Below, piece after piece: positions 1 to 64,000 of a stretch of DNA of 64,000 nt (the first letter of the stretch is position 1; every line of letters begins with the position of its first letter). The position numbers and the translations under genes were made by a program. The notes under the pieces were generated by a model. That model had not been told where the DNA came from, ran no database searches, and was given only the letters and a program-made list of their open reading frames with translations. Source of the stretch: an uncultured Sphingomonadaceae bacterium (GTDB lineage Bacteria; Pseudomonadota; Alphaproteobacteria; Sphingomonadales; Sphingomonadaceae); contig CANMFX010000003.1 in the NCBI GenBank assembly GCA_947497315.1, forward strand, positions 372,001-436,000, given 5' to 3'.

Positions 1-289
1 GCCTTATGTAGAAAAGCTGATCACGCTGGCGAAAAAAGGTGGCTTGTCCAACCGTCGTCTGGCCCATGCGCGTTTGATGGACGAGACTCAGGAAAAGAAA
101 CTTTTCGGTGAGCTGGCTGAACGTTATGCTGATCGTAGCGGTGGTTATACCCGGATTATCAAAGCCGGTTTCCGTGATTCAGACGCGGCGCCCATGGCAG
201 TGATCGAACTGGTTGACCGGAACGAAGAAGCAAAAGGTCAGGACAGTGGTCCGGATCAAAATGCTGAGGAAGATTTCGAAGAGGCATAA
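1..289 (+). CDS. rplQ: 50S ribosomal protein L17 (bL17), 3' part only
   Basis: Large-subunit ribosomal protein bL17, cut by the left edge of the window; the frame is open from base 2. The visible part reads [14 protein letters not shown], then [10 protein letters not shown] and [20 protein letters not shown], which is the conserved C-terminal half of bL17, including the RRLAHARL segment. The last 20 or so residues are acidic ([17 protein letters not shown]), a tail common in alphaproteobacteria. rplQ is normally the last gene of the ribosomal alpha operon (rpsM-rpsK-rpoA-rplQ), and the strong terminator just downstream fits that position. Identity is secure; the N-terminus is outside the window. 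Confidence 0.95.
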
Positions 290-325
290 GCCGCTTCATC
301 TGAAAGACAGTTTCAATTGATAATC

Positions 326-363
326 GAGGCCGTGAGCGATAAGCTCGCGGCCTCTTTTCTTTG
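326..363 (+). terminator. Rho-independent terminator after rplQ
   Basis: A 12-bp stem (GAGGCCGTGAGC pairing with GCTCGCGGCCTC, one G-U type pair) closes a five-base loop at 326-354 and is followed at once by TTTTCTTT. This is a textbook intrinsic terminator for the end of the rplQ operon and separates it from the peptidase gene starting 26 bases later. Confidence 0.9.
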
Positions 364-388
364 TGTTTCACAGTTTTCGGGGAATTTT

Positions 389-2545
389 ATGCGTATCACC
401 GGTCTTCTTGTTCTGGCACTGGCCAGTAGTACGGCAATCACTTCCAATCCAGCTCTTGCCCAAACCGAAACAGAAGCGAAGGATGATGCTCTGACCTACC
501 CGAAAACCAAAACTGTCGATGTGATTGAAGAACAATTTGGCGAGTCTATTGCCGATCCCTATCGTTGGCTGGAAAATGATGTGCGCGAAGATGCAGATGT
601 GGCCGCCTGGGTCGCCGCGCAAAATGCTGTGACGGATAGCTATTTGGCCACTTTGGAAGGCCGTGAACCTCTGGCTGCATCAATGACCGCGCTTTTTGAC
701 TATGACGAGATTGAACCTCCGGTCGAGGCAGGCGGAAAATATTTCTTCGAGCGCAAGAGTGGTGGCCAGAACCAGGCCATACTCTACGTCATGGACGGGA
801 AAGACGGCGAAGAGCGCGTGCTAATCGACCCAGCGAATTGGTCGGACGACGGCGCAACGGCGCTAGCGGAATGGAAACCTTCGGAAGATGGCAGTTTGCT
901 GGCTTATGCGGTGCAGGACGGCGGTTCCGACTGGCGCACCTTGAAGGTCATTAACGTTGTTACCGGCGAGGTTATGAAGGACACGGTAGAGTGGGTTAAA
1001 TTCAGCGATCTTGCATGGATGCCGGGCAATAGCGGTTTTCTCTATTCCCGCTTTCCCGAACCAGAAGAGGGTGAGGCGTTTCAGTCGCTGAACAAAAATC
1101 ACACCATCTATGTGCATGTTCTGGGGAGCGAGCAGAGCCGGGATATAAAGGTTTACGCTACCCCCGATCAACCGGAATTGAGCCACACCGCTACGGTCAC
1201 TTCGGACAAGCAATGGGTGGTCATTACATCGTCCTCCGGAACCGATGATCGCTATGAAATCACGCTGGTCAAGGTTGATGCCAATGAGATTAATCCGCGC
1301 AAACTTGTGACCGGTTTTGACCATAACTGGTCGCTAATTGATGGTGTTGGCGATACGCTCTATTTCATGACCAACATGGATGCGCCGCGCCTTCGGGTCA
1401 TGAAAACCGATGTCAGTGCTGAAGTTCCGGAATGGGTAGAGGTCGTCCCGGAGCATATGGCGACTATCGATGACGCGGTATTGGTCGGCGACATACTGGC
1501 AGTGGATTATATCGACGATGCCAAAAGTCGACTGGAGTTGTTTGCATTGGACGGCAGCCCCAAAGGCGTAGTTGATCTACCTGGATTGGGGCAGGTCAAG
1601 AACCTTGACGGTTCGGCCAAGAGGGACGCTGGTTATTTCGCGTTTGAAAGTTTCAATCGGCCTGCGACGATTTACAGCTTTGGTGATGCGGGCCAACCGA
1701 CCGCCTGGGCAAAGCCGGATATACCGTTTGATCCTGAAAGCATTACTGTGTCGCAGCGCTTTTATGAAAGCAAAGACGGCACGAAAATTCCGATGTTTCT
1801 GGTGCACAAAAAGGATCTGGACCTGAGCGAGGGGGCGCCGACATTGCTCTACGGCTATGGCGGTTTCAATATCTCGGTTCTGCCCGGTTATAGCGCGCCC
1901 AAAATGGCTTGGATCGAAGCAGGCGGCGTCTATGCTTCGGCCAATCTGCGCGGCGGCGGCGAATATGGCAAAGCATGGCATGATGGCGGGCGTCTGCAAA
2001 ACAAGCAGAACGTATTCGATGATTTCATCGCTGCCGGCGAATATCTGATCGCCGAGGGCATCACGCGCAAGAACGGTTTGGCGATTGAGGGGCGCTCAAA
2101 TGGGGGGCTTTTGGTGGGAGCGGTGATGAACCAGCGGCCCGACCTGTTCACTACGGGGCATGCGGCAGTGGGCGTGATGGACATGCTGCGCTTTGACCGG
2201 TTTACCGCGGGGCGTTACTGGGTCGACGACTATGGTTATCCGAACAAGGAAGCGGATTTCCGGAAACTGCTGACTTATTCGCCCTATCACAACATAAAGG
2301 ATGGTACGGACTATCCGGCGCTGATTGTTTCAACCGCCGACACCGACGACCGCGTTGTGCCTGGGCACAGCTTCAAATATACCGCGCGATTGCAGGCTTT
2401 AAACACCGGCGAGAAACCGCATCTGATCCGCATAGAAACGCGGGCAGGGCATGGTAGCGGCAAGCCGACCGACAAACTGATCGAGGAATATTCCGATATC
2501 TACGGTTTCATGGCCGATGCTATCGGTCTGGAAATAGCCGACTAG
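389..2545 (+). CDS. Secreted prolyl oligopeptidase family serine peptidase (S9A)
   Basis: A 718-residue S9A peptidase that cleaves short peptides, typically after proline. The ATG at 389 is preferred over upstream in-frame starts because it follows TCGGGGA and begins a clear signal peptide (MRITGLLVLALASS...ALAQ), which places the enzyme in the periplasm or outside. The N-terminal half should form the beta-propeller that gates access; the C-terminal alpha/beta-hydrolase domain shows YGYGGFNIS, the nucleophile elbow GRSNGGLL, the Asp segment TADTDDRVVPGHSFK and the catalytic His in RAGHGSGKPTDK. All three triad residues are present and the length is usual for the family. It runs convergent to gyrB with only 24 bases between stops. 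Substrate is unknown. Confidence 0.92.
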   Translation: MRITGLLVLALASSTAITSNPALAQTETEAKDDALTYPKTKTVDVIEEQFGESIADPYRWLENDVREDADVAAWVAAQNAVTDSYLATLEGREPLAASMTALFDYDEIEPPVEAGGKYFFERKSGGQNQAILYVMDGKDGEERVLIDPANWSDDGATALAEWKPSEDGSLLAYAVQDGGSDWRTLKVINVVTGEVMKDTVEWVKFSDLAWMPGNSGFLYSRFPEPEEGEAFQSLNKNHTIYVHVLGSEQSRDIKVYATPDQPELSHTATVTSDKQWVVITSSSGTDDRYEITLVKVDANEINPRKLVTGFDHNWSLIDGVGDTLYFMTNMDAPRLRVMKTDVSAEVPEWVEVVPEHMATIDDAVLVGDILAVDYIDDAKSRLELFALDGSPKGVVDLPGLGQVKNLDGSAKRDAGYFAFESFNRPATIYSFGDAGQPTAWAKPDIPFDPESITVSQRFYESKDGTKIPMFLVHKKDLDLSEGAPTLLYGYGGFNISVLPGYSAPKMAWIEAGGVYASANLRGGGEYGKAWHDGGRLQNKQNVFDDFIAAGEYLIAEGITRKNGLAIEGRSNGGLLVGAVMNQRPDLFTTGHAAVGVMDMLRFDRFTAGRYWVDDYGYPNKEADFRKLLTYSPYHNIKDGTDYPALIVSTADTDDRVVPGHSFKYTARLQALNTGEKPHLIRIETRAGHGSGKPTDKLIEEYSDIYGFMADAIGLEIAD

Positions 2546-2569
2546 CTTTCGCTAGCCGGCCAAAACCAG

Positions 2570-5077
<2,508 letters not shown>

Positions 5078-5125
5078 TTAGACCTTCATAGCCTGAAACC
5101 CAAGTTTTTTATTAGAAAGAGTGAT

Positions 5126-5131
5126 ATTATA
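5126..5131 (-). promoter_or_regulatory. Possible -10 element of gyrB
   Basis: Read on the minus strand this is TATAAT inside AT-rich DNA, about 60 bases upstream of the gyrB start. No good -35 box lies at the standard distance (TTAAGT at 17 bp is the best), so this is only a candidate. Confidence 0.3.
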
Positions 5132-5240
5132 TCTGTTTTATTACAATGACTTAATTGCGTTTTGCCAAGGACTGTCGATAGTGCTGCTTTTCGCCTGACA
5201 AATGCTGCCGTAAGCCGTCATTTAACGAGGAGAATGACGT

Positions 5241-5642
5241 ATGAGTAACCCCGCCGATATTGTCCCCTTTGCCAAAACCATGGGCATAAAAATCACCGAA
5301 ATGACCAAGGACAAAATCCGCGGCGAGATGCTAGTGCGACCAGATATTTGTACCGCCGGCAATGGCCGGGGAACGCCGTCCATTCATGGTGGTGCGGTTA
5401 TGACGTTTGCTGATGTTCTGGGTGCTTTTGGCGGCTTTGCCAACCTGCCCGAAGGATCGAGTGGCACCACTACCTCGGAAAGCAAGACAAATTTCCTCAA
5501 TGCCGTGCCAGAAGGGCAGATCGTCTATGGCGAGGCTGTGCCGCTGAAAGTCGGCAAAAGGCAGTCTGTATGGCAATCGCGGTTATCGCTGGAAGACGGA
5601 ACGTTGGTTGCCGTCGTGACCCAGACGCAAATTGTGCTTTGA
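5241..5642 (+). CDS. PaaI-type hotdog-fold thioesterase
   Basis: A 133-residue hotdog-fold protein of the PaaI/acyl-CoA thioesterase group, which hydrolyses CoA thioesters in the cytoplasm. The motif IHGGAVMTFADVLGAFGG matches the PaaI active-site region, where a His-Gly-Gly stretch is followed by an acidic residue on the long helix; the later TSESKTNFLNAVPEG segment is the usual second conserved strand. The start follows a strong CGAGGAGA ribosome-binding site at 5226-5233. It is divergent from gyrB and stands alone, so the acyl group it acts on cannot be deduced. Confidence 0.8.
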   Translation: MSNPADIVPFAKTMGIKITEMTKDKIRGEMLVRPDICTAGNGRGTPSIHGGAVMTFADVLGAFGGFANLPEGSSGTTTSESKTNFLNAVPEGQIVYGEAVPLKVGKRQSVWQSRLSLEDGTLVAVVTQTQIVL

Positions 5643-5681
5643 GGCATGCACTCATTCGAATCTTTCCAAAAGCCTGTATTT

Positions 5682-5693
5682 TGGTCTAGACCA
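5682..5693. repeat. 12-bp perfect palindrome before a lipoprotein gene
   Basis: TGGTCTAGACCA is its own reverse complement and ends five bases before the ATG of the following gene. Its position suits an operator that would block transcription or translation initiation, but no regulator is adjacent and a chance palindrome is possible. Confidence 0.35.
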
Positions 5694-5698
5694 TAGAC

Positions 5699-6211
5699 AT
5701 GATGAAAAGCTTGATCCCCGCCGTGCTGATTTGTTTTGCCGCCAGCGCCTGTTCAGAGACAACCCAGGTCAGCGATGACCTGAAGGAAAGTCAGACCGAT
5801 ACCGCCAATCCCACTGGCCGGACGGAGCGGGTTGGTGACAATCCCGGTGAACGTCCGGTGCGTATCGGTGAAGGCGGACCTCGCTTTGATGCTTGCCAGG
5901 CAATGGGCCGCGTCACCGGCTTGCGGGAAACCGAACTTGACGTCCTGATCGCTCCTTTTGATGCCGCAGAGCGCAAGGACGGCCTGTCGGCAGGCCAGTT
6001 GGTCCATATCTGCACCCGCAGCCACGACCAGCAATGGCTGGGCATTGTCTATGATGACACAGCAGCAGCGGAGCCAAATGCTGACGGTACCGCAACCACT
6101 GGATCACAGGATTGCGGTGTGTCTTCCCCGGTGCGATCCAAACGCAACTATGACGGCCCGTGCAAAAGCGGCTGGGTCGAAAGCACGTTCGTCAGACTGG
6201 TCGCCGGATAA
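5699..6211 (+). CDS. Putative lipoprotein with SH3-like region
   Basis: A 170-residue envelope protein. The N-terminus MMKSLIPAVLICFAASAC is a lipoprotein signal with lipobox ASAC, followed by a polar linker rich in Thr, Arg and Gly. The rest (from about residue 65) reads VTGLRETELDVLIAPF, then QQWLGIVYDD, then DCGVSSPV, CKSGWVESTFVRLVAG. The alternation of short strands and the closing GWVES motif look like a bacterial SH3-type domain, and the two late cysteines may pair. No family name is certain. Start could be either of two adjacent ATGs (5699 or 5702); neither has a clear ribosome-binding site. Function unknown. Confidence 0.65.
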   Translation: MMKSLIPAVLICFAASACSETTQVSDDLKESQTDTANPTGRTERVGDNPGERPVRIGEGGPRFDACQAMGRVTGLRETELDVLIAPFDAAERKDGLSAGQLVHICTRSHDQQWLGIVYDDTAAAEPNADGTATTGSQDCGVSSPVRSKRNYDGPCKSGWVESTFVRLVAG

Positions 6212-6239
6212 TTCGGCCCCGTTCGGGGGATATCAGATC

Positions 6240-6647
6240 CTAATTATTCTGAATCGTTCGTTCGATATCCTTAATCGACGAGTTGGTCAGCGTCTTGCTC
6301 ATTTCCAGAACGATCCTGTCGGTCACTTCCTTGTGCAACAGGGGGCGCATTTCGCCCAGACTGTCCGGATCTGCAGCGAGTACCAGACTGTCAAATTCGC
6401 CGCTGCTCGCAAGGCTATAAAGATGATCGGCAAGCTGTTTCGAGAAAGTCGCTTCATCGGTCTCTCTGGCCGAGGAATCCGGTACATAGGAGCCGGATGG
6501 TCCCTCCGAGCATAGGTTCTTTGGAGTAATCGTGCTCTCGGCCTGCAGCTTGATGCCATCCTCGTCACCGATATTGCGATAAAGCTTGGCTTCTGCGCCA
6601 GTGGCAACAACGACCAGGCAGTTGGTTGGGATAGGGGAGTTTGTCAT
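6240..6647 (-). CDS. Host-attachment family protein
   Basis: A 135-residue soluble protein resembling the alphaproteobacterial host attachment family, which is related to the baeRF group of release-factor-like folds. Visible support is CLVVVATGAEAKLYRN at the N-terminus, where the family has a short beta strand followed by a residue-type comment on an element of identity, and the FDSLVLAADPDSLGEMRPLLHKEV segment in the second half, matching the family's LVLVAPPRxLGxLRxxL pattern. The ATG at 6647 follows AAAGGA by six bases; an open frame extends upstream to 6734 but would run into the symporter gene. Rhizobial relatives were named from plant-attachment mutants; no such role can be inferred here. 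Confidence 0.6.
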   Translation of the reverse strand: MTNSPIPTNCLVVVATGAEAKLYRNIGDEDGIKLQAESTITPKNLCSEGPSGSYVPDSSARETDEATFSKQLADHLYSLASSGEFDSLVLAADPDSLGEMRPLLHKEVTDRIVLEMSKTLTNSSIKDIERTIQNN

Positions 6648-6702
6648 ATCTTGTCCTTTGTTTGAGAGGGTGAACTTGTTTCGAAAACCATGTTGTGAGG
6701 GG

Positions 6703-8046
6703 TTAAACGCTTTGTTCGGTTGGTTGTTCCGCAACGGGAACGGTAGTTTTCCGCAACAGGCTGCTCGCGGTTAGGTCACCCGCGACATTGACGCTGGTGC
6801 GGCTCATATCCAGTATCCGGTCGACGCCCATCACGATGACCATGCCGTCGGCGGGGATCCCAAATCCTGCCGCCACGCTGATCAAAATTGCGATGCTGAC
6901 CCCCGGCGTTCCGGGAGCGCCGATAGAAGAGGCGACCAATGTTACCGTCATCACCATGATCTGGCCCGCGCTGAGTTCAATACCGGACATTTGCGCGAGA
7001 AAGAGGATCGCGACGCTCTGGTACAAAGCCGTTCCGGCCATGTTCATGGTTGCCCCCAGCGGCGCAACGAGATTTGCAATGTCCCGTGGTACGCCGAGCT
7101 TCTTCGCCGACTGGACGGTACTGGGCATAACCGCTGCTGAACTGGATGTCGAAAAAGCCAGTAGCAAGGTCTCTCCCGCTTTCTTGAAAAACGTGATGGG
7201 CCCTATCCGGCAAAAAATGGCAAGGATGATCAGGTACAGGAGGAACAGCAGTAATAAGCCGAGCAGGACGGTACCGACATAGGCGGATACGGCTATGAGT
7301 GTATCAAACCCGATCTGCATGACGAGCTGGGCCATCATGCCGAAAACAGCCAGGGGCGCGAGGAACATCGCCCATTTGACGATGGTCATGCAGATGGACA
7401 ATAGCGCGTCGAGCACCGACAGAAACGGCTCTATCCGGTCTCGCGCAACCTGTGTTGCGGCGATGCCGACCAGCAAGGCGAGGACAACAACCGCCAACAA
7501 ATCCCCCTGAACAATCGACGCGGTGGGGTTGTCGGGCAGGATCGCGGAAATTAACTCTGGCGCCTTGCCAAGATCAAATGGGGTCGCTTCGCCGTTCGGG
7601 ACGGTCGTACCGGTTGAAACGCGGAATGATCCGGCCAGCCCTGCGCCAGGGCGCAAAATACCGGCAAGCGTGATGCCAATGGCAGCCGCGGCGAAAGTGG
7701 TCGCGAGGACGAAACCGGCAAAGCGCAGCCCGATCCGTTGCAGCGCCTCACTCGACCCGCTGCCGGTTAGGCCGCCAATGATCGAGGCAAATACCAGCGG
7801 AACCAGCACCATGGCGATAAGGCCCAGAAACAGTTGGCCGGGAAGCGCGAGCCAGGCGCCCAGCCAACGCGCGGTCTCAGCCGAAATCAGGCCGCCTTCC
7901 GGGCCGAGCAGCAATCCGGTCGCAATGCCGAGCACCAGTGCAACCATGACCTGCGCCCAAAGCCGGGTCTGTATCCAGCTGTGCATTTTCGCCGATTGCT
8001 GGCCGAGGCGAATGGGCGGAAGCTCAGGAAGGGGCGGTATCGGCAT
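6703..8046 (-). CDS. Dicarboxylate/amino acid:cation symporter (DAACS, GltP/DctA type)
   Basis: A 447-residue inner-membrane transporter of the glutamate/C4-dicarboxylate symporter family, importing an acidic substrate with Na+ or H+. The family signature is complete in the C-terminal half: serine-rich reentrant loop AFSTSSSAAVMPSTV, then LVAPLGATMNMAGTALYQ, corresponding to the NMxGT cation site, and MVIVMGVDRILDMSRTSVNVAGD for HP2/TM8, where the Asp and Arg residues contact substrate. Eight or so membrane helices are evident. Start: the ATG at 8046 is used, but a second in-frame ATG at 7986 (MHSWIQTRLW) gives a more typical N-terminus; neither has a strong ribosome-binding site. Substrate not assignable between glutamate, aspartate and succinate types. 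Confidence 0.9.
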   Translation of the reverse strand: MPIPPLPELPPIRLGQQSAKMHSWIQTRLWAQVMVALVLGIATGLLLGPEGGLISAETARWLGAWLALPGQLFLGLIAMVLVPLVFASIIGGLTGSGSSEALQRIGLRFAGFVLATTFAAAAIGITLAGILRPGAGLAGSFRVSTGTTVPNGEATPFDLGKAPELISAILPDNPTASIVQGDLLAVVVLALLVGIAATQVARDRIEPFLSVLDALLSICMTIVKWAMFLAPLAVFGMMAQLVMQIGFDTLIAVSAYVGTVLLGLLLLFLLYLIILAIFCRIGPITFFKKAGETLLLAFSTSSSAAVMPSTVQSAKKLGVPRDIANLVAPLGATMNMAGTALYQSVAILFLAQMSGIELSAGQIMVMTVTLVASSIGAPGTPGVSIAILISVAAGFGIPADGMVIVMGVDRILDMSRTSVNVAGDLTASSLLRKTTVPVAEQPTEQSV

Positions 8047-8104
8047 GGGTCTGCTGTTTCCGTATCAATGGGCCGTGGCGATATTGATGGTCCAATCAGA
8101 AACG

Positions 8105-8116
8105 AGAACCGGTTCT
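8105..8116. repeat. 12-bp palindrome in divergent promoter region
   Basis: AGAACCGGTTCT is a perfect palindrome lying roughly mid-way between the divergent symporter and acyl-CoA synthetase genes. It could be an operator shared by both; there is no regulator gene next to it. Confidence 0.3.
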
Positions 8117-8232
8117 GCGCCAGGCCGGGCGGGGTTTCCCGTTATCAGCATCCCGAAACAATAGGTAATATTCCGGATGGTCATCGAAATGGTGGATTGC
8201 ATTTTTCCGTGTGATGCAGGAAACGTCTGTTC

Positions 8233-9813
8233 ATGACAAAAATTGATCCTATCGCTTATCTCGACCAACCTTTTGGCCACTTATCCGATCTTATCAATGC
8301 CCATGTTGTCAACCAGCCGGATCGTATCGCTCTGAATGATGGTCAGGAACGGTTGAACTGGCGGGAAACTGCGGCTTTGGTCAATCGGGTGGCGGCACAG
8401 CTTCAGGCAGATGGGCTGCAAAAAGGGCAGGCGGTGTCGATCCTCGGCACTACAACCATCCAATACGCTATCGCCTATCTTGGCGCCATAATAGCTGGCG
8501 GTTGCGCGGCACCTTTGACAACTTCCGCCACACCCAAACAGCTCGCCAACATGATGGCAGACAGCGGCGCGATGCATTTATTTGTCGATAGCGCCAAACG
8601 CGCCGAGCTTTTCGAAAGCGGTATCGACCTGCCTCCGCTAAAGCACATCATGATGGATGTGGTGGACAACGGCGCACCATTGATGCACGACTGGATGGCG
8701 GAGGAGGGTGCGATGCCCGCTGATCTCGGCGTTGGCCCTGAGGACCCGTTCAATATCATCTATTCCAGCGGCACAACCGGTACACCCAAAGGCATAGTCC
8801 ATAGCCGTCAGATGCGCTGGTATCAGATGGCTGTCGGCGAAAATTCCGGCTACGGTCAGCCCGGCCAGGTATCGCTGTTCTCTACCCCGCTTTACTCAAA
8901 CACGACCCTCGGCATATTCGTCGCGACCGTTGCCTATGGCGGTACATCCATTCTCATGCGTAAATTTGATTGCCAGCGCTGGCTGGAACTGGCGCAGGAA
9001 AACCGCGCAACCCATACCATGCTGGTTCCGGTGCAATATCAGCGGCTAATGGATTTTGATGGTTTCGACGACTATGATCTTAGCCATTTCACCCACAAAT
9101 ATTGTACCAGCGCGCCCTTCTCGGCGGAGCTGAAAGCCGAGGTTATCGAGCGTATGCCCGGCGGTCTCATCGAAATCTATTCTATGACCGAGGGCGGAGT
9201 GGTTTGCATCCTGCTGGCGCATGCCCACCCTGACAAGCTGCACACAGTCGGTATCGCTTGGGGTGGCAGCGAAGTGATTACTGTGGACGAAGACCTGAAC
9301 CGCTTGCCTGCTGGCGAAATGGGTGAGCTGGTTGGACGTTCACAGACAATGATGAGCGGCTATCAGAACCAGCCGGAAAAAACCGAAGAAGCCAGCTGGT
9401 ATGACGAAAATGGCGACCGCTGGCAGCGTATGGGCGACATTGGCAGAGTCGATGAAGACGGTTTCATCACGCTAATGGGCCGATCCAAGGACATGATTAT
9501 ATCAGGCGGCTTCAACATTTATCCCCGCGATCTTGAGGAAGCTTTGATGGCGCAACCGGATGTGGCCGACGCTGCTGTCGTCGGCGTTGCCTCCAGGCAA
9601 TGGGGAGAAACACCGGTTGGATTTGTCGTTGCGGAAGCGGATGCATTGCTGGATCTCGAAGCGTTAAAGGCGGCAACAAATGCTGAACTTGGCAAGACCC
9701 AGCGCCTGTCGGAACTGCACCTGATCGACGAGTTGCCGCGCAGTCATATTGGCAAGATCCTGAAGACGGAATTGCGGGACAGTGCCCAGCAGGAACATGC
9801 CGCGGCCGGTTAA
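8233..9813 (+). CDS. Acyl-CoA synthetase, AMP-binding (ANL) family
   Basis: A 526-residue adenylate-forming enzyme that activates a carboxylic acid, probably a fatty acid, to its CoA thioester via an acyl-AMP. The sequence carries the P-loop-like motif IIYSSGTTGTPKGIVHS, the YSMTEGG A5 motif, the GDIGRVDEDGFI and GRSKDMIISGGFNIYP hinge motifs, and the catalytic lysine region HIGKILKTELR near the C-terminus. All motifs of a working enzyme are present and the length is standard. AGGAAA lies ten bases before the ATG. It is divergent from the symporter and not in an obvious operon, so the chain length preference is open (medium/long-chain or aromatic acids). Confidence 0.88.
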   Translation: MTKIDPIAYLDQPFGHLSDLINAHVVNQPDRIALNDGQERLNWRETAALVNRVAAQLQADGLQKGQAVSILGTTTIQYAIAYLGAIIAGGCAAPLTTSATPKQLANMMADSGAMHLFVDSAKRAELFESGIDLPPLKHIMMDVVDNGAPLMHDWMAEEGAMPADLGVGPEDPFNIIYSSGTTGTPKGIVHSRQMRWYQMAVGENSGYGQPGQVSLFSTPLYSNTTLGIFVATVAYGGTSILMRKFDCQRWLELAQENRATHTMLVPVQYQRLMDFDGFDDYDLSHFTHKYCTSAPFSAELKAEVIERMPGGLIEIYSMTEGGVVCILLAHAHPDKLHTVGIAWGGSEVITVDEDLNRLPAGEMGELVGRSQTMMSGYQNQPEKTEEASWYDENGDRWQRMGDIGRVDEDGFITLMGRSKDMIISGGFNIYPRDLEEALMAQPDVADAAVVGVASRQWGETPVGFVVAEADALLDLEALKAATNAELGKTQRLSELHLIDELPRSHIGKILKTELRDSAQQEHAAAG

Positions 9814-9861
9814 CCACCTTTCTAAAGGCTTTATTGTCGATAATGATTACATTTATGACAT

Positions 9862-9880
9862 GGTTAACGAGAATTTAACC
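9862..9880. repeat. Inverted repeat upstream of sigma-54 promoter
   Basis: GGTTAA, seven bases, TTAACC: a perfect inverted repeat about 36 bp upstream of the -24 element. It is a candidate activator (enhancer) or repressor site for the PEP-CTERM gene. Confidence 0.35.
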
Positions 9881-9915
9881 AATCAAGTATCTGTAATATA
9901 AGTCTTCTCTAAAAA

Positions 9916-9931
9916 TGGCATATGTTCTGCT
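9916..9931 (+). promoter_or_regulatory. Sigma-54 (-24/-12) promoter of PEP-CTERM gene
   Basis: TGGCATATGTTCTGCT matches the RpoN consensus TGGCAC-N5-TTGCT at 14 of the positions that count, with the invariant GG at 9917-9918 and GC at 9929-9930 in exact register. The predicted transcript would start near 9942, leaving a leader of about 90 bases. PEP-CTERM genes are known to be under RpoN with the PrsK/PrsR two-component system in several proteobacteria, which strengthens the call. Confidence 0.65.
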
Positions 9932-9958
9932 TATCTTGTCATCAAGCGGGTTCGCTTT

Positions 9959-9979
9959 GTTCAAACGTTAACGTTGAAC
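9959..9979. repeat. Near-perfect palindrome in the leader of the PEP-CTERM gene
   Basis: The core AACGTTAACGTT (9964-9975) is a perfect 12-bp palindrome, extended by GTTCA on the left and TGAAC on the right with one extra base on the left side. It lies just downstream of the predicted sigma-54 start site and could be an operator or an mRNA hairpin. Confidence 0.4.
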
Positions 9980-10028
9980 TGGTTGGGACCCGGATGGTGA
10001 AAAGATAGAAAACGGGACAGACAACATC

Positions 10029-10715
10029 ATGCGCAAGATTTCCATAGCCACACTGACCGCCATCGGCCTCGCAGCTGCTTATGCAACGCCGGTATCGGCA
10101 GGAGTTATCGACTATGCAGCGACCAACTATACTGGCGGGTCCTGTAAGCATGGCCTTTACACCGGCAATACCGGCCGGGGCTGTAATCGCCGCTATTCTT
10201 TTCAGGATGGTACCACGTTCAGCTATGATACCGATGCGCAGACGGCCACACTGACCGGTACAGCCATTAACAGTTCGGGGCAGGTCGCAACGCTGGACCT
10301 GAATTTCAGCAACTTCCTTGAAACCATCGACGGCACCAATTTCGACTACAAAAATGGTGGCGGCAATTTTAATCCTGTCACCGACACCCCAGATATTGAT
10401 TTCTTCACCAATGGTTCTGGCACCATAAGCATTGACGGTGCGGTTTATACCGTAAACCCGAATGACCCATTTGCCGGCAACACCACACTGCAATTTGGTC
10501 ATGGTGCAAATGACAAGAACAAGAATTTTGGCGGTTCGGCCTGGCTGAATATCCTGAACCCGCATGGCCATGCTGTTCGGCACTGGGATATTAATTTCAA
10601 CCTCGACAAGATCGCGTCGGAAGTGCCTGAGCCAGGTGCTCTGGGCTTACTGGGACTCGCGGTGGGCGGACTTTGGGCAGGCACACGCCGTCGCCGCAAA
10701 AAGCTTGCTGCATAA
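10029..10715 (+). CDS. PEP-CTERM sorting domain protein
   Basis: A 228-residue exported protein destined for exosortase processing. It begins with a cleavable signal peptide (MRKISIATLTAIGLAAAYATPVSAG) and ends with the tripartite PEP-CTERM signal: VPEP at residues 199-202, a hydrophobic helix GALGLLGLAVGGLWAG, and the basic tail TRRRRKK. The middle is low in charge and rich in Gly, Asn, Thr and Ser with aromatic residues, as is typical of these extracellular matrix or surface proteins. No exosortase gene is in the window. A sigma-54 promoter precedes it and a TPR lipoprotein follows. Specific function unknown; the class is linked to exopolysaccharide and floc formation. Confidence 0.88.
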   Translation: MRKISIATLTAIGLAAAYATPVSAGVIDYAATNYTGGSCKHGLYTGNTGRGCNRRYSFQDGTTFSYDTDAQTATLTGTAINSSGQVATLDLNFSNFLETIDGTNFDYKNGGGNFNPVTDTPDIDFFTNGSGTISIDGAVYTVNPNDPFAGNTTLQFGHGANDKNKNFGGSAWLNILNPHGHAVRHWDINFNLDKIASEVPEPGALGLLGLAVGGLWAGTRRRRKKLAA

Positions 10716-10740
10716 GCAATTAGTTCAATCAGAATACTGG

Positions 10741-10775
10741 AACCGGGCGAGCTCATTATCGGCCGGTTTCTTTTT
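10741..10775 (+). terminator. Probable terminator after the PEP-CTERM gene
   Basis: AACCGG at 10741-10746 pairs with CCGGTT at 10763-10768, followed by TCTTTTT. The stem is only six perfect pairs with a 16-base loop, so efficiency is uncertain, but position 26 bases after the stop codon is right. Confidence 0.55.
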
Positions 10776-10846
10776 ATCTGCAATTGGCCGCTATGGTATG
10801 ATGCGGATTAGCCCTTTTTAAAGGCTTTTCGGGTTATTCACAGGCC

Positions 10847-12493
10847 ATGAAACTTGCGTTAAAATCCGCCATAACGACCTGTTTGGTCACCCTTTCGCTG
10901 GTGCTCAGTGCCTGTTCGACTGACGGCAATGATCCGATGGCAGATGCAGAAGCGGCTTTTGCTGAAAATGACTTTCGCGGCGCTCGCATCTATCTGATGT
11001 CTGCGCTGAAAGGCGATACCGCCAATCCGGCGGCCAACTTGCTCTACGGAAAAACACTGCTGCGCCTTGGCGATGGTGTTGGCGCGCAAGCGGCTTTGGA
11101 AAAACTGACGGAAAATAAGGAATATGAAGCGGAAGTAAAAGGCCTGATGGCCCACGCTTTGTTGCTGCGTAACATGCCGGAACGTGCCCTCGCGCAGACT
11201 GAAAATCCTGATAAGCAGAATGCCAGTCTGGCTTACTGGGTTAAGGCGCAGGCGCTGCTTGCACTGGACCGCGAAGAGGAAGCTGTGGCTGCCCTATCTG
11301 ATGGCCTTGCCGCTACGCCCAATGATCCGGGGCTTTTGGCGCTGCGCGGCAATTATGAAGTGGATCAGCGCAATATTAGCGAAGCCCGCCGTACCGCCGC
11401 ACTCGCGCTGAAATATGGTCCTGACAGTCTTGATGCCTTGCTGTTGTCCGGCCAACTGGCTCTTATGCGTCAGGATTTACCAACTGCGAAAGCCACTTTT
11501 GGCAAGGCGCTTGAACTTTATCCCGACAGCATAACACCGCTTTTCTCGGTCGCTGCCGTCGACGCGGATCTCGGCAATATAAAAGACGCAAAAGCCAATT
11601 TGAAACGGATTCTTGAGCTGGCTCCCGGCCATCCGATGGCGCTATTTTTGATGGCCAAAATCGCGTTTAATGATGGTGATATTGATCGTGCTCATGAACT
11701 GACTCAAGGCGCAGGTGAGGCGTTAGATGATGTGCCCGGTGCTGCTCTGCTTCGAGGAGAAATCGCTTATTTGCAGGGCAATCATGAGCAGGCAATCGAA
11801 CGGCTGCGTAAATTTCTGGTCGATATGCCGGGTCATGTGCAAGGTACGACGGTATTGGGCTCCGCGCTGACGGCGGCGGGAAATGATGCTGAGGCCTATC
11901 AGCTGGTAAAACCGATAGCGCAGCGCGCTAGTGCCACCCCGCAATTATTGGCTTTGGCGGCCAGGCTTGGGAAGTTGCAGAACGACCCGCTGGCGGCTGG
12001 TTTTGAAAGCCGGGCTCAGGTGCCACAGGGCCGCGATGATATTGCGCTGAAAATGACCCAGGCGGGACAGGCGATTGCGAACAAGCAATGGAGCAAGGCG
12101 GACGCTATTTACGCCGATCTGCGGGCTTCTGGCCTGGACGGCAATGCGATCATCATCAACAACAGCGCGCTGGTGCAGCTAGAGTTGGGTAATGAAACAG
12201 AGGCTGTGAGCTTTGCTCGCGCCGCTTTCGCGCTGACCCCCGATGACCCCAATGTACTCGACACTCTGGGTTGGACGCTGTTGCAATCGGGCCAGGACAA
12301 GGCCGAAGCGTTGAAACTGCTGCGGCAGGCTTCTTCCCGTGCGCCGGGCAATCTGGAAATTCGCTGGCATCTCGCCAATGCGTTGGCCGCAAATGGACAA
12401 AAAATTGAGGCAAAACGGATCATTTCGAGTTTGAAAGCTTTTGCGAGCGCCGATCAGCAAGTACAGATCGAAAAGCTACTTGCGCGGCTCTAG
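10847..12493 (+). CDS. TPR-repeat lipoprotein (PrsT-like)
   Basis: A 548-residue envelope protein with a lipoprotein signal (lipobox LSAC near residue 23) followed by TPR repeats through almost the whole length; periodic patterns such as ANLLYGKTLLRLGDG, DALLLSGQLALMRQDL and PNVLDTLGWTLLQSGQ show the W/G/Y/A/F/A/P spacing of TPRs. The N-terminal part (AEAAFAENDFRGARIYLMSALKGD) resembles the start of PrsT, the TPR protein of exosortase/PEP-CTERM loci, but it is much shorter than typical PrsT (about 900 residues). The adjacent PEP-CTERM gene supports a link, although a terminator separates them. It would act as a scaffold for protein contacts in the periplasm. Generic TPR protein is the alternative. 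Confidence 0.8.
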   Translation: MKLALKSAITTCLVTLSLVLSACSTDGNDPMADAEAAFAENDFRGARIYLMSALKGDTANPAANLLYGKTLLRLGDGVGAQAALEKLTENKEYEAEVKGLMAHALLLRNMPERALAQTENPDKQNASLAYWVKAQALLALDREEEAVAALSDGLAATPNDPGLLALRGNYEVDQRNISEARRTAALALKYGPDSLDALLLSGQLALMRQDLPTAKATFGKALELYPDSITPLFSVAAVDADLGNIKDAKANLKRILELAPGHPMALFLMAKIAFNDGDIDRAHELTQGAGEALDDVPGAALLRGEIAYLQGNHEQAIERLRKFLVDMPGHVQGTTVLGSALTAAGNDAEAYQLVKPIAQRASATPQLLALAARLGKLQNDPLAAGFESRAQVPQGRDDIALKMTQAGQAIANKQWSKADAIYADLRASGLDGNAIIINNSALVQLELGNETEAVSFARAAFALTPDDPNVLDTLGWTLLQSGQDKAEALKLLRQASSRAPGNLEIRWHLANALAANGQKIEAKRIISSLKAFASADQQVQIEKLLARL

Positions 12494-12565
12494 ATTCAAG
12501 CACAAACTTCATAATCAGCCTCACAATCTATAGACTCTTTCCGCATGTCAGATTAAGCGCTCTTC

Positions 12566-14125
12566 ATGTCTATAGCTCATGAAGAAACCATCCTGATCGT
12601 CGATTTCGGCTCTCAGGTCACGCAGCTTATCGCCCGCCGGGTCCGCGAGGCGGGGGTCTATTCAGAAATTGCTCCGTTTAACAATGCCGAAGAGGCATTT
12701 ACGCGGATGAAACCGAAAGGGATCATCCTCTCTGGCGGCCCGGCCAGCGTCACCGAAGATGGTAGCCCGCGTATTCCGCAGGCGTTCCTTGATGCCGACA
12801 TCCCGGTACTGGGGATTTGCTATGGCCAGCAGGTGATGACCACGCAATTGGGCGGTCAGGTCGAGGGCGGGGAAAGCGGCGAATTCGGCCGAGCCTTTAT
12901 CGAGATTTCGGAAAGCTGCGTTCTGTTTGACGGTCTTTGGAAAGTCGGCGAAAAACACCAAGTATGGATGAGCCATGGTGACAAAGTCACCGAATTTGCA
13001 CCCGGCTTCCGGATCGTTGCTACCACGGAAGGCGCGCCCTTCGCGATTATCGCGGATGATGAAAAGCGCTTTTACGGCATGCAATTTCATCCAGAAGTCG
13101 TCCACACACCAGATGGCGGCAAGCTGATCGCCAACTTCGTCCGCCATGTCTGCGGCTGTGCCGGCGACTGGTCGATGGCGGAATTCAAGGCGGCCAAGAT
13201 CAAGGAAATTCGCGAGCAAGTCGGTGACGGAAAGGTAATCTGCGGCCTCTCCGGCGGCGTTGATAGTGCGGTGGCTGCTGTTCTGATTCACGAAGCTATT
13301 GGCGAGCAACTAACCTGCGTCTTTGTCGATCACGGGTTGATGCGTCAGGGCGAGGCGGATCAGGTGGTGAGCCTGTTCAAGGGTCATTATAATATTCCGC
13401 TGGTGCATCTCGACGTTGAGACATTGTTCCTGAATGGCTTGAAGGGTGAGACGGATCCCGAAAAGAAGCGCAAGTTTATTGGCAAGACCTTTATCGATGT
13501 GTTTGAGATTGAGGCGAAAAAGGTCGGCGGTGCTGATTTCCTCGCGCAAGGGACGCTCTATCCCGATGTGATCGAGAGTGTGAGCTTTACCGGCGGGCCA
13601 AGCGTAACGATCAAGTCGCACCATAATGTTGGCGGGCTTCCCGAGCGTATGAATATGCAGCTCGTCGAGCCTCTTCGCGAACTGTTCAAGGACGAAGTCC
13701 GTGCACTCGGCCGCGAACTGGGCCTGCCCGAAATTTTCGTCGGCCGCCATCCGTTCCCGGGTCCGGGCCTTGCCATCCGCATCCCCGGTGAAGTGACCAA
13801 GGAACGTTGTGATATTTTGCGCAAAGCCGACGCTATCTATCTGGAAGAGATACGAAACGCCGGACTATATGATGCAATCTGGCAGGCCTTTGCAGTGCTG
13901 CTGCCCGTCAAGACCGTCGGCGTGATGGGCGACCACCGCACCTATGACAGTGTCTGCGGACTACGCGCGGTGACCAGCACCGACGGCATGACCGCCGATG
14001 TCTATCCCTTTGACGCAAGCTTCCTGACGCGCGTGGCGACGCGGATTGTCAATGAAGTGAAGGGGATTAATCGGGTGGTTTATGATTATACATCAAAACC
14101 ACCGGGGACGATTGAGTGGGAGTGA
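12566..14125 (+). CDS. guaA: GMP synthase (glutamine-hydrolysing)
   Basis: Converts XMP to GMP using glutamine and ATP, the last step of de novo guanine nucleotide synthesis, in the cytoplasm. The 519-residue protein has the class I glutamine amidotransferase domain first ([13 protein letters not shown]; nucleophile Cys85 in GICYGQQ; His175 and Glu177 in FHPEVVH), then the ATP pyrophosphatase P-loop SGGVDS at 229-234, and the dimerisation domain ending in [11 protein letters not shown], the invariant C-terminus. Length and motifs are complete. It stands between the TPR gene and an oxidoreductase and seems independently expressed; the ribosome-binding site is weak. Confidence 0.97.
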
Positions 14126-14209
14126 TTGGGTGACTTAGCGAGCCGTTGTTCTGGAGACCAAAAAGTTCAGACTAACGAAGAAGTAGACCAAAATCAGGAG
14201 AGAAACATC

Positions 14210-15217
14210 ATGAAAGCCATCCAACTCCAATCCCCCGCTTCGCTCGATAATCTCCAACTGGTCGATCTCCCCGACCCCGCCACTCCCGGTCCGGGTGAAA
14301 TTGCCGTTCGGCTGTGCGCCTCATCGCTCAACTATCATGATTATGCAGTGGTCAAGGGCATGCTGCCGACCGCGGACAAGCGCATCCCCATGTCGGACGG
14401 TGCGGGCGAAGTGACGGCAGTGGGTGAGGGCGTTACCGAGTTTAAGGTCGGCGATGCCGTGGTTTCCACCTTCTTCCCCGACTGGATTGATGGCCCGCCA
14501 CCGGAAGGCGGGTTTCAGCGTGTGCCCGGCGACGGGATTGACGGCTATGCAGTGGAACAGGCGGTCGGCCCGACGACATCTTGGACCCACGCGCCCAAGG
14601 GCTATAGCGCAGCCGAAGCGGCAACGCTGACCTGTGCGGGGCTCACTGCTTGGCGCGCCTTGTTTGTCGATGGCTGTGTGAAGCCCGGCGATACGGTGCT
14701 GGTGCAGGGCACGGGCGGCGTCTCGATCTTTGCTCTGCAATTTGCCAAGGCGGCGGGCGCGACGGTGATCGCGACTTCTTCGTCGGATGAAAAACTTGGG
14801 CGGCTGAAAGACTTGGGCGCAGATCATCTGATCAATTACAAGGAAATCGAGGCCTGGGGGCCAAAGGTGCTGGAGCTTACCGGCGGCAAGGGTGTGGATT
14901 GCGTGGTCGAAATTGGCGGACCCGGGACGCTCGACCAGTCGATGATGGCGACCCGCATTGGCGGCCATATCGTGTTGATCGGTGTGCTGACCGGATTTGC
15001 GGGACCGGTTCAAACCGGCTTGTTGATGGCCAAAAACCTGCGCGTGCAGGGCCTGACGGTCGGCAGCCGTGCGCAGCAGATCGATATGATTGCCGCGATT
15101 GAAGCCAATGGAATCAAGCCAGTGCTCGACAAGCATTTTTCGCTGGCGGACCTGGCCGATGCGTTCCGCCATCAGGAATCGGGCGCACATTTCGGCAAGA
15201 TCATCGTCGATATTTGA
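14210..15217 (+). CDS. MDR-family NAD(P)H-dependent oxidoreductase (alcohol dehydrogenase/quinone reductase-like)
   Basis: A 335-residue medium-chain dehydrogenase/reductase. The ATG at 14210 follows CAGGAGAG, so the frame open from 14126 is not used in full. The N-terminal GroES-like domain shows NYHDYAVVKGMLP and PMSDGAGEVTAVGEGVTEFKVGD; the nucleotide-binding domain has VLVQGTGGVSIFALQFAKAAG, a Rossmann glycine motif, then IATSSSDEKL, a pattern fitting NADPH. The cysteine ligands of the catalytic zinc of classical alcohol dehydrogenases are not evident, so it is more likely a zinc-independent member similar to quinone oxidoreductases. Substrate unknown. It follows guaA by 84 bases. Confidence 0.85.
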   Translation: MKAIQLQSPASLDNLQLVDLPDPATPGPGEIAVRLCASSLNYHDYAVVKGMLPTADKRIPMSDGAGEVTAVGEGVTEFKVGDAVVSTFFPDWIDGPPPEGGFQRVPGDGIDGYAVEQAVGPTTSWTHAPKGYSAAEAATLTCAGLTAWRALFVDGCVKPGDTVLVQGTGGVSIFALQFAKAAGATVIATSSSDEKLGRLKDLGADHLINYKEIEAWGPKVLELTGGKGVDCVVEIGGPGTLDQSMMATRIGGHIVLIGVLTGFAGPVQTGLLMAKNLRVQGLTVGSRAQQIDMIAAIEANGIKPVLDKHFSLADLADAFRHQESGAHFGKIIVDI

Positions 15218-15296
15218 TCTGGGAAAGCACTGGACCGGCGTGATATAGAATGTAGGTACAAAGAACATATTTTTCGTGGCGGAGGAGGACGATCTG

Positions 15297-15692
15297 ATGA
15301 CCAATGAATATATAACGCTGGGCAGCAGCGATCTTGAACGATCGCATATATATTATGACGCCGTGATGCCGATTCTTGGTGCAACACTGGAAGCGGATTA
15401 TCCTAGTATGACATTTTGTTATAAAATGCCCAGCGGTTTCCGAATCTGGGTTTCGAAACCCCAAAATGGGGAGCCACCCGCTTGCGGCAATGGTCATACG
15501 GCGGGTCTCTACGCTGATAGCGCTGATACAGTGGACAGGGCGCATAGGGCGGCGCTCGCACATGGCGGCAGTGATGAAGGTGCGCCGGGCCCGCGTCCCA
15601 TCTATGGTCCGGAATTTTACGGGGGTTATGCGCGTGATCCTGATGGCAATAAAATGAGTTTTGTAACCTATGTGGACACAGCCTCAGCTTAG
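15297..15692 (+). CDS. VOC family (glyoxalase/bleomycin-resistance fold) protein
   Basis: A 131-residue vicinal-oxygen-chelate fold protein. The ATG at 15297 sits eight bases after GGAGGAGG, one of the best ribosome-binding sites here, so the GTG at 15276 is rejected. The two beta-alpha-beta-beta-beta modules are visible: YITLGSSDLERSHIYYDAV in the first half and the closing YARDPDGNKMSFV, the classic VOC end. VOC proteins bind a metal and act as lyases, isomerases, dioxygenases or drug-sequestering proteins; this one cannot be placed more finely. It is followed after 12 bases by the glycosylase gene. Confidence 0.82.
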   Translation: MTNEYITLGSSDLERSHIYYDAVMPILGATLEADYPSMTFCYKMPSGFRIWVSKPQNGEPPACGNGHTAGLYADSADTVDRAHRAALAHGGSDEGAPGPRPIYGPEFYGGYARDPDGNKMSFVTYVDTASA

Positions 15693-15704
15693 ACGGCCAG
15701 GAAA

Positions 15705-16463
15705 ATGAGCCTTGCCTCTCACAAACTGGCAACGCATGTTCCGGTAATGCAACTGTCTCTTGGAACCGACCCCCGAACCTACAAGTTACGCGGTGTTCAG
15801 GGGCAACTCATTGTCCGGTTCGGACGAATTGTGCGCCCGGCGGACAAGCGCCGCGATCCGGTCTGGACGCTGGTGCAGGGCGTGATCGGCGCGCGATCGA
15901 AAACCGCAATATCCAACGCCTCGACCGACCACTTATTGGCTGATTTCGGTAGTTGGGAAGCGGTTGCAGGGCTGCCGCTGGAAGCGCTGACGGACTATCT
16001 CGCAAATCAGACTTTTCCTGACCTTTCGGCAAGTCGCTTAAAGGATTGTCTGTCGGAAATCATAAATCGCTGCGGGGCTGTCGATCTGTCCCAGCTGACG
16101 GATATGACAACCGCAGAAGCAATGATATGGCTGGAATCCTTACCCGGTGTTGCACGCAAGATCAGTGCAGGTGTGATGAGCAACAGCACGCTGAAGCGCA
16201 AAGCGCTGGTCATCGACACGCACCACCGCCGAGTGGTCCAGCGCATCGGGCTGGTACCGCCCAAAGCCGATACGACGCGGGCCTATGATATCCTGATGCC
16301 GGTTCTGCCGCCTGACTGGTCGGCGGCGGATATTGACGAGCATCATCTGTTGGTCAAAAAACTGGGCCAGACGCATTGTCGGCCTTCTCGTCCCGATTGC
16401 GCGAGCTGTCCGGTGCGCGGCGAATGTGAGACGGGACAGGCTTCCGGAAAGCAGGTATCTTGA
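15705..16463 (+). CDS. HhH-GPD DNA glycosylase/AP lyase, endonuclease III type
   Basis: A 252-residue base-excision repair enzyme of the endonuclease III superfamily. The helix-hairpin-helix LPGVARK (146-152) includes the Lys152 that forms the Schiff base in bifunctional members, Asp171 follows in VIDTHHRRVV, and a [4Fe-4S] loop closes the protein with cysteines at 225, 232, 235 and 241 (spacing C-x6-C-x2-C-x5-C). It is divergent from standard Nth in having about 40 extra N-terminal residues and in its internal sequence, so it should be called an endonuclease III domain protein rather than Nth. It overlaps the next gene by four bases. A decayed nth remnant lies 1 kb downstream. Confidence 0.85.
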   Translation: MSLASHKLATHVPVMQLSLGTDPRTYKLRGVQGQLIVRFGRIVRPADKRRDPVWTLVQGVIGARSKTAISNASTDHLLADFGSWEAVAGLPLEALTDYLANQTFPDLSASRLKDCLSEIINRCGAVDLSQLTDMTTAEAMIWLESLPGVARKISAGVMSNSTLKRKALVIDTHHRRVVQRIGLVPPKADTTRAYDILMPVLPPDWSAADIDEHHLLVKKLGQTHCRPSRPDCASCPVRGECETGQASGKQVS

Positions 16464-16882
16464 ATACTTATCCTCCAACACGCCGGGCCGGGGCGGATGA
16501 TCGTGACGCGGTGCTATCGCTTTGGGAGGCCTGCGGTCTGACTCGCCCATGGAATGATGCTGATGCCGACTTCAAACGCGCTATTGATGGTGCAACATCT
16601 GAGATTCTGTGTCTCGAAGAGGACGGAAAACTGTTGGCGACAGTTATGGTTGGTGACGATGGCCATCGCGGCTGGGTCTATTATCTCGGTGTTTTGCCGG
16701 ATGGCAGGCGGAAGGGATTTGGACGAATGATTATGGCGGCCGCCGAGCAGTGGTTACACGAACGCGATGCACCAAAAATCCAGTTGATGGTGCGGGATGA
16801 CAATGAACAGGCTATCGGGTTTTACAAAGCGCTGGGATATGAGGTGCAGCCGGTTGTCACGATCGGACGGAGACTTGATTGA
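16460..16882 (+). CDS. GNAT acetyltransferase, YpeA-like
   Basis: A 140-residue N-acetyltransferase close in sequence to E. coli YpeA: shared stretches are the LWEACGLTRPWND segment, GHRGWVYYLGVLPDGRRKGFGR (acetyl-CoA binding motif A, R-x-x-G-x-G form) and the final MVRDDNEQAIGFYKALGYE. The TTG start overlaps the stop of the glycosylase gene, and its own stop overlaps the next start (TGATG), so three genes are translationally coupled. Acceptor substrate is unknown even for YpeA. Confidence 0.85.
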   Translation: MNTYPPTRRAGADDRDAVLSLWEACGLTRPWNDADADFKRAIDGATSEILCLEEDGKLLATVMVGDDGHRGWVYYLGVLPDGRRKGFGRMIMAAAEQWLHERDAPKIQLMVRDDNEQAIGFYKALGYEVQPVVTIGRRLD

Positions 16883-17349
16883 TGGATAACCCGTCCCCCG
16901 CCATCATCCAGCAATTGTCTCCCGCAGACACAGAGCTTGCGCGTGAACTACTTTACGTTTTTGGTCAGGCGTTCGAAGATGAAGCAACATATGATTCCAA
17001 GGCTTCCAGCAAGGATTATCTGGAAAAGCTGCTGGCCCGTGATCATTTTATGGCCTTGGTCGCGCTGGTTGACGGTAAGGTGGTGGGCGGAATCGCCGCC
17101 TATGAAATGGAAAAGCTAGAGCTGGAACGGTCCGAAATCTATCTCTATGATCTGGCAGTGCTGGAAAGTCATCGCCGGCGCCATATCGCAACACATTTGA
17201 TCGATGCATTGCGTGAAATTGCGGTCGAACGCGGGGCATGGGTTGTGTTTGTCCAGGCAGATCACGGCGATGATCCCGCCATTACCCTTTACACCGGTCT
17301 TGGAACCCGGGAAGACGTGCTGCATTTCGATATAAAGCCGGAGAAATAG
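16882..17349 (+). CDS. AAC(3)-I-like aminoglycoside N-acetyltransferase homologue
   Basis: A 155-residue GNAT protein strongly resembling AAC(3)-I enzymes, which acetylate the 3-amino group of gentamicin-class aminoglycosides. The match is clear through FGQAFEDEATY, DHFMALVALVDGKVVGGIAAYEMEKLE, SEIYLYDLAVLESHRRRHIATHLI (motif A with RRxxIA), and WVVFVQADHGDDPAITLYTGLGTREDVLHF, the diagnostic AAC(3)-I C-terminal region. The ATG at 16882 overlaps the previous stop as TGATG. No integron, insertion sequence or attC site is nearby, so this is a chromosomal, probably ancestral gene; whether it confers resistance cannot be read from sequence. Confidence 0.82.
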   Translation: MDNPSPAIIQQLSPADTELARELLYVFGQAFEDEATYDSKASSKDYLEKLLARDHFMALVALVDGKVVGGIAAYEMEKLELERSEIYLYDLAVLESHRRRHIATHLIDALREIAVERGAWVVFVQADHGDDPAITLYTGLGTREDVLHFDIKPEK

Positions 17350-17402
17350 TCTCGCAGAACGTGGTTCTGAACCTCTAGGAAGCATCAGGTGCCCAGTCTG
17401 GT

Positions 17403-17630
17403 CTTTTTTTACTTTCCAACCACGTTCGCAATCGCATCGGATTGACCGACGCAAAGGTCGCGGACAAGACGGCGCAACAATTAGAAGAGCGCACGCCCGA
17501 TTGGGCTTTGCAAGACGGACATTTCTGGCTTATTCAGTTTGGCAAGAAAATCTGCACATCCCGGAGTCCGAAATGCGACCGGTGTCCCGTGAGCGACATT
17601 TGTCTCTGGTTTGCTGCGCAGACAAAATAG
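17403..17630 (+). pseudogene. C-terminal remnant of an endonuclease III (nth-like) gene
   Basis: An open stretch of about 75 codons encodes only the last third of an endonuclease III protein. It reads NHVRNRIGLTDAKVADKT, then DGHFWLIQFGKKIC, then an iron-sulfur loop C-TSRSPK-C-DR-C-PVSDI-C with exact Nth spacing. Upstream of NHVRNRIGL (compare THVxRVxNRxGL in intact proteins, suggesting a three-codon deletion) there is no homology: the helix-hairpin-helix, catalytic Lys and Asp are absent, replaced by the 3' end of the acetyltransferase gene and non-coding DNA. It has a possible TTG at 17442 but no ribosome-binding site. It is a decaying fragment, possibly left when the neighbouring acetyltransferases were acquired. 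Confidence 0.7.
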
Positions 17631-17640
17631 GGTGATGACT

Positions 17641-18009
17641 ATGAGTAACGAGACAAAAATGTACGGGATTTCCAATTGCGACACGATCAAAAAAGCACGC
17701 AACTGGATGGAGAAAAACGGGATCAATTACGTTTTTCATGATTATAAAAAATCCGGTATTACCAAGGATATGCTGGAACTATGGGTGATGCAGGTGGGAT
17801 GGGAACCGCTGCTCAACAAGCGTGGTACAACCTTCAAGAAGCTCCCCGACATGATGAAGGAAAATATCGACGAAAATAGCGCGATAATGTTGATGGCGGA
17901 AAATCCCAGCATGATTAAGCGTCCGGTTCTGGAGCATGGCGATGAGCTGGTTGTCGGTTTTAAAGCCGCAGATTATGAGGCAGCAGGGCTGACAGCGCGT
18001 AACAGCTAG
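17641..18009 (+). CDS. ArsC/Spx/YffB family thioredoxin-fold protein
   Basis: A 122-residue thioredoxin-fold protein of the arsenate reductase-like family, closest in form to YffB: MYGISNCDTIKKARNWMEKNGINYVFHDYKK, then WEPLLNKRGTTFKKL and the MIKRPVLEHG segment where ArsC proteins place their arginine. A single N-terminal cysteine (NCDTIKKA) is present, as in YffB; it lacks the second Cys of Spx. YffB was described as glutathione-dependent but without clear arsenate reductase activity, so function is open. Start at the ATG after AGGGTG; in-frame earlier codons are not preceded by a site. Confidence 0.85.
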   Translation: MSNETKMYGISNCDTIKKARNWMEKNGINYVFHDYKKSGITKDMLELWVMQVGWEPLLNKRGTTFKKLPDMMKENIDENSAIMLMAENPSMIKRPVLEHGDELVVGFKAADYEAAGLTARNS

Positions 18010-18019
18010 AACATATTCG

Positions 18020-18568
18020 ATGCCAACGATCATGACCCATGCGGCCGTTCCGATTGCCGGGGCGTTGTTGCTGGGTCGCAGTTGCCTGTCAGTTCCGGTT
18101 ATCGTGACGGGTATCGTTTTCGCGATGCTGCCCGATGCGGATGTCATAGGCTTTGGTTTCGGGATCGATTATGCCGATAATTGGGGACATCGGGGAGCAA
18201 CGCATTCGTTGGCTTTCGCCGCCGCTGCAGCCCTATTGGCGGTCGCGCTAATCCGGCCAAGGCGTTTTTTTCTGGCGGGTTTTTTCCTGTTTATCGCGAT
18301 GGCGTCACACGGGTTGTTAGATACCCTGACAAATGGCGGATTGGGTGTGGCTTTGTTCTGGCCGTGGGATGAAACCCGTCATTTCGCATCTATAACGCCT
18401 ATCGCAGTGTCACCCATTGGCATATCGGATTTTATCTCCACACGCGGTATGAAAGTGTTACAATCGGAAGCTATATGGATATGGATGCCGCTGGTTTTTC
18501 TGGTGACTATGGTCCTGGGTTTGAAGCAATGGAGAGCAAGATGGTTACGGCAAAATGGAACGGAGTAA
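18020..18568 (+). CDS. YdjM-type membrane-bound metal-dependent hydrolase (DUF457)
   Basis: A 182-residue inner-membrane protein of the YdjM/YbcI (DUF457) group. Its four to five hydrophobic helices carry the family's conserved polar residues: THAAVPIAGA at the start, LPDADVIGF, NWGHRGATHSLAF (His-x-x-x-x-x-His) and ASHGLLDTLTNGG. These His and Asp residues are taken to bind a metal at the membrane face; the family is induced by DNA damage in E. coli but has no established substrate. It overlaps the DUF427 gene by 28 bases and belongs to a five-gene run from the YffB-like gene to glpQ. Confidence 0.82.
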   Translation: MPTIMTHAAVPIAGALLLGRSCLSVPVIVTGIVFAMLPDADVIGFGFGIDYADNWGHRGATHSLAFAAAAALLAVALIRPRRFFLAGFFLFIAMASHGLLDTLTNGGLGVALFWPWDETRHFASITPIAVSPIGISDFISTRGMKVLQSEAIWIWMPLVFLVTMVLGLKQWRARWLRQNGTE

Positions 18569-18825
18569 TAATCGCGGAAAGCGATGATACCGTGGTGGTT
18601 GAAGGTAACCATTATTTTCCGCGGAATGCCGTAAAGGCGGATATGCTGACAGACAGCGACACGACCAGTTTTTGTCCTTGGAAAGGCACAGCTTCTTATC
18701 ATTCTTTGGTGGTTGATGCTGAAACAAATACCGATGCTGCCTGGTATTATCCGGAACCAAAAGAGGCCGCGAGCGAGATCAGGGATCGAATTGCTTTCTG
18801 GAAGGGCGTGGAAGTATCCCTTTGA
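18541..18825 (+). CDS. DUF427 domain protein
   Basis: A 94-residue cytoplasmic protein of the DUF427 family: AKWNGVIIAESDDTVVVEGNHYFPRNAVK, then TTSFCPWKGTASYHSLVV and AAWYYPEPKEAASEIRDRIAFWKGVEV, matching the family's CPWKGxAxYxxV and AWxYPxP signatures end to end. The ATG is inside the preceding gene, after GGAGAG, and its stop overlaps the next start (TGATG). Biochemical function of DUF427 is unknown; structures show a compact beta fold. Confidence 0.88.
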   Translation: MVTAKWNGVIIAESDDTVVVEGNHYFPRNAVKADMLTDSDTTSFCPWKGTASYHSLVVDAETNTDAAWYYPEPKEAASEIRDRIAFWKGVEVSL

Positions 18826-19928
18826 TGTTTGGGCGTATCTTTTTACCGCTCTTGTTGTTGGTCATCGTCGGCGCATGCAGTCCGCGATCGGAGAATAGTG
18901 ACATGCCAGTCAAACCTGTACCGACATTATCCGGTGAGCCAGCCATTGTGATCGCGCATCGCGGCGCTAGCGGTAACGTAGTGGAACATACGTTGGAGGC
19001 CTATCAACGTGGGATTGATTACGGCGCTGATTTTATCGAACCCGATTTGGTTCTGACAAAAGACGGTGTGCTGGTTGCCAGGCATGAGAATGAGATTAGC
19101 GGAACGACAAACGTGGCTGACAAGCCAGAATTTGCCGACCGTAAAACCACGAAGTCCATTGATGGACGGGACTATACGGGTTGGTTCACCGAGGATTTTA
19201 CGCTCGCAGAGCTGAAGACCTTGCGTGCAAAGGAGCGGCTGCCGGATGTGCGGCCTGAAAACATGAAATATGATGGCCAGTTTGAAATTCCGACTTTTGA
19301 ACAAGTGCTAAAGCTGCTCAAAGCACATGAGGCGAAAACAGGCGAGCGGATTGGCGTTTATCCTGAAACCAAACATCCGTCATATTTCAGTTCCATTGGC
19401 TTGGCGCATGAGGAACCGATGCTCGCATTGCTCGAACAATATGGCTTTGCTGATGCTGAAGATCCCGTATTCATTCAGTCTTTCGAGGTTGGCAACTTGC
19501 GAGCGCTCAATGCAAAGACCGACATTCGTCTGGTTCAGTTGGTCGCCGATCAGGGTGGCCCTTTTGATCTACCGGGCATTCGTTACGCAGATATGGTGAC
19601 GAGCAATGGCCTGGCGGAAATAGCCGAATATGCCGATGGAATAGGGCCGTCCAAAAACCTCGTGATTCCGCGCCACACATCGGAGCGTCTTGGAAATCCG
19701 ACGAGCCTTGTTTCCGACGCCCACAAAGCAGGGCTTGTGGTGCATCCGTGGACGTTCCGCATCGAAAATATATTTCTGCCCACCGAGTTTCAAGGTGGCG
19801 ATACTGCATCCGCCAACGGCGATATCAAGGCGGAAATAAATACCTTTCTTGCGACGGGCATTGATGGATTGTTCAGTGATAATCCGAGAGAGGCATCTCA
19901 GGCCGCTGATCAGCTGTTTGCGGAATAA
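18825..19928 (+). CDS. glpQ: Glycerophosphodiester phosphodiesterase, lipoprotein (GlpQ type)
   Basis: A 367-residue enzyme that hydrolyses glycerophosphodiesters, the deacylation products of phospholipids, to glycerol-3-phosphate and an alcohol. It has a lipobox GAC at Cys18 after a hydrophobic signal, so it is anchored in the envelope. The TIM-barrel active-site residues are all present: IAHRGASG, then EHTLEAY, FIEPDLVLTKDGVLVARHE, and IDGLFSDNP near the end. The overall sequence, including the DFTLAELKTLRAKER region, follows E. coli GlpQ rather than UgpQ. The start overlaps the previous stop. The last 19 bases overlap the 3' end of the opposing efflux gene. Confidence 0.9.
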   Translation: MFGRIFLPLLLLVIVGACSPRSENSDMPVKPVPTLSGEPAIVIAHRGASGNVVEHTLEAYQRGIDYGADFIEPDLVLTKDGVLVARHENEISGTTNVADKPEFADRKTTKSIDGRDYTGWFTEDFTLAELKTLRAKERLPDVRPENMKYDGQFEIPTFEQVLKLLKAHEAKTGERIGVYPETKHPSYFSSIGLAHEEPMLALLEQYGFADAEDPVFIQSFEVGNLRALNAKTDIRLVQLVADQGGPFDLPGIRYADMVTSNGLAEIAEYADGIGPSKNLVIPRHTSERLGNPTSLVSDAHKAGLVVHPWTFRIENIFLPTEFQGGDTASANGDIKAEINTFLATGIDGLFSDNPREASQAADQLFAE

Positions 19929-21136
19929 TGACGCCGAACAGTGACCGCATAGATGATTACCGACACCGCCATTAAAACGGTTCCAACGATGAAAGGAGCG
20001 CCAGGGAAGTAAAATCCCTGTTTGTCTGCATAAGCGCCAAATATGCCAGTCATCATTACTGGGCCGAAAATTGACGTGAGGCTGATCATGCTTGCTATCG
20101 CACCCTGTAATTCGCCCTGTGCATCCTCCTCTATACGCGTGCTCATCATCTGTTGCATGGCCGGAAAGGCGAAGCCGCTAGCGGCGCCAATAACGATACC
20201 AAGATAGACGTACCCGCTGGAAGGGGCGAAGGCGAAGCAGAGATAGGCGGGCATCCCGAACATCAGGCTGATTAAGGCCGTCCGTCTCTCCCCGAAGCGC
20301 AATATCACGGGACCGGTTAAAACACCTTGGACAAGGGCCAATAATATTCCGAACAGCGCTACGCTGAACCCTATCTCCAATTTGCTCCAGTCGAATCGTT
20401 CGATCAGCCAGTAAGCCCATACTGCAATCTGGGCCTGGGCAGCCAGTTGGAGTACGAATATCGTGGATAAAAAACCGATTACCAACGGTGTTTTGGACAT
20501 TTGCATGACGCTACCCAACGGATTGGCGCGCGTAATAGAGAAGCTTCTGCGCTTCTCCGGAGGCAGCGTTTCTTTGAGAATCATGATGCCAACGGCCGTA
20601 CCAACAAGCGCTAATATCGACGCAGCAATAAACGGCAAGCGGTCTCCATATTCGCCTAATATTCCGCCAAGGCCCGGCCCGATGACGAAGCCAAAAGCGC
20701 CTGCGCCGCCCAATATTCCGAAAAACTTTCCGCGTTCTGCCGGCTTTGCAACATCCGCCACACAGCTGTTCGCTGCGGCCCAGCTCGCACCCATGATACC
20801 GGAAATGATCCGGCCGATGAATAGCCAGACCAGATCAGGGGCCCAGGCCATGATCGCGTAGTCGAGTCCCAGCAGAAACAATGTCGTCAGCAGTACGGGC
20901 CGCCGGCCGAAACGGTCGCTCAAGCCACCGATCACCGGAGCAAACAGGAATTGCATCATTGCGTAAGCAAAGAGCAACCAACCACCAATTTCTGCAGCGC
21001 GGTCAATGGAGGCACCGGTTAGATTGGTGATCAGCGAAGGCATGACCGGAAGTATCAAGCCGATTCCCATCATGTCGATAAACACAATGAACGCGACGAA
21101 CAGCAATATGGACTGCGGCTTTCGGGCCGATGTCAT
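19910..21136 (-). CDS. TCR/Tet family MFS efflux transporter
   Basis: A 408-residue major facilitator with 12 predicted helices, of the drug:H+ antiporter group that includes TetA. Markers are FIDMMGIGLILPVMPSLI in helix 1, the loop 2-3 motif GGLSDRFGRRPVLL, and GAGAFGFVIGPGLGGILGEYG (motif C of exporters) in helix 5. Chromosomal members of this group often pump compounds other than tetracycline. The ATG at 21136 follows TTGGAA; a TTG at 21148 is possible. It is convergent with glpQ, the stops overlapping, and divergent from panB. No TetR-type regulator is adjacent. Confidence 0.85.
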   Translation of the reverse strand: MTSARKPQSILLFVAFIVFIDMMGIGLILPVMPSLITNLTGASIDRAAEIGGWLLFAYAMMQFLFAPVIGGLSDRFGRRPVLLTTLFLLGLDYAIMAWAPDLVWLFIGRIISGIMGASWAAANSCVADVAKPAERGKFFGILGGAGAFGFVIGPGLGGILGEYGDRLPFIAASILALVGTAVGIMILKETLPPEKRRSFSITRANPLGSVMQMSKTPLVIGFLSTIFVLQLAAQAQIAVWAYWLIERFDWSKLEIGFSVALFGILLALVQGVLTGPVILRFGERRTALISLMFGMPAYLCFAFAPSSGYVYLGIVIGAASGFAFPAMQQMMSTRIEEDAQGELQGAIASMISLTSIFGPVMMTGIFGAYADKQGFYFPGAPFIVGTVLMAVSVIIYAVTVRRHYSANS

Positions 21137-21259
21137 AGGGAATTCCAATAGTTTGGAGATGGAATGTAAAGGTGAGTCGTGAGAGACCTATTTGATGCCG
21201 CATTTTCCGAATAAACGCAACGCTGGCCTTATTGCATTGTGGGAGTTATGTAATCTGTC

Positions 21260-22132
21260 ATGTCTACAACATTCACACTCGACACTTCGACCAGCCGTGC
21301 CAATCCGACTCCTAAGCCGTTGAAACGGTTGACGGTTCCCGCCGTTCAACGCCGAAAGTTTGAGGGCAAAACGGAAGAGCCTTTGGTCATGTTGACCGCC
21401 TATACCGCCCGTACAGCCCAATTGCTCGATGCGCACTGCGACATGCTGCTTGTGGGGGATTCGCTCGGCCAGGTGATTTACGGTTTGCCGTCCACTTTAC
21501 CGGTTACCCTTGATATGATGTGTAATCATGGCGCTGCAGTTGTGCGAGGGAGCTATCACAGTCTCGTTGTCGTCGATATGCCGTTCGGTTCTTATGAAAA
21601 ATCACCGGAACAGGCGTTTGAATCAGCCAGCAGGATCATGGCGGAAACCGGATGCGCAGCAGTAAAACTGGAGGGTGGCCAATCGATGGCTTCCACTATC
21701 TCTTTCCTGTCGCAGCGCGGCATTCCGGTTATGGCGCATATTGGTTTGACACCGCAGGCGGTAAACGCACTGGGCGGTTATGCTGCAAGAGGCCGCACTC
21801 AGGAAGAGCATGAAAAGATCCTCGCAGATGCCACCGCAGTGGCCGATGCCGGTGCCTTTGCGATGGTCGCTGAAGGCGTGCTGGAGCCGATTGCCATTTC
21901 AGTGACCAAAAGCGTCGATGTACCGGTGATCGGCATAGGGGCTTCTGCCCAATGTGATGGTCAGGTGCTGGTGACAGAAGACATGTTGGGGATGTTCGAA
22001 CGCACCGCGCGTTTTGTGAAACGCTATCACAATATTTCGGAAAATATCGAACAGGCTGCAGAAAGCTATGCAGAGGAAGTTCGAAACCGCAGTTTTCCAG
22101 GCCCTGATCAACTTTATCAACCGAAAAAATAG
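21260..22132 (+). CDS. panB: 3-methyl-2-oxobutanoate hydroxymethyltransferase
   Basis: First enzyme of the pantothenate branch, adding a hydroxymethyl group from methylene-tetrahydrofolate to alpha-ketoisovalerate to give ketopantoate. The 290-residue protein shows the panB signatures [44 protein letters not shown] (Mg2+-binding Asp), [20 protein letters not shown] and [22 protein letters not shown]. About 20 extra N-terminal residues precede the barrel, as in other sphingomonads. No panC follows; coaD, the later enzyme of CoA synthesis, is 19 kb away. Confidence 0.96.
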
Positions 22133-22286
22133 TATGAAACCCGTGTTTTAACAACCAATTGTTCAGCATTCGGAAATGGACGATATATTTGGACTTTTCA
22201 TGAGCCATCGCTAAAGGACTAGCGATGAATTTTTGGGAGGTACATAGTTGCTTCCTGCTAAAGAATAGAGATTGAAGGAGGCCAGG

Positions 22287-23063
22287 TTGGCCAAAGACGA
22301 CAAAGATATCCCGGAAGAACAACCAGACCGTCAAGAACAGGTGTTCATGCGTGAGGTGGATGATGCTGTTCGTGAGGACGATCTGAAAAATTTCGGGCGC
22401 CGTTATGGCATCGGAATTGGTGTGGCTGTTGTCGTCGGCTTGGCCTCGCTGGCCGGCTGGATATTCTATAATAATAGTCTGGAAGAGGAATCTGGGGTGC
22501 GCAGCGAGGAATATGTTGCTGCTATCGATAGCGTGAAGCGGAATAACCTTGATGGTGCGGCAACGGCCCTGGAATCGCTGGAAGAGGCGAATCAGGAAGG
22601 ATATAAAGCCGCAGCTAAACTGATGCAGGCGAACATTGCTCTGGAGAAACAGGACTCGAAAGCTGCCATCGCCGGGTATCAGGCGATTGTGGCTGATTCA
22701 GAGTTACCACAACCATTTCGTGATCTTGCGCTCATCCGTCAGACGACAGCTGAATTTGACACGCTGGAGCCGCAGGCAGTGATCGACCGGCTGAAACCGC
22801 TCGCGGTGCCAGGCAATCCATGGTTTGGCAGTGCGGGTGAAATGGTTGCGTTGTCTTATTTGAATTTGGAAAAAACAGATCTGGCGGGACCGTTATTTGC
22901 GCAGCTTGCAAAGGATGACAATGTTCCACCAACGATCCGGTCACGTGCTTTGCAGATGGCTGGAGTACAAGGAATAGATGCGGTTGAACTGGACACCGAT
23001 GGAGAAATTAATCCCGCCGCCGAAACAGCAGAACCGGCAGCGAGTGAGGGAGAGACAGAGTAA
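22287..23063 (+). CDS. YfgM-like TPR protein with one membrane helix
   Basis: A 258-residue protein with a short cytoplasmic N-terminus, one transmembrane helix (YGIGIGVAVVVGLASLAGWIF) and a periplasmic TPR-like domain, the layout of YfgM, which binds the SecYEG translocon and periplasmic chaperones. It lies directly before bamB and der exactly as yfgM does in E. coli. The TTG at 22287 is chosen because GAAGGAGG lies five bases before it. Its stop overlaps the bamB start (TAATG). The tail is acidic and alanine-rich. Confidence 0.85.
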   Translation: MAKDDKDIPEEQPDRQEQVFMREVDDAVREDDLKNFGRRYGIGIGVAVVVGLASLAGWIFYNNSLEEESGVRSEEYVAAIDSVKRNNLDGAATALESLEEANQEGYKAAAKLMQANIALEKQDSKAAIAGYQAIVADSELPQPFRDLALIRQTTAEFDTLEPQAVIDRLKPLAVPGNPWFGSAGEMVALSYLNLEKTDLAGPLFAQLAKDDNVPPTIRSRALQMAGVQGIDAVELDTDGEINPAAETAEPAASEGETE

Positions 23064-24409
23064 TGATTTCGGTTAAAAATAAACATATCTCCAAGTTTTG
23101 TGCGGGACTGTTAGCTGTTTCCTTGTTGTCCGGTTGCGCCGTTTTGGGTGGTGGAGACGACAAGAAAAAAGATACACCGACTTTGGGCAAACGGACCAAT
23201 ATCCTGACCGGCGAAAGTGGCGCGGAAGTAGATCCCGCCTTGGCCGGTATCTCTGTTATCGTGCCGGCACCTCGCGCAAATACGGATTGGGCCCAGTCTG
23301 GCGGAAATGCAGGGAAATCGGTTGGACATATTGCGTTGGGCTCTGCTTCAACGCGCGTCTGGACCGCCGATGTAAGTGGAACAAACAAGAGGGAGCGTCT
23401 GGCTGCTGCTCCGGTGGTGTCGGGTGGGCGTCTGTTTGTCGTTGATACCCAGGCCATGGTGCATGCATTTGATGCCAAAACCGGAGCAAAAGTCTGGTCG
23501 ACGCAGATCGAAGTGCAAAGCGATGGCAAGCCTTCTCGCTTTGGCGGAGGTGCCAGCGCTGCGGGGACAATGGTTTATGCCACCAATGGCGTCGGTGATG
23601 TCGTCGCTCTTAATGCAGCAGATGGTAGTCAGGTCTGGAAAGTCCGGCCAGCGGGCCCGCTACGCGGAGCACCGACGATCTCCAATGGCAATGTCTATGT
23701 CATGACTCAGGATAACCAGATTTATGCACTGAGTCAGGCTGATGGTGCGGTGCAATGGAATGAGGCTGGGACGGTTGGTCTGGCCGGTATCTTTGGTGTT
23801 GCTGCACCCGCAGCGGCGCAGGGCACTGTCATTGCCGGTTATTCATCCGGTGAGTTAACAGCCTATCGTTATGAAAATGGACGTAATCTGTGGAATGATG
23901 CTTTGGCGCGGACCAGCATTTCAACATCTGTTGCTACCCTGTCGGACATTGATGCCGATCCCGTCATTGATCGCGGGCGTGTTTTCGCATTGGGGCAGGG
24001 AGGCCGGATGGCGGCTTACGAACTGGTCACGGGACAGCGTATCTGGGAGCTGAACATCGCTGGCATCGCAACTCCTGTGGTTTCCGGAGAATGGGTATTT
24101 GTGCTGACCGATGATGCGAAGCTTTTGTGCATCGCCCGGCCGACCGGAAAAGTACGGTGGATCAGTCAATTGGCGGCCTACCGCAACGAAGAAAAGAAGA
24201 AAAATCCGATCAACTGGAATGGCCCGGTATTGGCTGGCAATCGCCTGATTGTCGCAAGCACCGAAGGCGATCTGGTTTCTGTCTCGCTGGAAGAAGGCAG
24301 CAGCGCGGCCTTGTTTGATCTGAAGCAAGGCGTATCCCTGCCTCCAATCGTAGCGGACGGAATGCTCTACATATTAGACAATAGCGGCCGCATTTCGGCG
24401 TTCCGTTAG
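23063..24409 (+). CDS. bamB: Outer membrane protein assembly factor BamB
   Basis: Lipoprotein of the beta-barrel assembly machine; it stabilises BamA and feeds unfolded outer-membrane proteins. The 448-residue product has a lipoprotein signal with LLSGC (Cys25) and eight PQQ-type WD-like blades, seen as repeated patterns such as DAKTGAKVWSTQ, NAADGSQVWKV, SQADGAVQWNE and RPTGKVRWISQ. A second short blade series ends with GRISAFR. Overlap with the YfgM-like gene and der 30 bases downstream make this the conserved yfgM-bamB-der operon. Confidence 0.93.
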   Translation: MISVKNKHISKFCAGLLAVSLLSGCAVLGGGDDKKKDTPTLGKRTNILTGESGAEVDPALAGISVIVPAPRANTDWAQSGGNAGKSVGHIALGSASTRVWTADVSGTNKRERLAAAPVVSGGRLFVVDTQAMVHAFDAKTGAKVWSTQIEVQSDGKPSRFGGGASAAGTMVYATNGVGDVVALNAADGSQVWKVRPAGPLRGAPTISNGNVYVMTQDNQIYALSQADGAVQWNEAGTVGLAGIFGVAAPAAAQGTVIAGYSSGELTAYRYENGRNLWNDALARTSISTSVATLSDIDADPVIDRGRVFALGQGGRMAAYELVTGQRIWELNIAGIATPVVSGEWVFVLTDDAKLLCIARPTGKVRWISQLAAYRNEEKKKNPINWNGPVLAGNRLIVASTEGDLVSVSLEEGSSAALFDLKQGVSLPPIVADGMLYILDNSGRISAFR

Positions 24410-24439
24410 AGTCATCAAACAAGGAACGGGAACAGCCAC

Positions 24440-25831
24440 ATGCTGCCCAATATTGCAATTATCGGGCGGCCAAACGTGGGCAAGTCCACGCTGTTCAACC
24501 GGCTTGTTGGCAAGAAGTTGGCGCTTGTCGATGATCGCCCTGGGGTAACTCGCGACCGGCGTGAGGGTGTAGCCAATCTGTTGGGGTTAGAGTTCAACAT
24601 TATCGACACTGCCGGTTATGAAGATGAAGATGCAAAGAGCCTTCCCGGGCGGATGCGGCATCAGACGGAACTGGCAGTTTCCGGGGCCGAACTGGCTTTG
24701 TTTGTTATTGATGGCCGCGCTGGTTTGACGCCACTCGACGAAGAGATTGCGCGCTGGTTGCGGGGATCCAAAACACCAGTCGTGTTGTTGGTCAACAAGG
24801 CAGAAGGCAAGGCTGCAGAATCCGGAATATTGGAAAGCTATGCTCTCGGATTCGGTGATCCGATTGCGCTGAGTGCGGAGCATGGAGACGGAATTGCGGA
24901 TCTGTTTCAGGCAGTGCGTCCTTATGTCGAGGCGTTTGAGGCTGCAGCACAGGACGAACCGGTTGATGAAGCGGCTCCCCTTAAATTGGCCATTGTGGGT
25001 CGGCCCAATGCGGGTAAGTCGACATTGATCAACAAGATGCTCGATGAGGACCGGTTGATTACTGGCCCGGAAGCCGGGATTACCCGTGATAGTATCGCTG
25101 TCGAATGGGTCTGGCATGACGCTGCGCTGACCGAAGATGAAAAGCTCGATGGCATTGAACCGGAACGCAAGGTCCGGTTAATTGACACCGCTGGCATGCG
25201 CAAGCGTGCCAAGGTCAATGACAAGCTGGAAAAACTGTCGGTCGCCGATGCCAAGCGGGCGATAGATTTCGCTGAAGTCGTCGTGCTTCTGCTTGATGCG
25301 ACAAAAGGACTTGAGGCGCAGGATTTGCGTATTGCTGACCAGACTATTCAAGAGGGACGCTGTCTGGTCATTGCGATCAACAAATGGGATGTCGCAGAGG
25401 GGCCGAGCAAGCTGTTCAACGGTATTCGTGCTGCTCTCGATGACGGTCTGGCGCAGGTGCGGGACGTGCCGCTGATCGCTGTTTCGGCTTTTACCGGCAA
25501 AGGAATCGATCAGCTGATGAAAGCGGCATTCAGCAGCCGGCGAATATGGTCTCAGCGGGTTGCTACCGGCAAGCTCAACCGATGGTTTGAAGATGCGATA
25601 GAGGACAATCCGCCACCAGCACCGGGTGGTAAGCGAATCAAACTGCGTTACATTACGCAGGCCAAGACACGGCCTCCATCATTCGTGATTTTCGGAACGC
25701 GTGTGGACGACTTGCCAGAGAGCTATCGCAGATATCTCATCAATGGTATCCGCCGTGAGTTGGGCTTTGGCGGTGTGCCTGTGCGACTGATCATACGATC
25801 TCCCAAAAATCCTTATCACGACAAAGATTAA
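24440..25831 (+). CDS. der: Ribosome biogenesis GTPase Der (EngA)
   Basis: Tandem-GTPase required for 50S subunit maturation. The 463-residue protein has two G domains, each with its P-loop (GRPNVGKSTLFN and GRPNAGKSTLINK), DTAG switch II (IIDTAGYED and LIDTAGMRK), and NKxD-type base-specificity motifs (LVNKAEG and AINKWD), followed by a KH-like C-terminal domain with RPPSFVIFGTRVDDLPESYRRYL. Motifs and length are standard. Confidence 0.97.
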   Translation: MLPNIAIIGRPNVGKSTLFNRLVGKKLALVDDRPGVTRDRREGVANLLGLEFNIIDTAGYEDEDAKSLPGRMRHQTELAVSGAELALFVIDGRAGLTPLDEEIARWLRGSKTPVVLLVNKAEGKAAESGILESYALGFGDPIALSAEHGDGIADLFQAVRPYVEAFEAAAQDEPVDEAAPLKLAIVGRPNAGKSTLINKMLDEDRLITGPEAGITRDSIAVEWVWHDAALTEDEKLDGIEPERKVRLIDTAGMRKRAKVNDKLEKLSVADAKRAIDFAEVVVLLLDATKGLEAQDLRIADQTIQEGRCLVIAINKWDVAEGPSKLFNGIRAALDDGLAQVRDVPLIAVSAFTGKGIDQLMKAAFSSRRIWSQRVATGKLNRWFEDAIEDNPPPAPGGKRIKLRYITQAKTRPPSFVIFGTRVDDLPESYRRYLINGIRRELGFGGVPVRLIIRSPKNPYHDKD

Positions 25832-25922
25832 TTGCTTGGTTCATTCCATCAATTCCATCTTATGGTTAATTATTTTTCCATGTTGATAACCAAGTCTTTA
25901 CAGTTTGGGTTCTAAACTTTCG

Positions 25923-25954
25923 CCTAAGAGTATGTTTCATTTGTTTCTCTTAGG
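25923..25954 (+). promoter_or_regulatory. Stem-loop that includes the ribosome-binding site of the Hpt gene
   Basis: CCTAAGAG (25923-25930) and CTCTTAGG (25947-25954) form a perfect 8-bp stem with a 16-base AT-rich loop. The 3' arm ends in AGG, which together with the next bases (AGGGAT) is the only plausible ribosome-binding site for the TTG start at 25965. The hairpin would hide that site, suggesting translational control. Not tested by folding. Confidence 0.45.
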
Positions 25955-25964
25955 GATATGATCT

Positions 25965-26396
25965 TTGACGCAGCTTGATAGCGAACTGATTGACTGGGCG
26001 GTCTATAGCGAAACTCGATCTTCGCTGGGGCCTGATTTTGTACGCATATTGGGCTATTTCCGCGAAGATGGCACACAATCGATCGTTAAGATCGAAGATG
26101 CTCTACGTGCTAAGGACGCAACCCAAATCATCATGCCGGCGCACAAGCTAAAAGGTGAGTCGCTGCAATTTGGCGCGATCCGGTTGGCCGCTTTGGCCGA
26201 ACTCATCGAAATGACAGCGCGCAAATGCGTTGAACATCAGGAAGCACCTGATGAAATAATCGAACAGGTTGTTGGCTTGCGGCCGCTGTTTGAAGAGACA
26301 CTACCAATATTGGAACATGAAACCAGCCCGGTAGTACAGCGCCAGCCCGCAGAGGCTGGACGCCGCTCAACTGGTCTTACTAACCATCTCGGCTAA
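25965..26396 (+). CDS. Hpt domain phosphotransfer protein
   Basis: A 143-residue single-domain histidine phosphotransfer protein. The motif PAHKLKGESLQFGAIRLAALAELIE contains the phospho-accepting His60 with the HxLKGxS form typical of Hpt domains, and the surrounding four-helix pattern is complete. About 25 polar C-terminal residues follow. No histidine kinase or response regulator gene is adjacent, so its partners are encoded elsewhere. The TTG start at 25965 is favoured because no in-frame ATG exists nearby; its ribosome-binding site lies in a hairpin. Confidence 0.82.
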   Translation: MTQLDSELIDWAVYSETRSSLGPDFVRILGYFREDGTQSIVKIEDALRAKDATQIIMPAHKLKGESLQFGAIRLAALAELIEMTARKCVEHQEAPDEIIEQVVGLRPLFEETLPILEHETSPVVQRQPAEAGRRSTGLTNHLG

Positions 26397-26407
26397 GGCT
26401 GAATGGC

Positions 26408-26884
26408 TTACTCAGCCGACTCTGACTGCAACTGGACATAGTTTTCGATGCCCATGCGCTCAATCATGTCAAATTGCTTCTCCAGCGTGTCGACATGTTC
26501 TTCTTCGCTTTCAAGAATTTCAGCAAACAGATCACGCGTCACATAGTCACGTACTTTTTCGCAATATTCTATGCCATCTTTTAGCGGTGGGAGCGCTTCG
26601 TGTTCCAGCGCCAAATCGGCTTTCAGGATTTCTTCTACAGATTCACCGATTTTCAATCGTCCCAGTAACTGGAAGTTGGGCAAGCCATCGAGGAACAAAA
26701 TCCGTTCAGCCAGCTTATCGGCATGTTTCATTTCATCGATGGACTCTTCATATTCAAACTTCGCCAATTTGCTGACGCCCCAATTGTCGAGCATCTTGCT
26801 ATGCAAGAAATATTGGTTGATCGCCGTCAGTTCGTTTTTCAGCGCTTCATTCAAATAATCAATGACCTTTGCGTCACCCTTCAT
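26408..26884 (-). CDS. bfr: Bacterioferritin
   Basis: Subunit of the 24-mer haem-containing ferritin that stores iron as ferric mineral and limits Fenton chemistry. The 158-residue protein has every ligand in place: ferroxidase residues Glu18, Glu51, His54, Glu94, Glu127 and His130, and Met52 for the inter-subunit haem (ESIDEMKHAD). Length is standard. It is followed upstream on the same strand by bfd, its electron-donating partner. Confidence 0.95.
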   Translation of the reverse strand: MKGDAKVIDYLNEALKNELTAINQYFLHSKMLDNWGVSKLAKFEYEESIDEMKHADKLAERILFLDGLPNFQLLGRLKIGESVEEILKADLALEHEALPPLKDGIEYCEKVRDYVTRDLFAEILESEEEHVDTLEKQFDMIERMGIENYVQLQSESAE

Positions 26885-27003
26885 GGCGTAATCCTTTTCA
26901 ATGGGGAATTTTGTTAGCCAACGTTATACACGAGCGTAGCCCTGTAGGAAAGGGCTTGTTCCCAAGAAAAGCTAATTATTTCAATGATTTGATAAAGAGA
27001 ATG

Positions 27004-27174
27004 CTAAGCGGTCGCAACTTCGTTTTCGATAATGGTTCGCGCAAACGACAGGCATTGGCCGCATTTTGGTTTCCGTCCGAGTTCGGCATAGACCTCGCTC
27101 GGCTTCTCAGACCCGTTGCGCACCGCGGCTCGCAGGTCTTTTTCCTTTATCGCATTGCAGACACAAACAACCAT
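27004..27174 (-). CDS. bfd: Bacterioferritin-associated ferredoxin
   Basis: A 56-residue [2Fe-2S] protein that reduces ferric iron stored in bacterioferritin so that it can be released. Translation of the minus strand starts MVVCVCNAIKEKDLRAAV and continues to KPKCGQCLSFARTIIE, giving the Bfd cysteine pattern C-x-C in the N-terminus and C-x2-C about 35 residues later. GGAG lies five bases before the ATG. The gene is 119 bases upstream of bfr on the same strand. It is small and easily missed by length cut-offs. Confidence 0.92.
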   Translation of the reverse strand: MVVCVCNAIKEKDLRAAVRNGSEKPSEVYAELGRKPKCGQCLSFARTIIENEVATA

Positions 27175-27203
27175 TTGGGCTCCTTACACGACTCGTATAA
27201 GAC

Positions 27204-27213
27204 TAATGAGAAT
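27204..27213. promoter_or_regulatory. Possible iron-regulator half-site upstream of bfd
   Basis: TAATGAGAAT matches nine of ten bases of one half of the classical Fur box (TAATGATAAT) about 30 bases upstream of bfd. The other half is poor. It is offered only because bfd is usually iron-controlled; in alphaproteobacteria Irr or Fur could be responsible. Confidence 0.25.
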
Positions 27214-27240
27214 AGATCGCAATAGCAAAAACACATTTGT

Positions 27241-28488
27241 TTAAGATCTGTTGATTTTCAATGGTTGAGTCTCCAACCGTGACAGCGATCTCCACAGCCA
27301 TTCCAATGGACCATAGCGAAAGCGCATCAGCCACGGTTTGGACCAGAGCAGCATGATAATCCACGCGCTGGGCACGAACAGGTAGAGTTCGGCACGATCT
27401 ATCTGACCATAAAGACCCAGGCCCCAGCCGTAAAAGATAAAGGTCATCAATATACTGGTGCCGATATAGTTGGAAAAAGCCACGCGTCCGGCGGCAGCAA
27501 TCCGGTGCAGCAAGGGGCTGTTAGACAGTGTCTTGATCAGCAAAATGAACAAGGCCGCATAACCAATTGTCATCATCAGGCGCGATGGCATCGACCAAGC
27601 CACACTGCTGTTAAAGTCGATCAGCGGATCGAATTGATTTAATATCATCAAGGCTGCCAATGGAACCAGCAGCAGGAGGCCCATGAACGTGAAACCGATG
27701 CCGAATCTCTTGTAGCGCGCCGTTTCCCATTCACCGGTCATGAAACGGTTTTTGTAAAGCGCCATGCCGATCATCATGAACGGCAGAGTTTCTGGAAAAC
27801 TCATCAACACCATACCGATTGGACCCCACCAGTGTTCGGCGAGTTTGTCCGCAAATATGGTTGTGTAACTACCTTGATGAATGGCAATATCTTTGGCCAA
27901 TGCAGATGCGCTGGTCGCGATGTCTTTCATTGCCTCCTGATATTCCATGTCCATGGCGGAACCGGGGCCAGCCTCTATGGCAAGAGCTTGCAGGTAAATC
28001 AGGCTACCCGTGAACAGCAGAAAGACTGTAAACCCGACACAATAGATGACTAGTCCGGTGCGGATGAGCTTTTTACTGTCCCAATGAGCCACCAGGAATG
28101 CGACGCAACCGATTATGGCATAGAGAAACAGGATATCGCCCCACCAGATCAGAAAATAATGCGCCAAACCAAATAACGCCAACCAGAACATGCGCGAATA
28201 GTGGACCTTCGCCGGATTTTCTCCTTTGGCTTGAGCGCGCTCGATGACCAGCATCATGCTCGCACCAAACAGGATGGTGAACAGTCCCCGCATCTTGCCA
28301 TCGACGAAGAGGAAAGACATCAACCAGGCGATGACATCTGGTGTGTCCGTACCACCGTAAACGGAGGGGCTCATATAAGCCATTTCCGGCATGGAAAAGG
28401 CGATAATGTTCATCAGCAATATGCCCATGACCGCAAAGCCGCGCAAAGCATCCAGGGTCAAATAGCGTGTGTTCTCTGGAGCGTTCAT
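27241..28488 (-). CDS. DUF418 family membrane protein
   Basis: A 415-residue inner-membrane protein with about ten hydrophobic helices. The N-terminus RYLTLDALRGFAVMGILLMNI and GLFTILFGASMMLVIER are the family's first two blocks, and the C-terminal third (GRVAFSNYIGTSILMTFIFYGWGLGLYG, then the short Trp/Pro-rich end PLEWLWRSL) is the DUF418 domain proper. These proteins are distantly related to acyltransferase-3 membrane proteins. No substrate is known. It lies 42 bases downstream of the nitroreductase on the same strand. Confidence 0.88.
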   Translation of the reverse strand: MNAPENTRYLTLDALRGFAVMGILLMNIIAFSMPEMAYMSPSVYGGTDTPDVIAWLMSFLFVDGKMRGLFTILFGASMMLVIERAQAKGENPAKVHYSRMFWLALFGLAHYFLIWWGDILFLYAIIGCVAFLVAHWDSKKLIRTGLVIYCVGFTVFLLFTGSLIYLQALAIEAGPGSAMDMEYQEAMKDIATSASALAKDIAIHQGSYTTIFADKLAEHWWGPIGMVLMSFPETLPFMMIGMALYKNRFMTGEWETARYKRFGIGFTFMGLLLLVPLAALMILNQFDPLIDFNSSVAWSMPSRLMMTIGYAALFILLIKTLSNSPLLHRIAAAGRVAFSNYIGTSILMTFIFYGWGLGLYGQIDRAELYLFVPSAWIIMLLWSKPWLMRFRYGPLEWLWRSLSRLETQPLKINRS

Positions 28489-28530
28489 TTTATCTCTTTC
28501 GCTGAGTGAACCAGAATGGAATAGATATTT

Positions 28531-29205
28531 TCAAAGCCAGCTGGCAATTTGATCCAGCGGCTTTTTATATGTTGCGTGAACAGGGATAGTCGCATCTGAG
28601 GCAGGTTTGCCGACCACCAGTACCATCATTGGTTTTTCATTGGCGGGCCGCTCGCAAAGCTCGTTTAGAAACTTCATCGGATTGGGCGTATGGGTAAGGG
28701 TGGCGAGACCGGCATCATGTAGTGCGGTGATCAGCATGCCGGCGGCAATACCGACGCTTTCGTTGACGTAATAGTTTTGCTTCATCTCGCCGGGCATCAT
28801 GCCGCCCTTACGCTGACCGAATATGACAATAAGATAGGGCGCTATCTCGAGAAACGGTTTGTCTGCATCGGTGCCGAGCGGGCCAAGTGCTTCCAGCCAC
28901 TCGTCGCTGGCTTTGTTTTCGTAAAATTCCCGCTCTTCCCGTTCGGCGGCCTCACGCAGCGCCTTTTTCTTGGCTGCAGACTCAATGACAGCAAAATGCC
29001 ATGGCTGATGATTGGCGCCATTTGGCGCAGTGCCAGCAGCCAGTAATGCGTTCTCGATCACAGCACGCGGAATGGCTTCATCACTAAAATAGCGGCAAGT
29101 GCGCCGCAATTTCAGGCTGTCATAAAAAGCTCTGGATCGTGCGATGCGCTCCTCGTCGGAATAGTCCGGTAGCTCGGTATAGGGCAGGGTATCATGGGGT
29201 TTCAT
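28531..29205 (-). CDS. Nitroreductase family flavoprotein
   Basis: A 224-residue FMN enzyme of the nitroreductase superfamily, of the branch that includes iodotyrosine deiodinase and BluB. Markers are the FMN-phosphate site [31 protein letters not shown], and [21 protein letters not shown] in the second half, followed by VLVVGKPA. A lid region rich in Glu and Lys (residues 90-110) is where deiodinase-like members bind substrate. Physiological substrate cannot be named. It is divergent from Coq4, sharing a 195-bp control region that contains an operator-like inverted repeat. Confidence 0.83.
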
Positions 29206-29337
29206 CGCTGATTCCTTGGCGAATGTTAAATTTCAAAGTTCACACAAATCACACCCGATTTTGCCGGGCAAGCGCGAGCCGGATTGGTCTGCGTTGTCAT
29301 AGCCATCAGCTGCAGGGTAGGAAAGAAAATATCATTA

Positions 29338-29375
29338 TTGACATTAGTGTCAGTAGTCGTTATCAAGCTTATAAC
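29338..29375 (+). promoter_or_regulatory. Coq4 promoter with overlapping operator-like inverted repeat
   Basis: TTGACA at 29338-29343 is a perfect -35 box; 17 bases later comes TATCAA (29361-29366), with TATAAC at 29370-29375 as an alternative -10. The inverted repeat TGACA-TTAG-TGTCA (29339-29352) overlaps the -35, a layout typical of a repressor operator. It may also serve the divergent nitroreductase gene. Confidence 0.5.
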
Positions 29376-29400
29376 AATAGACAATAAAGCGATTCCTTTT

Positions 29401-30204
29401 ATGACGACTTCTTCCCAAGCCATCTCTCCAGCGGACATGCCTCTTCTCAACCTTGAACACTCCACGCCGGGCATCCGTCCGGTCAAGGCGTTTCGTCATT
29501 TCCGTAACCTGATTGCGGACAAGGAAGATACGGCGGAAGTATTCCACATTATCGAAGCGCTGGCGGGGAAGGCCTTTGTCCGCAATGCCAAGCGCTTCTT
29601 GAAAAGTCCGCATGCACAGGAATTGATGGAGCGCAATGTCGATTTGCCAACCATGCTCGATAATCATGACAAGCTGCGCGAGCTTCCTGCCGACAGCCTG
29701 GGACAGGCCTATGTTCGTTTCATGGAAAAAGAAGGTCTGACTGCTGCCGGACTGGTGGCTGAGTTTGACCGCTACGGCGCGAACTATGAAAAGCGCAACG
29801 ATGTTACCGAATGGTTTGGCGACCGGATGCGCGATACACATGATTTGCTGCATGTTTTAACCGGCTATGGCCGCGATGCTTTGGGTGAACAATGTGTGCT
29901 GGCCTTCACATATGGCCAGAACCCCAATCTTGGAATTCTATTCATCGCTTATGCCGGCGCATTGGAAATGAAGAAGCAGGCACCGTCCGATGCGCCTGTT
30001 CTGAAAGCCGTTCGCGAGGGTCAAAAACTGGGTAAGGCGGCCAAAAGACTGGCTTATTATGATATTGAAAAGATACTGGCCATGCCGCTCGACGAAGCAC
30101 GCGCTTTTTTGAATATCAGTGAGCCGATCTATTACAAGCAGGCCCATGCCGCTTATGAAGCGCAGGGAATTGATCCCTATAACTTGTTGGGTCATCCGGC
30201 CTAG
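29401..30204 (+). CDS. coq4: Ubiquinone biosynthesis protein Coq4 family
   Basis: A 267-residue Coq4-family protein, linked to ubiquinone synthesis; human COQ4 was recently shown to perform oxidative decarboxylation at C1 of the ring, and the bacterial form is believed to act similarly or as a scaffold. The zinc motif HDxxHx11E is exact: His147, Asp148, His151 and Glu163, in DTHDLLHVLTGYGRDALGEQ. The frame is open upstream to 29284, but the ATG at 29401 matches the family start and lies downstream of the best promoter. Confidence 0.88.
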   Translation: MTTSSQAISPADMPLLNLEHSTPGIRPVKAFRHFRNLIADKEDTAEVFHIIEALAGKAFVRNAKRFLKSPHAQELMERNVDLPTMLDNHDKLRELPADSLGQAYVRFMEKEGLTAAGLVAEFDRYGANYEKRNDVTEWFGDRMRDTHDLLHVLTGYGRDALGEQCVLAFTYGQNPNLGILFIAYAGALEMKKQAPSDAPVLKAVREGQKLGKAAKRLAYYDIEKILAMPLDEARAFLNISEPIYYKQAHAAYEAQGIDPYNLLGHPA

Positions 30205-30218
30205 GATTGGAAGAGTGT

Positions 30219-30641
30219 CTACTGCACTGCTTCTATTTTTTTGACCAATATATCGTAGCCTTTGACGGAGTTTTCTATCTCCATCTCCGCTTTGTTCAGT
30301 CTTTCTGACGACTGCATGACTTTTTCTTCCAGCTGATTGACGCGCGACCTGATTTGTGGATTGGTTCGGGACCATGTTCTCAGATCAGAAAGCGTCTGGT
30401 CGACGGCCTCTTGTGCGGCGGCAACTTCTGTTTTGGCGGCCTCGGCCTGATCGCGAACCTCTTTGGCTTGCAATTCAACCTCAACTCCGAATGCACTGAA
30501 GCGGCCAATATTTGTCTTTCCCAATTGTTCTCCAAATTCGATTGGGAAAAACAGGAAAAAGACCAATATTCCCAAAACGCACAGGTCACGAATCAGCGTC
30601 AGTGCATTCTTACCGATCTCTGTCCAGTGTAGCTCCGTCAT
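30219..30641 (-). CDS. Membrane-anchored coiled-coil protein, unknown function
   Basis: A 140-residue protein with one N-terminal membrane helix (residues about 16-35, LIRDLCVLGILVFFLFFPIEF) and a long heptad-patterned region from about residue 60 to the end (KEVRDQAEAAKTEVAAAQEA, RVNQLEEKVMQSSERLNKAE), predicted to form a coiled coil. It is not assigned to any family. Orientation is convergent with Coq4 (14 bases between stops) and divergent from the Bor-like gene. Start ATG at 30641 after AGGACAG. Confidence 0.6.
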   Translation of the reverse strand: MTELHWTEIGKNALTLIRDLCVLGILVFFLFFPIEFGEQLGKTNIGRFSAFGVEVELQAKEVRDQAEAAKTEVAAAQEAVDQTLSDLRTWSRTNPQIRSRVNQLEEKVMQSSERLNKAEMEIENSVKGYDILVKKIEAVQ

Positions 30642-30758
30642 ATCACTGTCCTGTTCTTGATGTGATTACCCACATTGCTCTTAGGTGCTCTTTTGCTCTG
30701 GCATATTGCGAATTGTCAGTTTTTGCTGCCGATCAGATGTTATAAATCCCCCATTGTG

Positions 30759-30805
30759 ATCGGGCGGCGTTTAAGCGATAAACAATCAGGGTCGCCCGAT
30801 TTTTC
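30759..30805 (+). terminator. Leader stem-loop with T-run upstream of the Bor-like gene
   Basis: ATCGGGCG (30759-30766) pairs perfectly with CGCCCGAT (30793-30800), and TTTTTC follows. It has the form of an intrinsic terminator but lies 50 bases before a start codon and 15 bases after a TATAAA box, so it may be an attenuator in the leader of the Bor-like gene. The 26-base loop is long, leaving room for an alternative fold. Confidence 0.45.
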
Positions 30806-30854
30806 AACCTTTGCGTTCAACGACGGGCTGCCGGTTGTGAGAGGGGACAAGATC

Positions 30855-31166
30855 ATGGAGATACGGTTTTTATCCATTTTGATCGGAGCTGTGCTGCTAT
30901 CGAGCTGCGCCGAGCATCGGCTGGTGGTAGAGCGACCTAATCCCGACGGCGAGCATGCCATAGTGAATAGCAAAGCCTATCTTCTGCCCAGGGGCCAACC
31001 ACGCAATGTTGCCGAGTGTCAGACGAACTTGATCGATGAGGTACGCGTCAAAACCAATTTCGGACAGTCGTTGATTACGGTACTGACGCTTGGCATCTAT
31101 CAGCCAGCCACCATCGAATATTACTGTGCCAAGGTACCTTCGGATGAAGGTAGCACCGACGAATAA
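30855..31166 (+). CDS. Bor/Iss-family lipoprotein
   Basis: A 103-residue lipoprotein (lipobox LSSC, Cys18) resembling phage lambda Bor and plasmid Iss, outer-membrane lipoproteins linked to serum resistance in E. coli. The similarity covers the second half: a Cys after NVAE, then the strand pattern ending in the diagnostic TLGIYQP (78-84; TLGIYTP in Bor) and EYYC at residues 88-91. The ATG after GAGGGG at 30855 is chosen; the frame is open further upstream without signal. Biological role in a free-living bacterium is unknown. Confidence 0.7.
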   Translation: MEIRFLSILIGAVLLSSCAEHRLVVERPNPDGEHAIVNSKAYLLPRGQPRNVAECQTNLIDEVRVKTNFGQSLITVLTLGIYQPATIEYYCAKVPSDEGSTDE

Positions 31167-31195
31167 TCCACGACATTCAGCCGGACGGGAGAAAC

Positions 31196-32725
31196 ATGAT
31201 GCCCCCCAATCAAATTCAGGTGAACAATAATATTGAATGGGTGAACCATCATTTCAATATCCAGGTGCCGATTGCCAAGCGGTTGAGAGTGCATAACGAA
31301 AACCCAACCCGTGCCTCCATGTCGGGCATGCGGGCAACGGCAGCGCGATTGCAGGGGATTATCGCTGACGCCTTGCAGGCCGGAGTGCAGATACGAGCTT
31401 GCGGATCGCGCTGGTCCTTCTCTGATATACCGGCCGTCAAGGATGGTTGGGTAGTGGAAACTGCCAATCTCGACTGGACATTCAAAGTTGGATCGAATGA
31501 TGTTGATGTGAACAGCGCCACGTCGGTCGATGACCTGTACCTGGTGCAATGCGGGACCAATATTTCCAAGATTAACGAGCGGCTAGAGACCAAAACGCGC
31601 CGCCGTGCGTTGCGGACATCGGGGGCGAGCAACGGTCAGACCATTGCCGGTGCGATCGGGACTGGCGTCCATGGTTCGGCGATTGACGTGGGCGCGATGG
31701 AGAGCGAGGTTGCTGGTATCCAGATTTTGACGGCCAACCAGAATCTTTGGATCGAACCGGCCAGAGCACCCGTGATGACAGCGAACTTCGCAGCGAAACT
31801 GGGGGCAACGCTGGTGCGTGATGATGCCAAATTTGATGCTGCGATTGTCAGCCTCGGTGCTCTTGGTATTGTTCATAGCGTGATGCTGCGTTCTACAGGA
31901 CGCTATCTGCTTAACTCGTCGCTGCTCCATATTCCCTATGGCCAACTGCAAGGCGCGCTTAACATGCTGGATTTCAGGGGGTCAGGCTTGCCCGACCAGA
32001 CCCGCAGGCCTTATTTTTTCCAGGTGATCCTGGATCCCAACAAGATGGACATTGGGTATACGACCGTGCGGTACAAGGAACTGTGTCCGCCGGGATACCG
32101 GCCGGATTATAACCTGAAATCCGAAGCAGAACCGGGAACCGATCTGCCGCGCCTGATTGCGTCGGCGATCAAGATGTTCCCGGACTTGCGCAACACTGCC
32201 ACGAGTTTGCTGATCCAGGCCGAGCTGAAAGTGCGTTCCGACCGACCGCATGAATGGCGACTACCCGGCGAAACCTATAGCTTTACCAGCGCGCGAGAGG
32301 GGATTGCGAGTTCCGGTTTTGCTGTGCCGATTGCGCAGGTAACAACCGCGCTTGAAATTATGCGTCAGGCGTTTCTGGTCCACAAAAGCGCGCCGGTAGT
32401 GTTCACATGTCGCTATGCGCAAAAATCGCCCGGTATGATGGCATTCACGCGCTATGATCCATGCTGCGTAATTGATATTGACGGCATCGACACGCCTGCG
32501 ACGCGCAAGCTGATTACGCTGGCCGGTCAGCGGCTGGAGGCGGCAGGGATGCCGTTCACTCAGCATTGGGGCAAGATGCATGACCTCACCAAGACGCGCG
32601 TGCGGCGCGGCTATGGCGGCAGTGTGGATCGCTGGAATCAGGTGCGCAAATTGCTGCTGCCCGATGCGGCCGAACGCGATGCGTTTTCCTCGCCGTTTCT
32701 AAATGACGTAGGCTTGAACGCTTGA
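31196..32725 (+). CDS. FAD-binding oxidoreductase, VAO/PCMH family
   Basis: A 509-residue flavoenzyme of the vanillyl-alcohol oxidase superfamily. The PCMH-type FAD domain occupies the first 230 residues: GMRATAARLQGIIADALQAG, RACGSRWSFSD (diphosphate loop), CGTNISKINERLE and SGASNGQTIAGAIGTGVHGS, the GTGxHG loop seen in sugar-lactone oxidases. The C-terminal half is a substrate cap with no recognisable subfamily motif. Relatives include aldonolactone and alditol oxidases, but a specific alcohol or sugar substrate is not supported. GGGAGA precedes two adjacent ATGs. It follows the Bor-like gene by 29 bases and is probably cotranscribed with it. Confidence 0.78.
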   Translation: MMPPNQIQVNNNIEWVNHHFNIQVPIAKRLRVHNENPTRASMSGMRATAARLQGIIADALQAGVQIRACGSRWSFSDIPAVKDGWVVETANLDWTFKVGSNDVDVNSATSVDDLYLVQCGTNISKINERLETKTRRRALRTSGASNGQTIAGAIGTGVHGSAIDVGAMESEVAGIQILTANQNLWIEPARAPVMTANFAAKLGATLVRDDAKFDAAIVSLGALGIVHSVMLRSTGRYLLNSSLLHIPYGQLQGALNMLDFRGSGLPDQTRRPYFFQVILDPNKMDIGYTTVRYKELCPPGYRPDYNLKSEAEPGTDLPRLIASAIKMFPDLRNTATSLLIQAELKVRSDRPHEWRLPGETYSFTSAREGIASSGFAVPIAQVTTALEIMRQAFLVHKSAPVVFTCRYAQKSPGMMAFTRYDPCCVIDIDGIDTPATRKLITLAGQRLEAAGMPFTQHWGKMHDLTKTRVRRGYGGSVDRWNQVRKLLLPDAAERDAFSSPFLNDVGLNA

Positions 32726-32729
32726 GAGC

Positions 32730-34937
32730 TTAGTCTTTCATCCAGTCGCGGAAGAAACTGTCGCTGGCTTCGCGGAGGTTGGCGACAGGAACAGCCTGTC
32801 CGTTCAAGACAAGCGCATCGCCTTTCACCCTACCGATTTTGGTGAATGGCACTTTTTCTGGATCTAGGTCATCCTCGTTGCGATAGGTCACAATGTAGCG
32901 GCCTTGCGCCTCGCTAAAGGCAAAAGCGCTGGTCATATCTTGGATTTCCGCACCCAAATTGCCTGCTAGCGCCATCTCGGCTAGCGCGACGGCAAGTCCA
33001 CCGTCGCTGACATCATGAACAGCCGTCACTTTACCATCCGTGATCAACTGCCTGACCGTACGGCCCGTCAGGCTTTCATCTTTCAAGTCGACCGTCGGCG
33101 GAGCTCCGTCTTCGCTGCCATGAATTTCTCGCATCCAGAGCGACTGACCCAATTCTTCATAGTGGAAACCAATTGTAGCAATATAGTCCCCATCATTCTT
33201 GAACCCGATGGTCATCATCGTATCGAGATTATCTATCAATCCCACGGCGCCAATAGCCGGGGTCGGTAAAATCGCATGGCTTACGCCATCGGCGCCTGTG
33301 GTCTCGTTATACAGACTCACATTGCCCGACACGATCGGCATGTCGAGCGCTTCACAGGCTTCCGCCATGCCTTCGATGCAACCGACAAATTGCGCCATGA
33401 TATGCGGCTTTTCGGGATTACCAAAGTTCATGCAATCGGTCGTCGCCAGAGGTTTTGCACCGACCGCGGTCAGGTTACGATAAGCTTCGGCAATTGCTTG
33501 TTTGCCGCCCTCGACAGGATCGGCCTTGCAATAGCGCGGGGTACAATCGGTGGTGATTGCCAAACCCTTGTTGGTCCCATGGACGCGAACGACAGCGGCA
33601 TCACCGCCCGAGCGCTGTGCAGTATCAGCACCAACCTGGCTATCATATTGCTCCCAGATCCAGCGGCGCGAGGCGAGGGCGGGGCTTGCCATCATCTTGA
33701 GCAGGTCCGCGCCAATATCGGTGCTTTCCGGAATATCGCCGAGCGGCTTGGTCGCGACATGCGCCTTATATTCTTCTTGGCTGAGATGCGGCCGGTCATA
33801 AAGTGGTGCATCATCGGCGAGCGGGCCGAGCGGAATGTCGCAAACCGTCTCGCCTTTGTGGGTCAGCACCATGCGGCGGGTGTCGGTCACTTCGCCAATC
33901 ACCGCAAAGTCCAGTTCCCACTTCGTGAAAATCGCCTCGGCCATTTCCTCACGGCCGGGTTTCAGGACCATCAGCATGCGTTCCTGGCTTTCGGACAGCA
34001 TCATCTCGTAGGCGGTCATCTCTGTCTCGCGGCATGGCACTTTGTCCATGTCGAGAATGATGCCGACCTCGCCATTGGTCGCCATCTCGACGCTCGAGCT
34101 GGTGAGACCGGCTGCACCCATATCCTGAATCGCGACAATTGCATCGCTTGCCATCAATTCAAGACAGGCCTCGATCAGCAGCTTCTCGGTAAACGGATCG
34201 CCAACCTGAACGGTGGGGCGCTTTTCATCGCTGTCATCATCAAATTCCGCGCTGGCCATGGTCGCACCATGAATGCCGTCGCGGCCGGTTTTCGATCCGA
34301 CATAAACAATCGGGTTGCCAACACCGGAAGCGGCTGAATAGAAAATCTTGTCCGCATCTGCCACGCCGACGGTCATCGCATTGACGATGATATTGCCGTC
34401 ATAGGCCTCGTGAAAATTGGTTTCACCGCCGACGGTTGGGACACCAACACAATTACCGTAGCCACCAATGCCAGCGACCACGCCTTTGACGAGGTGCTTC
34501 ATCTTCGGGTGCTCAGGACGGCCAAAGCGCAGCGCGTTCAAATTCGCCACCGGACGCGCACCCATGGTGAACACGTCGCGCAAGATACCGCCTACGCCGG
34601 TTGCGGCACCCTGATAGGGTTCGATGTAGGACGGGTGGTTATGGCTCTCCATTTTAAAGATCGCGGCCTGGCCGTCGCCTATGTCGATTACACCTGCATT
34701 TTCACCCGGACCGCAAATCACCTGAGGGCCTGTCGTGGGCAGTTTCTTCAAATGCAGGCGCGAGCTTTTGTAGGAACAATGCTCCGACCACATGACCGAA
34801 AAAATGCCGAGCTCCGTGATATTCGGTTCGCGGTCGAGTGCATTGAGTATGCGCTGATATTCCTCTTCGTTGAGGCCATGTTCGGCAACAATTTCAGGTG
34901 TAATTTTTTCGGCGGTGCGCGAGGATGTCTGTGTCAT
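32730..34937 (-). CDS. purL: Phosphoribosylformylglycinamidine synthase subunit PurL
   Basis: Catalytic large subunit of the small-type FGAM synthase, step four of purine synthesis; it works with PurQ (glutaminase) and PurS, both outside the window. The 735-residue length is that of the split PurL rather than the 1,300-residue fused form. Recognisable blocks are [20 protein letters not shown], the P-loop [25 protein letters not shown] (catalytic His), and [20 protein letters not shown] lies five bases before the ATG. It ends four bases from the opposing flavoenzyme gene. Confidence 0.97.
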
Positions 34938-35066
34938 GAAAACCCTTTAACGAGCAGTCCCGATTCCGCCTAGTACGAATTGTCATTTTCCAGCACCGCA
35001 TTGCTTTAAGCATCAGAACATGGTTTCATATTGAAACTGAAAATGATTCGATAGTTGGGATGTCAT

Positions 35067-35789
35067 ATGGGAAAAGTGGTTTTGGTTATCGGGGCTGGTG
35101 ATGCGATTGGTAGCGCGATCATGCGGGCTTTCGCAGAGAAGGATTATACTGTCTGCGGTGCACGGCGCGGTGGCGAGAAACTGGAGCCGCTGGTTGAAGA
35201 GCTTCGCAGCGCCGGCAAGCAGGCCCACGGATTTTCCTGTGATGCGCGCAAGGAAGATCAGGTGGAAGCTTTGTTCGCCGATATCGAAGCCAATATCGGC
35301 CCGCTGGATTGCGTGGTGTTTAACGTCGGCGCCAATGTGCCGATGACAATCCTCGACACCAGCGCGCAGAAGTTTCTGAAAATCTGGGAAATGGCAAGTT
35401 TTGCCGGTTTCCTTGCTGGACGTGAAGCAGCGCGCGTCATGACCAAACGTGGCCATGGTTCGATCATCTTTACCGGCGCAACCGCCAGTATGCGCGGGGC
35501 GGCGGGATTTGGCGCCTTTGCCAGCGCTAAGGGCGCGCTCCGCAATATGGTGCAAAGCCTTGCCCGCGAAATGGGGCCACAAAATATTCATGTCGCTCAT
35601 GTCGTGATTGATGCTGCCGTGGATACCGATTGGATCAAGGGCATGCTGCCGGATTATGAGGAGCGCAAAGCCAATGACGGCGTCGTGAATCCGGACGATC
35701 TGGCGCAAAATTATGTGATGTTGCACGAACAGCCGCGCAGTGCCTGGACTTTTGAAATGGATGTCCGGCCCTGGGCTGAAAAATGGTGA
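35067..35789 (+). CDS. SDR-fold protein lacking the usual catalytic Ser and Tyr
   Basis: A 240-residue short-chain dehydrogenase/reductase fold protein. The cofactor site is near normal (VLVIGAGDAIGSAIM, and Arg33-Arg34 favouring NADP), but the active site is not: the YxxxK motif is replaced by Phe151-x3-Lys155 (FASAK), and the residue 13 positions earlier, normally Ser, is Ala138. Similar proteins with Phe here appear widespread in proteobacteria from memory, so this is a conserved subfamily and not a fresh mutation. It may catalyse with other groups or act as a binding protein. The gene is followed closely by an HCCA-isomerase-like gene. Confidence 0.78.
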   Translation: MGKVVLVIGAGDAIGSAIMRAFAEKDYTVCGARRGGEKLEPLVEELRSAGKQAHGFSCDARKEDQVEALFADIEANIGPLDCVVFNVGANVPMTILDTSAQKFLKIWEMASFAGFLAGREAARVMTKRGHGSIIFTGATASMRGAAGFGAFASAKGALRNMVQSLAREMGPQNIHVAHVVIDAAVDTDWIKGMLPDYEERKANDGVVNPDDLAQNYVMLHEQPRSAWTFEMDVRPWAEKW

Positions 35790-35832
35790 TGATCCTGTTC
35801 CGGTACACAGGCACAATGATAAGGAAACCCAG

Positions 35833-36432
35833 ATGACCAAGACGATTGAACTTGTTTTCGATTTTGTAAGCCCGAATGCCTATCTGATCTGGCACCCGCT
35901 AAAGGCATTGGCCGAAAAACATGGTGCCAAGATTGAAGTGCTGCCAGCATTTCTCGGTGGAATGCACAAACTAACCGGCAATGCACCACCTTTTATCCGT
36001 GACGCGGAAGTGAAGGGTAAAAACGCCTATGCCATGCTGGAAATGAACCGATTCATTGCCAAACATGGTATGACCAAATTTCAGATGAACCCGCATTTCC
36101 CATTCAACACCATTAGCCTGCAGCGGATGCTTGTCGCGCTGGAACCGGAAAAGCGCGCAAGCTTTATCGAAACATTGCTGCCTGCAATTTGGGAAGAGCA
36201 GTTGGACGTTACGGATACAGAAGTGCTTGGTAAAATCCTTACAGAAGGCGGCTTTGATGCGGAGGAGCTTTTTGCAAAGACACAGGATCCGGCAGTCAAA
36301 CAGGAATTGATGGACAATGTCGAAAATGTTGTCGGGCGAGGCGCATTCGGCATTCCGACCATGTACATTGATGGTGAGATGTATTTTGGTAAAGAGCGTT
36401 TGATGCAAATTGACGAGCAGTTGGCAACGTGA
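35833..36432 (+). CDS. 2-hydroxychromene-2-carboxylate isomerase / kappa-class GST-like (DsbA fold)
   Basis: A 199-residue thioredoxin-fold protein of the HCCA isomerase group, in which a DsbA-like domain binds glutathione. Ser13 in FVSPNAYL is at the position of the glutathione-activating serine, and [19 protein letters not shown] carries the cis-proline loop and the family C-terminal strand. In aromatic degraders the enzyme isomerises 2-hydroxychromene-2-carboxylate in the naphthalene pathway; without other ring-cleavage genes nearby, a general glutathione transferase role is as likely. Start ATG follows AAGGAAA. Confidence 0.82.
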
Positions 36433-36508
36433 TCTTGGCCTTGATCCAAGGTTTTTTAAGAGAAAACTGACCTTGTCAGAGCGACGCCAACATGCTGAAG
36501 AATCCCGT

Positions 36509-36688
36509 ATGGAATCTCCTTGCAAAAAAATCTGCGCGATAGATGCGCCGAGCGGTCTTTGCGTGGGTTGCGGCCGCACCTTGTCAGAAATCGGGGAATG
36601 GGCATCCGCCACCGCAGACCGTCAGCAGGAAATATTATCGCTGCTTCCCGCCAGGATGCAGGATATTGGTGAAACTACCGACCAGTGA
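36509..36688 (+). CDS. DUF1289 cysteine-motif protein
   Basis: A 59-residue protein of the DUF1289 family, with four conserved cysteines in [20 protein letters not shown] (C-x3-C-x7-C-x2-C), presumed to bind zinc or an iron-sulfur cluster, followed by [16 protein letters not shown], the family's second block. It is 76 bases downstream of the isomerase gene and six bases from the convergent LysR gene. Function of the family is unknown. Confidence 0.85.
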
Positions 36689-36694
36689 TAGCCA

Positions 36695-37597
36695 CTATGG
36701 GGCGATCAAATTCCTGTTTATGTACTGATGCAACGCATCAACAAAGACACGGGTTTTAAAGGGAAGGTGTTGCCGGTTTGGGTAAACGGCATAAATCGCC
36801 CTATCTTCGTTTTTCATCCTGTCTGTGAGAATGGGTTGCAGCTTTCCCGTCGCTATTTCGGAGTAAACCAGAAAGTGCGCCAGGCGAGCGATCCCCATAT
36901 TTTGTAGTGCAGCGGCTTTTACTGTGAGGCCAATGCCGGAAAAAATACTGTTGACGCGGACAGTCTGTGCTTCATCGCCACCATCAAACGTCCATTGATC
37001 GTTTGTTTGACCTTTGGCGTGGATCGTCAGGCATCGGTGGTCGAGAAGGTCAAGCGGTGCGACTGGAGCTTCGTACTGTTCAAGATATTCCGGTGAAGCA
37101 CAAACTACCCAGGGATCATCAATCAGTTTGCGTGCGATGAATGAGGTTTCCACAGGGCGTTCAAACAGCAACGCAACGTCAACTCTTTCATTCAACAGAT
37201 TAATCCCGCCATCGCCTTGTAGCAACAGAACCGAAACTTCCGGATAATTCTGTGAGAATGTCTTGAGAAATGGCACCAGGACTTGCAACGACAGCGCATC
37301 AGAGGCAGCGACGCGCAATACACCTCTAGGCACAGTACTCATATTCCGCGCCGTGTCTTCGGCATCTTCGATGGCAGCCAGAATATTCTCGCATCGTTCA
37401 AACAAGGCGTTTCCAGCTTCGGTGAGTGATAAGGTACGTGTTGTCCGGTTAAACAGCCGGACGCCAAGCCGATCCTCAAACCTGCTTATTTTTTTACTGA
37501 CGCCGGATGAAGTCAGTCCAAGCCTGCGGCCCGCTTCAATGAAGCTGCCTGACTGCACAACTTCGGTAAAAACTGACATTTCGTTTATGGGGTGCAT
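36695..37597 (-). CDS. LysR-family transcriptional regulator
   Basis: A 300-residue LTTR. The N-terminal winged helix reads MSVFTEVVQSGSFIEAGRRLGLTSSGVSKKISRFEDRLGVRLFNRTTRTLSLTEAG in pieces of the canonical pattern, and the C-terminal domain is a type 2 periplasmic-binding fold with the usual DVALLFERPVE and FLVYSEIATGKLQPIL segments. Its closest match in form is the DsdC/AaeR-like group with short linkers. LysR proteins usually control a divergent gene, but the upstream 300 bases lead only to a DUF983 gene on the other strand. Inducer unknown. Confidence 0.9.
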   Translation of the reverse strand: MHPINEMSVFTEVVQSGSFIEAGRRLGLTSSGVSKKISRFEDRLGVRLFNRTTRTLSLTEAGNALFERCENILAAIEDAEDTARNMSTVPRGVLRVAASDALSLQVLVPFLKTFSQNYPEVSVLLLQGDGGINLLNERVDVALLFERPVETSFIARKLIDDPWVVCASPEYLEQYEAPVAPLDLLDHRCLTIHAKGQTNDQWTFDGGDEAQTVRVNSIFSGIGLTVKAAALQNMGIARLAHFLVYSEIATGKLQPILTDRMKNEDRAIYAVYPNRQHLPFKTRVFVDALHQYINRNLIAP

Positions 37598-37897
37598 GGT
37601 TGATACCTCTCGCCATTAATGAATCCCTGTCAACAATAATATTCCATAAAGTCCATTTATTCCGCGTAAGAAAAATCCTATCTGACGAGCGATGAAAAGC
37701 GGCAGGTCACATGAGATGAAAGTGATCTGACCATAATGCAGCAAATGATTGTCATGATCTTCGCAGTAGCCTTCCGGGTTGCAGTGAACGGCTCGGCCTT
37801 CCGCCCCCTACTGGCCGAGCCAATTCACCGCTGAAAAATTGGTCAAAGAGATGGTGATCAGACCGACTGACCTCGAACAGATGGGTAGGAACAGAGC
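37598..37897. other. 300-bp intergenic region between lysR and DUF983 gene
   Basis: No gene is supported here. The left 80 bases are AT-rich and should hold the lysR promoter. The right half holds the strong inverted repeat at 37784-37828. A 32-codon open frame (37736-37834) spans it but has no ribosome-binding site. Confidence 0.6.
37784..37828. repeat. Strong inverted repeat / RNA hairpin
   Basis: GGCTCGGCC (37790-37798) and GGCCGAGCC (37813-37821) form a perfect 9-bp GC-rich stem with a 14-base loop, extended outside small bulges by GTGAA (37784-37788) and TTCAC (37824-37828). No T-run follows on either strand, so it is not a terminator. Candidates are a small RNA, a leader structure of the DUF983 gene starting 70 bases on, or a scattered repeat element. 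Confidence 0.55.
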
Positions 37898-38269
37898 ATG
37901 GAAGACGAAGTGATTGCCTTAATAAAATCAGGTATGAAGCTGAAATGCGGGCATTGCGGACAGGGAAAGCTTTTCAGAGGCTATCTGAAATTTCATGACA
38001 ATTGCCCAAATTGCAGTCAGGATTTAACTGTTGCCGACACGGCTGATGGCCCCGCCTTCTTCGTAGGTTTTTTTACGATGATTGTTTTTGCACCGATAAT
38101 TTTGGCGCTGGTCCAGTCGGCCGATACCATATTTGCGAAGATATTGGCTTTCATCATAGGTATCGTGCTGTGTTCGCTCGTTTGTCTGATCCTGCTGCCA
38201 CCAGTCAAAGCGATATTGCTAAATTTGCAGATCAACTACGATTCTGGTGAGGGAAGCACTGATAAATAG
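37898..38269 (+). CDS. DUF983 membrane protein
   Basis: A 123-residue protein with a zinc-ribbon-like start (LKCGHCGQGKLFRGYLKFHDNCPNC, two CxxC pairs) followed by VADTADGPAFFVGFFTMIV and a second membrane helix, the full DUF983 signature including the conserved DGPA. Two helices anchor it in the inner membrane. In some bacteria DUF983 genes sit next to cytochrome oxidase genes; none is here. Function unknown. Confidence 0.88.
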   Translation: MEDEVIALIKSGMKLKCGHCGQGKLFRGYLKFHDNCPNCSQDLTVADTADGPAFFVGFFTMIVFAPIILALVQSADTIFAKILAFIIGIVLCSLVCLILLPPVKAILLNLQINYDSGEGSTDK

Positions 38270-38310
38270 CTAGTTTCTGGACGCCAGCATATTGAGGACA
38301 ACATCCGGTC

Positions 38311-38718
38311 TTAGGCTTTCACGAACCTTATCACCAAATAAGCGGTTAGCGCAGCCGTCACACCTGTCGCGAACGTGCCCCACGCGATGTCATAGAGGGT
38401 GATTTTGGTCGACCAGACTTTAAGCACTGCCTGACTGGTCAAATCATAAGTCGCATAGGCAATGCCGCCGAATAGGGCGCCGTTAAGCAATGCAGTAGTC
38501 CATTGGCCATTTGCAAGTGCGGGTTTGACGCCAAACCAGATGATCCCGAACAGATAGATCAGATAGAAGGCCAGTGCTGGCGCTTTGCGAAACTCGTCTG
38601 CCATGATTTCGCCGATCACTGGGCGATATAAACTGTTCGCCATATTGCTGAGCCACAGGAAATCGAGGATGCCGAAAATGACGGCTGCGATAATATAGGC
38701 GATGACAAATTGGGTCAT
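38311..38718 (-). CDS. DUF2177 membrane protein
   Basis: A 135-residue protein with four membrane helices. The signatures FGILDFLWLSNMANSLYRPVIG and ATYDLTSQAVLKVWSTKITLYDIAWGTFATG are those of the DUF2177 family, with conserved Asp, Trp and Tyr residues within or next to helices. It follows the other small membrane protein gene by 28 bases and is likely cotranscribed. Function unknown. Confidence 0.85.
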   Translation of the reverse strand: MTQFVIAYIIAAVIFGILDFLWLSNMANSLYRPVIGEIMADEFRKAPALAFYLIYLFGIIWFGVKPALANGQWTTALLNGALFGGIAYATYDLTSQAVLKVWSTKITLYDIAWGTFATGVTAALTAYLVIRFVKA

Positions 38719-38746
38719 AGTGCTTCCTGTTTGTGGACCTTAATTC

Positions 38747-39406
38747 CTAGGCGTGTTTCAGTGTCCGTGTCCTGCTTACAAATGCTGCGGCAACCGATGC
38801 GACAGCGAAGGCGATCAATGCCGTTATCATCATTGCTTGGTCAGCGGCTTCCGGTTCCGGAGCAAACCAGTTAAATAACTGAAAAGCGAGCAGCAATATG
38901 GCCAGAAGTACTAAGGCCAGTTTAGACAATGGAGCAGTTGATCGTGTTCGAAATACATAAAATGCAAGAGCACCAAAGGTGAGTATGAGCTCAAGCGGCA
39001 TGGCGATGGCCGGATAGTTCCAAAGTCCGAAACCCAGATTGGGCGGTGATCCTGCCAATGTGAGATCCGGCGCATGTACCAGTAGATCGAGCAGCCAGTG
39101 GGACAAGACCACAAGGCCGCCGATGATGGCTCCGGTTTTGTTGCGGGTGATCAGCCAGATGAGTAATGCAAAGCCCAAAGCCCAAACACCGCTGCCAATC
39201 AAGCTGTGTGTATAGGGCATATCGTATAGATCCAACGGGTTCATAACCGTCATCCCAGGCGTGATCCGGAAGTTTTCGATGCCGAAAATCGCTAGTCCGA
39301 AAAAGCCGAAATCGACAAGTTGCCCCGCAACAAACAATGTACCGAGGCCCGGTGCCTTTGGATGGGTTGCGGCGATCATTGCCGGTGCGTAGTGCCCGAT
39401 AAACAT
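38747..39406 (-). CDS. Six-helix membrane protein, unknown function
   Basis: A 219-residue hydrophobic protein with six to seven membrane helices. Conserved-looking polar groups are MPYTHSLIGSGVWALG and VVLSHWLLDLLVHAPD, with histidines and an aspartate at helix ends, an arrangement similar to the YdjM-type membrane hydrolases, to which it may be distantly related. It is not otherwise recognised. It is the first gene of a two-gene unit with the DUF2177 gene. Confidence 0.65.
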   Translation of the reverse strand: MFIGHYAPAMIAATHPKAPGLGTLFVAGQLVDFGFFGLAIFGIENFRITPGMTVMNPLDLYDMPYTHSLIGSGVWALGFALLIWLITRNKTGAIIGGLVVLSHWLLDLLVHAPDLTLAGSPPNLGFGLWNYPAIAMPLELILTFGALAFYVFRTRSTAPLSKLALVLLAILLLAFQLFNWFAPEPEAADQAMMITALIAFAVASVAAAFVSRTRTLKHA

Positions 39407-39541
39407 AATGTCCTCCCCTGTTTCAGGAGACCGTAAACTTCATGCTGAAAAATAGCCAGATTGGGATCAGAATATCGAAACTGATTAATTTGCGCTCTCG
39501 GGGCCTTGACCGAAACCCAAAGCACCGTCATTGGAATGGCC

Positions 39542-39802
39542 ATGAATGAAAGTGCCCAAAACATGTCGGACGATACAGCAGATTTGAATTTTGAAGATGC
39601 ACTCAGGCGTCTGGAAGATATTGTCAGAAAACTGGAGAGCGGCGATGTACCGCTGGATCAGTCTATCGCCCTTTATGAACAGGGCGAAAAGCTTCGCACA
39701 CTTTGCCAGAAACGTTTGGAAGACGCCCAAGCAAAAATCGAGAAAATCACCCTCGACCGCGATGGCAAGGCTAAAGGCGTCACTGCCTTTGACGAAGACT
39801 AA
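39542..39802 (+). CDS. xseB: Exodeoxyribonuclease VII small subunit
   Basis: Small subunit of ExoVII, which together with XseA degrades single-stranded DNA. The 86-residue protein has the conserved core FEDALRRLEDIVRKLESGDVPLDQSIALYEQGEKL in consecutive parts and EDAQAKIEKI. Start: the ATG at 39542 has GGA at a good distance; ATGs at 39536 and 39563 are also possible. It overlaps nothing and is two bases from ispA, the usual xseB-ispA pair. Confidence 0.93.
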   Translation: MNESAQNMSDDTADLNFEDALRRLEDIVRKLESGDVPLDQSIALYEQGEKLRTLCQKRLEDAQAKIEKITLDRDGKAKGVTAFDED

Positions 39803-39804
39803 CT

Positions 39805-40707
39805 GTGCCCGCCAATAACAATCTGGACCTGCAGCAGGAAATGAGCCGCGTGGCTGCAGCGGTCGATAAACAGTTTGATCTGCTGCTGATGGTGCCGGAT
39901 GATGCGCGCGCGCAGCTTTTTGAAACAATGCGCCATGCTGCGATTGGCGGCGGCAAAAGGCTGCGTCCGTTATTGGTTGTGGCAACATCGCGCCTGTTCA
40001 ATGTCGATGAAACTTGCGCCTTGCGGGCTGCGACAGCATTGGAAGCATTACATGTCTATTCGCTGATACATGATGACTTGCCCTGTATGGACGATGACGA
40101 TTTGCGGCGCGGGAAGCCGACGGCGCACAAGGCGTTTGGCGAAGCGCCGGCTGTTCTGGCAGGGGACGCGCTCCATGCGCTGGCATTTGAATTGCTGGCG
40201 GATGACGCTACCCATAGCGATCCGTTTGTTCGGGCCGAGATGGTAGCTTGTCTGGCCAAAGCGGCCGGACCATCAGGCATGGCGGGAGGACAGATGATGG
40301 ATCTTGTCGCTGAAACAACGACATTTGATTTGCCGACTGTCACGCGATTGCAGCAGTTGAAAACAGGTGCGCTTATAAGTGCCTGTGTCGAGATTGGTGC
40401 CATATTGGGCCGCGTCCCGGTTGAAGGGCGGACGGGATTGCGAGGCTATGCTCATGATCTTGGTCTCGCTTTCCAGATTGCCGATGACATTTTGGATGTT
40501 GAGGGTGACGAAGCGGTTGCTGGAAAAGCGCTGCATAAAGACGAAAAAGCTGGCAAACAGACTTTTTTGAGTCTGATGGGACTGGATCGTGCAAGGGACC
40601 AGGCGCAAATGCTGGTCAATCAAGCCAAGTCGCATTTAAACGGCCATGGTGAGGAAGCCAATTTGCTTCGTGCCATCGCAGAATTTACGGTGCAGCGGGA
40701 CCGCTAG
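39805..40707 (+). CDS. ispA: Farnesyl diphosphate synthase (polyprenyl synthetase family)
   Basis: Condenses isopentenyl and dimethylallyl diphosphates to farnesyl diphosphate, precursor of quinone tails, bactoprenol and carotenoids. The 300-residue protein has the first Asp-rich motif in HDDLPCMDDDDLRRGKPT, the second in DDILDVEGDEAV, and GGGKRLRP at the N-terminus. The GTG start two bases after the xseB stop indicates coupling. dxs, often next, is absent; the neighbouring downstream gene is coaD. A C10-C20 preference cannot be separated by eye, but the form is that of IspA. Confidence 0.92.
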   Translation: MPANNNLDLQQEMSRVAAAVDKQFDLLLMVPDDARAQLFETMRHAAIGGGKRLRPLLVVATSRLFNVDETCALRAATALEALHVYSLIHDDLPCMDDDDLRRGKPTAHKAFGEAPAVLAGDALHALAFELLADDATHSDPFVRAEMVACLAKAAGPSGMAGGQMMDLVAETTTFDLPTVTRLQQLKTGALISACVEIGAILGRVPVEGRTGLRGYAHDLGLAFQIADDILDVEGDEAVAGKALHKDEKAGKQTFLSLMGLDRARDQAQMLVNQAKSHLNGHGEEANLLRAIAEFTVQRDR

Positions 40708-40740
40708 TCGCGGTACCAGTGAACCAAGGGGGAAGGTAAT

Positions 40741-41244
40741 ATGAGAGTCGGTGTTTATCCTGGGACTTTTGACCCGGTCACACTTGGGCACATGGATATC
40801 ATTCAGCGCGGGACGCGACTGGTAGACAAATTGGTAATTGGTGTGACAACCAATCCTTCGAAATCCCCCATGTTTTCGCTCGAAGAACGGCTGGAAATGG
40901 TTCGCCGCGAAACAGCTGACTTGGGTGATGCGGTTGAGGTGGTCGCGTTTAATGCATTGCTGATGAAGTTTGCCCAAAAGCAGGGTGCCAGCGTGATCGT
41001 ACGCGGGTTGCGGGCCGTTGCCGACTTTGAATATGAATATCAAATGGCCGGCATGAACCAGCAACTGAATGATCAGATTGAAACGGTGTTTCTGATGGCC
41101 GATGTCTCGTTGCAGCCAATTGCATCTCGTCTGGTGAAGGAGATCGCTGTTTATGGCGGCGAAATTCATAAATTTGTATCGCCCAAAGTCTGTGAAGAAG
41201 TCGTCGCCCGAGTGGCAGAAACTGGCTTGAAGGGCGAACAATAA
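40741..41244 (+). CDS. coaD: Pantetheine-phosphate adenylyltransferase
   Basis: Fourth step of CoA synthesis, adenylating 4'-phosphopantetheine to dephospho-CoA. The 167-residue enzyme shows YPGTFDPVTLGHMDII (the T/HxGH nucleotidyl-transferase motif) and VIVRGLRAVADFEYEYQM, plus the late LVKEIAVYGG. A strong GGGGAAGG precedes the ATG. It starts a run coaD-cyclophilin-queA that is conserved in alphaproteobacteria. Confidence 0.96.
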   Translation: MRVGVYPGTFDPVTLGHMDIIQRGTRLVDKLVIGVTTNPSKSPMFSLEERLEMVRRETADLGDAVEVVAFNALLMKFAQKQGASVIVRGLRAVADFEYEYQMAGMNQQLNDQIETVFLMADVSLQPIASRLVKEIAVYGGEIHKFVSPKVCEEVVARVAETGLKGEQ

Positions 41245-41388
41245 GCGGGCAATGCAAAGATGAAAATCGGGTTTTGACAAGCAGTTCATTGCGGCGAAAG
41301 CATATCTCGTCCAATAGGCAGCAATATTATGATTGGGCGGGCAGATAAGCGCCGCCGAAATGACCAAAGAATAGGTGAGTAGTTTAAT

Positions 41389-42042
41389 ATGCTAAGCAAA
41401 TATATTGTTTCCCTTTTTGCTGCCGCCATGATCAGCACTGGCGCAGCAGCACAGGAACAAGCGGCGCCCGCTGAACCGGCTCCGGCGTCTGTGCCGGCAG
41501 AGGAAAATATTCTACATTTGGACTTGTCCACCGGCGGACGGGTCACAATACAGCTTTATCCAGCCTTGGCCCCGAACCACGTAGAACGGATCAAGACGCT
41601 CACGCGGCAGGGTTTTTATGATGGGATTATTTTCCACAGAGTCATTGAAGGCTTCATGGCTCAAACCGGAGACCCTACCGGTACCGGTACGGGAGGGTCA
41701 GAGCTGCCTGACCTAGAAGCTGAATTCCATGCATTCCCCCATTTGAGAGGCGTAGTATCCATGGCTCGCGCCGAAAGTGAAGACAGTGCGAATAGCCAAT
41801 TTTTCATTGTATTCTATCCGCGATTTGCTTTGGACAAAAAATACACGGTTTTCGGCCGGGTCTCTGCCGGCATGCAATATGTCGATGCGATCAATCGCGG
41901 CGAGCCACCAGCGAGCCCGAGTAGGATTTTGCAGGCTTCGATCGCAGCTGACGGCAAAGCACCGCCAGCGCCTAGGTCTTTTGCGCCAATAGCTGAAAAA
42001 GAGATCACTATCGACGACCTGAACGCGCCAATTAACCCCTAG
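41389..42042 (+). CDS. Periplasmic cyclophilin-type peptidylprolyl isomerase
   Basis: A 217-residue PpiA-like protein that speeds proline isomerisation in folding of exported proteins. It has a signal peptide (MLSKYIVSLFAAAMISTGAAAQ), an Ala/Pro-rich linker and a cyclophilin domain with the core FYDGIIFHRVIEGFMAQTGDPTGTG, then SMARAESEDSANSQFFIV. The Trp of cyclosporin-sensitive forms is not in the visible motif, as in most bacterial types. It is nine bases from queA. Confidence 0.92.
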   Translation: MLSKYIVSLFAAAMISTGAAAQEQAAPAEPAPASVPAEENILHLDLSTGGRVTIQLYPALAPNHVERIKTLTRQGFYDGIIFHRVIEGFMAQTGDPTGTGTGGSELPDLEAEFHAFPHLRGVVSMARAESEDSANSQFFIVFYPRFALDKKYTVFGRVSAGMQYVDAINRGEPPASPSRILQASIAADGKAPPAPRSFAPIAEKEITIDDLNAPINP

Positions 42043-42051
42043 GCTTTTCCT

Positions 42052-43089
42052 ATGCGCGTTGATCTTTTTGATTTTGCGCTTCCGCAGGACAATATTGCGC
42101 TAAGACCCGCCGTGCCAAGAGACAGCGCGCGGCTGTTGAGCGTTTGCGGGTCAGAACAATTGTCCGATCATCTCGTCTCCGGACTGCCAAAGTTGCTGTC
42201 AAAAAACGACATATTGGTTTTCAACGATACCAAAGTAATCCCGGCTCAGCTGGAGGGGCGTCGCGGCGAGGCGAAGATAGGTGCGACATTACATAAGCGC
42301 GTCGACCTGAGGCGTTGGCAGGCTTTTATTCGTAACGCCAAAAGACTGAAGATTGATGATGTCATCGACTTTGGCCAGAAGGTTCTGGCGCGGGCCGAAG
42401 AAAAACATGATGACGGGAGTTTCCTGCTCCACTTTCTTGGTGACGAACCTGTCGAGCTTCTGCTGGGAAGGGCAGGGAGCATGCCGCTACCGCCTTACAT
42501 TGCCAGCAAACGTGACATCGACGAACGCGATGCGGAAGACTATCAGACAATGTTTGCGCGTGAAAAAGGAGCCGTCGCAGCACCAACAGCTGCGCTGCAC
42601 TTTACCGATGGTTTGATGAAAGCCCTGAGCGAGGCTGGTGTGGGTCAAGAAACACTTACTTTGCATGTTGGCGCAGGAACGTTTCTTCCGGTGAAAGTGG
42701 ACGAAACTGATGATCATCAGATGCACAGTGAATGGGGTCGGATCGAATCTGACGTGGCTGATCGTCTGAATCAGGCACGCCGGAATGGCGGCCGCGTAAT
42801 CGCCGTCGGAACGACCAGCTTGCGCCTGCTGGAAAGTGCGACCGGAGAAGATGGCATTATCCAGCCCTTTGCGGGGGACACCGATATTTTCATCACGCCC
42901 GGCTATAAGTTTCGCGCCATTGACGGCCTGATGACCAATTTCCATCTGCCCAAATCAACTCTGTTCATGCTGGTCAGTGCGCTGATGGGGCTTGAGACTA
43001 TGCAAGCGGTTTATGCTCACGCTATTGCGCAAGGGTACCGATTTTATAGTTACGGGGACTCGAGCCTGCTGCTGCCAGATAGGAGTTAG
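42052..43089 (+). CDS. queA: tRNA preQ1(34) S-adenosylmethionine ribosyltransferase-isomerase
   Basis: Penultimate step of queuosine synthesis: transfers and rearranges the ribosyl part of AdoMet onto preQ1 in the tRNA anticodon. The 345-residue protein has the QueA start DLFDFALPQDNIALRPA, the DTKVIPAQLEGRR block, and the terminal TNFHLPKSTLFMLVSALMG. tgt, the enzyme acting just before it, is 1.3 kb downstream on the same strand but separated by two reversed genes. The stop abuts the stop of the convergent neighbour. Confidence 0.96.
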   Translation: MRVDLFDFALPQDNIALRPAVPRDSARLLSVCGSEQLSDHLVSGLPKLLSKNDILVFNDTKVIPAQLEGRRGEAKIGATLHKRVDLRRWQAFIRNAKRLKIDDVIDFGQKVLARAEEKHDDGSFLLHFLGDEPVELLLGRAGSMPLPPYIASKRDIDERDAEDYQTMFAREKGAVAAPTAALHFTDGLMKALSEAGVGQETLTLHVGAGTFLPVKVDETDDHQMHSEWGRIESDVADRLNQARRNGGRVIAVGTTSLRLLESATGEDGIIQPFAGDTDIFITPGYKFRAIDGLMTNFHLPKSTLFMLVSALMGLETMQAVYAHAIAQGYRFYSYGDSSLLLPDRS

Positions 43090-43827
43090 TTATTTACTGG
43101 CCTCGGCTTTCCTGTCCAGCAGCCGTGTTCGTTCTCTTTGCAGTGCTTCCAGGTTTGCAAAATCTGGTTCAGTAATCTTGGTCGTCTCAAATAGCAGGAT
43201 TGAATTATCAACACTGGCGAGCGCGGTGTCATAATCATCCCGCTTTTTGGCGATAGACGACTGGATCAGATTGGCAAGAAACAGGAGCATGTCCTGCATT
43301 GGATATTCCCTTTTTCCAGCAAGGGCTTCTATCTTTTTCGCGGATCGTATTGCGTCATCATATTCCGCTTCCAGACTGGCCTCATATTCCTTGGAACCGA
43401 GATATTCTGGTTTGTCCCGCATTAAAGCGCGTCGAGACCGTCGATGATCACGGGTAATTTCCTTCGCTTCTCTATAGGTCTGGAAACCTTCAAGTAATGG
43501 CCAGCAATTATAGAGCGCGATCATCATGGCCTCGCCTTCGGTAGCCCAACAGCTTCGCAGATCATCCCGATGCTTTGTTTGTATTACTATGGTTTCGGGG
43601 TTCGTGCTTATAATGCGCTCAAGAACACTGACATCCGGTTTCTTTGGTGCGGCTAACTGCTGACTTTGATTTGTCTCGGAGTCAGATGTTTGGAGAGCTC
43701 TTTGAGAAGATGGCGGCACGTTAGGAAAAGAAAAAGCTTCCGATTTGGCTTCCTGTGCGGAAACTTGGGCAGGAAGAATGGAAACAGCAGTTAAGGCCAA
43801 GGTAAAGCAGTTGAGGGTTTTTGTCAT
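43090..43827 (-). CDS. Exported protein of unknown function
   Basis: A 245-residue protein with a signal peptide (MTKTLNCFTLALTAVSILPAQVSAQ) and no family I recognise. The mature part is hydrophilic and mostly helical; residues around 80-105 (HRDDLRSCWATEGEAMMIALYNCW) contain two cysteines 17 residues apart that might pair. Two predicted helical hairpins rich in Arg, Glu and Lys follow. Start ATG after GAGGATCGG. It lies head to tail with the bufferin-like gene, but a terminator separates them. Confidence 0.6.
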   Translation of the reverse strand: MTKTLNCFTLALTAVSILPAQVSAQEAKSEAFSFPNVPPSSQRALQTSDSETNQSQQLAAPKKPDVSVLERIISTNPETIVIQTKHRDDLRSCWATEGEAMMIALYNCWPLLEGFQTYREAKEITRDHRRSRRALMRDKPEYLGSKEYEASLEAEYDDAIRSAKKIEALAGKREYPMQDMLLFLANLIQSSIAKKRDDYDTALASVDNSILLFETTKITEPDFANLEALQRERTRLLDRKAEASK

Positions 43828-43879
43828 GAAACCGATCCTCAGTGTCTGCTCGGCTGTAGTCAAGCGTAAATAGTTGTGC

Positions 43880-43914
43880 AGAAAGAATAAGGGCGGCTCT
43901 ATCGAACCGCCCTT
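43880..43914 (-). terminator. Rho-independent terminator of the DUF2282 gene
   Basis: AAGGGCGG and CCGCCCTT (43889-43914) form a perfect 8-bp stem with a ten-base loop. Read on the minus strand it is followed by ATTCTTTC, so it ends the transcript of the gene starting at 44285. Confidence 0.75.
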
Positions 43915-43937
43915 TCAATATCTGATATGTTAAAGGC

Positions 43938-44285
43938 TTAACCTTCAGCAGCTACCGGCACTGGCGGATCATTGTCGGCCACTTCGGTCAGCGAACCGCC
44001 CTGGGGTTCACATTCGCCTGCTTCTGTATATTTCCAGGCGTTGCCCTGGTAATCGACAACCGATGTACCGGCACAGCTTGTGCCTTCGCCGGCGGCGCAA
44101 TCATTTTCGCCTGCTTTGGCGATGCCGAAACATTTTTCTTTTTCAGCGGCCGCAACTTCGGTCACTTCTTCACCTGCAGCTTCAGCGCCTTCTGTTGCTT
44201 CGCTGGCACCCCCGGAACAGGCGGAAAGAGCCGCGGCTGCGATAAGCGCGGTTGCCGCTGAACCCAGTTTCTTTGTCTTCGTCAT
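43938..44285 (-). CDS. DUF2282/BufA1-like (bufferin-type) small exported protein
   Basis: A 115-residue exported protein whose second half matches the DUF2282 family, renamed BufA1 for bufferin-type copper-chelating peptides: [20 protein letters not shown] then [15 protein letters not shown] and a final GEC, with cysteines at 52, 63, 71 and 92. The N-terminal signal ends in a lipobox (LSAC, Cys23), so the protein is probably a lipoprotein, followed by an acidic Ala/Glu linker. Bufferin precursors are normally followed by bufB (DUF692) and bufC (DUF2063) genes; neither is here. It has its own terminator. An orphan, membrane-tethered relative is the best description. Confidence 0.75.
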
Positions 44286-44439
44286 AAAATACTCCCGATT
44301 TTGGTCTTTGAAAAACTGCTACCATCCTGCACAGTTATTGAGGGATTCGTACAGAACGGCCCCTTGGTTACACCATAAGGCAAAAAACGCAAAATTCTTT
44401 GTTTTTTCGAACCTTAGTTCGCTGATTAGGATGATTTTA

Positions 44440-45567
44440 ATGGCCGACCGTTTTTCTTTTTCGATCGACGCCACGGATGGAAAGGCGCGTACCGGAAAAA
44501 TTACGATGCAACGCGGAGATATCCGTACACCGGCGTTTATGCCGGTCGGTACGGCGGCCACGGTCAAGGCTATGAAACCGGATACGGTTCGCGCTACCGG
44601 CGCGGATATCATTCTGGGAAACACCTATCATCTTATGCTGCGGCCCGGTGCTGAGAGAGTCGCAAAGCTCGGCGGTCTGCATAAATTTATGAACTGGAAT
44701 CGGCCCATTCTGACCGACAGTGGCGGCTATCAGGTGATGAGCCTCTCCGACCTTACGAAGATGAGCGAAGATGGCGTGGAGTTCCAGAGTCATCTGGATG
44801 GATCCCGCCATATGCTGACACCGGAGCGGTCGATGGAAATTCAGAGGTTGCTCGGCAGTGACATTGTCATGGCGTTTGACGAGTGCACCAAAAATGGCGC
44901 GACCCGAGAGGAAGCCATGCTGTCCATGGAGCGCTCCATGCGCTGGGCGAAACGATCCCGCGATGGTTTTGACAGCGGTCAGGATCACGCAACAAAGGCA
45001 GCGCTTTTCGGAATCCAGCAAGGGTCTCTCGACAAGGATATCCGGGCGATTTCGGCCCAAGCGCTCATCGAGATCGGTTTCGATGGCTATGCCATTGGCG
45101 GACTGGCCGTGGGAGAAGGGCAAGAAGCGATGTTCGATGTACTCGACTACGCACCGGGCCAACTACCCGAAGATAAACCGCGCTATCTGATGGGTGTAGG
45201 CAAGCCGGATGATCTCGTCGGCGCAGTGGAGCGCGGAGTGGATATGTTCGATTGCGTGCTGCCCAGCCGGTCTGGCCGCAACGGGCAGGCGTTCACTGCT
45301 AACGGGCCGATCAATATTCGCAATGCAAAATTCGCCGAAGACCTGGAACCATTGGATGCAGAATGCACCTGTTCGGTTTGCCAGACCTATAGCCGCGCCT
45401 ATCTGCATCACCTGATCCGATCAAAGGAAATACTGGGTGCTATGTTAATGACAGAGCATAATATTGCTTTTTACCAATCGCTTATGGCTGGAATGCGAGA
45501 GGCTATTGCAGGCGGAGTTTTTGCGGCCTTTGCCAGCAATTTCCGCGGGAAATATCTTCGGCAATGA
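44440..45567 (+). CDS. tgt: tRNA-guanine transglycosylase
   Basis: Exchanges guanine-34 for preQ1 in tRNAs with GUN anticodons. The 375-residue protein has all landmarks: [40 protein letters not shown] (active-site Asp), [14 protein letters not shown] (nucleophile Asp) and the zinc site C-x-C-x2-C in CTCSVC with a later His. The ATG at 44440 follows AGGAT; an in-frame ATG at 44431 is an alternative. Its stop overlaps the start of glnE (ATGA). Confidence 0.96.
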
Positions 45568-48290
45568 TCAAAGGCCTGCCTGAACCGACGAGTTTGAAAG
45601 ACGCTATGAAGCGTGCGCAGGACCATGCGCCTTATCTGTGCATGGCTATGGAAGTTCAACCGGAACTTACGGCGTGGCTGGATGGAGAGGATTTGAAAGC
45701 TGCGTTCGCATTTGTAAAGGAAGCGGGCACCAATGCTGAAAATGTTCGCCAGAAGCTAAGGCGGGAGAAGCGGGCGCTGGCACTGACCTTGGCAATTGGC
45801 GATTTGGCGGGACAGTTAAGTTTGACGGATGTGGTCACGCAACTTTCGGATTTTGCTGACCGATCACTGGATGAGGCGTTAGCGGATATCTATGCTACCC
45901 GCTATCCGGATGCCGACGCCGCTGGTTTTGCTGTCATTGGTCTGGGAAAGCATGGCAGCCGGGAACTGAACTATTCATCCGATATTGATCCGATTTTTAT
46001 CTACAATCCGGAAAAAATCCCTACGCGTGGCCGCGAAGAACCAAGCGATGCCGCGCGCCGGATTGGTCAGCAATTGGTCGATGCGCTGAATACGCGGGAT
46101 GCCGATGGCTATGTTTTCCGCGTCGATATGCGGTTGCGCCCATCACCGGAAGTCAGTCCAGTCGCATTGCCCGTTGAAGCCGCGATCAGCTACTATGAAT
46201 CCAGCGCACTTGCTTGGGAGCAGGCGGCGTTTATTCGTTCGCGATTTGCGGCTGGTGATGCGGACTTGGGTCGTTATCTTCTGGAGACAATCAACCCGTT
46301 TATTTGGCGGCGTTCGCTGGACTATGGTGCTATTCGGAATATTGGCGCGGTTTCGGTGCAAATTCGCGACCATTATGCAGCTGGTCAAAAATTCGGGCTT
46401 GGCTATGATTTGAAGCGCGGGCGCGGCGGTATCCGGGAAGCCGAGTTTTACGCGCAAATGCACCAACTTATTTTTGGTGGACGGGAACCGGAGCTGCGGG
46501 TGCCAGCGACGCGAGATGCGTTAAGCGCATTGGCGGACGCGGGAAGGATCAAAGCGGACAAGGCCTCGATATTGTCTGAGTCCTATGAACTATATCGCGT
46601 CATCGAACATCGCCTGCAGATGGTCAATGACCAGCAAACCCATAGCCTACCTGATGATGAGGCTGGGATGGACCGAGTGGCGAAGCTTCATGGATTGGAT
46701 CAGGGCATTGATTTGTTGGCTCTGCTGGAACCATCTGTCGAGGCGGTTGGCGCGATTTATGATCAATTGATTGATTCCGACGACAGCGATGTGTTGCCGC
46801 AAGCCGATCAGGCTTTGGTGGCAGCGCTGGAAAAAAGAGGTGTCGCGCAAACCGGTATTTTCGCCGATAAAATCAAGCGGTGGCGCAGTGGCAAAGTCAC
46901 GGCGCTGAGAAGCCCCGCGGCTGTGGAGTCTTTCGAAGCCGTATTGCCGGATATGATTGAGGCTATTGCCGGATCGCCGGACCCGCAGCAGGCTCTTATT
47001 CGACTGGACAGCCTGATTGACAAATTGCCGACCGCAATCAACTTCTTTCGTATGCTGGAGGCTCGCCCGGGGCTTCGGGATATGCTCAGCCGCATTTTGA
47101 GTCATGCGCCGGTTCTGGCTGACGAATTGTCCCGCAGAACCGAATTGTTTGAAGGATTGATCGATACAACCGCCTTAGATCTGCCGCCGTCTGTTGATGA
47201 GCTGGCAGAGCAATTTGCCCGCCGCGAAGATGGTGATGACTATCAGATGCTGCTCGACAGGGTGCGGGCGCGGGTAGGGGAAAAGCGCTTTGCTTTGGGT
47301 ACCCAGCTTATCGAATCCCGCCACGATCCGCTTGCGATAGCTGCTGGATATGCCCGTGTTGCAGAAGCCGCAATCCGGGTGCTCACCGATGCTACTATAT
47401 CGGAATTTGAAGAAGCTCATGGTAAGATAGAAGGCAGCGAAATACTGGTGCTTGCGCTGGGCCGTCTGGGTGGGGAAGCATTGACTCATGCCTCTGACTT
47501 GGACCTGGTTTTTCTGTTTACAGGAGATCACAGCGCGGAGTCCGACGGTCGGCGACCCTTGGGCGGAACGCAATATTTTAACAGGCTCGCGCAGCGTATC
47601 GTTGCTGCACTATCCGTACCCACCGCGGCAGGACCGCTTTATGAAGCGGACACACGCCTGCGGCCCTCCGGAACGCAAGGCCCAATGGCTGTAACAATCG
47701 AAAGTTTCTATAAATATCAAAAGGAAAATGCCTGGACTTGGGAGCATATGGCACTAACGAGAGCCCGTCCTGTCTATGGTAGCGCAGCGGCCTGCGATCA
47801 GTTGCAGGACCAGATCGTAACCATTTTACAGAAAGAGCGAGAGCCGGAAACGTTGCGCAAGGCTGTGCGCAAAATGCGATTGGATATTGTCGAACACAAG
47901 CCCCCCAAAGGACCGCTGGATACCAAGCTTATGGAGGGTGGTCTGGTGGACTGGGAATTTATCATTCATTTCCTTCAACTCAAAACCGGAGAGGCCCTGC
48001 ATCCGCAATTGGGATTGGCTGCTCGCGGGTTGGTTGTTGGCGGACATTTGAACGAAAATATGATTGCCACTCATGAACTGATGACCCGTTTGCTTGTGGC
48101 TTTGCGATTAATGTCGCCGACCTGCGACTATCCGCCGGAGACAAGCCGTGAGTTGATTGCGAAAGCGGCAGGTCAGAAAAACTGGGATGCCCTTTTGAAC
48201 GGGTATGACGCGGCCCGGCAATGCGTTATTGAAGAATGGAATCGACACTTGCGGCCGGACCCCCATGAAATTTTAGGAGACATAATATGA
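45564..48290 (+). CDS. glnE: Bifunctional glutamine synthetase adenylyltransferase/deadenylase
   Basis: Controls glutamine synthetase by adding and removing AMP on a tyrosine, in response to PII and glutamine. The 908-residue protein has two nucleotidyltransferase domains: the N-terminal deadenylase with [20 protein letters not shown] and the C-terminal adenylylase with [20 protein letters not shown], each with the Asp-x-Asp pair. Between them is the helical regulatory linker. Size is about 40 residues short of the E. coli enzyme, normal for the class. It overlaps tgt and bcp by four bases each. Confidence 0.95.
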
Positions 48291-48748
48291 TAGAAGCTGG
48301 TGAGCAGATGCCCGACATGGATTTGACTGCGCCTGATGGCGGCACGGTGAAACTATCTGACTATCACGGGAAGAAGCTGGTGCTGTTTTTTTACCCCAAG
48401 GCCAGCACGCCGGGATGTACAACTGAGTCAAAAGACTTTTCCGCTTTGTTGCGGGAATTTGAAAAAGCAGGCGCCGCAGTGCTTGGTATGTCCGCAGACA
48501 GTCCAAAACGTCAGCAGAATTTCATCAATAAGCAGGAACTGACCGTTGATATCGCGTCCGACGAAAGCACCGAGTTTCTTGAGAAAATCGGTGTTTGGGC
48601 GGAAAAGAAAATGTACGGTAAAACCTATATGGGCATTATTCGCTCGACCTTTCTGATCGGACCGGATGGCAAGGTTTTGCAGTCTTGGCCGAAAGTAAAG
48701 GTTAAAGGGCATGCCGAAGAAGTGCTCGCGGCAGTGCAGGCCGTCTAG
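48287..48748 (+). CDS. bcp: Thioredoxin-dependent thiol peroxidase (Bcp/PrxQ)
   Basis: A 153-residue peroxiredoxin that reduces hydroperoxides. The peroxidatic Cys44 is in YPKASTPGCTTESKDF; the resolving cysteine found five residues later in E. coli Bcp is Lys here, so it must be a 1-Cys type enzyme or use another thiol. LGMSADSPKRQQNFI and STFLIGPDGKV are standard. The start is coupled to glnE (ATGA) with AGGAG nine bases before it. Confidence 0.93.
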   Translation: MIEAGEQMPDMDLTAPDGGTVKLSDYHGKKLVLFFYPKASTPGCTTESKDFSALLREFEKAGAAVLGMSADSPKRQQNFINKQELTVDIASDESTEFLEKIGVWAEKKMYGKTYMGIIRSTFLIGPDGKVLQSWPKVKVKGHAEEVLAAVQAV

Positions 48749-48759
48749 GGATCCCGAGC

Positions 48760-49569
48760 TTGAACATTGCAACAGCCATGAAGCCATCGGTGGGCGAAAC
48801 TGTGCGGCACGTGCTCATGACGGCGGACCCAGCCGCAAAGGTCATGGCCGCTCGCCATGCCACCAGAGAATGGCGTCATGGAAGGTTGGAGCCGGATTTT
48901 GGTGTATCAATGCCTGACGTGCCAGCCCGGCCCAGTCGGCCTGAACTGCTTCGGCCGGGCCAGATGCCGCGGCGAGGCAAGGGAACATCGGTGACCAAGC
49001 GCATCGCGCTGATCCACGCTTTGGCCCATATCGAATTTGTCGCGATTGATCTGGCCTTTGACATGATCGGTCGATTTGGAGCCGAATTTCCGGGTGAATT
49101 TGCTGACAACTGGTTTCGTGTCGGCGCTGAAGAAGCCATGCATTTTGTACTTTTGGACCGGCGATTGCGCGAAATGGGCAGTTATTATGGCGATCTGCCG
49201 GCTCATGACGGCCTTTGGGATACTGCAAAAGAGACAGCCTATGATGCTTCCGCAAGGCTTGCGATCGTCCCGATGGTTCTGGAGGCGCGTGGTTTGGATA
49301 TCACGTTAGACACCGTCGAACGCTTCAAGACACAGGGTGATCCGCTGACCGCGAAAGTATTGAACCGTATTTATCACGACGAGATAAATCACGTCTTTTT
49401 TGGAACAAAATGGTTTGAATATTGCTGCGAACGGCAAAAAACCGACCCTCATCGCCACTGGAAAAATCTTGTAAAAACTCACTTCAGAGGCGGTTTGAAG
49501 CCTCCATTCAACGACTCAGCGCGCCTTGCAGCCGGTTTAACCCAAGAATATTATCTTGGTATTGAATAA
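48760..49569 (+). CDS. DUF455 ferritin-like protein
   Basis: A 269-residue member of the DUF455 family, a ferritin-like helical bundle. IEFVAIDLAFDMIGRFG, RVGAEEAMHFVLLDRRL and RIYHDEINHVFFGTKWFE carry the repeated E and ExxH metal ligands of a di-iron centre. It follows the peroxidase by 11 bases, so a role in oxidative stress is plausible but unproven. The TTG at 48760 has AGGG nine bases before it; the ATG at 48778 has none. Confidence 0.85.
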   Translation: MNIATAMKPSVGETVRHVLMTADPAAKVMAARHATREWRHGRLEPDFGVSMPDVPARPSRPELLRPGQMPRRGKGTSVTKRIALIHALAHIEFVAIDLAFDMIGRFGAEFPGEFADNWFRVGAEEAMHFVLLDRRLREMGSYYGDLPAHDGLWDTAKETAYDASARLAIVPMVLEARGLDITLDTVERFKTQGDPLTAKVLNRIYHDEINHVFFGTKWFEYCCERQKTDPHRHWKNLVKTHFRGGLKPPFNDSARLAAGLTQEYYLGIE

Positions 49570-49679
49570 TTAACCAAAATAAACCTACTTCTGTCCTCAC
49601 AGGAACGGGGCAGACTTTCTGTCAAAAAATTAGAGCCGGGATGTATTTTTGGTTCGTAGTAGCAGGATTCGATCAGTTT

Positions 49680-50387
49680 ATGACCGATAGCGTAGTAGGT
49701 TTGTATCAAGGGGTTGTGAAAAAAGTCACAGCAGTTGCGATTTTGGGATCGGCAATAACTTTTTCTTCCACAGCAATGGCAGCCGAGGCGGCGGATGCGG
49801 ACTCGAGTCTTCCGCTTGATGTCCTCAAAGGCAAAACGGATGGCTCCGACAATGTCCTGGGTGAAGCAGATCCGGCCTTTCGGCTCCTTTTTAACAAATG
49901 GTCTGGTCAAGGCAAAAAACAACCCGTCAAACTAACCATTCCTTCCCGCAAACCCGTTGAAAATTATCGATTAACCAGTTCTTTTGGTTTCCGGTCTGAT
50001 CCCTTCAAAGGTCGCCGCGCTCGCCATAAAGGTATTGATATGGCTGGACCAGTGGGTACGCCAATCTATGCAACAGCTGACGGTATTGTCGGCCGCTCCC
50101 AATGGGTTCGCGGTTATGGCAACTATATTGAAATTAATCACGGCAATGAAATTCAGACACGCTATGGTCACATGTCGCGACTGAATGTCAAAGCCAATGC
50201 CCGCGTAAAGAGCGGCGATCTTATCGGTTTTATGGGCTCTACCGGCCGCTCTACCGGTAGCCATCTGCACTATGAAGTGCGTATTGCGGGCGAAGCGGTT
50301 AACCCGGTCCCGTTCATGCAATCAAATGATTTCCTGCTGGCAGAAAAGGCGACGCCGGGCGTTGCACTTGGTGGCCCGGCCGAATAA
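49680..50387 (+). CDS. M23 family metallopeptidase (LytM/peptidoglycan endopeptidase type)
   Basis: A 235-residue exported protein with a signal sequence (KKVTAVAILGSAITFSSTAMA) and a C-terminal M23 domain. Zinc ligands are His116 and Asp120 in RHKGIDMAGPVG and the His195-x-His197 pair in GSHLHYEV; with these residues intact it should hydrolyse peptidoglycan cross-bridges rather than act as a dead activator. The start at 49680 gives a clean signal; an earlier ATG at 49641 is in frame. It is followed by a strong terminator. Confidence 0.87.
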   Translation: MTDSVVGLYQGVVKKVTAVAILGSAITFSSTAMAAEAADADSSLPLDVLKGKTDGSDNVLGEADPAFRLLFNKWSGQGKKQPVKLTIPSRKPVENYRLTSSFGFRSDPFKGRRARHKGIDMAGPVGTPIYATADGIVGRSQWVRGYGNYIEINHGNEIQTRYGHMSRLNVKANARVKSGDLIGFMGSTGRSTGSHLHYEVRIAGEAVNPVPFMQSNDFLLAEKATPGVALGGPAE

Positions 50388-50424
50388 TTTCATTCCGATA
50401 CACCTTTGGGAGAGGGTGCCTAAG

Positions 50425-50463
50425 AGGGCTGGTGACGCTGAAACGCTTACCGGCCCTTTTTAA
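50425..50463 (+). terminator. Rho-independent terminator after the M23 gene
   Basis: AGGGCTGGT (50425-50433) pairs with ACCGGCCCT (50449-50457), one G-U type mismatch, followed by TTTTTAA. The loop contains a second small hairpin. Confidence 0.85.
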
Positions 50464-50511
50464 TTGCCAGCTTCTTTTGACAGTGAGCTATGCAATCCCT
50501 ATCTTAAGATC

Positions 50512-50865
50512 ATGACCCAAACAGCAGAACAAACCCCTTCCCAGGACATCATCCTGACCCCCAACGCGGCTAAGCGTGTGGCTGCTATTGCCGATAAGCA
50601 AGAGAAACCGGCGATATTGCGTCTGGCGGTGGAAGGTGGCGGTTGTTCGGGCTTTCAATATCGTTTTGGCTTGGCTGAAGAAATTGAGTCTGATGATGTT
50701 GCTGTTCAGGAATCCGGTGTGACGCTGGTCGTCGATGAAATCAGCCTTGATCTCGTTCGCGGAAGTGCAGTCGATTTTGTCGAATCCTTGGGTGGCAGTG
50801 CGTTTCAAGTGACAAACCCCAACGCAGCTTCCGGCTGCGGTTGCGGTTCCAGCTTTTCTGTCTGA
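50512..50865 (+). CDS. erpA: Iron-sulfur assembly protein, ErpA/IscA type
   Basis: A 117-residue A-type carrier that passes Fe-S clusters to targets. The three cluster ligands are Cys45 in GGGCSGFQY and Cys109 and Cys111 in SGCGCGSSF, separated by the usual spacing. The alphaproteobacterial sequence fits ErpA best, though IscA and SufA are hard to separate. The ATG at 50512 matches the family start. Confidence 0.88.
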   Translation: MTQTAEQTPSQDIILTPNAAKRVAAIADKQEKPAILRLAVEGGGCSGFQYRFGLAEEIESDDVAVQESGVTLVVDEISLDLVRGSAVDFVESLGGSAFQVTNPNAASGCGCGSSFSV

Positions 50866-50876
50866 TTGCTGCATCG

Positions 50877-51665
50877 GTGAGAGTAGCCAGTTTTAACATT
50901 AACGGCATAAAAGCACGCCTGCCACGCTTGCTCGAATGGCTCGAAGAGACCAAACCGGATGTTGCCTGTTTGCAGGAAATCAAAACGCAAGATGAGGGCT
51001 TTCCAGCGGCGGAATTTGAGAAAATTGGTTATGGTGCCATCTGGCACGGCCAAAAGAGCTTTAACGGTGTGGCCATATTGACCCGGGATCAACAACCCGA
51101 AGAGATCAAACGCGGCCTTGATGGCGAACCGGAAGACGAACATAGTCGTTACCTTGAAGCCAATGTGAAGAGTGCGGATGGCGAAACAGTGCGCGTGGCT
51201 AGTATTTACCTACCTAATGGCAATCCGCAGCCGGGTCCCAAATTCGATTTCAAACTACGTTGGATGAAACGTTTGCGTAATCGTGCGACTGAAATCTGGC
51301 AGGAGGAAATTCCTGCGGTCCTGGCAGGTGATTACAATGTTATTCCGCGCGATAATGACGTGTTTTCGGTTAAGGCGATGGAAAATGACGCCTTGATGCA
51401 GCCGGAAAGTCGGCAGGCCTATCAGCGGATCGTTAATGACGGCTGGACGGATGCGCTGGGTGTTACCTATCCTGCAGGCAATATCTGGACCTATTGGGAC
51501 TATCGCAGCGGTGGTTGGCAGCGCGATCAGGGTTTCCGGATTGATCACCTGTTGCTCAGCCCTTCGGCTGCTGATCAGCTTACCCGTTGCGGCGTTGATA
51601 AAGAACATCGCGGGCGGGAAAAAGCCAGCGATCATGCGCCAACATGGGTTGAACTCGACATCTGA
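50877..51665 (+). CDS. xthA: Exodeoxyribonuclease III
   Basis: AP endonuclease and 3' repair nuclease. The 262-residue protein has VASFNINGIKARL, CLQEIKTQ (metal-binding Glu), the VLAGDYNV catalytic Asp-Asn pair, DYRSGGWQRDQGFRIDHLL and the terminal SDHAPTW His. The GTG at 50877 is used because it begins the conserved MRVASFN start; the following alpha/beta-hydrolase gene overlaps its stop (TGATG). Confidence 0.94.
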   Translation: MRVASFNINGIKARLPRLLEWLEETKPDVACLQEIKTQDEGFPAAEFEKIGYGAIWHGQKSFNGVAILTRDQQPEEIKRGLDGEPEDEHSRYLEANVKSADGETVRVASIYLPNGNPQPGPKFDFKLRWMKRLRNRATEIWQEEIPAVLAGDYNVIPRDNDVFSVKAMENDALMQPESRQAYQRIVNDGWTDALGVTYPAGNIWTYWDYRSGGWQRDQGFRIDHLLLSPSAADQLTRCGVDKEHRGREKASDHAPTWVELDI

Positions 51666-52480
51666 TGCGCGCCTTGCTGGCTAGTCTGGCCATTTCTGCG
51701 GGGCTCTATTTTGCAATCGTGGCATTGGCTTACAGTTTCCAGCGTGATCTGCTCTATTTTCCTAGTCAAACCGTACTTTCAGAAAAACAATTGGAGGAGG
51801 CGGGCTTTGAAGCTGTCAAAATAGCATCAGAAGGTGCCGCCGAACTATCGTCCCTGTGGCGCCCTCCTGCCGATCAGACGAAACCGGTTATCATTCACTT
51901 CCATGGCAATGCCGGCTCGCTAGCAGTGCGCTTGCCCATTTATCAGGCCATGGCGCAAGATGGCGCAGGCGTGCTGGCTGTCGGATACCCGGGTTATGGC
52001 GGTAATCCCGGCGCGCCGAGTGAAGAAGCCTTCTACAAGGCGGCACAGGCTCATTATGACTGGTTGCTCGTCCAGGGCTATGGTGCTGACCGGATTGTCA
52101 TTGCAGCTCAGTCTCTGGGAACCGGTGTGGCGATATGGCTGGCATCTCGTAACGACGCTTCCGGTCTGATTTTGGAAGCGGCCTATACCGGCATGGATGA
52201 GATGGCCCAGCGACAATTCCCGATCCTCCCAGCGAAACTGCTGATAAAGGACCGTTATCGTTCGATCGAGCGGATAGACCAAATTGATATGCCGCTAATC
52301 TGGATACATGGCACGAATGATGAACTGATACCCTTTGAGATGGGACAACGACTATTTGACGCTGCCAAGGAGCCCAAAATCGCACAGCCGATTAAAAATG
52401 GTGGGCATAATGATCTTTGGATGCGCGGGATTGACGCAATCGTGCGTGATGGAGCCCAGCGTTTTGTGTCCGGAGGCTAA
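51665..52480 (+). CDS. Alpha/beta hydrolase, membrane-anchored
   Basis: A 271-residue hydrolase with an N-terminal membrane helix or uncleaved signal (LLASLAISAGLYFAIVALAYS) and an ABHD13/Bem46-like catalytic domain: VIIHFHGNAGS, VGYPGYGGNPG, nucleophile elbow AAQSLGTG, and the late HGTNDELIP and GGHNDLW for Asp and His. Substrate unknown. It is coupled to xthA and converges on the serine hydrolase gene with a four-base overlap. Confidence 0.85.
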   Translation: MRALLASLAISAGLYFAIVALAYSFQRDLLYFPSQTVLSEKQLEEAGFEAVKIASEGAAELSSLWRPPADQTKPVIIHFHGNAGSLAVRLPIYQAMAQDGAGVLAVGYPGYGGNPGAPSEEAFYKAAQAHYDWLLVQGYGADRIVIAAQSLGTGVAIWLASRNDASGLILEAAYTGMDEMAQRQFPILPAKLLIKDRYRSIERIDQIDMPLIWIHGTNDELIPFEMGQRLFDAAKEPKIAQPIKNGGHNDLWMRGIDAIVRDGAQRFVSGG

Positions 52481-53643
52481 CTTTCTGGCTGAGGAGTTGA
52501 TGCCCTCTGCCACTCCCGCAACATGTTATAGGCCACGGCGCTGGCCGGACCGTCACCCGTCAGCGCAACGGCGGCATATTGGAGTGATGCCGGGTCGATC
52601 ATTACGAAAGCTTTTATCCCCGGCATTCCGCCGGCGTGGCCAATCCAGATAGCCGGTTCACCGTCAGGCCCCGGTGCTCGCATGGCCATGACGCCGAGCC
52701 CGTAAAACATGTTCTTGTCAAACATAGGGTAAAGGGTCGAAAACATTACATCGCGCGTGTCAGAGCTAACCAGATCCCCATTTAGAAATGCGCGCCAGAA
52801 AAGAACCATGTCTGAAGATGTTGCAGCCATTGGTCCAGCCGCGCCGGGCGTACGGATATCAGACTTTTGGTCGCCACTTGGTCGAGGTTTTGCAACATCC
52901 AATAAATTATCACCTATCGTGACCATATAACTGTTTTTAAGACCAATTTTATCGATGATCTTGTTCTGAATAACGTCTGATAACGGTTGTCCATAAACCT
53001 GTTCCGCAATTTCACCGAGAAACAGATAGCCGGTGTTGGAGTAACGCCAATATTGTCCTGGACAGAAAAGCGGGCCGTGTTTTTTGAGGATTCTGATATT
53101 GTCTTTCAGGCTGAGCGCTGCTGGCTGGTTTTTGGTGGCGTCCTGATCTTCATTTGCACTGTAAAGGCCGGAGGTGTGATTGAGCAGCATTCTGACAGTG
53201 ATCAAGTCGCCATTGGGCACGCCATCAATCCAGTTAGACAGTTTGTCGTCCAGTGACAGGCGGCCATTTTCGACCAGTTGCATAATAACTATGGCAGTAA
53301 AGCTCTTGCCGACACTGGCCCAATAATGGAGTTTCTCGGAGCCTTGCAAACCTTGTGTTTTGGTCCAGATGGAGCCAGTTTGATCGGCCAGCGCAACAGT
53401 CAAGCTGGTTGCTTTGGACTTTGTCAGCATGTCCGTGAACAGGGCTGCAAAAGCGTCTTGGTCCGTTGGCGCTTGCCTTGGAGATGCTGCAACCATGGTT
53501 GGTATCGCCACCGAAATCGCAGCTTGGCCCACATATTTTATTTCGGCGGAGCATTTTTCTGGTTTTTTTGCAAAAACCTGAATGGGCAGGGCTACTAACG
53601 TAGCGGCTAGAACAAGGCGAGAAGCAGCTTTGAAAGCAATCAT
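52477..53643 (-). CDS. Exported serine hydrolase, class C beta-lactamase fold
   Basis: A 388-residue periplasmic enzyme of the beta-lactamase/transpeptidase-like group. Signal peptide MIAFKAASRLVLAATLVALP. The active-site motifs are SxxK at Ser110 (ASVGKSF), YxN at Tyr201 (YSN) and the HAGGMPG block that stands for KTG, all complete. The group includes AmpC-type lactamases, EstB-like esterases and peptidases; the HAG third motif favours esterase or D-peptidase activity over lactamase. Unknown substrate. Confidence 0.85.
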   Translation of the reverse strand: MIAFKAASRLVLAATLVALPIQVFAKKPEKCSAEIKYVGQAAISVAIPTMVAASPRQAPTDQDAFAALFTDMLTKSKATSLTVALADQTGSIWTKTQGLQGSEKLHYWASVGKSFTAIVIMQLVENGRLSLDDKLSNWIDGVPNGDLITVRMLLNHTSGLYSANEDQDATKNQPAALSLKDNIRILKKHGPLFCPGQYWRYSNTGYLFLGEIAEQVYGQPLSDVIQNKIIDKIGLKNSYMVTIGDNLLDVAKPRPSGDQKSDIRTPGAAGPMAATSSDMVLFWRAFLNGDLVSSDTRDVMFSTLYPMFDKNMFYGLGVMAMRAPGPDGEPAIWIGHAGGMPGIKAFVMIDPASLQYAAVALTGDGPASAVAYNMLREWQRASTPQPES

Positions 53644-53724
53644 ATGATTTTCTCTTGAAAAAAGCGGGGCAGAGCTGCTTTGATGCCTAATATGATTGGG
53701 CTGAAACCGGGATGAATGGGCCAG

Positions 53725-54879
53725 TTAAATTGCTTTCTCGTAAAGTGTATAGACCCGATTGATCTTGGACTCGATGGCATCGGCAATCGCCACCATCCCC
53801 TTATTGTCATCCAATATCCATCCGATTTCCCCGCGCGTCGCGCCATAGTTGGCAACGGCTTCCCGGCGGATATATTCGATCATCATAAATGCCATTTGAC
53901 TGGCCATCCGGCTGTTTTGCAAATCCTTGACGACACCCATTAGCGGTACGCGCATGGTCGGCGACGTCGGAAATTTAAGCCACCAAAGGAGTTTGGCCCA
54001 GTTGAACGGCAGCAAACTGCCTTTCATTTTTTTAATTCGGTCATTGAGGTCGGGTAACGACATCATAAAAGCTACCGGTTTGCCGTCCAGCTCAGCAATC
54101 ATGATCAGGTCTTCATATACAATCGGTTTCAATTTGACGCCAACATGGTCAATCTCATGATCTGTCAGCGGAACAAATCCCCAATTGTCCGACCAAGCAT
54201 CATTGAGGATATTCATGATGATTTTGGCATCGCGGTCAAAATGTCTCTTATCGACTTTGCGCAATCTCAGTTTGCCGCTGCGTTCTCCGGATTTCACAAT
54301 CCGCTCAATCAGCGGTGGGAAACCCTCTGTGATGGGTAAATCATACGTGATCAGTTCTTTTACGCTCTTGTAACCGTCTGCTTCAATCCAGCCTTGATAA
54401 TCTGCCTTATGATGCCCCATCATCACGGTCGGGCTATGATCATGACCCATGGTGAGCAGGCCGGGCTCGTCCCATACAGACAGGCTCATGGGGGCGATGA
54501 TGCGATGCATCCCTTGTTCTTTCAGCCATTTCTCCGCCGCCTTGATTAATGCTTTTGCCGTGGTTTCATTCTCTGCTTCCAGAAGACCCCAATTGCCGGT
54601 GCCGGGGCCCAGGCCCTTTTCGACAGGCTGTTCCAAGGCCAGATGATCGATATGCGCGCTAATCCGGCCGACGATTTTCCCGTCGTCTTCGGCGAGGAAA
54701 AGCTGAACCGTCGCATGTTCAAAAAAAGGGTTCTTTTTGGGAGTCAGAAGTGCGTAAACCTCAGATTTTAGAGGCGGTACCCAATGCGGATCATTTGCAT
54801 TTAAACGATAGGCCAGTTCGACAAAGCTTTTGAGCTGGGCCTTGGTGGTAACGGGTTTTATGATTATATGCGACGACAC
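53725..54879 (-). CDS. GNAT-like acyltransferase, candidate bacterial ceramide synthase (bCerS)
   Basis: A 384-residue protein of the GNAT superfamily with two domains. The N-terminal part (WVPPLKSEVYALL, PKKNPFFEHATVQLFLAEDDGKIVGRISAHID) and the stretches GPGTGNWGLLEAEN, IIAPMSLSVWDEPGLL and HDHSPTVMMGHHKADY are typical of a family found near sphingolipid genes in Caulobacter and sphingomonads; the Caulobacter member was shown to N-acylate the long-chain base or its keto form. Its place 8.6 kb from spt supports that role, but neither the acyl donor nor the sphingoid preference can be seen. The start is uncertain: GTG codons at 54879, 54894 and 54915 are in frame; the first of these gives the best-conserved N-terminus. 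Confidence 0.65.
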   Translation of the reverse strand: MSSHIIIKPVTTKAQLKSFVELAYRLNANDPHWVPPLKSEVYALLTPKKNPFFEHATVQLFLAEDDGKIVGRISAHIDHLALEQPVEKGLGPGTGNWGLLEAENETTAKALIKAAEKWLKEQGMHRIIAPMSLSVWDEPGLLTMGHDHSPTVMMGHHKADYQGWIEADGYKSVKELITYDLPITEGFPPLIERIVKSGERSGKLRLRKVDKRHFDRDAKIIMNILNDAWSDNWGFVPLTDHEIDHVGVKLKPIVYEDLIMIAELDGKPVAFMMSLPDLNDRIKKMKGSLLPFNWAKLLWWLKFPTSPTMRVPLMGVVKDLQNSRMASQMAFMMIEYIRREAVANYGATRGEIGWILDDNKGMVAIADAIESKINRVYTLYEKAI

Positions 54880-54887
54880 TGTAATTA

Positions 54888-54915
54888 TTTGCACCTTTTG
54901 CGTGATAATTTGCAC
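54888..54915 (-). repeat. Tandem 21-bp-period repeat at the start of the ceramide-synthase-like gene
   Basis: GTGCAAATTATCACG and GTGCAAATAATTACA stand in direct repeat with a 21-bp period, giving TTTGCAC on the plus strand at 54888-54894 and 54909-54915. Two helical turns apart, they could be tandem protein-binding sites; each also contains an in-frame GTG, which makes the start codon ambiguous. Confidence 0.45.
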
Positions 54916-55069
54916 TTAGCTTTGCCATGCTGTGGCGTTATTCAGACCAGCATGTCAAGCGCTTGGGCCTGTCTCGCCTGTGTTGAAGGCCGGAGCGAGA
55001 AACCATAGCAATGCCATCATCTCGCCATGATGTACTGCTGTAGGCATCACATTACGAAGACAGGATATT

Positions 55070-56164
55070 ATGAAACATTCTCCCCCTCAGGCCACAGATG
55101 CCGCGAAAGCCCCGGCTTTTGATGATAATGAACTGATCCGCACGGCCGCGAAAGTCACGCGTGACCTTAACGCTGTTCGCCCTGTTATCTATTGGTCAGA
55201 TTTGCTGGCTTCCACTGTGATTGGCTATGCTGCCATGGTTGCCGCGATCATGCTCGACAATATCGGTGTAGCGATACTGGCGGCTATTGTCTCGGTTCTG
55301 GCGCTCTATCGGGCTGGCAGCTTCATTCATGAACTGACCCATATCCGACGTGGTGCGCTGCCAGGTTTCCGCTTTGCCTGGAATGCTCTGATAGGTGTTC
55401 CGCTATTGCTTCCGTCTTTCATGTACGAAGGGATTCATAATCTCCACCATGCTCGCACGCGCTATGGTACCGTCGAAGATCCGGAATATTTGCCGCTGGC
55501 CCTTATGAAACCTTACACTGTGCCGCTGTTTGTGCTGGTATCGGCATTGGCGCCGGTTGGTCTGTTCATCCGTTATGCGCTGCTGGCGCCGCTATCGGCT
55601 GTGATTCCGCCACTTCGAAAACTGGTTGTTGAGCGCTATTCCGGCCTGATTATCAATCCGGAATTTCGTCGCCGTCCACCGGAAGGCGATTTTAAAAAAC
55701 AATGGTATGCACAGGAAATTGCGGCAAGCATCTGGGCTATTGCTGTGCTTACGGCCGTGGCTACGGGGTTTTTGCCATTGAGAGCATTTTTGATAGCTGT
55801 TGCGATTGCAGCGGGCTCGGTGGTGCTCAACCAGATTCGCACGCTGGTTGCCCATCTCTGGGAAAATGATGGCGAAGTCATGAGTGTGACCGAGCAATAT
55901 CTCGACAGCGTGAATGTTCCACCTCCCGGGCTTTTGCCGGCTTTATGGGCGCCAGTTGGACTGCGCTATCATGCGTTACACCACTTGTTGCCGGGCGTTC
56001 CTTATCATGGACTGGGTGAGGCACATCGGCGTATTGCCGAAGCGTTGCCGAAAGGATCGACCTACTATCGGGCCAATCATACCAGCCTATGGGGTCTGGT
56101 GATGGGATTGGTGCGGGGCAGTTCTGGCCACGCGGCGTCTAGCCAGTCAAACGCAGCCAGCTAA
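55070..56164 (+). CDS. Membrane fatty acid desaturase/hydroxylase family protein
   Basis: A 364-residue integral membrane di-iron enzyme. Three histidine boxes are present: HELTH (87-91), HNLHH (123-127) and HALHH (301-305), with a fourth motif NQIRTLVAHLWEND at 254-267. Two pairs of membrane helices lie between them. Such enzymes desaturate or hydroxylate acyl chains. Position next to the ceramide-synthase-like gene suggests a sphingolipid or its acyl chain as substrate, although a phospholipid desaturase is the conservative reading. It is divergent from that gene and 2 bases from the convergent lptG stop. Confidence 0.8.
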   Translation: MKHSPPQATDAAKAPAFDDNELIRTAAKVTRDLNAVRPVIYWSDLLASTVIGYAAMVAAIMLDNIGVAILAAIVSVLALYRAGSFIHELTHIRRGALPGFRFAWNALIGVPLLLPSFMYEGIHNLHHARTRYGTVEDPEYLPLALMKPYTVPLFVLVSALAPVGLFIRYALLAPLSAVIPPLRKLVVERYSGLIINPEFRRRPPEGDFKKQWYAQEIAASIWAIAVLTAVATGFLPLRAFLIAVAIAAGSVVLNQIRTLVAHLWENDGEVMSVTEQYLDSVNVPPPGLLPALWAPVGLRYHALHHLLPGVPYHGLGEAHRRIAEALPKGSTYYRANHTSLWGLVMGLVRGSSGHAASSQSNAAS

Positions 56165-56166
56165 GG

Positions 56167-57255
56167 TTATTCTTCTGTTCGTATCAACACTGTTTCGCCG
56201 ATCAGGAAGAACAGAATGAACGGCGCCCAGGCCGCCAATATCGGCGGGTAGGCACCGATTGTTCCCATGGCGAGCGAGAAGTTGTCTGCGACAAAATAGG
56301 CAAAGCCAAGCGCCATCCCAAGTACTGCGCGGACGAATAACTGTCCTGACCGCGCCAGACCAAAAGCAGCAACTGCGCCAAGTAGCGGCATCAATATCGC
56401 AGACAAGGGCCCTGAAATCTTGTGCCACAGACTGGCCTCGAGCGCCATCGTTGGCCGTCCCGCCTCTTTCAATTCCGCAATGGCGGACCTTAACTGCGGG
56501 AAGGACAAGCCATCTGCTTTGACATCCGCCAGCGTGAATTGGTCAGGGCGCAAAGTGTCACCGACTGTGATGCTGTCCCTTTTTTCCTCCGTACCGGTCA
56601 GCACGTTAAACTGGGTTACGCCCGTTACGGTCCAAGATGATCCGGTGAACCTTGCCTCGTCACCTTGCATCAGGCTGCGCAAGCCGCTGTTGGTCCGGTT
56701 ATAGACAGTTATATCTTCCAGAACCACATCCGTACCACGGCCAGTCACGGTCTTTGCGTTGACCAGATTGTCTCCGTCTTTGACCCAAACGTTGGTCCGG
56801 ACATTGCTCGCGGCCGGGACTGGTCCATAATCAACCTTCTCCCAGGCTGAAAGCTTGGCTGTAGCCGGTGCCACAACAATTTCGTTGAACAGAAAAGATA
56901 TAATGGCGACGAACAGGCTCGTAATGATCAAGGGCGCCAAAATCTGATGCGCGGAGAGTCCGCCAGCTTTCATCGAAATAACTTCGCTATTCTGGTTCAG
57001 CGTCGCGGCAGTTATGATAGTACCCAACAGCACTGCAAAGGGCAGAAAACGCTGGATGAGCTGAGGTGCCCGCCATGTTACGTAAGTCCACAGTTCGCTC
57101 TGCCCATTTCCCTCCTGTGCAAGAATGCGCCCGCTTTCACCAAGTAGATCCAGCGCCTGCAACACCAGCACCAAAAGCGCCAGCACGGCCAGGGTTCGCA
57201 ACATCAGCATTTTCGCCATGTAGAGGGCGAGCGTTCGCGACGGGAAAAAATCCAT
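56167..57255 (-). CDS. lptG: LptG-type permease of a lipid exporter
   Basis: A 362-residue inner-membrane protein of the YjgP/YjgQ family: six membrane helices, three on each side of a periplasmic beta-jellyroll domain of about 170 residues. MDFFPSRTLALYMAKMLMLRTL, FLPFAVLLGTIITAATLNQNSEVISMKAGGLS and the last three helices match LptG. LptG, LptF and LptB2 form the ABC exporter that lifts LPS from the inner membrane. It is 39 bases after lptF on the same strand. Whether this pair carries LPS or a sphingolipid cannot be read from sequence; no lptA, lptB or lptC gene is here. Confidence 0.88.
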   Translation of the reverse strand: MDFFPSRTLALYMAKMLMLRTLAVLALLVLVLQALDLLGESGRILAQEGNGQSELWTYVTWRAPQLIQRFLPFAVLLGTIITAATLNQNSEVISMKAGGLSAHQILAPLIITSLFVAIISFLFNEIVVAPATAKLSAWEKVDYGPVPAASNVRTNVWVKDGDNLVNAKTVTGRGTDVVLEDITVYNRTNSGLRSLMQGDEARFTGSSWTVTGVTQFNVLTGTEEKRDSITVGDTLRPDQFTLADVKADGLSFPQLRSAIAELKEAGRPTMALEASLWHKISGPLSAILMPLLGAVAAFGLARSGQLFVRAVLGMALGFAYFVADNFSLAMGTIGAYPPILAAWAPFILFFLIGETVLIRTEE

Positions 57256-57294
57256 GTCTATGCGTCTCCGTTCTTGCCGGTGAGGCCACTAAGT

Positions 57295-58506
57295 CTAATC
57301 CCGAACATCGGCGCGCTTTCGATTGAAATTGAGAATGCTTTTGAACACACCGCCAAATTTTGAAAAAGCCTTTTCCAGTGCAGCGATTGGCTGTCCGCCT
57401 GGGACATTCGCGACCATATGATACATCCAGATAATGAGCCCGCCGAACAGCGCGAATGGAACCCACAGGGCGATAATGGGGTCAACAATGCCGAGCGCTC
57501 CCAAGTCTTCACCATATTGGTTGACCTTGTGATAAGTCACAATCATGACAATTGAAATGAAGACACCAAGCGCGGAATTGGATCTTTTTGGCGGTATTGC
57601 CAAGGCCACAGCCAATAGCGGCATCAACAACATCATGACCACTTCGACCATACGGAAATGGAAGTTTGCGCGGCTTTGATTGCGCTCGATCTCGGAGCGA
57701 TCTTGATCCAGTCCCACTCTGACAAGCTCCGGAATTGTATATTCCAGGTCAGCACCGCCTCTCGATCGAAACGCCTCGATATCCGGAAGGTCGATAGGAA
57801 GATCATGGCTGCTAAAACTTAATATCCTCGGTTTTTCGTAAGTTGGCGCATCATGGATCAGCACGCCTTGAGACAAACGCAATATGATTGTGTCGGGATC
57901 ATCCGTCGCCAGAAACTGGCCATTTTCGGCGGTGACAGAGACGATTTGACCGGATTTGTTTTCAGCCCGGACAAACATGCCGCTTAACTTGGTTCCGTTA
58001 TCACGGCTTTCTTCGATCCGCATTGTCATTCTGGAGCCCAAATTGGTGAATTCGCCGACTTTTATCGACGCTCCCAGCGCACCGGAGCGCAGTTCGAAGC
58101 GCAGTTCTTCGTAATAGTAGCGCGACAGTGGCTGGATGAACCCGACCAATGCAAGATTCACCAGCATCAGTGACACTGCGAACATGTAAGGCACTTTCAA
58201 AAGGCGGGCATAACCCTGGCCAACCGCCCGAAAAACGTCCAGTTCGGAGCTTAGGGCGAGTTTTCGAAAGGCCAGCAATATTCCCAGCAACAGGCCGATA
58301 GGGATACCGAGTGAGAGATATTCGGGAATAAGGTTCGCCAGCATTCGCCAGACCACGCTGACCGGTCCGCCCTCTGCCGCGACAAAGTCAAATAGCCGCA
58401 GCATCTTTTCCAGTACGAGCAACATCGCCGCGATAACCAGCGTGCTAAACAGCGGAACGGCAATCAAACGGGCTATGTAGCGATCAGTGGAACTGAGAAA
58501 TTTCAA
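57295..58506 (-). CDS. lptF: LptF-type permease of a lipid exporter
   Basis: A 403-residue partner of LptG with the same six-helix plus jellyroll plan. RYIARLIAVPLFSTLVI, RMLANLIPEYLSLGIPIGLLLGIL, LSSELDVFRAVGQGYARLL (coupling helix region) and MPLLAVALAIPPKRSN are LptF-like. The start is a TTG at 58506, with GAGGG 11 bases before it. The longer C-terminal tail (about 30 basic residues) is cytoplasmic. Its divergent neighbour is a DUF2141 gene. Confidence 0.88.
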   Translation of the reverse strand: MKFLSSTDRYIARLIAVPLFSTLVIAAMLLVLEKMLRLFDFVAAEGGPVSVVWRMLANLIPEYLSLGIPIGLLLGILLAFRKLALSSELDVFRAVGQGYARLLKVPYMFAVSLMLVNLALVGFIQPLSRYYYEELRFELRSGALGASIKVGEFTNLGSRMTMRIEESRDNGTKLSGMFVRAENKSGQIVSVTAENGQFLATDDPDTIILRLSQGVLIHDAPTYEKPRILSFSSHDLPIDLPDIEAFRSRGGADLEYTIPELVRVGLDQDRSEIERNQSRANFHFRMVEVVMMLLMPLLAVALAIPPKRSNSALGVFISIVMIVTYHKVNQYGEDLGALGIVDPIIALWVPFALFGGLIIWMYHMVANVPGGQPIAALEKAFSKFGGVFKSILNFNRKRADVRD

Positions 58507-58631
58507 CTTATCGTCGCCCTCTTACCATGTTTCTGCCGCAAATCATTTTCATAACCACATTTATATCAGGGGGTTGATTCTCTATCCGCAGCAGTTTGAA
58601 CGCGGGTATAACGACTAGGAGTATTTTCGTC

Positions 58632-59114
58632 ATGTTGAAAATTGCAGCGTCTTTTGCGCTTTCAACCGCCCTTTTGGCTATGCCAGTGTCGGCAGCGACC
58701 GCCGGACAGAAAATTTCGAATGATCTGAGCAGATGTCAGGCCGGCAACGGCCCTGCCGTCTTGGTGAATATAAGCGGCGTCAAGGCGGCATCCGGAAAAA
58801 TCCGGGTGCAAAGCTATCGCGGGACCAAGGCTGAATGGCTGAAGAAAGGCGCCTGGATCAACCGGATTGAAGCGCCGGCAAAGAACAACAATATGACCTT
58901 TTGTGTGCCCGTCCCATCCAGTGGGATGTACGGCATTGCCGTGCGCCATGACGTGAATGGCAATGGCAAGACCGATATTTCCAAAGATGGTGGCGGTATG
59001 TCGAACAATCCGAGCATCAATATCTTTAACCTGGGGAAACCCAGTTACAAGAAGACCAAATTTGCGGTCGGTGACGAAGTGAAATCTATCAGTATCAAAA
59101 TGAAATATCTGTGA
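58632..59114 (+). CDS. DUF2141 secreted protein
   Basis: A 160-residue exported protein with signal peptide (MLKIAASFALSTALLAMPVSA) and the DUF2141 domain: RVQSYRGTKAEWLKKG, GMYGIAVRHDVNGNGKTDIS and EGMSNNP-type (here GGGMSNNPSI) motifs, a calcium-type DxNxNGKxD loop included. Two cysteines may pair. AGGAG precedes the ATG well. DUF2141 proteins are common and unassigned; this one starts an apparent four-gene run with the kinase, Tam41-like and cupin genes. Confidence 0.83.
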   Translation: MLKIAASFALSTALLAMPVSAATAGQKISNDLSRCQAGNGPAVLVNISGVKAASGKIRVQSYRGTKAEWLKKGAWINRIEAPAKNNNMTFCVPVPSSGMYGIAVRHDVNGNGKTDISKDGGGMSNNPSINIFNLGKPSYKKTKFAVGDEVKSISIKMKYL

Positions 59115-59149
59115 TGGGCAGATATTAAAGAGAAACAGGCAATCGAATA

Positions 59150-60124
59150 ATGGCCAATGTAGCGCTACTTTCTAATCCAAATTCCACGGGTAACCGTGCG
59201 ATATTGCCGGAAGTGCGCTCTTATTGCGTCAAAAACTGCGATGTTTTCCACTATGAGGTGGATGCTGTTGATGAGATCACCAAGGCGCTGCAAACCATCG
59301 CCAGAGTGAAACCCAAGGTTCTGGTGATTAACGGTGGTGATGGCACCGTGCAGGCCGCTCTTACAGAATTGTATCAGGGTGGACATTTTGGTGATAATCC
59401 GCCGCCAGTTGCCGTACTGCCCAATGGCAAAACCAACTTGATCGCTCTGGACCTTGGCGCAGAGGGTAATCCATTAAAGGCGCTGGAACGTATTGTCGAA
59501 ATGGCAAAACATGATCTGCATGAGCATCTGGTCGACCGCGAACTGATTGCCTTGTCTGATGGCAACAAAGATAGCAAGGTCGTCCTCGGCATGTTCCTTG
59601 GCGGCGCTGGCCTGTCCGAGTTTATTCTTTATTGCCGTCACAAAATTTATCCTTTGGGCTTGCCCAATGCGGCTTCCCATGTTTTGACGGTTTTTGCGGC
59701 GCTGGCCTCGGTTCTGTTTGGAATAAGAGCGAAGTTTCTGCCGAACCGGCCTTCACCGATCAGTATTTCGCTGATCAAAAAGGGGCAATATCAAGGCAAT
59801 TTTGCAATTTTGATCGTAACAACACTTGAAAAACTATTGTTGATGCGCCGTTTTACACGTTCGCGGAGCAAACGCGGACGCCTGCAATTCATGGCGATCG
59901 ACCAGAAACCGATGGTGCTGGTCCGTTTCATCCTGTCAGTGTTATTTGGCCGGCTGGGTAAAACCGTGCAAAAAGGTATTCATCTTGAGCAGGGTGACAT
60001 GATCCGGATTGAGGGTAAGAATAGCAATGTTGTTATGGATGGCGAACTTTTCCGCGCAAAGGAAGGCCAGCCGATTGTTTTGAAATCAACGAAGCCGGTA
60101 TCTTTCCTTCGCCTCGCTGCTTAG
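59150..60124 (+). CDS. Diacylglycerol-kinase-family lipid kinase, candidate ceramide kinase
   Basis: A 324-residue cytoplasmic or peripheral lipid kinase. The catalytic loop NGGDGTVQAAL is at 62-66 and its surroundings (VLPNGKTNLIALDLG, then IRIEGKNSNVVMDGELF) match the DAGK/LCB5 superfamily of YegS, sphingosine and ceramide kinases. Position between sphingolipid genes suggests that it phosphorylates a ceramide or long-chain base, as CpgB does in Caulobacter; diacylglycerol is the alternative substrate. Confidence 0.72.
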   Translation: MANVALLSNPNSTGNRAILPEVRSYCVKNCDVFHYEVDAVDEITKALQTIARVKPKVLVINGGDGTVQAALTELYQGGHFGDNPPPVAVLPNGKTNLIALDLGAEGNPLKALERIVEMAKHDLHEHLVDRELIALSDGNKDSKVVLGMFLGGAGLSEFILYCRHKIYPLGLPNAASHVLTVFAALASVLFGIRAKFLPNRPSPISISLIKKGQYQGNFAILIVTTLEKLLLMRRFTRSRSKRGRLQFMAIDQKPMVLVRFILSVLFGRLGKTVQKGIHLEQGDMIRIEGKNSNVVMDGELFRAKEGQPIVLKSTKPVSFLRLAA

Positions 60125-60139
60125 GCTATCATCCGCCGG

Positions 60140-61042
60140 GTGAATCATCTGAAACCCCTTGTAGAAGAGGAGCTGGCAGAGCCGGTTGATCCTCGTGTAT
60201 CTGCTTTCGCAGAGGCGGTCGCTGCGCAATATGGCGATGCGTCCCGTGCGGTTCTCTTTTATGGTTCTTGTCTGAGAACAACCGAGCTCGAAGGACAGAT
60301 GCTGGATTTCTATCTGATCGTGTCCAGTTATGAAGCAGCCTATGGGAAAAGCTGGCTGGTGCGCGCAAACGAGCTGCTGCCGCCGAATGTGTTTCCGGCC
60401 GAGCATGACGGACTGGTCGCCAAAATTGCGGTGCTGAGCGAAGAGGATTTTCACAAGTTAAATGGACTAGAGGCCAGCGCAGTGAGTGTATGGGCGCGCT
60501 TTGCGCAGCCGTCACGTCTGGTCTGGTGTGCCGACGACGCGGCGCGTGAAAAAGTGGCGGCGGCGATTGCCTGTGCGCCCGTGACCCTGTTTGAGCTCAC
60601 CTTGCCGGTGCTGGGAATTCAGCCGCAGGCGCCCATACTGGTCTGGCATCGGGGTTTCGAACTGACTTATGGGGCAGAGTTACGAGCCGAACGGGCCAAT
60701 CGCCCTGGCTCCGTCGTTGATGCTGATCCCGAGCGCTATCAACGATTTGGTCTCGCCACGATGGTAACCCTGCAAGATCAGGATCCATCTGAATCTGGCG
60801 AGATGTCGACCGCAGAAGCGGAGAAACGTTGGAAGGCGTTGCGCCGCAATGGCAAGCTGCTCACCCTCGCGCGGCTGGCAAAAGCGTCTGGAACCTATGC
60901 TGGCGGGATTGATTATCTTGCGTGGAAGATCAACCGTCATGCTGGTACCGACTATGTGATCAAGCCATGGCAACGCAAATGGCCGATACTGGGCGCGCTT
61001 ACCATGTTGCCAAGATTAATTGCCGGTGGAGCGATTAAATAG
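60140..61042 (+). CDS. Tam41-like nucleotidyltransferase, putative
   Basis: A 300-residue protein resembling mitochondrial Tam41, the CDP-diacylglycerol synthase with a polymerase-beta fold. Support is the motif FYGSCLRTTELEGQMLDFYL (Gly42-Ser43, then Asp56 13 residues later), which parallels Tam41's YGS...MVDF pattern; the rest is divergent. The second acidic residue of a normal Dx[DE] pair is Tyr here, as in Tam41. GTG start 15 bases after the kinase stop. In this cluster it could make a CDP-activated lipid from the kinase product. Family assignment is moderate, role is inferred. Confidence 0.55.
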   Translation: MNHLKPLVEEELAEPVDPRVSAFAEAVAAQYGDASRAVLFYGSCLRTTELEGQMLDFYLIVSSYEAAYGKSWLVRANELLPPNVFPAEHDGLVAKIAVLSEEDFHKLNGLEASAVSVWARFAQPSRLVWCADDAAREKVAAAIACAPVTLFELTLPVLGIQPQAPILVWHRGFELTYGAELRAERANRPGSVVDADPERYQRFGLATMVTLQDQDPSESGEMSTAEAEKRWKALRRNGKLLTLARLAKASGTYAGGIDYLAWKINRHAGTDYVIKPWQRKWPILGALTMLPRLIAGGAIK

Positions 61043-61079
61043 GGTAGAATGTGCGCCTGCATTTCAGGGAGGCGCTACT

Positions 61080-61475
61080 ATGGCTGACAAACTAACCGAT
61101 AACCCGATACATCTGGGACTAGGTGCAACAGCATTTTCCGAACCCCGTTTTACTGGCGATCCGGCTTGGTATCAGGCCTATGGTGAACGTCATGCCGATG
61201 ATGGCGCAGAGGGACGCCTTGTGTCGCTGCACCATTTTACTGAACCGTGGACAGTATGGGAAATGCATCCTGTCGGTGCTGAAGCCGTTGTTTGTGTCAA
61301 AGGCGAAATGTCCCTCATTCAGCAAATGGAAGATGGGTCAGAGAGACAAATCGCGCTCAGGGAGGGCGAATATGCGATCAATCCCCCCGGCGTCTGGCAC
61401 ACGGCAGACGTGGAAGGAGAAGCAACCGCACTCTTCATTACGGCAGGGCAGGGCACCGAAAATCGCGATCGTTAA
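61080..61475 (+). CDS. Small cupin-domain protein
   Basis: A 131-residue single cupin. The core WEMHPVGAEAVVCVKGEMSL followed by REGEYAINPPGVWHTADVEG shows the double-stranded beta-helix motifs with one clear His in motif 2 (VWHTA) and a weak motif 1 with a single His. It might bind a metal and a small ligand or act as an isomerase; no substrate is evident. AGGGAGG is six bases before the ATG. It ends the plus-strand run, with the enoyl-CoA hydratase stop ten bases on. Confidence 0.8.
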   Translation: MADKLTDNPIHLGLGATAFSEPRFTGDPAWYQAYGERHADDGAEGRLVSLHHFTEPWTVWEMHPVGAEAVVCVKGEMSLIQQMEDGSERQIALREGEYAINPPGVWHTADVEGEATALFITAGQGTENRDR

Positions 61476-61484
61476 GCGATCGAT

Positions 61485-62279
61485 CTAGCGGTCCTTATAG
61501 TCTGGCTTGCGCTTGCTGAAAAAGGCTTTGGCGGCTTCGCGGCTGTCCTCGGTCATGCTGAGCATGGCTTGCTGTCGGTCTTCAATCGCCATGGCCGCTT
61601 CAAAACTCTGAGCGTCGATATTGCGGTTAAGCGCATCTTTGGTCAGTCGCAGGCCCATGGGCGCTGTATCGAGCATTTCTTCCGCGAGAGAGAGACCAGT
61701 GCTGACCAATTTATCTTCGTCAGCAACTTCGCTGATTAGCCCCAGTTTTTCAGCGCGTTCAGCATGAATGAACCGGCCGGTCAGAAGCAATTCCGATGCG
61801 AGCGAAGATCCGACCAACCGCGGCAAGAAATAGCTCGATCCCATATCGCATCCGCCCAGGCCGATTTTAATATAGGCCGCGTTCATTTTCAGGCTGGGTG
61901 CACCATAGCGGACGTCACTGGCCAGCAGCAGAGAAAAACCGCCGCCGCAGGCCGCGCCCTGAGCCAATGATATGATCGGCTGCGGACATTGCCGCATAAG
62001 TTGCATGACCGTGGCTATGGATCGCTGCGTCCGCCAGATATGTTGAACCTGCCCACGCGAGCCATCATTTTTCCAGGCACCGATGTCTAGACCTGCACAA
62101 AAGGCTCGTCCCTCTGCGCGAAACAGGACAACCCGGACATCATACCGGTCCTGCAGCCCTCGAAAATAGTCCTGCAGTGCGAAGATCATGTCTTCGTTCA
62201 TCGTATTGAGCTTATCCGGCCGATTGAGTGAGAGAATTTCAATCGCGCCGCGTTGTTCGATGAGCAGGCTGTTAGTCAT
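61485..62279 (-). CDS. Enoyl-CoA hydratase/isomerase family protein
   Basis: A 264-residue crotonase-fold enzyme. AFCAGLDIGAWKNDG and ISLAQGAACGGGFSLLLASDVRYG are the two oxyanion-hole blocks, and GLGGCDMGSSYFLPRLVG is where hydratases carry catalytic Glu residues; this site has Asp/Gly instead of the usual Glu pair, so activity may be isomerase-like or altered. The ATG at 62279 follows GGGAG. It lies 21 bases downstream of spt and is probably cotranscribed, suggesting acyl-CoA supply or breakdown connected to sphingolipids, although that is not established. Confidence 0.85.
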   Translation of the reverse strand: MTNSLLIEQRGAIEILSLNRPDKLNTMNEDMIFALQDYFRGLQDRYDVRVVLFRAEGRAFCAGLDIGAWKNDGSRGQVQHIWRTQRSIATVMQLMRQCPQPIISLAQGAACGGGFSLLLASDVRYGAPSLKMNAAYIKIGLGGCDMGSSYFLPRLVGSSLASELLLTGRFIHAERAEKLGLISEVADEDKLVSTGLSLAEEMLDTAPMGLRLTKDALNRNIDAQSFEAAMAIEDRQQAMLSMTEDSREAAKAFFSKRKPDYKDR

Positions 62280-62300
62280 TCGTGTCTCCCACAAGGAGGG

Positions 62301-63500
62301 TCAGATCGCTCCAACCGCTTTGCCGGCTGCCTCAAACATGCCCAGGATCTGGTCGACCTGTTCGGTCGTATGCTCGGCACAAAGTGAGCAACGCAACAAG
62401 GTCATGTTTGCCGGAGTTGCCGGTGGTCGCGCAAGATTGACATAGAGGCCTTCCGCAAGCAGCGCCTGCCACATCATCGCACCGCGTTCGAGGTCCGGCA
62501 TGATGACCGCGATAATCGCGCTTTGCGCTTCCGGCGTACCGAGTTCAAAGCCCAAATCGCGCAGGCCTTTGTGGAGCTTCTTGCTGTTTTCCCACAAATG
62601 CGCGCGCTTGTTGCCGCTGTGCATCAGCTTGCGGATCGAGGTGCTGGCTGTTGCCATTACGCTTGGTGGCAGCGAGGCCGTGAACACATAGGGGCGGCAT
62701 ACCAGACGCATGATTTCAAATTTCGGATGGTTGGAGACGCAGAATCCACCGACGGTTCCCACCGACTTGCTGAACGTTCCAATGATGAAATCGACATCGT
62801 CGATAACGCCTTGTTCTTCACAGACGCCGCGGCCATTTTCACCGATAAAGCCCATTGAGTGCGCTTCATCAACCAGGGTCATGGCGCCGTTTTCCTTGCA
62901 GATACGGATCATTTCCTTGAGCGGCGCAACATCGCCAAGCATCGAATAGACGCCTTCAAGCACGACAAGCTTGCCAGCGTCTGCGGGCAGACGCTTCAAT
63001 CGTTTTTCCAGTGCTTCGACATCATTGTGGCGGAACGCGACAATTTCTGCATTACCCATGGAACAGCCGTCATAGATGGACGCATGGCTGTCGATATCCA
63101 GAATGACATAATCACCCTTGCCGGCCAGCGCAGAGATAATTCCCAGGTTGGCCTGATAGCCCGTGGAAAAGACCATCGCATGGTCCATCGCGTAAAATTC
63201 TTTGAGCGCCTCTTCGCAATCTTTATGCGGGCTATATGTGCCGTTGAGAACGCGGCTGCCGGTTGTTCCAGAGCCAAAGTCCTTGAGCGCCTGAAGTCCG
63301 GCCTGCTGGACATCATCGTCAAAGGTCATGCCCATGTAGTTATAGGTGCCGAGCAGAATGGTTTCCTTGCCATTGCATATGGCAACAGTGGGCGATTTCA
63401 CTTCTTCCATTACCAGTGAAAAAGGGTCCTTAACGCCGGTTGCAAGCAGGGTTTCGCGTTCCTGAATCAGCGGATCATATTTACTCAGAAGGTCGGTCAT
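62301..63500 (-). CDS. spt: Serine palmitoyltransferase
   Basis: First committed enzyme of sphingolipid synthesis: condenses serine with palmitoyl-CoA or palmitoyl-ACP to 3-ketodihydrosphingosine using PLP. The 399-residue protein belongs to the alpha-oxoamine synthase family and matches the soluble homodimeric Sphingomonas SPT: His139 in DIDSHASIYDG stacks on PLP, Asp211 and His214 are in VDEAHSMG, and the Schiff-base Lys245 is in GTFSKSVGTVGG. It is encoded downstream of its acyl carrier protein, 54 bases apart. Confidence 0.95.
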   Translation of the reverse strand: MTDLLSKYDPLIQERETLLATGVKDPFSLVMEEVKSPTVAICNGKETILLGTYNYMGMTFDDDVQQAGLQALKDFGSGTTGSRVLNGTYSPHKDCEEALKEFYAMDHAMVFSTGYQANLGIISALAGKGDYVILDIDSHASIYDGCSMGNAEIVAFRHNDVEALEKRLKRLPADAGKLVVLEGVYSMLGDVAPLKEMIRICKENGAMTLVDEAHSMGFIGENGRGVCEEQGVIDDVDFIIGTFSKSVGTVGGFCVSNHPKFEIMRLVCRPYVFTASLPPSVMATASTSIRKLMHSGNKRAHLWENSKKLHKGLRDLGFELGTPEAQSAIIAVIMPDLERGAMMWQALLAEGLYVNLARPPATPANMTLLRCSLCAEHTTEQVDQILGMFEAAGKAVGAI

Positions 63501-63554
63501 TATACTCTCGTGTTTTCGTCATCTTGAAACGGGTTCCGGATGCCGATTATGCTG

Positions 63555-63800
63555 TTACTGATCCATCAACTTGGCAACGGCGTCGGCAAGCTGACCGACA
63601 TTTTCGATTTCGGCCTGCATGTTCATGGTAATGATAATATCAAATTCATCTTCCACCGCAGCGACAAAATCCATCACCGTCAGGCTGTCCCACTCCAGAT
63701 CGCCTGCAAAAGTGGTAGCATCTTTGAGTTCCACGCCCTTGTTGTTGAAAGGGCCAATCAAGGCTTCCACCTTGGCCATAATTTCTTCGCGACTTGCCAT
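63555..63800 (-). CDS. Acyl carrier protein, SPT-associated
   Basis: An 81-residue carrier protein with the phosphopantetheine site Ser39 in LEWDSLTVMDF and the helix II region FVAAVEDEFDI. Unlike fatty-acid AcpP (DSL preceded by GAD), this EWDSL form belongs to the specialised ACP found beside spt, which presents the acyl chain to serine palmitoyltransferase. GGGGA lies seven bases before the ATG. First gene of the acp-spt-enoyl-CoA hydratase operon. Confidence 0.9.
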   Translation of the reverse strand: MASREEIMAKVEALIGPFNNKGVELKDATTFAGDLEWDSLTVMDFVAAVEDEFDIIITMNMQAEIENVGQLADAVAKLMDQ

Positions 63801-63843
63801 GTTTAATTCCCCAATATCCGGCCTGCTTCATTCCTAGCAACCT

Positions 63844-63870
63844 TTGCCAATGTGAAGCCCCCATTGGCAA
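63844..63870. repeat. Perfect 9-bp inverted repeat in the acp divergent promoter
   Basis: TTGCCAATG and CATTGGCAA flank a nine-base spacer, 44 to 70 bases upstream of the acp start and before the divergent gene at 63986. It is a good candidate for an operator controlling the sphingolipid operons. Confidence 0.5.
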
Positions 63871-63985
63871 GTGAATAAGGCCGAAACAGGGCACAAGGGT
63901 GGGCATATGCGCCGTAACTTGCCCAATTGCGCCGATTATGTCACTCTTGCGGCGCACCGGGTCGCGCCTGTGCGGAGGGTGAAAC

Positions 63986-64000
63986 ATGACCGAGGACCGA
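63986..64000 (+). CDS. 5' end of a gene, product unknown
   Basis: ATG at 63986 follows CGGAGGGTG at a good distance and opens with MTEDR before the window ends. It is divergent from acp. In related genomes an acyl-CoA/acyl-AMP ligase or ceramide reductase gene often lies here, but five residues cannot show it. Confidence 0.4.

What the first reader, a model, noticed from the sequence alone, without database searches (positions are those of the whole stretch)
53725..64000. Sphingolipid synthesis, modification and export locus
Seen: serine palmitoyltransferase (PLP Lys245 motif) next to an SPT-type acyl carrier protein, a GNAT protein of the bacterial ceramide synthase type, a diacylglycerol-kinase-family enzyme, a Tam41-like nucleotidyltransferase, a three-His-box membrane oxygenase and an LptF/LptG pair within 10 kb. 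Known: in Caulobacter, spt, a GNAT ceramide synthase and a ceramide kinase are clustered and make ceramide and anionic sphingolipids. Inferred: the window shows a related locus with extra genes (desaturase, Tam41-like, cupin, hydratase) that may define a modified sphingolipid not yet described in this genus.
Basis: partly seen in the sequence, partly recalled or inferred. Interest (0 to 1): 0.78.

Follow-up and report, generated by a model that had tools for sequence, protein, structure and literature searches.

The report
Sphingolipid locus holding sole LptF/LptG pair
A bacterium that lacks the key gene for making lipopolysaccharide keeps its only LptF/LptG lipid-export pair inside a sphingolipid gene cluster, which suggests that machinery known for exporting lipopolysaccharide carries sphingolipids to the cell surface here.

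Summary

The unexpected part is LptF/LptG. LpxC was not found in the window genome or in any of 147 sampled genomes of its order. The genome has one LptFG pair, this one, and one LptD. Of 20 chosen genomes with this gene set, 6 of 6 with LpxC have two LptFG pairs, 14 of 14 without have one. In a tree all 23 pairs from LPS-less genomes group with the cluster pairs. The other pair, beside pepA and/or lptD in 5 of 6 LPS-makers, is gone: in 11 of 13 LPS-less loci pepA abuts lptD.

Best reading: this pair exports sphingolipids through a retained Lpt bridge, a step two 2024 papers call unknown. Comparative inference, not experiment.

The parts
53725..54915 (-). GNAT-family protein, probable bacterial ceramide synthase (bCerS / CC_1154 position); start codon uncertain
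   Evidence: PF00583 just over cut-off; accompanies LptG in 34 of 37 stretches of the window's family that hold LptG
55070..56164 (+). PF00487 membrane oxygenase, probable ceramide acyl hydroxylase (slot shared with PF04116 FA_hydroxylase)
   Evidence: PF00487 E 4.7e-30; three His boxes; slot holds a homologue of it in 24, of the PF04116 protein in 33, both in 0, neither in 27 of 84 loci
56167..57255 (-). LptG, sphingolipid-cluster type (LptG2)
   Evidence: TIGR04408 301.7 bits over cut-off 240; tree
57295..58506 (-). LptF, sphingolipid-cluster type (LptF2), TM1 motif LEKM
   Evidence: TIGR04407 239.7 bits over cut-off 230; tree; motif
58632..59114 (+). DUF2141 protein, recurrent member of unknown role
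   Evidence: PF09912; in 11 of 40 and 13 of 20 SPT-centred stretches
59150..60124 (+). CpgB-like ceramide kinase candidate
   Evidence: PF00781 E 9.6e-15; GGDG at 62, no CxxxCxxC
60140..61042 (+). CpgC candidate: Tam41-fold nucleotidyltransferase, proposed CTP:ceramide-1-phosphate cytidylyltransferase
   Evidence: fold; within 1.5 kb of the kinase in 104 of 105 loci that hold both
61077..61475 (+). cupin protein, not a conserved neighbour
   Evidence: PF07883; 1 of 40 and 0 of 20 stretches
61485..62294 (-). enoyl-CoA hydratase family protein, not a conserved neighbour
   Evidence: PF00378; 2 of 40 and 0 of 20 stretches
62301..63500 (-). serine palmitoyltransferase (spt), PLP Lys245
   Evidence: NF047603 795.6 bits over cut-off 670
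63555..63800 (-). acyl carrier protein (acpR position), Ser in DSL
   Evidence: PF00550 E 9.1e-9; in 40 of 40 and 19 of 20 SPT-centred stretches

Best explanation
The window holds a version of the alphaproteobacterial sphingolipid cluster. Spt with its ACP condenses serine and an acyl group; the GNAT protein adds the amide-linked acyl chain; an SDR about 1.8 kb past the window end (CerR candidate) reduces the ketone; the PF00487 oxygenase hydroxylates the acyl chain. The CpgB-like kinase makes ceramide-1-phosphate and the Tam41-fold, CpgC-like protein activates it with CTP (CDP-ceramide) for head-group transfer by an enzyme not identified here. The finished sphingolipid is pulled from the inner membrane by LptF2/LptG2, the only LptFG pair in a genome without detectable LpxC, and passed through the retained Lpt bridge (LptC and LptD found) to the outer leaflet, the job LPS export does elsewhere. 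Shown: gene content, fold, gene order, absence of LpxC hits, single LptFG pair and LptD, two LptFG classes, and the missing LPS-type pair beside lptD. Inferred: every substrate, the CDP-ceramide step, acyl hydroxylation, and the transported lipid. LptA, LptB and LptE were not searched for.
For: Own genome: 2 PF03739 hits, both in the window; LpxC 0; LptD 1; LptC 1. Order sample: LpxC 0 of 147; PF03739 in 138 of 147, exactly two hits in 122. 20 chosen genomes: 6 of 6 with LpxC have four PF03739 hits, 14 of 14 without have two over cut-off. Tree of 36 concatenated LptF+LptG pairs with E. coli as outgroup: the 6 non-cluster pairs of LPS-makers form one clade; their 6 cluster pairs plus all 23 pairs of LPS-less genomes the other; bootstrap 100 each. 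LptD: exactly one hit in 80 of 80 genomes, with or without LpxC. pepA beside lptD without LptFG between in 11 of 13 LPS-less loci (own gap 262 bp); in LPS-makers F1-G1 are adjacent in 5 of 6 genomes, beside pepA in 4, directly beside lptD in 3. Where LptFG is not beside spt, it still lies with the GNAT gene in 19 of 20 stretches. LptF TM1 [ED][KR] in 28 of 29 cluster-type rows, 0 of 6 others. Tam41 fold.
Against: No biochemical or genetic data from a sphingomonad. 9 of 147 order genomes show no PF03739 hit (3 of them at least 90% complete and at most 5% contaminated), among them small genomes with a strong spt match; 16 of the 138 have a number other than two (15 more, 1 fewer), not examined. 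In the window's family the pair is beside spt in only 19 of 40 stretches. The 20 genomes were chosen by me (8 of 13 class-sample hits, 12 of 80 named loci). LpxC state changes at least four times on the LptFG gene tree; the four independent comparisons agree, but four cannot reach significance (sign test p 0.125). It is a gene tree with long branches, and G268's cluster pair nests among LPS-less relatives, so transfer occurs. NCBI's equivalog models name both classes as LPS exporters. LptC was not detected in 13 of 64 genomes. No homologue of the CDP-alcohol transferases used as queries was seen in the 60 order stretches or in the window and neighbouring stretches of its genome, so the head-group step is unassigned.
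Confidence: 0.75

Rival explanations
1. The locus makes and modifies sphingolipids, but the LptFG pair carries another lipid, or is kept for some other envelope role; its place beside sphingolipid genes is historical.
For: NCBIfam equivalogs call both genes LPS export permeases; LptF is not beside spt in 21 of 40 stretches of the window's family.
Against: The retained pair does not group with the separate pair of LPS-makers; that other pair is what is missing beside lptD; LptFG stays with the GNAT gene where spt is elsewhere (19 of 20); the same class sits in the cluster in 6 genomes that also keep a separate pair and LpxC.
Confidence: 0.17
2. The PF00487 protein is a true sphingoid-base or acyl desaturase that defines a modified sphingolipid.
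For: Pfam FA_desaturase family.
Against: The same slot holds a PF04116 fatty acid hydroxylase homologue in 33 of 84 loci and never both; a DesA-family protein, CC_0202, is reported to hydroxylate the amide-linked acyl chain in Caulobacter (PMC11324152). CC_0202 itself was not compared.
Confidence: 0.25
3. The kinase and Tam41-like pair act on diacylglycerol/phosphatidate (a Tam41-type CDP-DAG route), not on ceramide.
For: Fold is that of CDP-DAG synthase Tam41; CpgB phosphorylates DAG in vitro too (PMC10331486).
Against: Caulobacter cpgB and cpgC mutants lose ceramide phosphoglycerate (PMC12275187); the pair lies beside spt in 15 of 20 stretches from other families of the order.
Confidence: 0.15

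Closest known systems
Caulobacter crescentus sphingolipid cluster CC_1168-CC_1152 (ccna_01210-01226)
   Same: By published gene order: acpR, spt, CC_1161 (cpgC), CC_1160 (cpgB), LptF2/LptG2, CerS in the same sequence
   Different: No LpxC and no second LptFG pair found in the window's genome; no match to the Dongia-type genes standing at the CC_1159/CC_1158 positions in the window or in 60 order stretches; the oxygenase lies inside the locus, whereas Caulobacter's DesA-family CC_0202 is elsewhere; cupin and hydratase inserted. Caulobacter sequences were not compared directly
E. coli LptB2FGCADE LPS transporter
   Same: LptF/LptG family PF03739, with LptC and LptD each found once in the genome
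   Different: A different LptFG class from the pair of alphaproteobacterial LPS-makers, with its own LptF TM1 motif; no LPS to carry; substrate inferred to be sphingolipid
Tam41 mitochondrial/bacterial CDP-DAG synthase (PDB 7ecd, 6ig4)
   Same: Fold match over 220 of 300 residues; GS...DF nucleotidyltransferase-like motif
   Different: About 15% identity; no sequence-family hit; beside a ceramide kinase candidate, so ceramide-1-phosphate is the likelier substrate
FA2H-type fatty acid hydroxylases (PF04116)
   Same: Same genomic slot, presumed same reaction
   Different: Different Pfam family (PF00487 in the window)

Membership tests
Serine palmitoyltransferase (alphaproteobacterial) | NCBIfam NF047603 over curated cut-off; PLP lysine in TFSKS | tested here: met
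   795.6 bits vs 670; Lys245
CpgB ceramide kinase | lipid kinase domain with GGDG and without CxxxCxxC (per PMC10331486) | tested here: met
   PF00781; GGDG at 62, no CxxxCxxC
CpgB ceramide kinase | phosphorylates ceramide | not testable with these tools
   needs enzyme assay
CpgC / CC_1161 | position next to cpgB and spt | tested here: met
   kinase within 1.5 kb in 104 of 105 loci holding both, duplicates not removed; kinase, Tam41-like and spt adjacent in Hyphomonas L207 and Kordiimonas L176
CpgC / CC_1161 | sequence orthology to Caulobacter CC_1161 | not tested
   Caulobacter sequence was not obtained
Tam41 CDP-DAG synthase fold | Tam41 fold over most of the protein | tested here: met
Tam41 family (Pfam/NCBIfam) | sequence-profile match | tested here: not met
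   no Pfam family at E up to 10, no NCBIfam family at 0.001
LptF/LptG | PF03739 and TIGR04407/TIGR04408 over cut-offs, tandem pair | tested here: met
LPS-type LptF1/LptG1 | groups with the non-cluster pair of LPS-making genomes | tested here: not met
   outside that clade, bootstrap 100
LptF2/LptG2 sphingolipid-cluster type | groups with the cluster pair of LPS-making genomes | tested here: met
   bootstrap 100; TM1 motif; Caulobacter's own LptF2/G2 not in the tree
Bacterial ceramide synthase (bCerS) | GNAT protein at the cerS position | tested here: inconclusive
   PF00583 just over cut-off, position conserved; Caulobacter bCerS sequence not compared
Bacterial ceramide reductase (CerR) | NAD-dependent epimerase/SDR beside acp and spt | tested here: inconclusive
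   PF01370; in 18 of 40 and 17 of 20 stretches; Caulobacter CerR not compared
Sphingolipid acyl hydroxylase | three His boxes and hydroxylase activity | tested here: inconclusive
   His boxes present; activity not testable; slot exclusivity

The most novel reading that the evidence does not exclude
Alphaproteobacteria carrying this cluster have lost LPS more than once, and in the cases seen the LPS-type permease pair beside lptD is gone while the sphingolipid-cluster pair remains, so that the whole Lpt trans-envelope bridge of the Sphingomonadales (single LptD included) became a sphingolipid exporter. LptFG then comes in two substrate classes that current annotation lumps together as LPS export.
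Probability: 0.7. Interest if true: 0.75.

Novelty: new variant of a known kind. Interest (0 to 1): 0.63.

Why it matters
How bacterial sphingolipids reach the outer membrane is stated as unknown in PMC11324152, and PMC11087976 reports that no flippases or lipid transporters had been identified. LPS-less sphingomonads are a natural deletion experiment: what remains of the Lpt system must be the part that does not need LPS. If right, one knock-down (lptF/lptG) in a sphingomonad tests the route directly, and 'LPS export' names in these genomes mislead. It also gives CpgC, whose mechanism is unassigned (PMC12275187), a specific enzyme hypothesis (CTP:ceramide-1-phosphate cytidylyltransferase).

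Tried and rejected
Cupin and hydratase as pathway genes: rejected as conserved members. A shared 2-kb gene between the Tam41-like gene and spt proved to be a hybrid histidine kinase family in 25 loci (domains read for one member); the window has cupin and hydratase there instead. The P450 beyond the window end as a peroxygenase-type fatty acid hydroxylase: not supported; its NCBIfam matches are to other P450s, all under cut-off. LPS-contact residues of E. coli LptG/LptF as a substrate test: equivalence of K34/K40/K41 depends on the alignment, so only the contrast within alphaproteobacteria is used. PDB sequence search with the Tam41-like profile: one non-significant hit. Viral fold library: nucleotidyltransferases, TM-scores about 0.2-0.4. 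Paper searches for prior statements of Lpt-mediated sphingolipid export: the only relevant one found was PMC11324152, which proposes it for Caulobacter and says transport was not investigated; (CDP-ceramide) found nothing. I saw passages of only some of the listed papers. The library is open-licence only, so a subscription paper or preprint could exist; the Zik et al. 2022 paper was not held.
Full report
Observation. Spt passes the NCBIfam alphaproteobacterial equivalog (795.6 bits, cut-off 670) and has Lys245 in TFSKS; the kinase has GGDG and no CxxxCxxC, as reported for CpgB. Beyond the ACP lie a PycTM-like gene, a P450 and an SDR/epimerase that is a CerR candidate (L003).

Naming. 'The window's family' is code f1; I read it as Sphingomonadaceae because its cluster proteins are closest to named Sphingomonas and Sphingobium loci, but no f1 stretch coincides with a named locus. 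Three stretches of other families of the order do coincide with named records, one titled Sphingomonadales bacterium (L110 = L163).

Conservation. Sixty SPT-centred stretches were taken from 60 of the 147 sampled genomes of the order, 40 of 64 from f1 and 20 of 83 from other families, and mapped by tblastn at 45 bits or more. Other families (20): ACP 19, kinase 19 (4 of them, L121-L124, without a Tam41-like gene; 23-25% identical), LptF 17, SDR 17, AasR 17, LptG 15, GNAT 15, Tam41-like 15, DUF2141 13, oxygenase 1, cupin 0, hydratase 0. f1 (40): ACP 40, LptF 19, SDR 18, LptG 17, GNAT 15, kinase 11, Tam41-like 11, DUF2141 11, oxygenase 10, AasR 2, hydratase 2, cupin 1. Eighty named loci fetched with the Tam41-like family (best 80 of 558 confirmed, so biased to loci that hold it) show the gene set in Kordiimonas, Iodidimonas, Dongia, Azospirillum and many sphingomonads in the window's order, and in Hyphomonas with LptFG turned round. 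Kinase and Tam41-like lie within 1.5 kb, start to start, in 104 of 105 loci that hold both, out of 153 mapped, duplicates not removed. PMC11324152 (section 8 part 1, sections 9 and 13 read) describes the Caulobacter cluster and calls the genes scattered in the two Sphingomonadales it examined, S. wittichii and Z. mobilis; here they are together in the window and in a good part of its relatives.

In f1 the Tam41-like protein is patchy: 44 of 64 genomes have a match at 0.001. Of these 21 are at 50% identity or more, 16 of them within 10 kb of spt; 23 are at 32-42%, none within 60 kb of spt on the same contig, possibly paralogues. The tally for spt (147 of 147) counts any match of the model, which also rings in 12 of 14 control genomes, E. 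coli included; 65 of 147 pass the equivalog cut-off.

LptFG in genomes without LpxC. The window genome has two PF03739 hits, the pair in the window, no LpxC hit, one LptD and one LptC. In 147 genomes of the order LpxC is found in 0, while the control rings in E. coli and Caulobacter; PF03739 is found in 138: exactly two in 122, one in G085, three to five in 15 (not examined); none in 9, of which 3 are at least 90% complete and at most 5% contaminated. LptD occurs exactly once in 80 of 80 genomes searched. LptC was found in 51 of 64.

Two classes of LptFG. I chose 20 genomes that hold the Tam41-like gene: 8 of the 13 class-sample genomes with a match (own genome apart) and 12 behind the 80 named loci; 15 lie outside the window's order by title or sample, 5 are Kordiimonas, Iodidimonas and three sphingomonads. 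The 6 with LpxC (G240, G268, G171, Hyphomonas G287, Azospirillum G289, G290) each have four PF03739 hits; the 14 without have two over cut-off, G293 and G296 with one further sub-cut-off fragment each. A tree of 36 concatenated LptF+LptG pairs with E. coli as outgroup puts the 6 non-cluster pairs of LPS-makers in one clade and their 6 cluster pairs plus 23 pairs of LPS-less genomes (these 14, the window and 8 of the order) in the other, bootstrap 100 each. LptF TM1 has an acidic-basic pair ([ED][KR]) in 28 of 29 cluster-type rows (R-7 has QR) and in 0 of the 6 others; all 20 further f1 LptFs read have it. LpxC state changes at least four times on the LptFG gene tree; in four independent comparisons pair number goes with LpxC each time, too few for significance (p 0.125).

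The missing pair. Around lptD (mapped; families checked for the window genome and G290), LPS-makers have F1-G1 adjacent in 5 of 6 genomes (in Azospirillum the two lie on separate contigs), next to pepA in 4 of 6 and directly upstream of lptD in 3 of 6. In 11 of 13 LPS-less loci pepA and lptD are direct neighbours with 176-552 bases between the matched ends and no LptFG; in the window's own genome 262 bases, followed by surA, pdxA and ksgA. In the other 2 (Dongia mobilis, Aquibaculum) no pepA was matched near lptD. So in the loci seen, the pair that is missing is the one that LPS-makers keep apart from the cluster, and the pair that stays is the cluster type.

Link to ceramide synthesis. In 20 stretches where LptFG is not beside spt (19 from f1 and one from Sphingobium xenophagum), the GNAT gene lies near LptFG in 19 and a homologue of the window oxygenase (17) or of the PF04116 hydroxylase (1) between them in 18; the exception without GNAT, L312, has kinase, Tam41-like, a flippase and an AasR match. 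With 15 of the 17 SPT-centred f1 stretches that hold LptG (the two without GNAT, L075 and L095, run out soon after LptG), GNAT accompanies LptG in 34 of 37.

The oxygenase. Of 153 mapped loci 86 hold both GNAT and LptG; 2 duplicates were dropped. In the remaining 84 the slot between them holds a homologue of the window oxygenase in 24, of a PF04116 FA_hydroxylase in 33, both in 0, neither in 27 (Fisher 6e-7, no correction for relatedness). L151 has the PF04116 protein in the slot and a window-oxygenase homologue elsewhere. Both types occur in f1 (PF04116 homologue in L095, L100 and L310). PF04116 is the family of eukaryotic FA2H (recalled). In Caulobacter a DesA-family protein, CC_0202, is reported to hydroxylate the amide-linked acyl chain (PMC11324152). 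Sphingomonas sphingolipids carry 2-hydroxy acyl chains, attributed to P450 enzymes (PMC10002949, passages). The window gene is therefore most likely the acyl hydroxylase; this is inference. In Kordiimonas and others a flippase-like protein also lies in this slot (L120 PF01943/MatE; L176 38% identical to it but without a Pfam hit).

State of knowledge. [quoted passage not shown] it proposes LptC2/F2/G2 for Caulobacter and did not investigate transport. PMC11087976 (passages): no flippases or lipid transporters identified yet. LPS contacts of LptF/LptG: PMC6744409 and PMC5548808 (passages). PMC2635482, PMC10094684 and PMC10964400 (passages) mention LPS-less Sphingomonas, without Lpt proteins there in the passages seen. 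My searches showed no paper that uses LPS-less lineages as evidence; the library lacks most subscription papers.

Verdict. A real, conserved sphingolipid locus of a known kind. Its notable feature is that it carries the only LptFG pair of a genome without LpxC, of a class distinct from the pair LPS-makers keep beside pepA and lptD. That supports sphingolipid export by the Lpt bridge and makes it directly testable. A new sphingolipid structure is not supported.

Noticed in passing
L003:1986-2504 (starts at window 63986 and runs past the end): PycTM (Pycsar effector domain) gene beside the acyl carrier protein gene; a homologue lies in 16 of 40 spt stretches of the window's family.
   Followed up: partly
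L074:10617-12587 and 24 other loci: CHASE3-HisKA-REC hybrid histidine kinase between the Tam41-like gene and spt in 25 loci, possibly a regulator of the locus.
   Followed up: partly
L003:2512-3720: Cytochrome P450 gene between the ACP and the SDR in the window genome; not matched in the 60 order stretches.
   Followed up: no
G009, G022, G033, G037, G042 (family f2): Small genomes of the order with a strong spt match but no PF03739 hit; G022 still has LptD.
   Followed up: no
L179, L203, L216: Tam41-like gene with a kinase and CDP-alcohol transferase homologues in genomes titled Nitrospirales.
   Followed up: no
L265 (G268): Cluster LptFG of an LPS-making genome nests beside Iodidimonas-like pairs, suggesting horizontal transfer of the cluster.
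   Followed up: no
G143:C1:671046, G050:C1:2630014 and others: Divergent Tam41-like proteins (32-42% identity) far from spt in 23 genomes of the window's family; paralogue or relocated gene.
   Followed up: no
L121-L124 (family f8): spt neighbour matches the kinase at only 23-25% identity and no Tam41-like gene is seen; possibly a different kinase.
   Followed up: no
window 52477-53643 (-): Serine hydrolase/beta-lactamase-like ORF upstream of the GNAT gene, seen in the ORF list only; label from reading the sequence.
   Followed up: no
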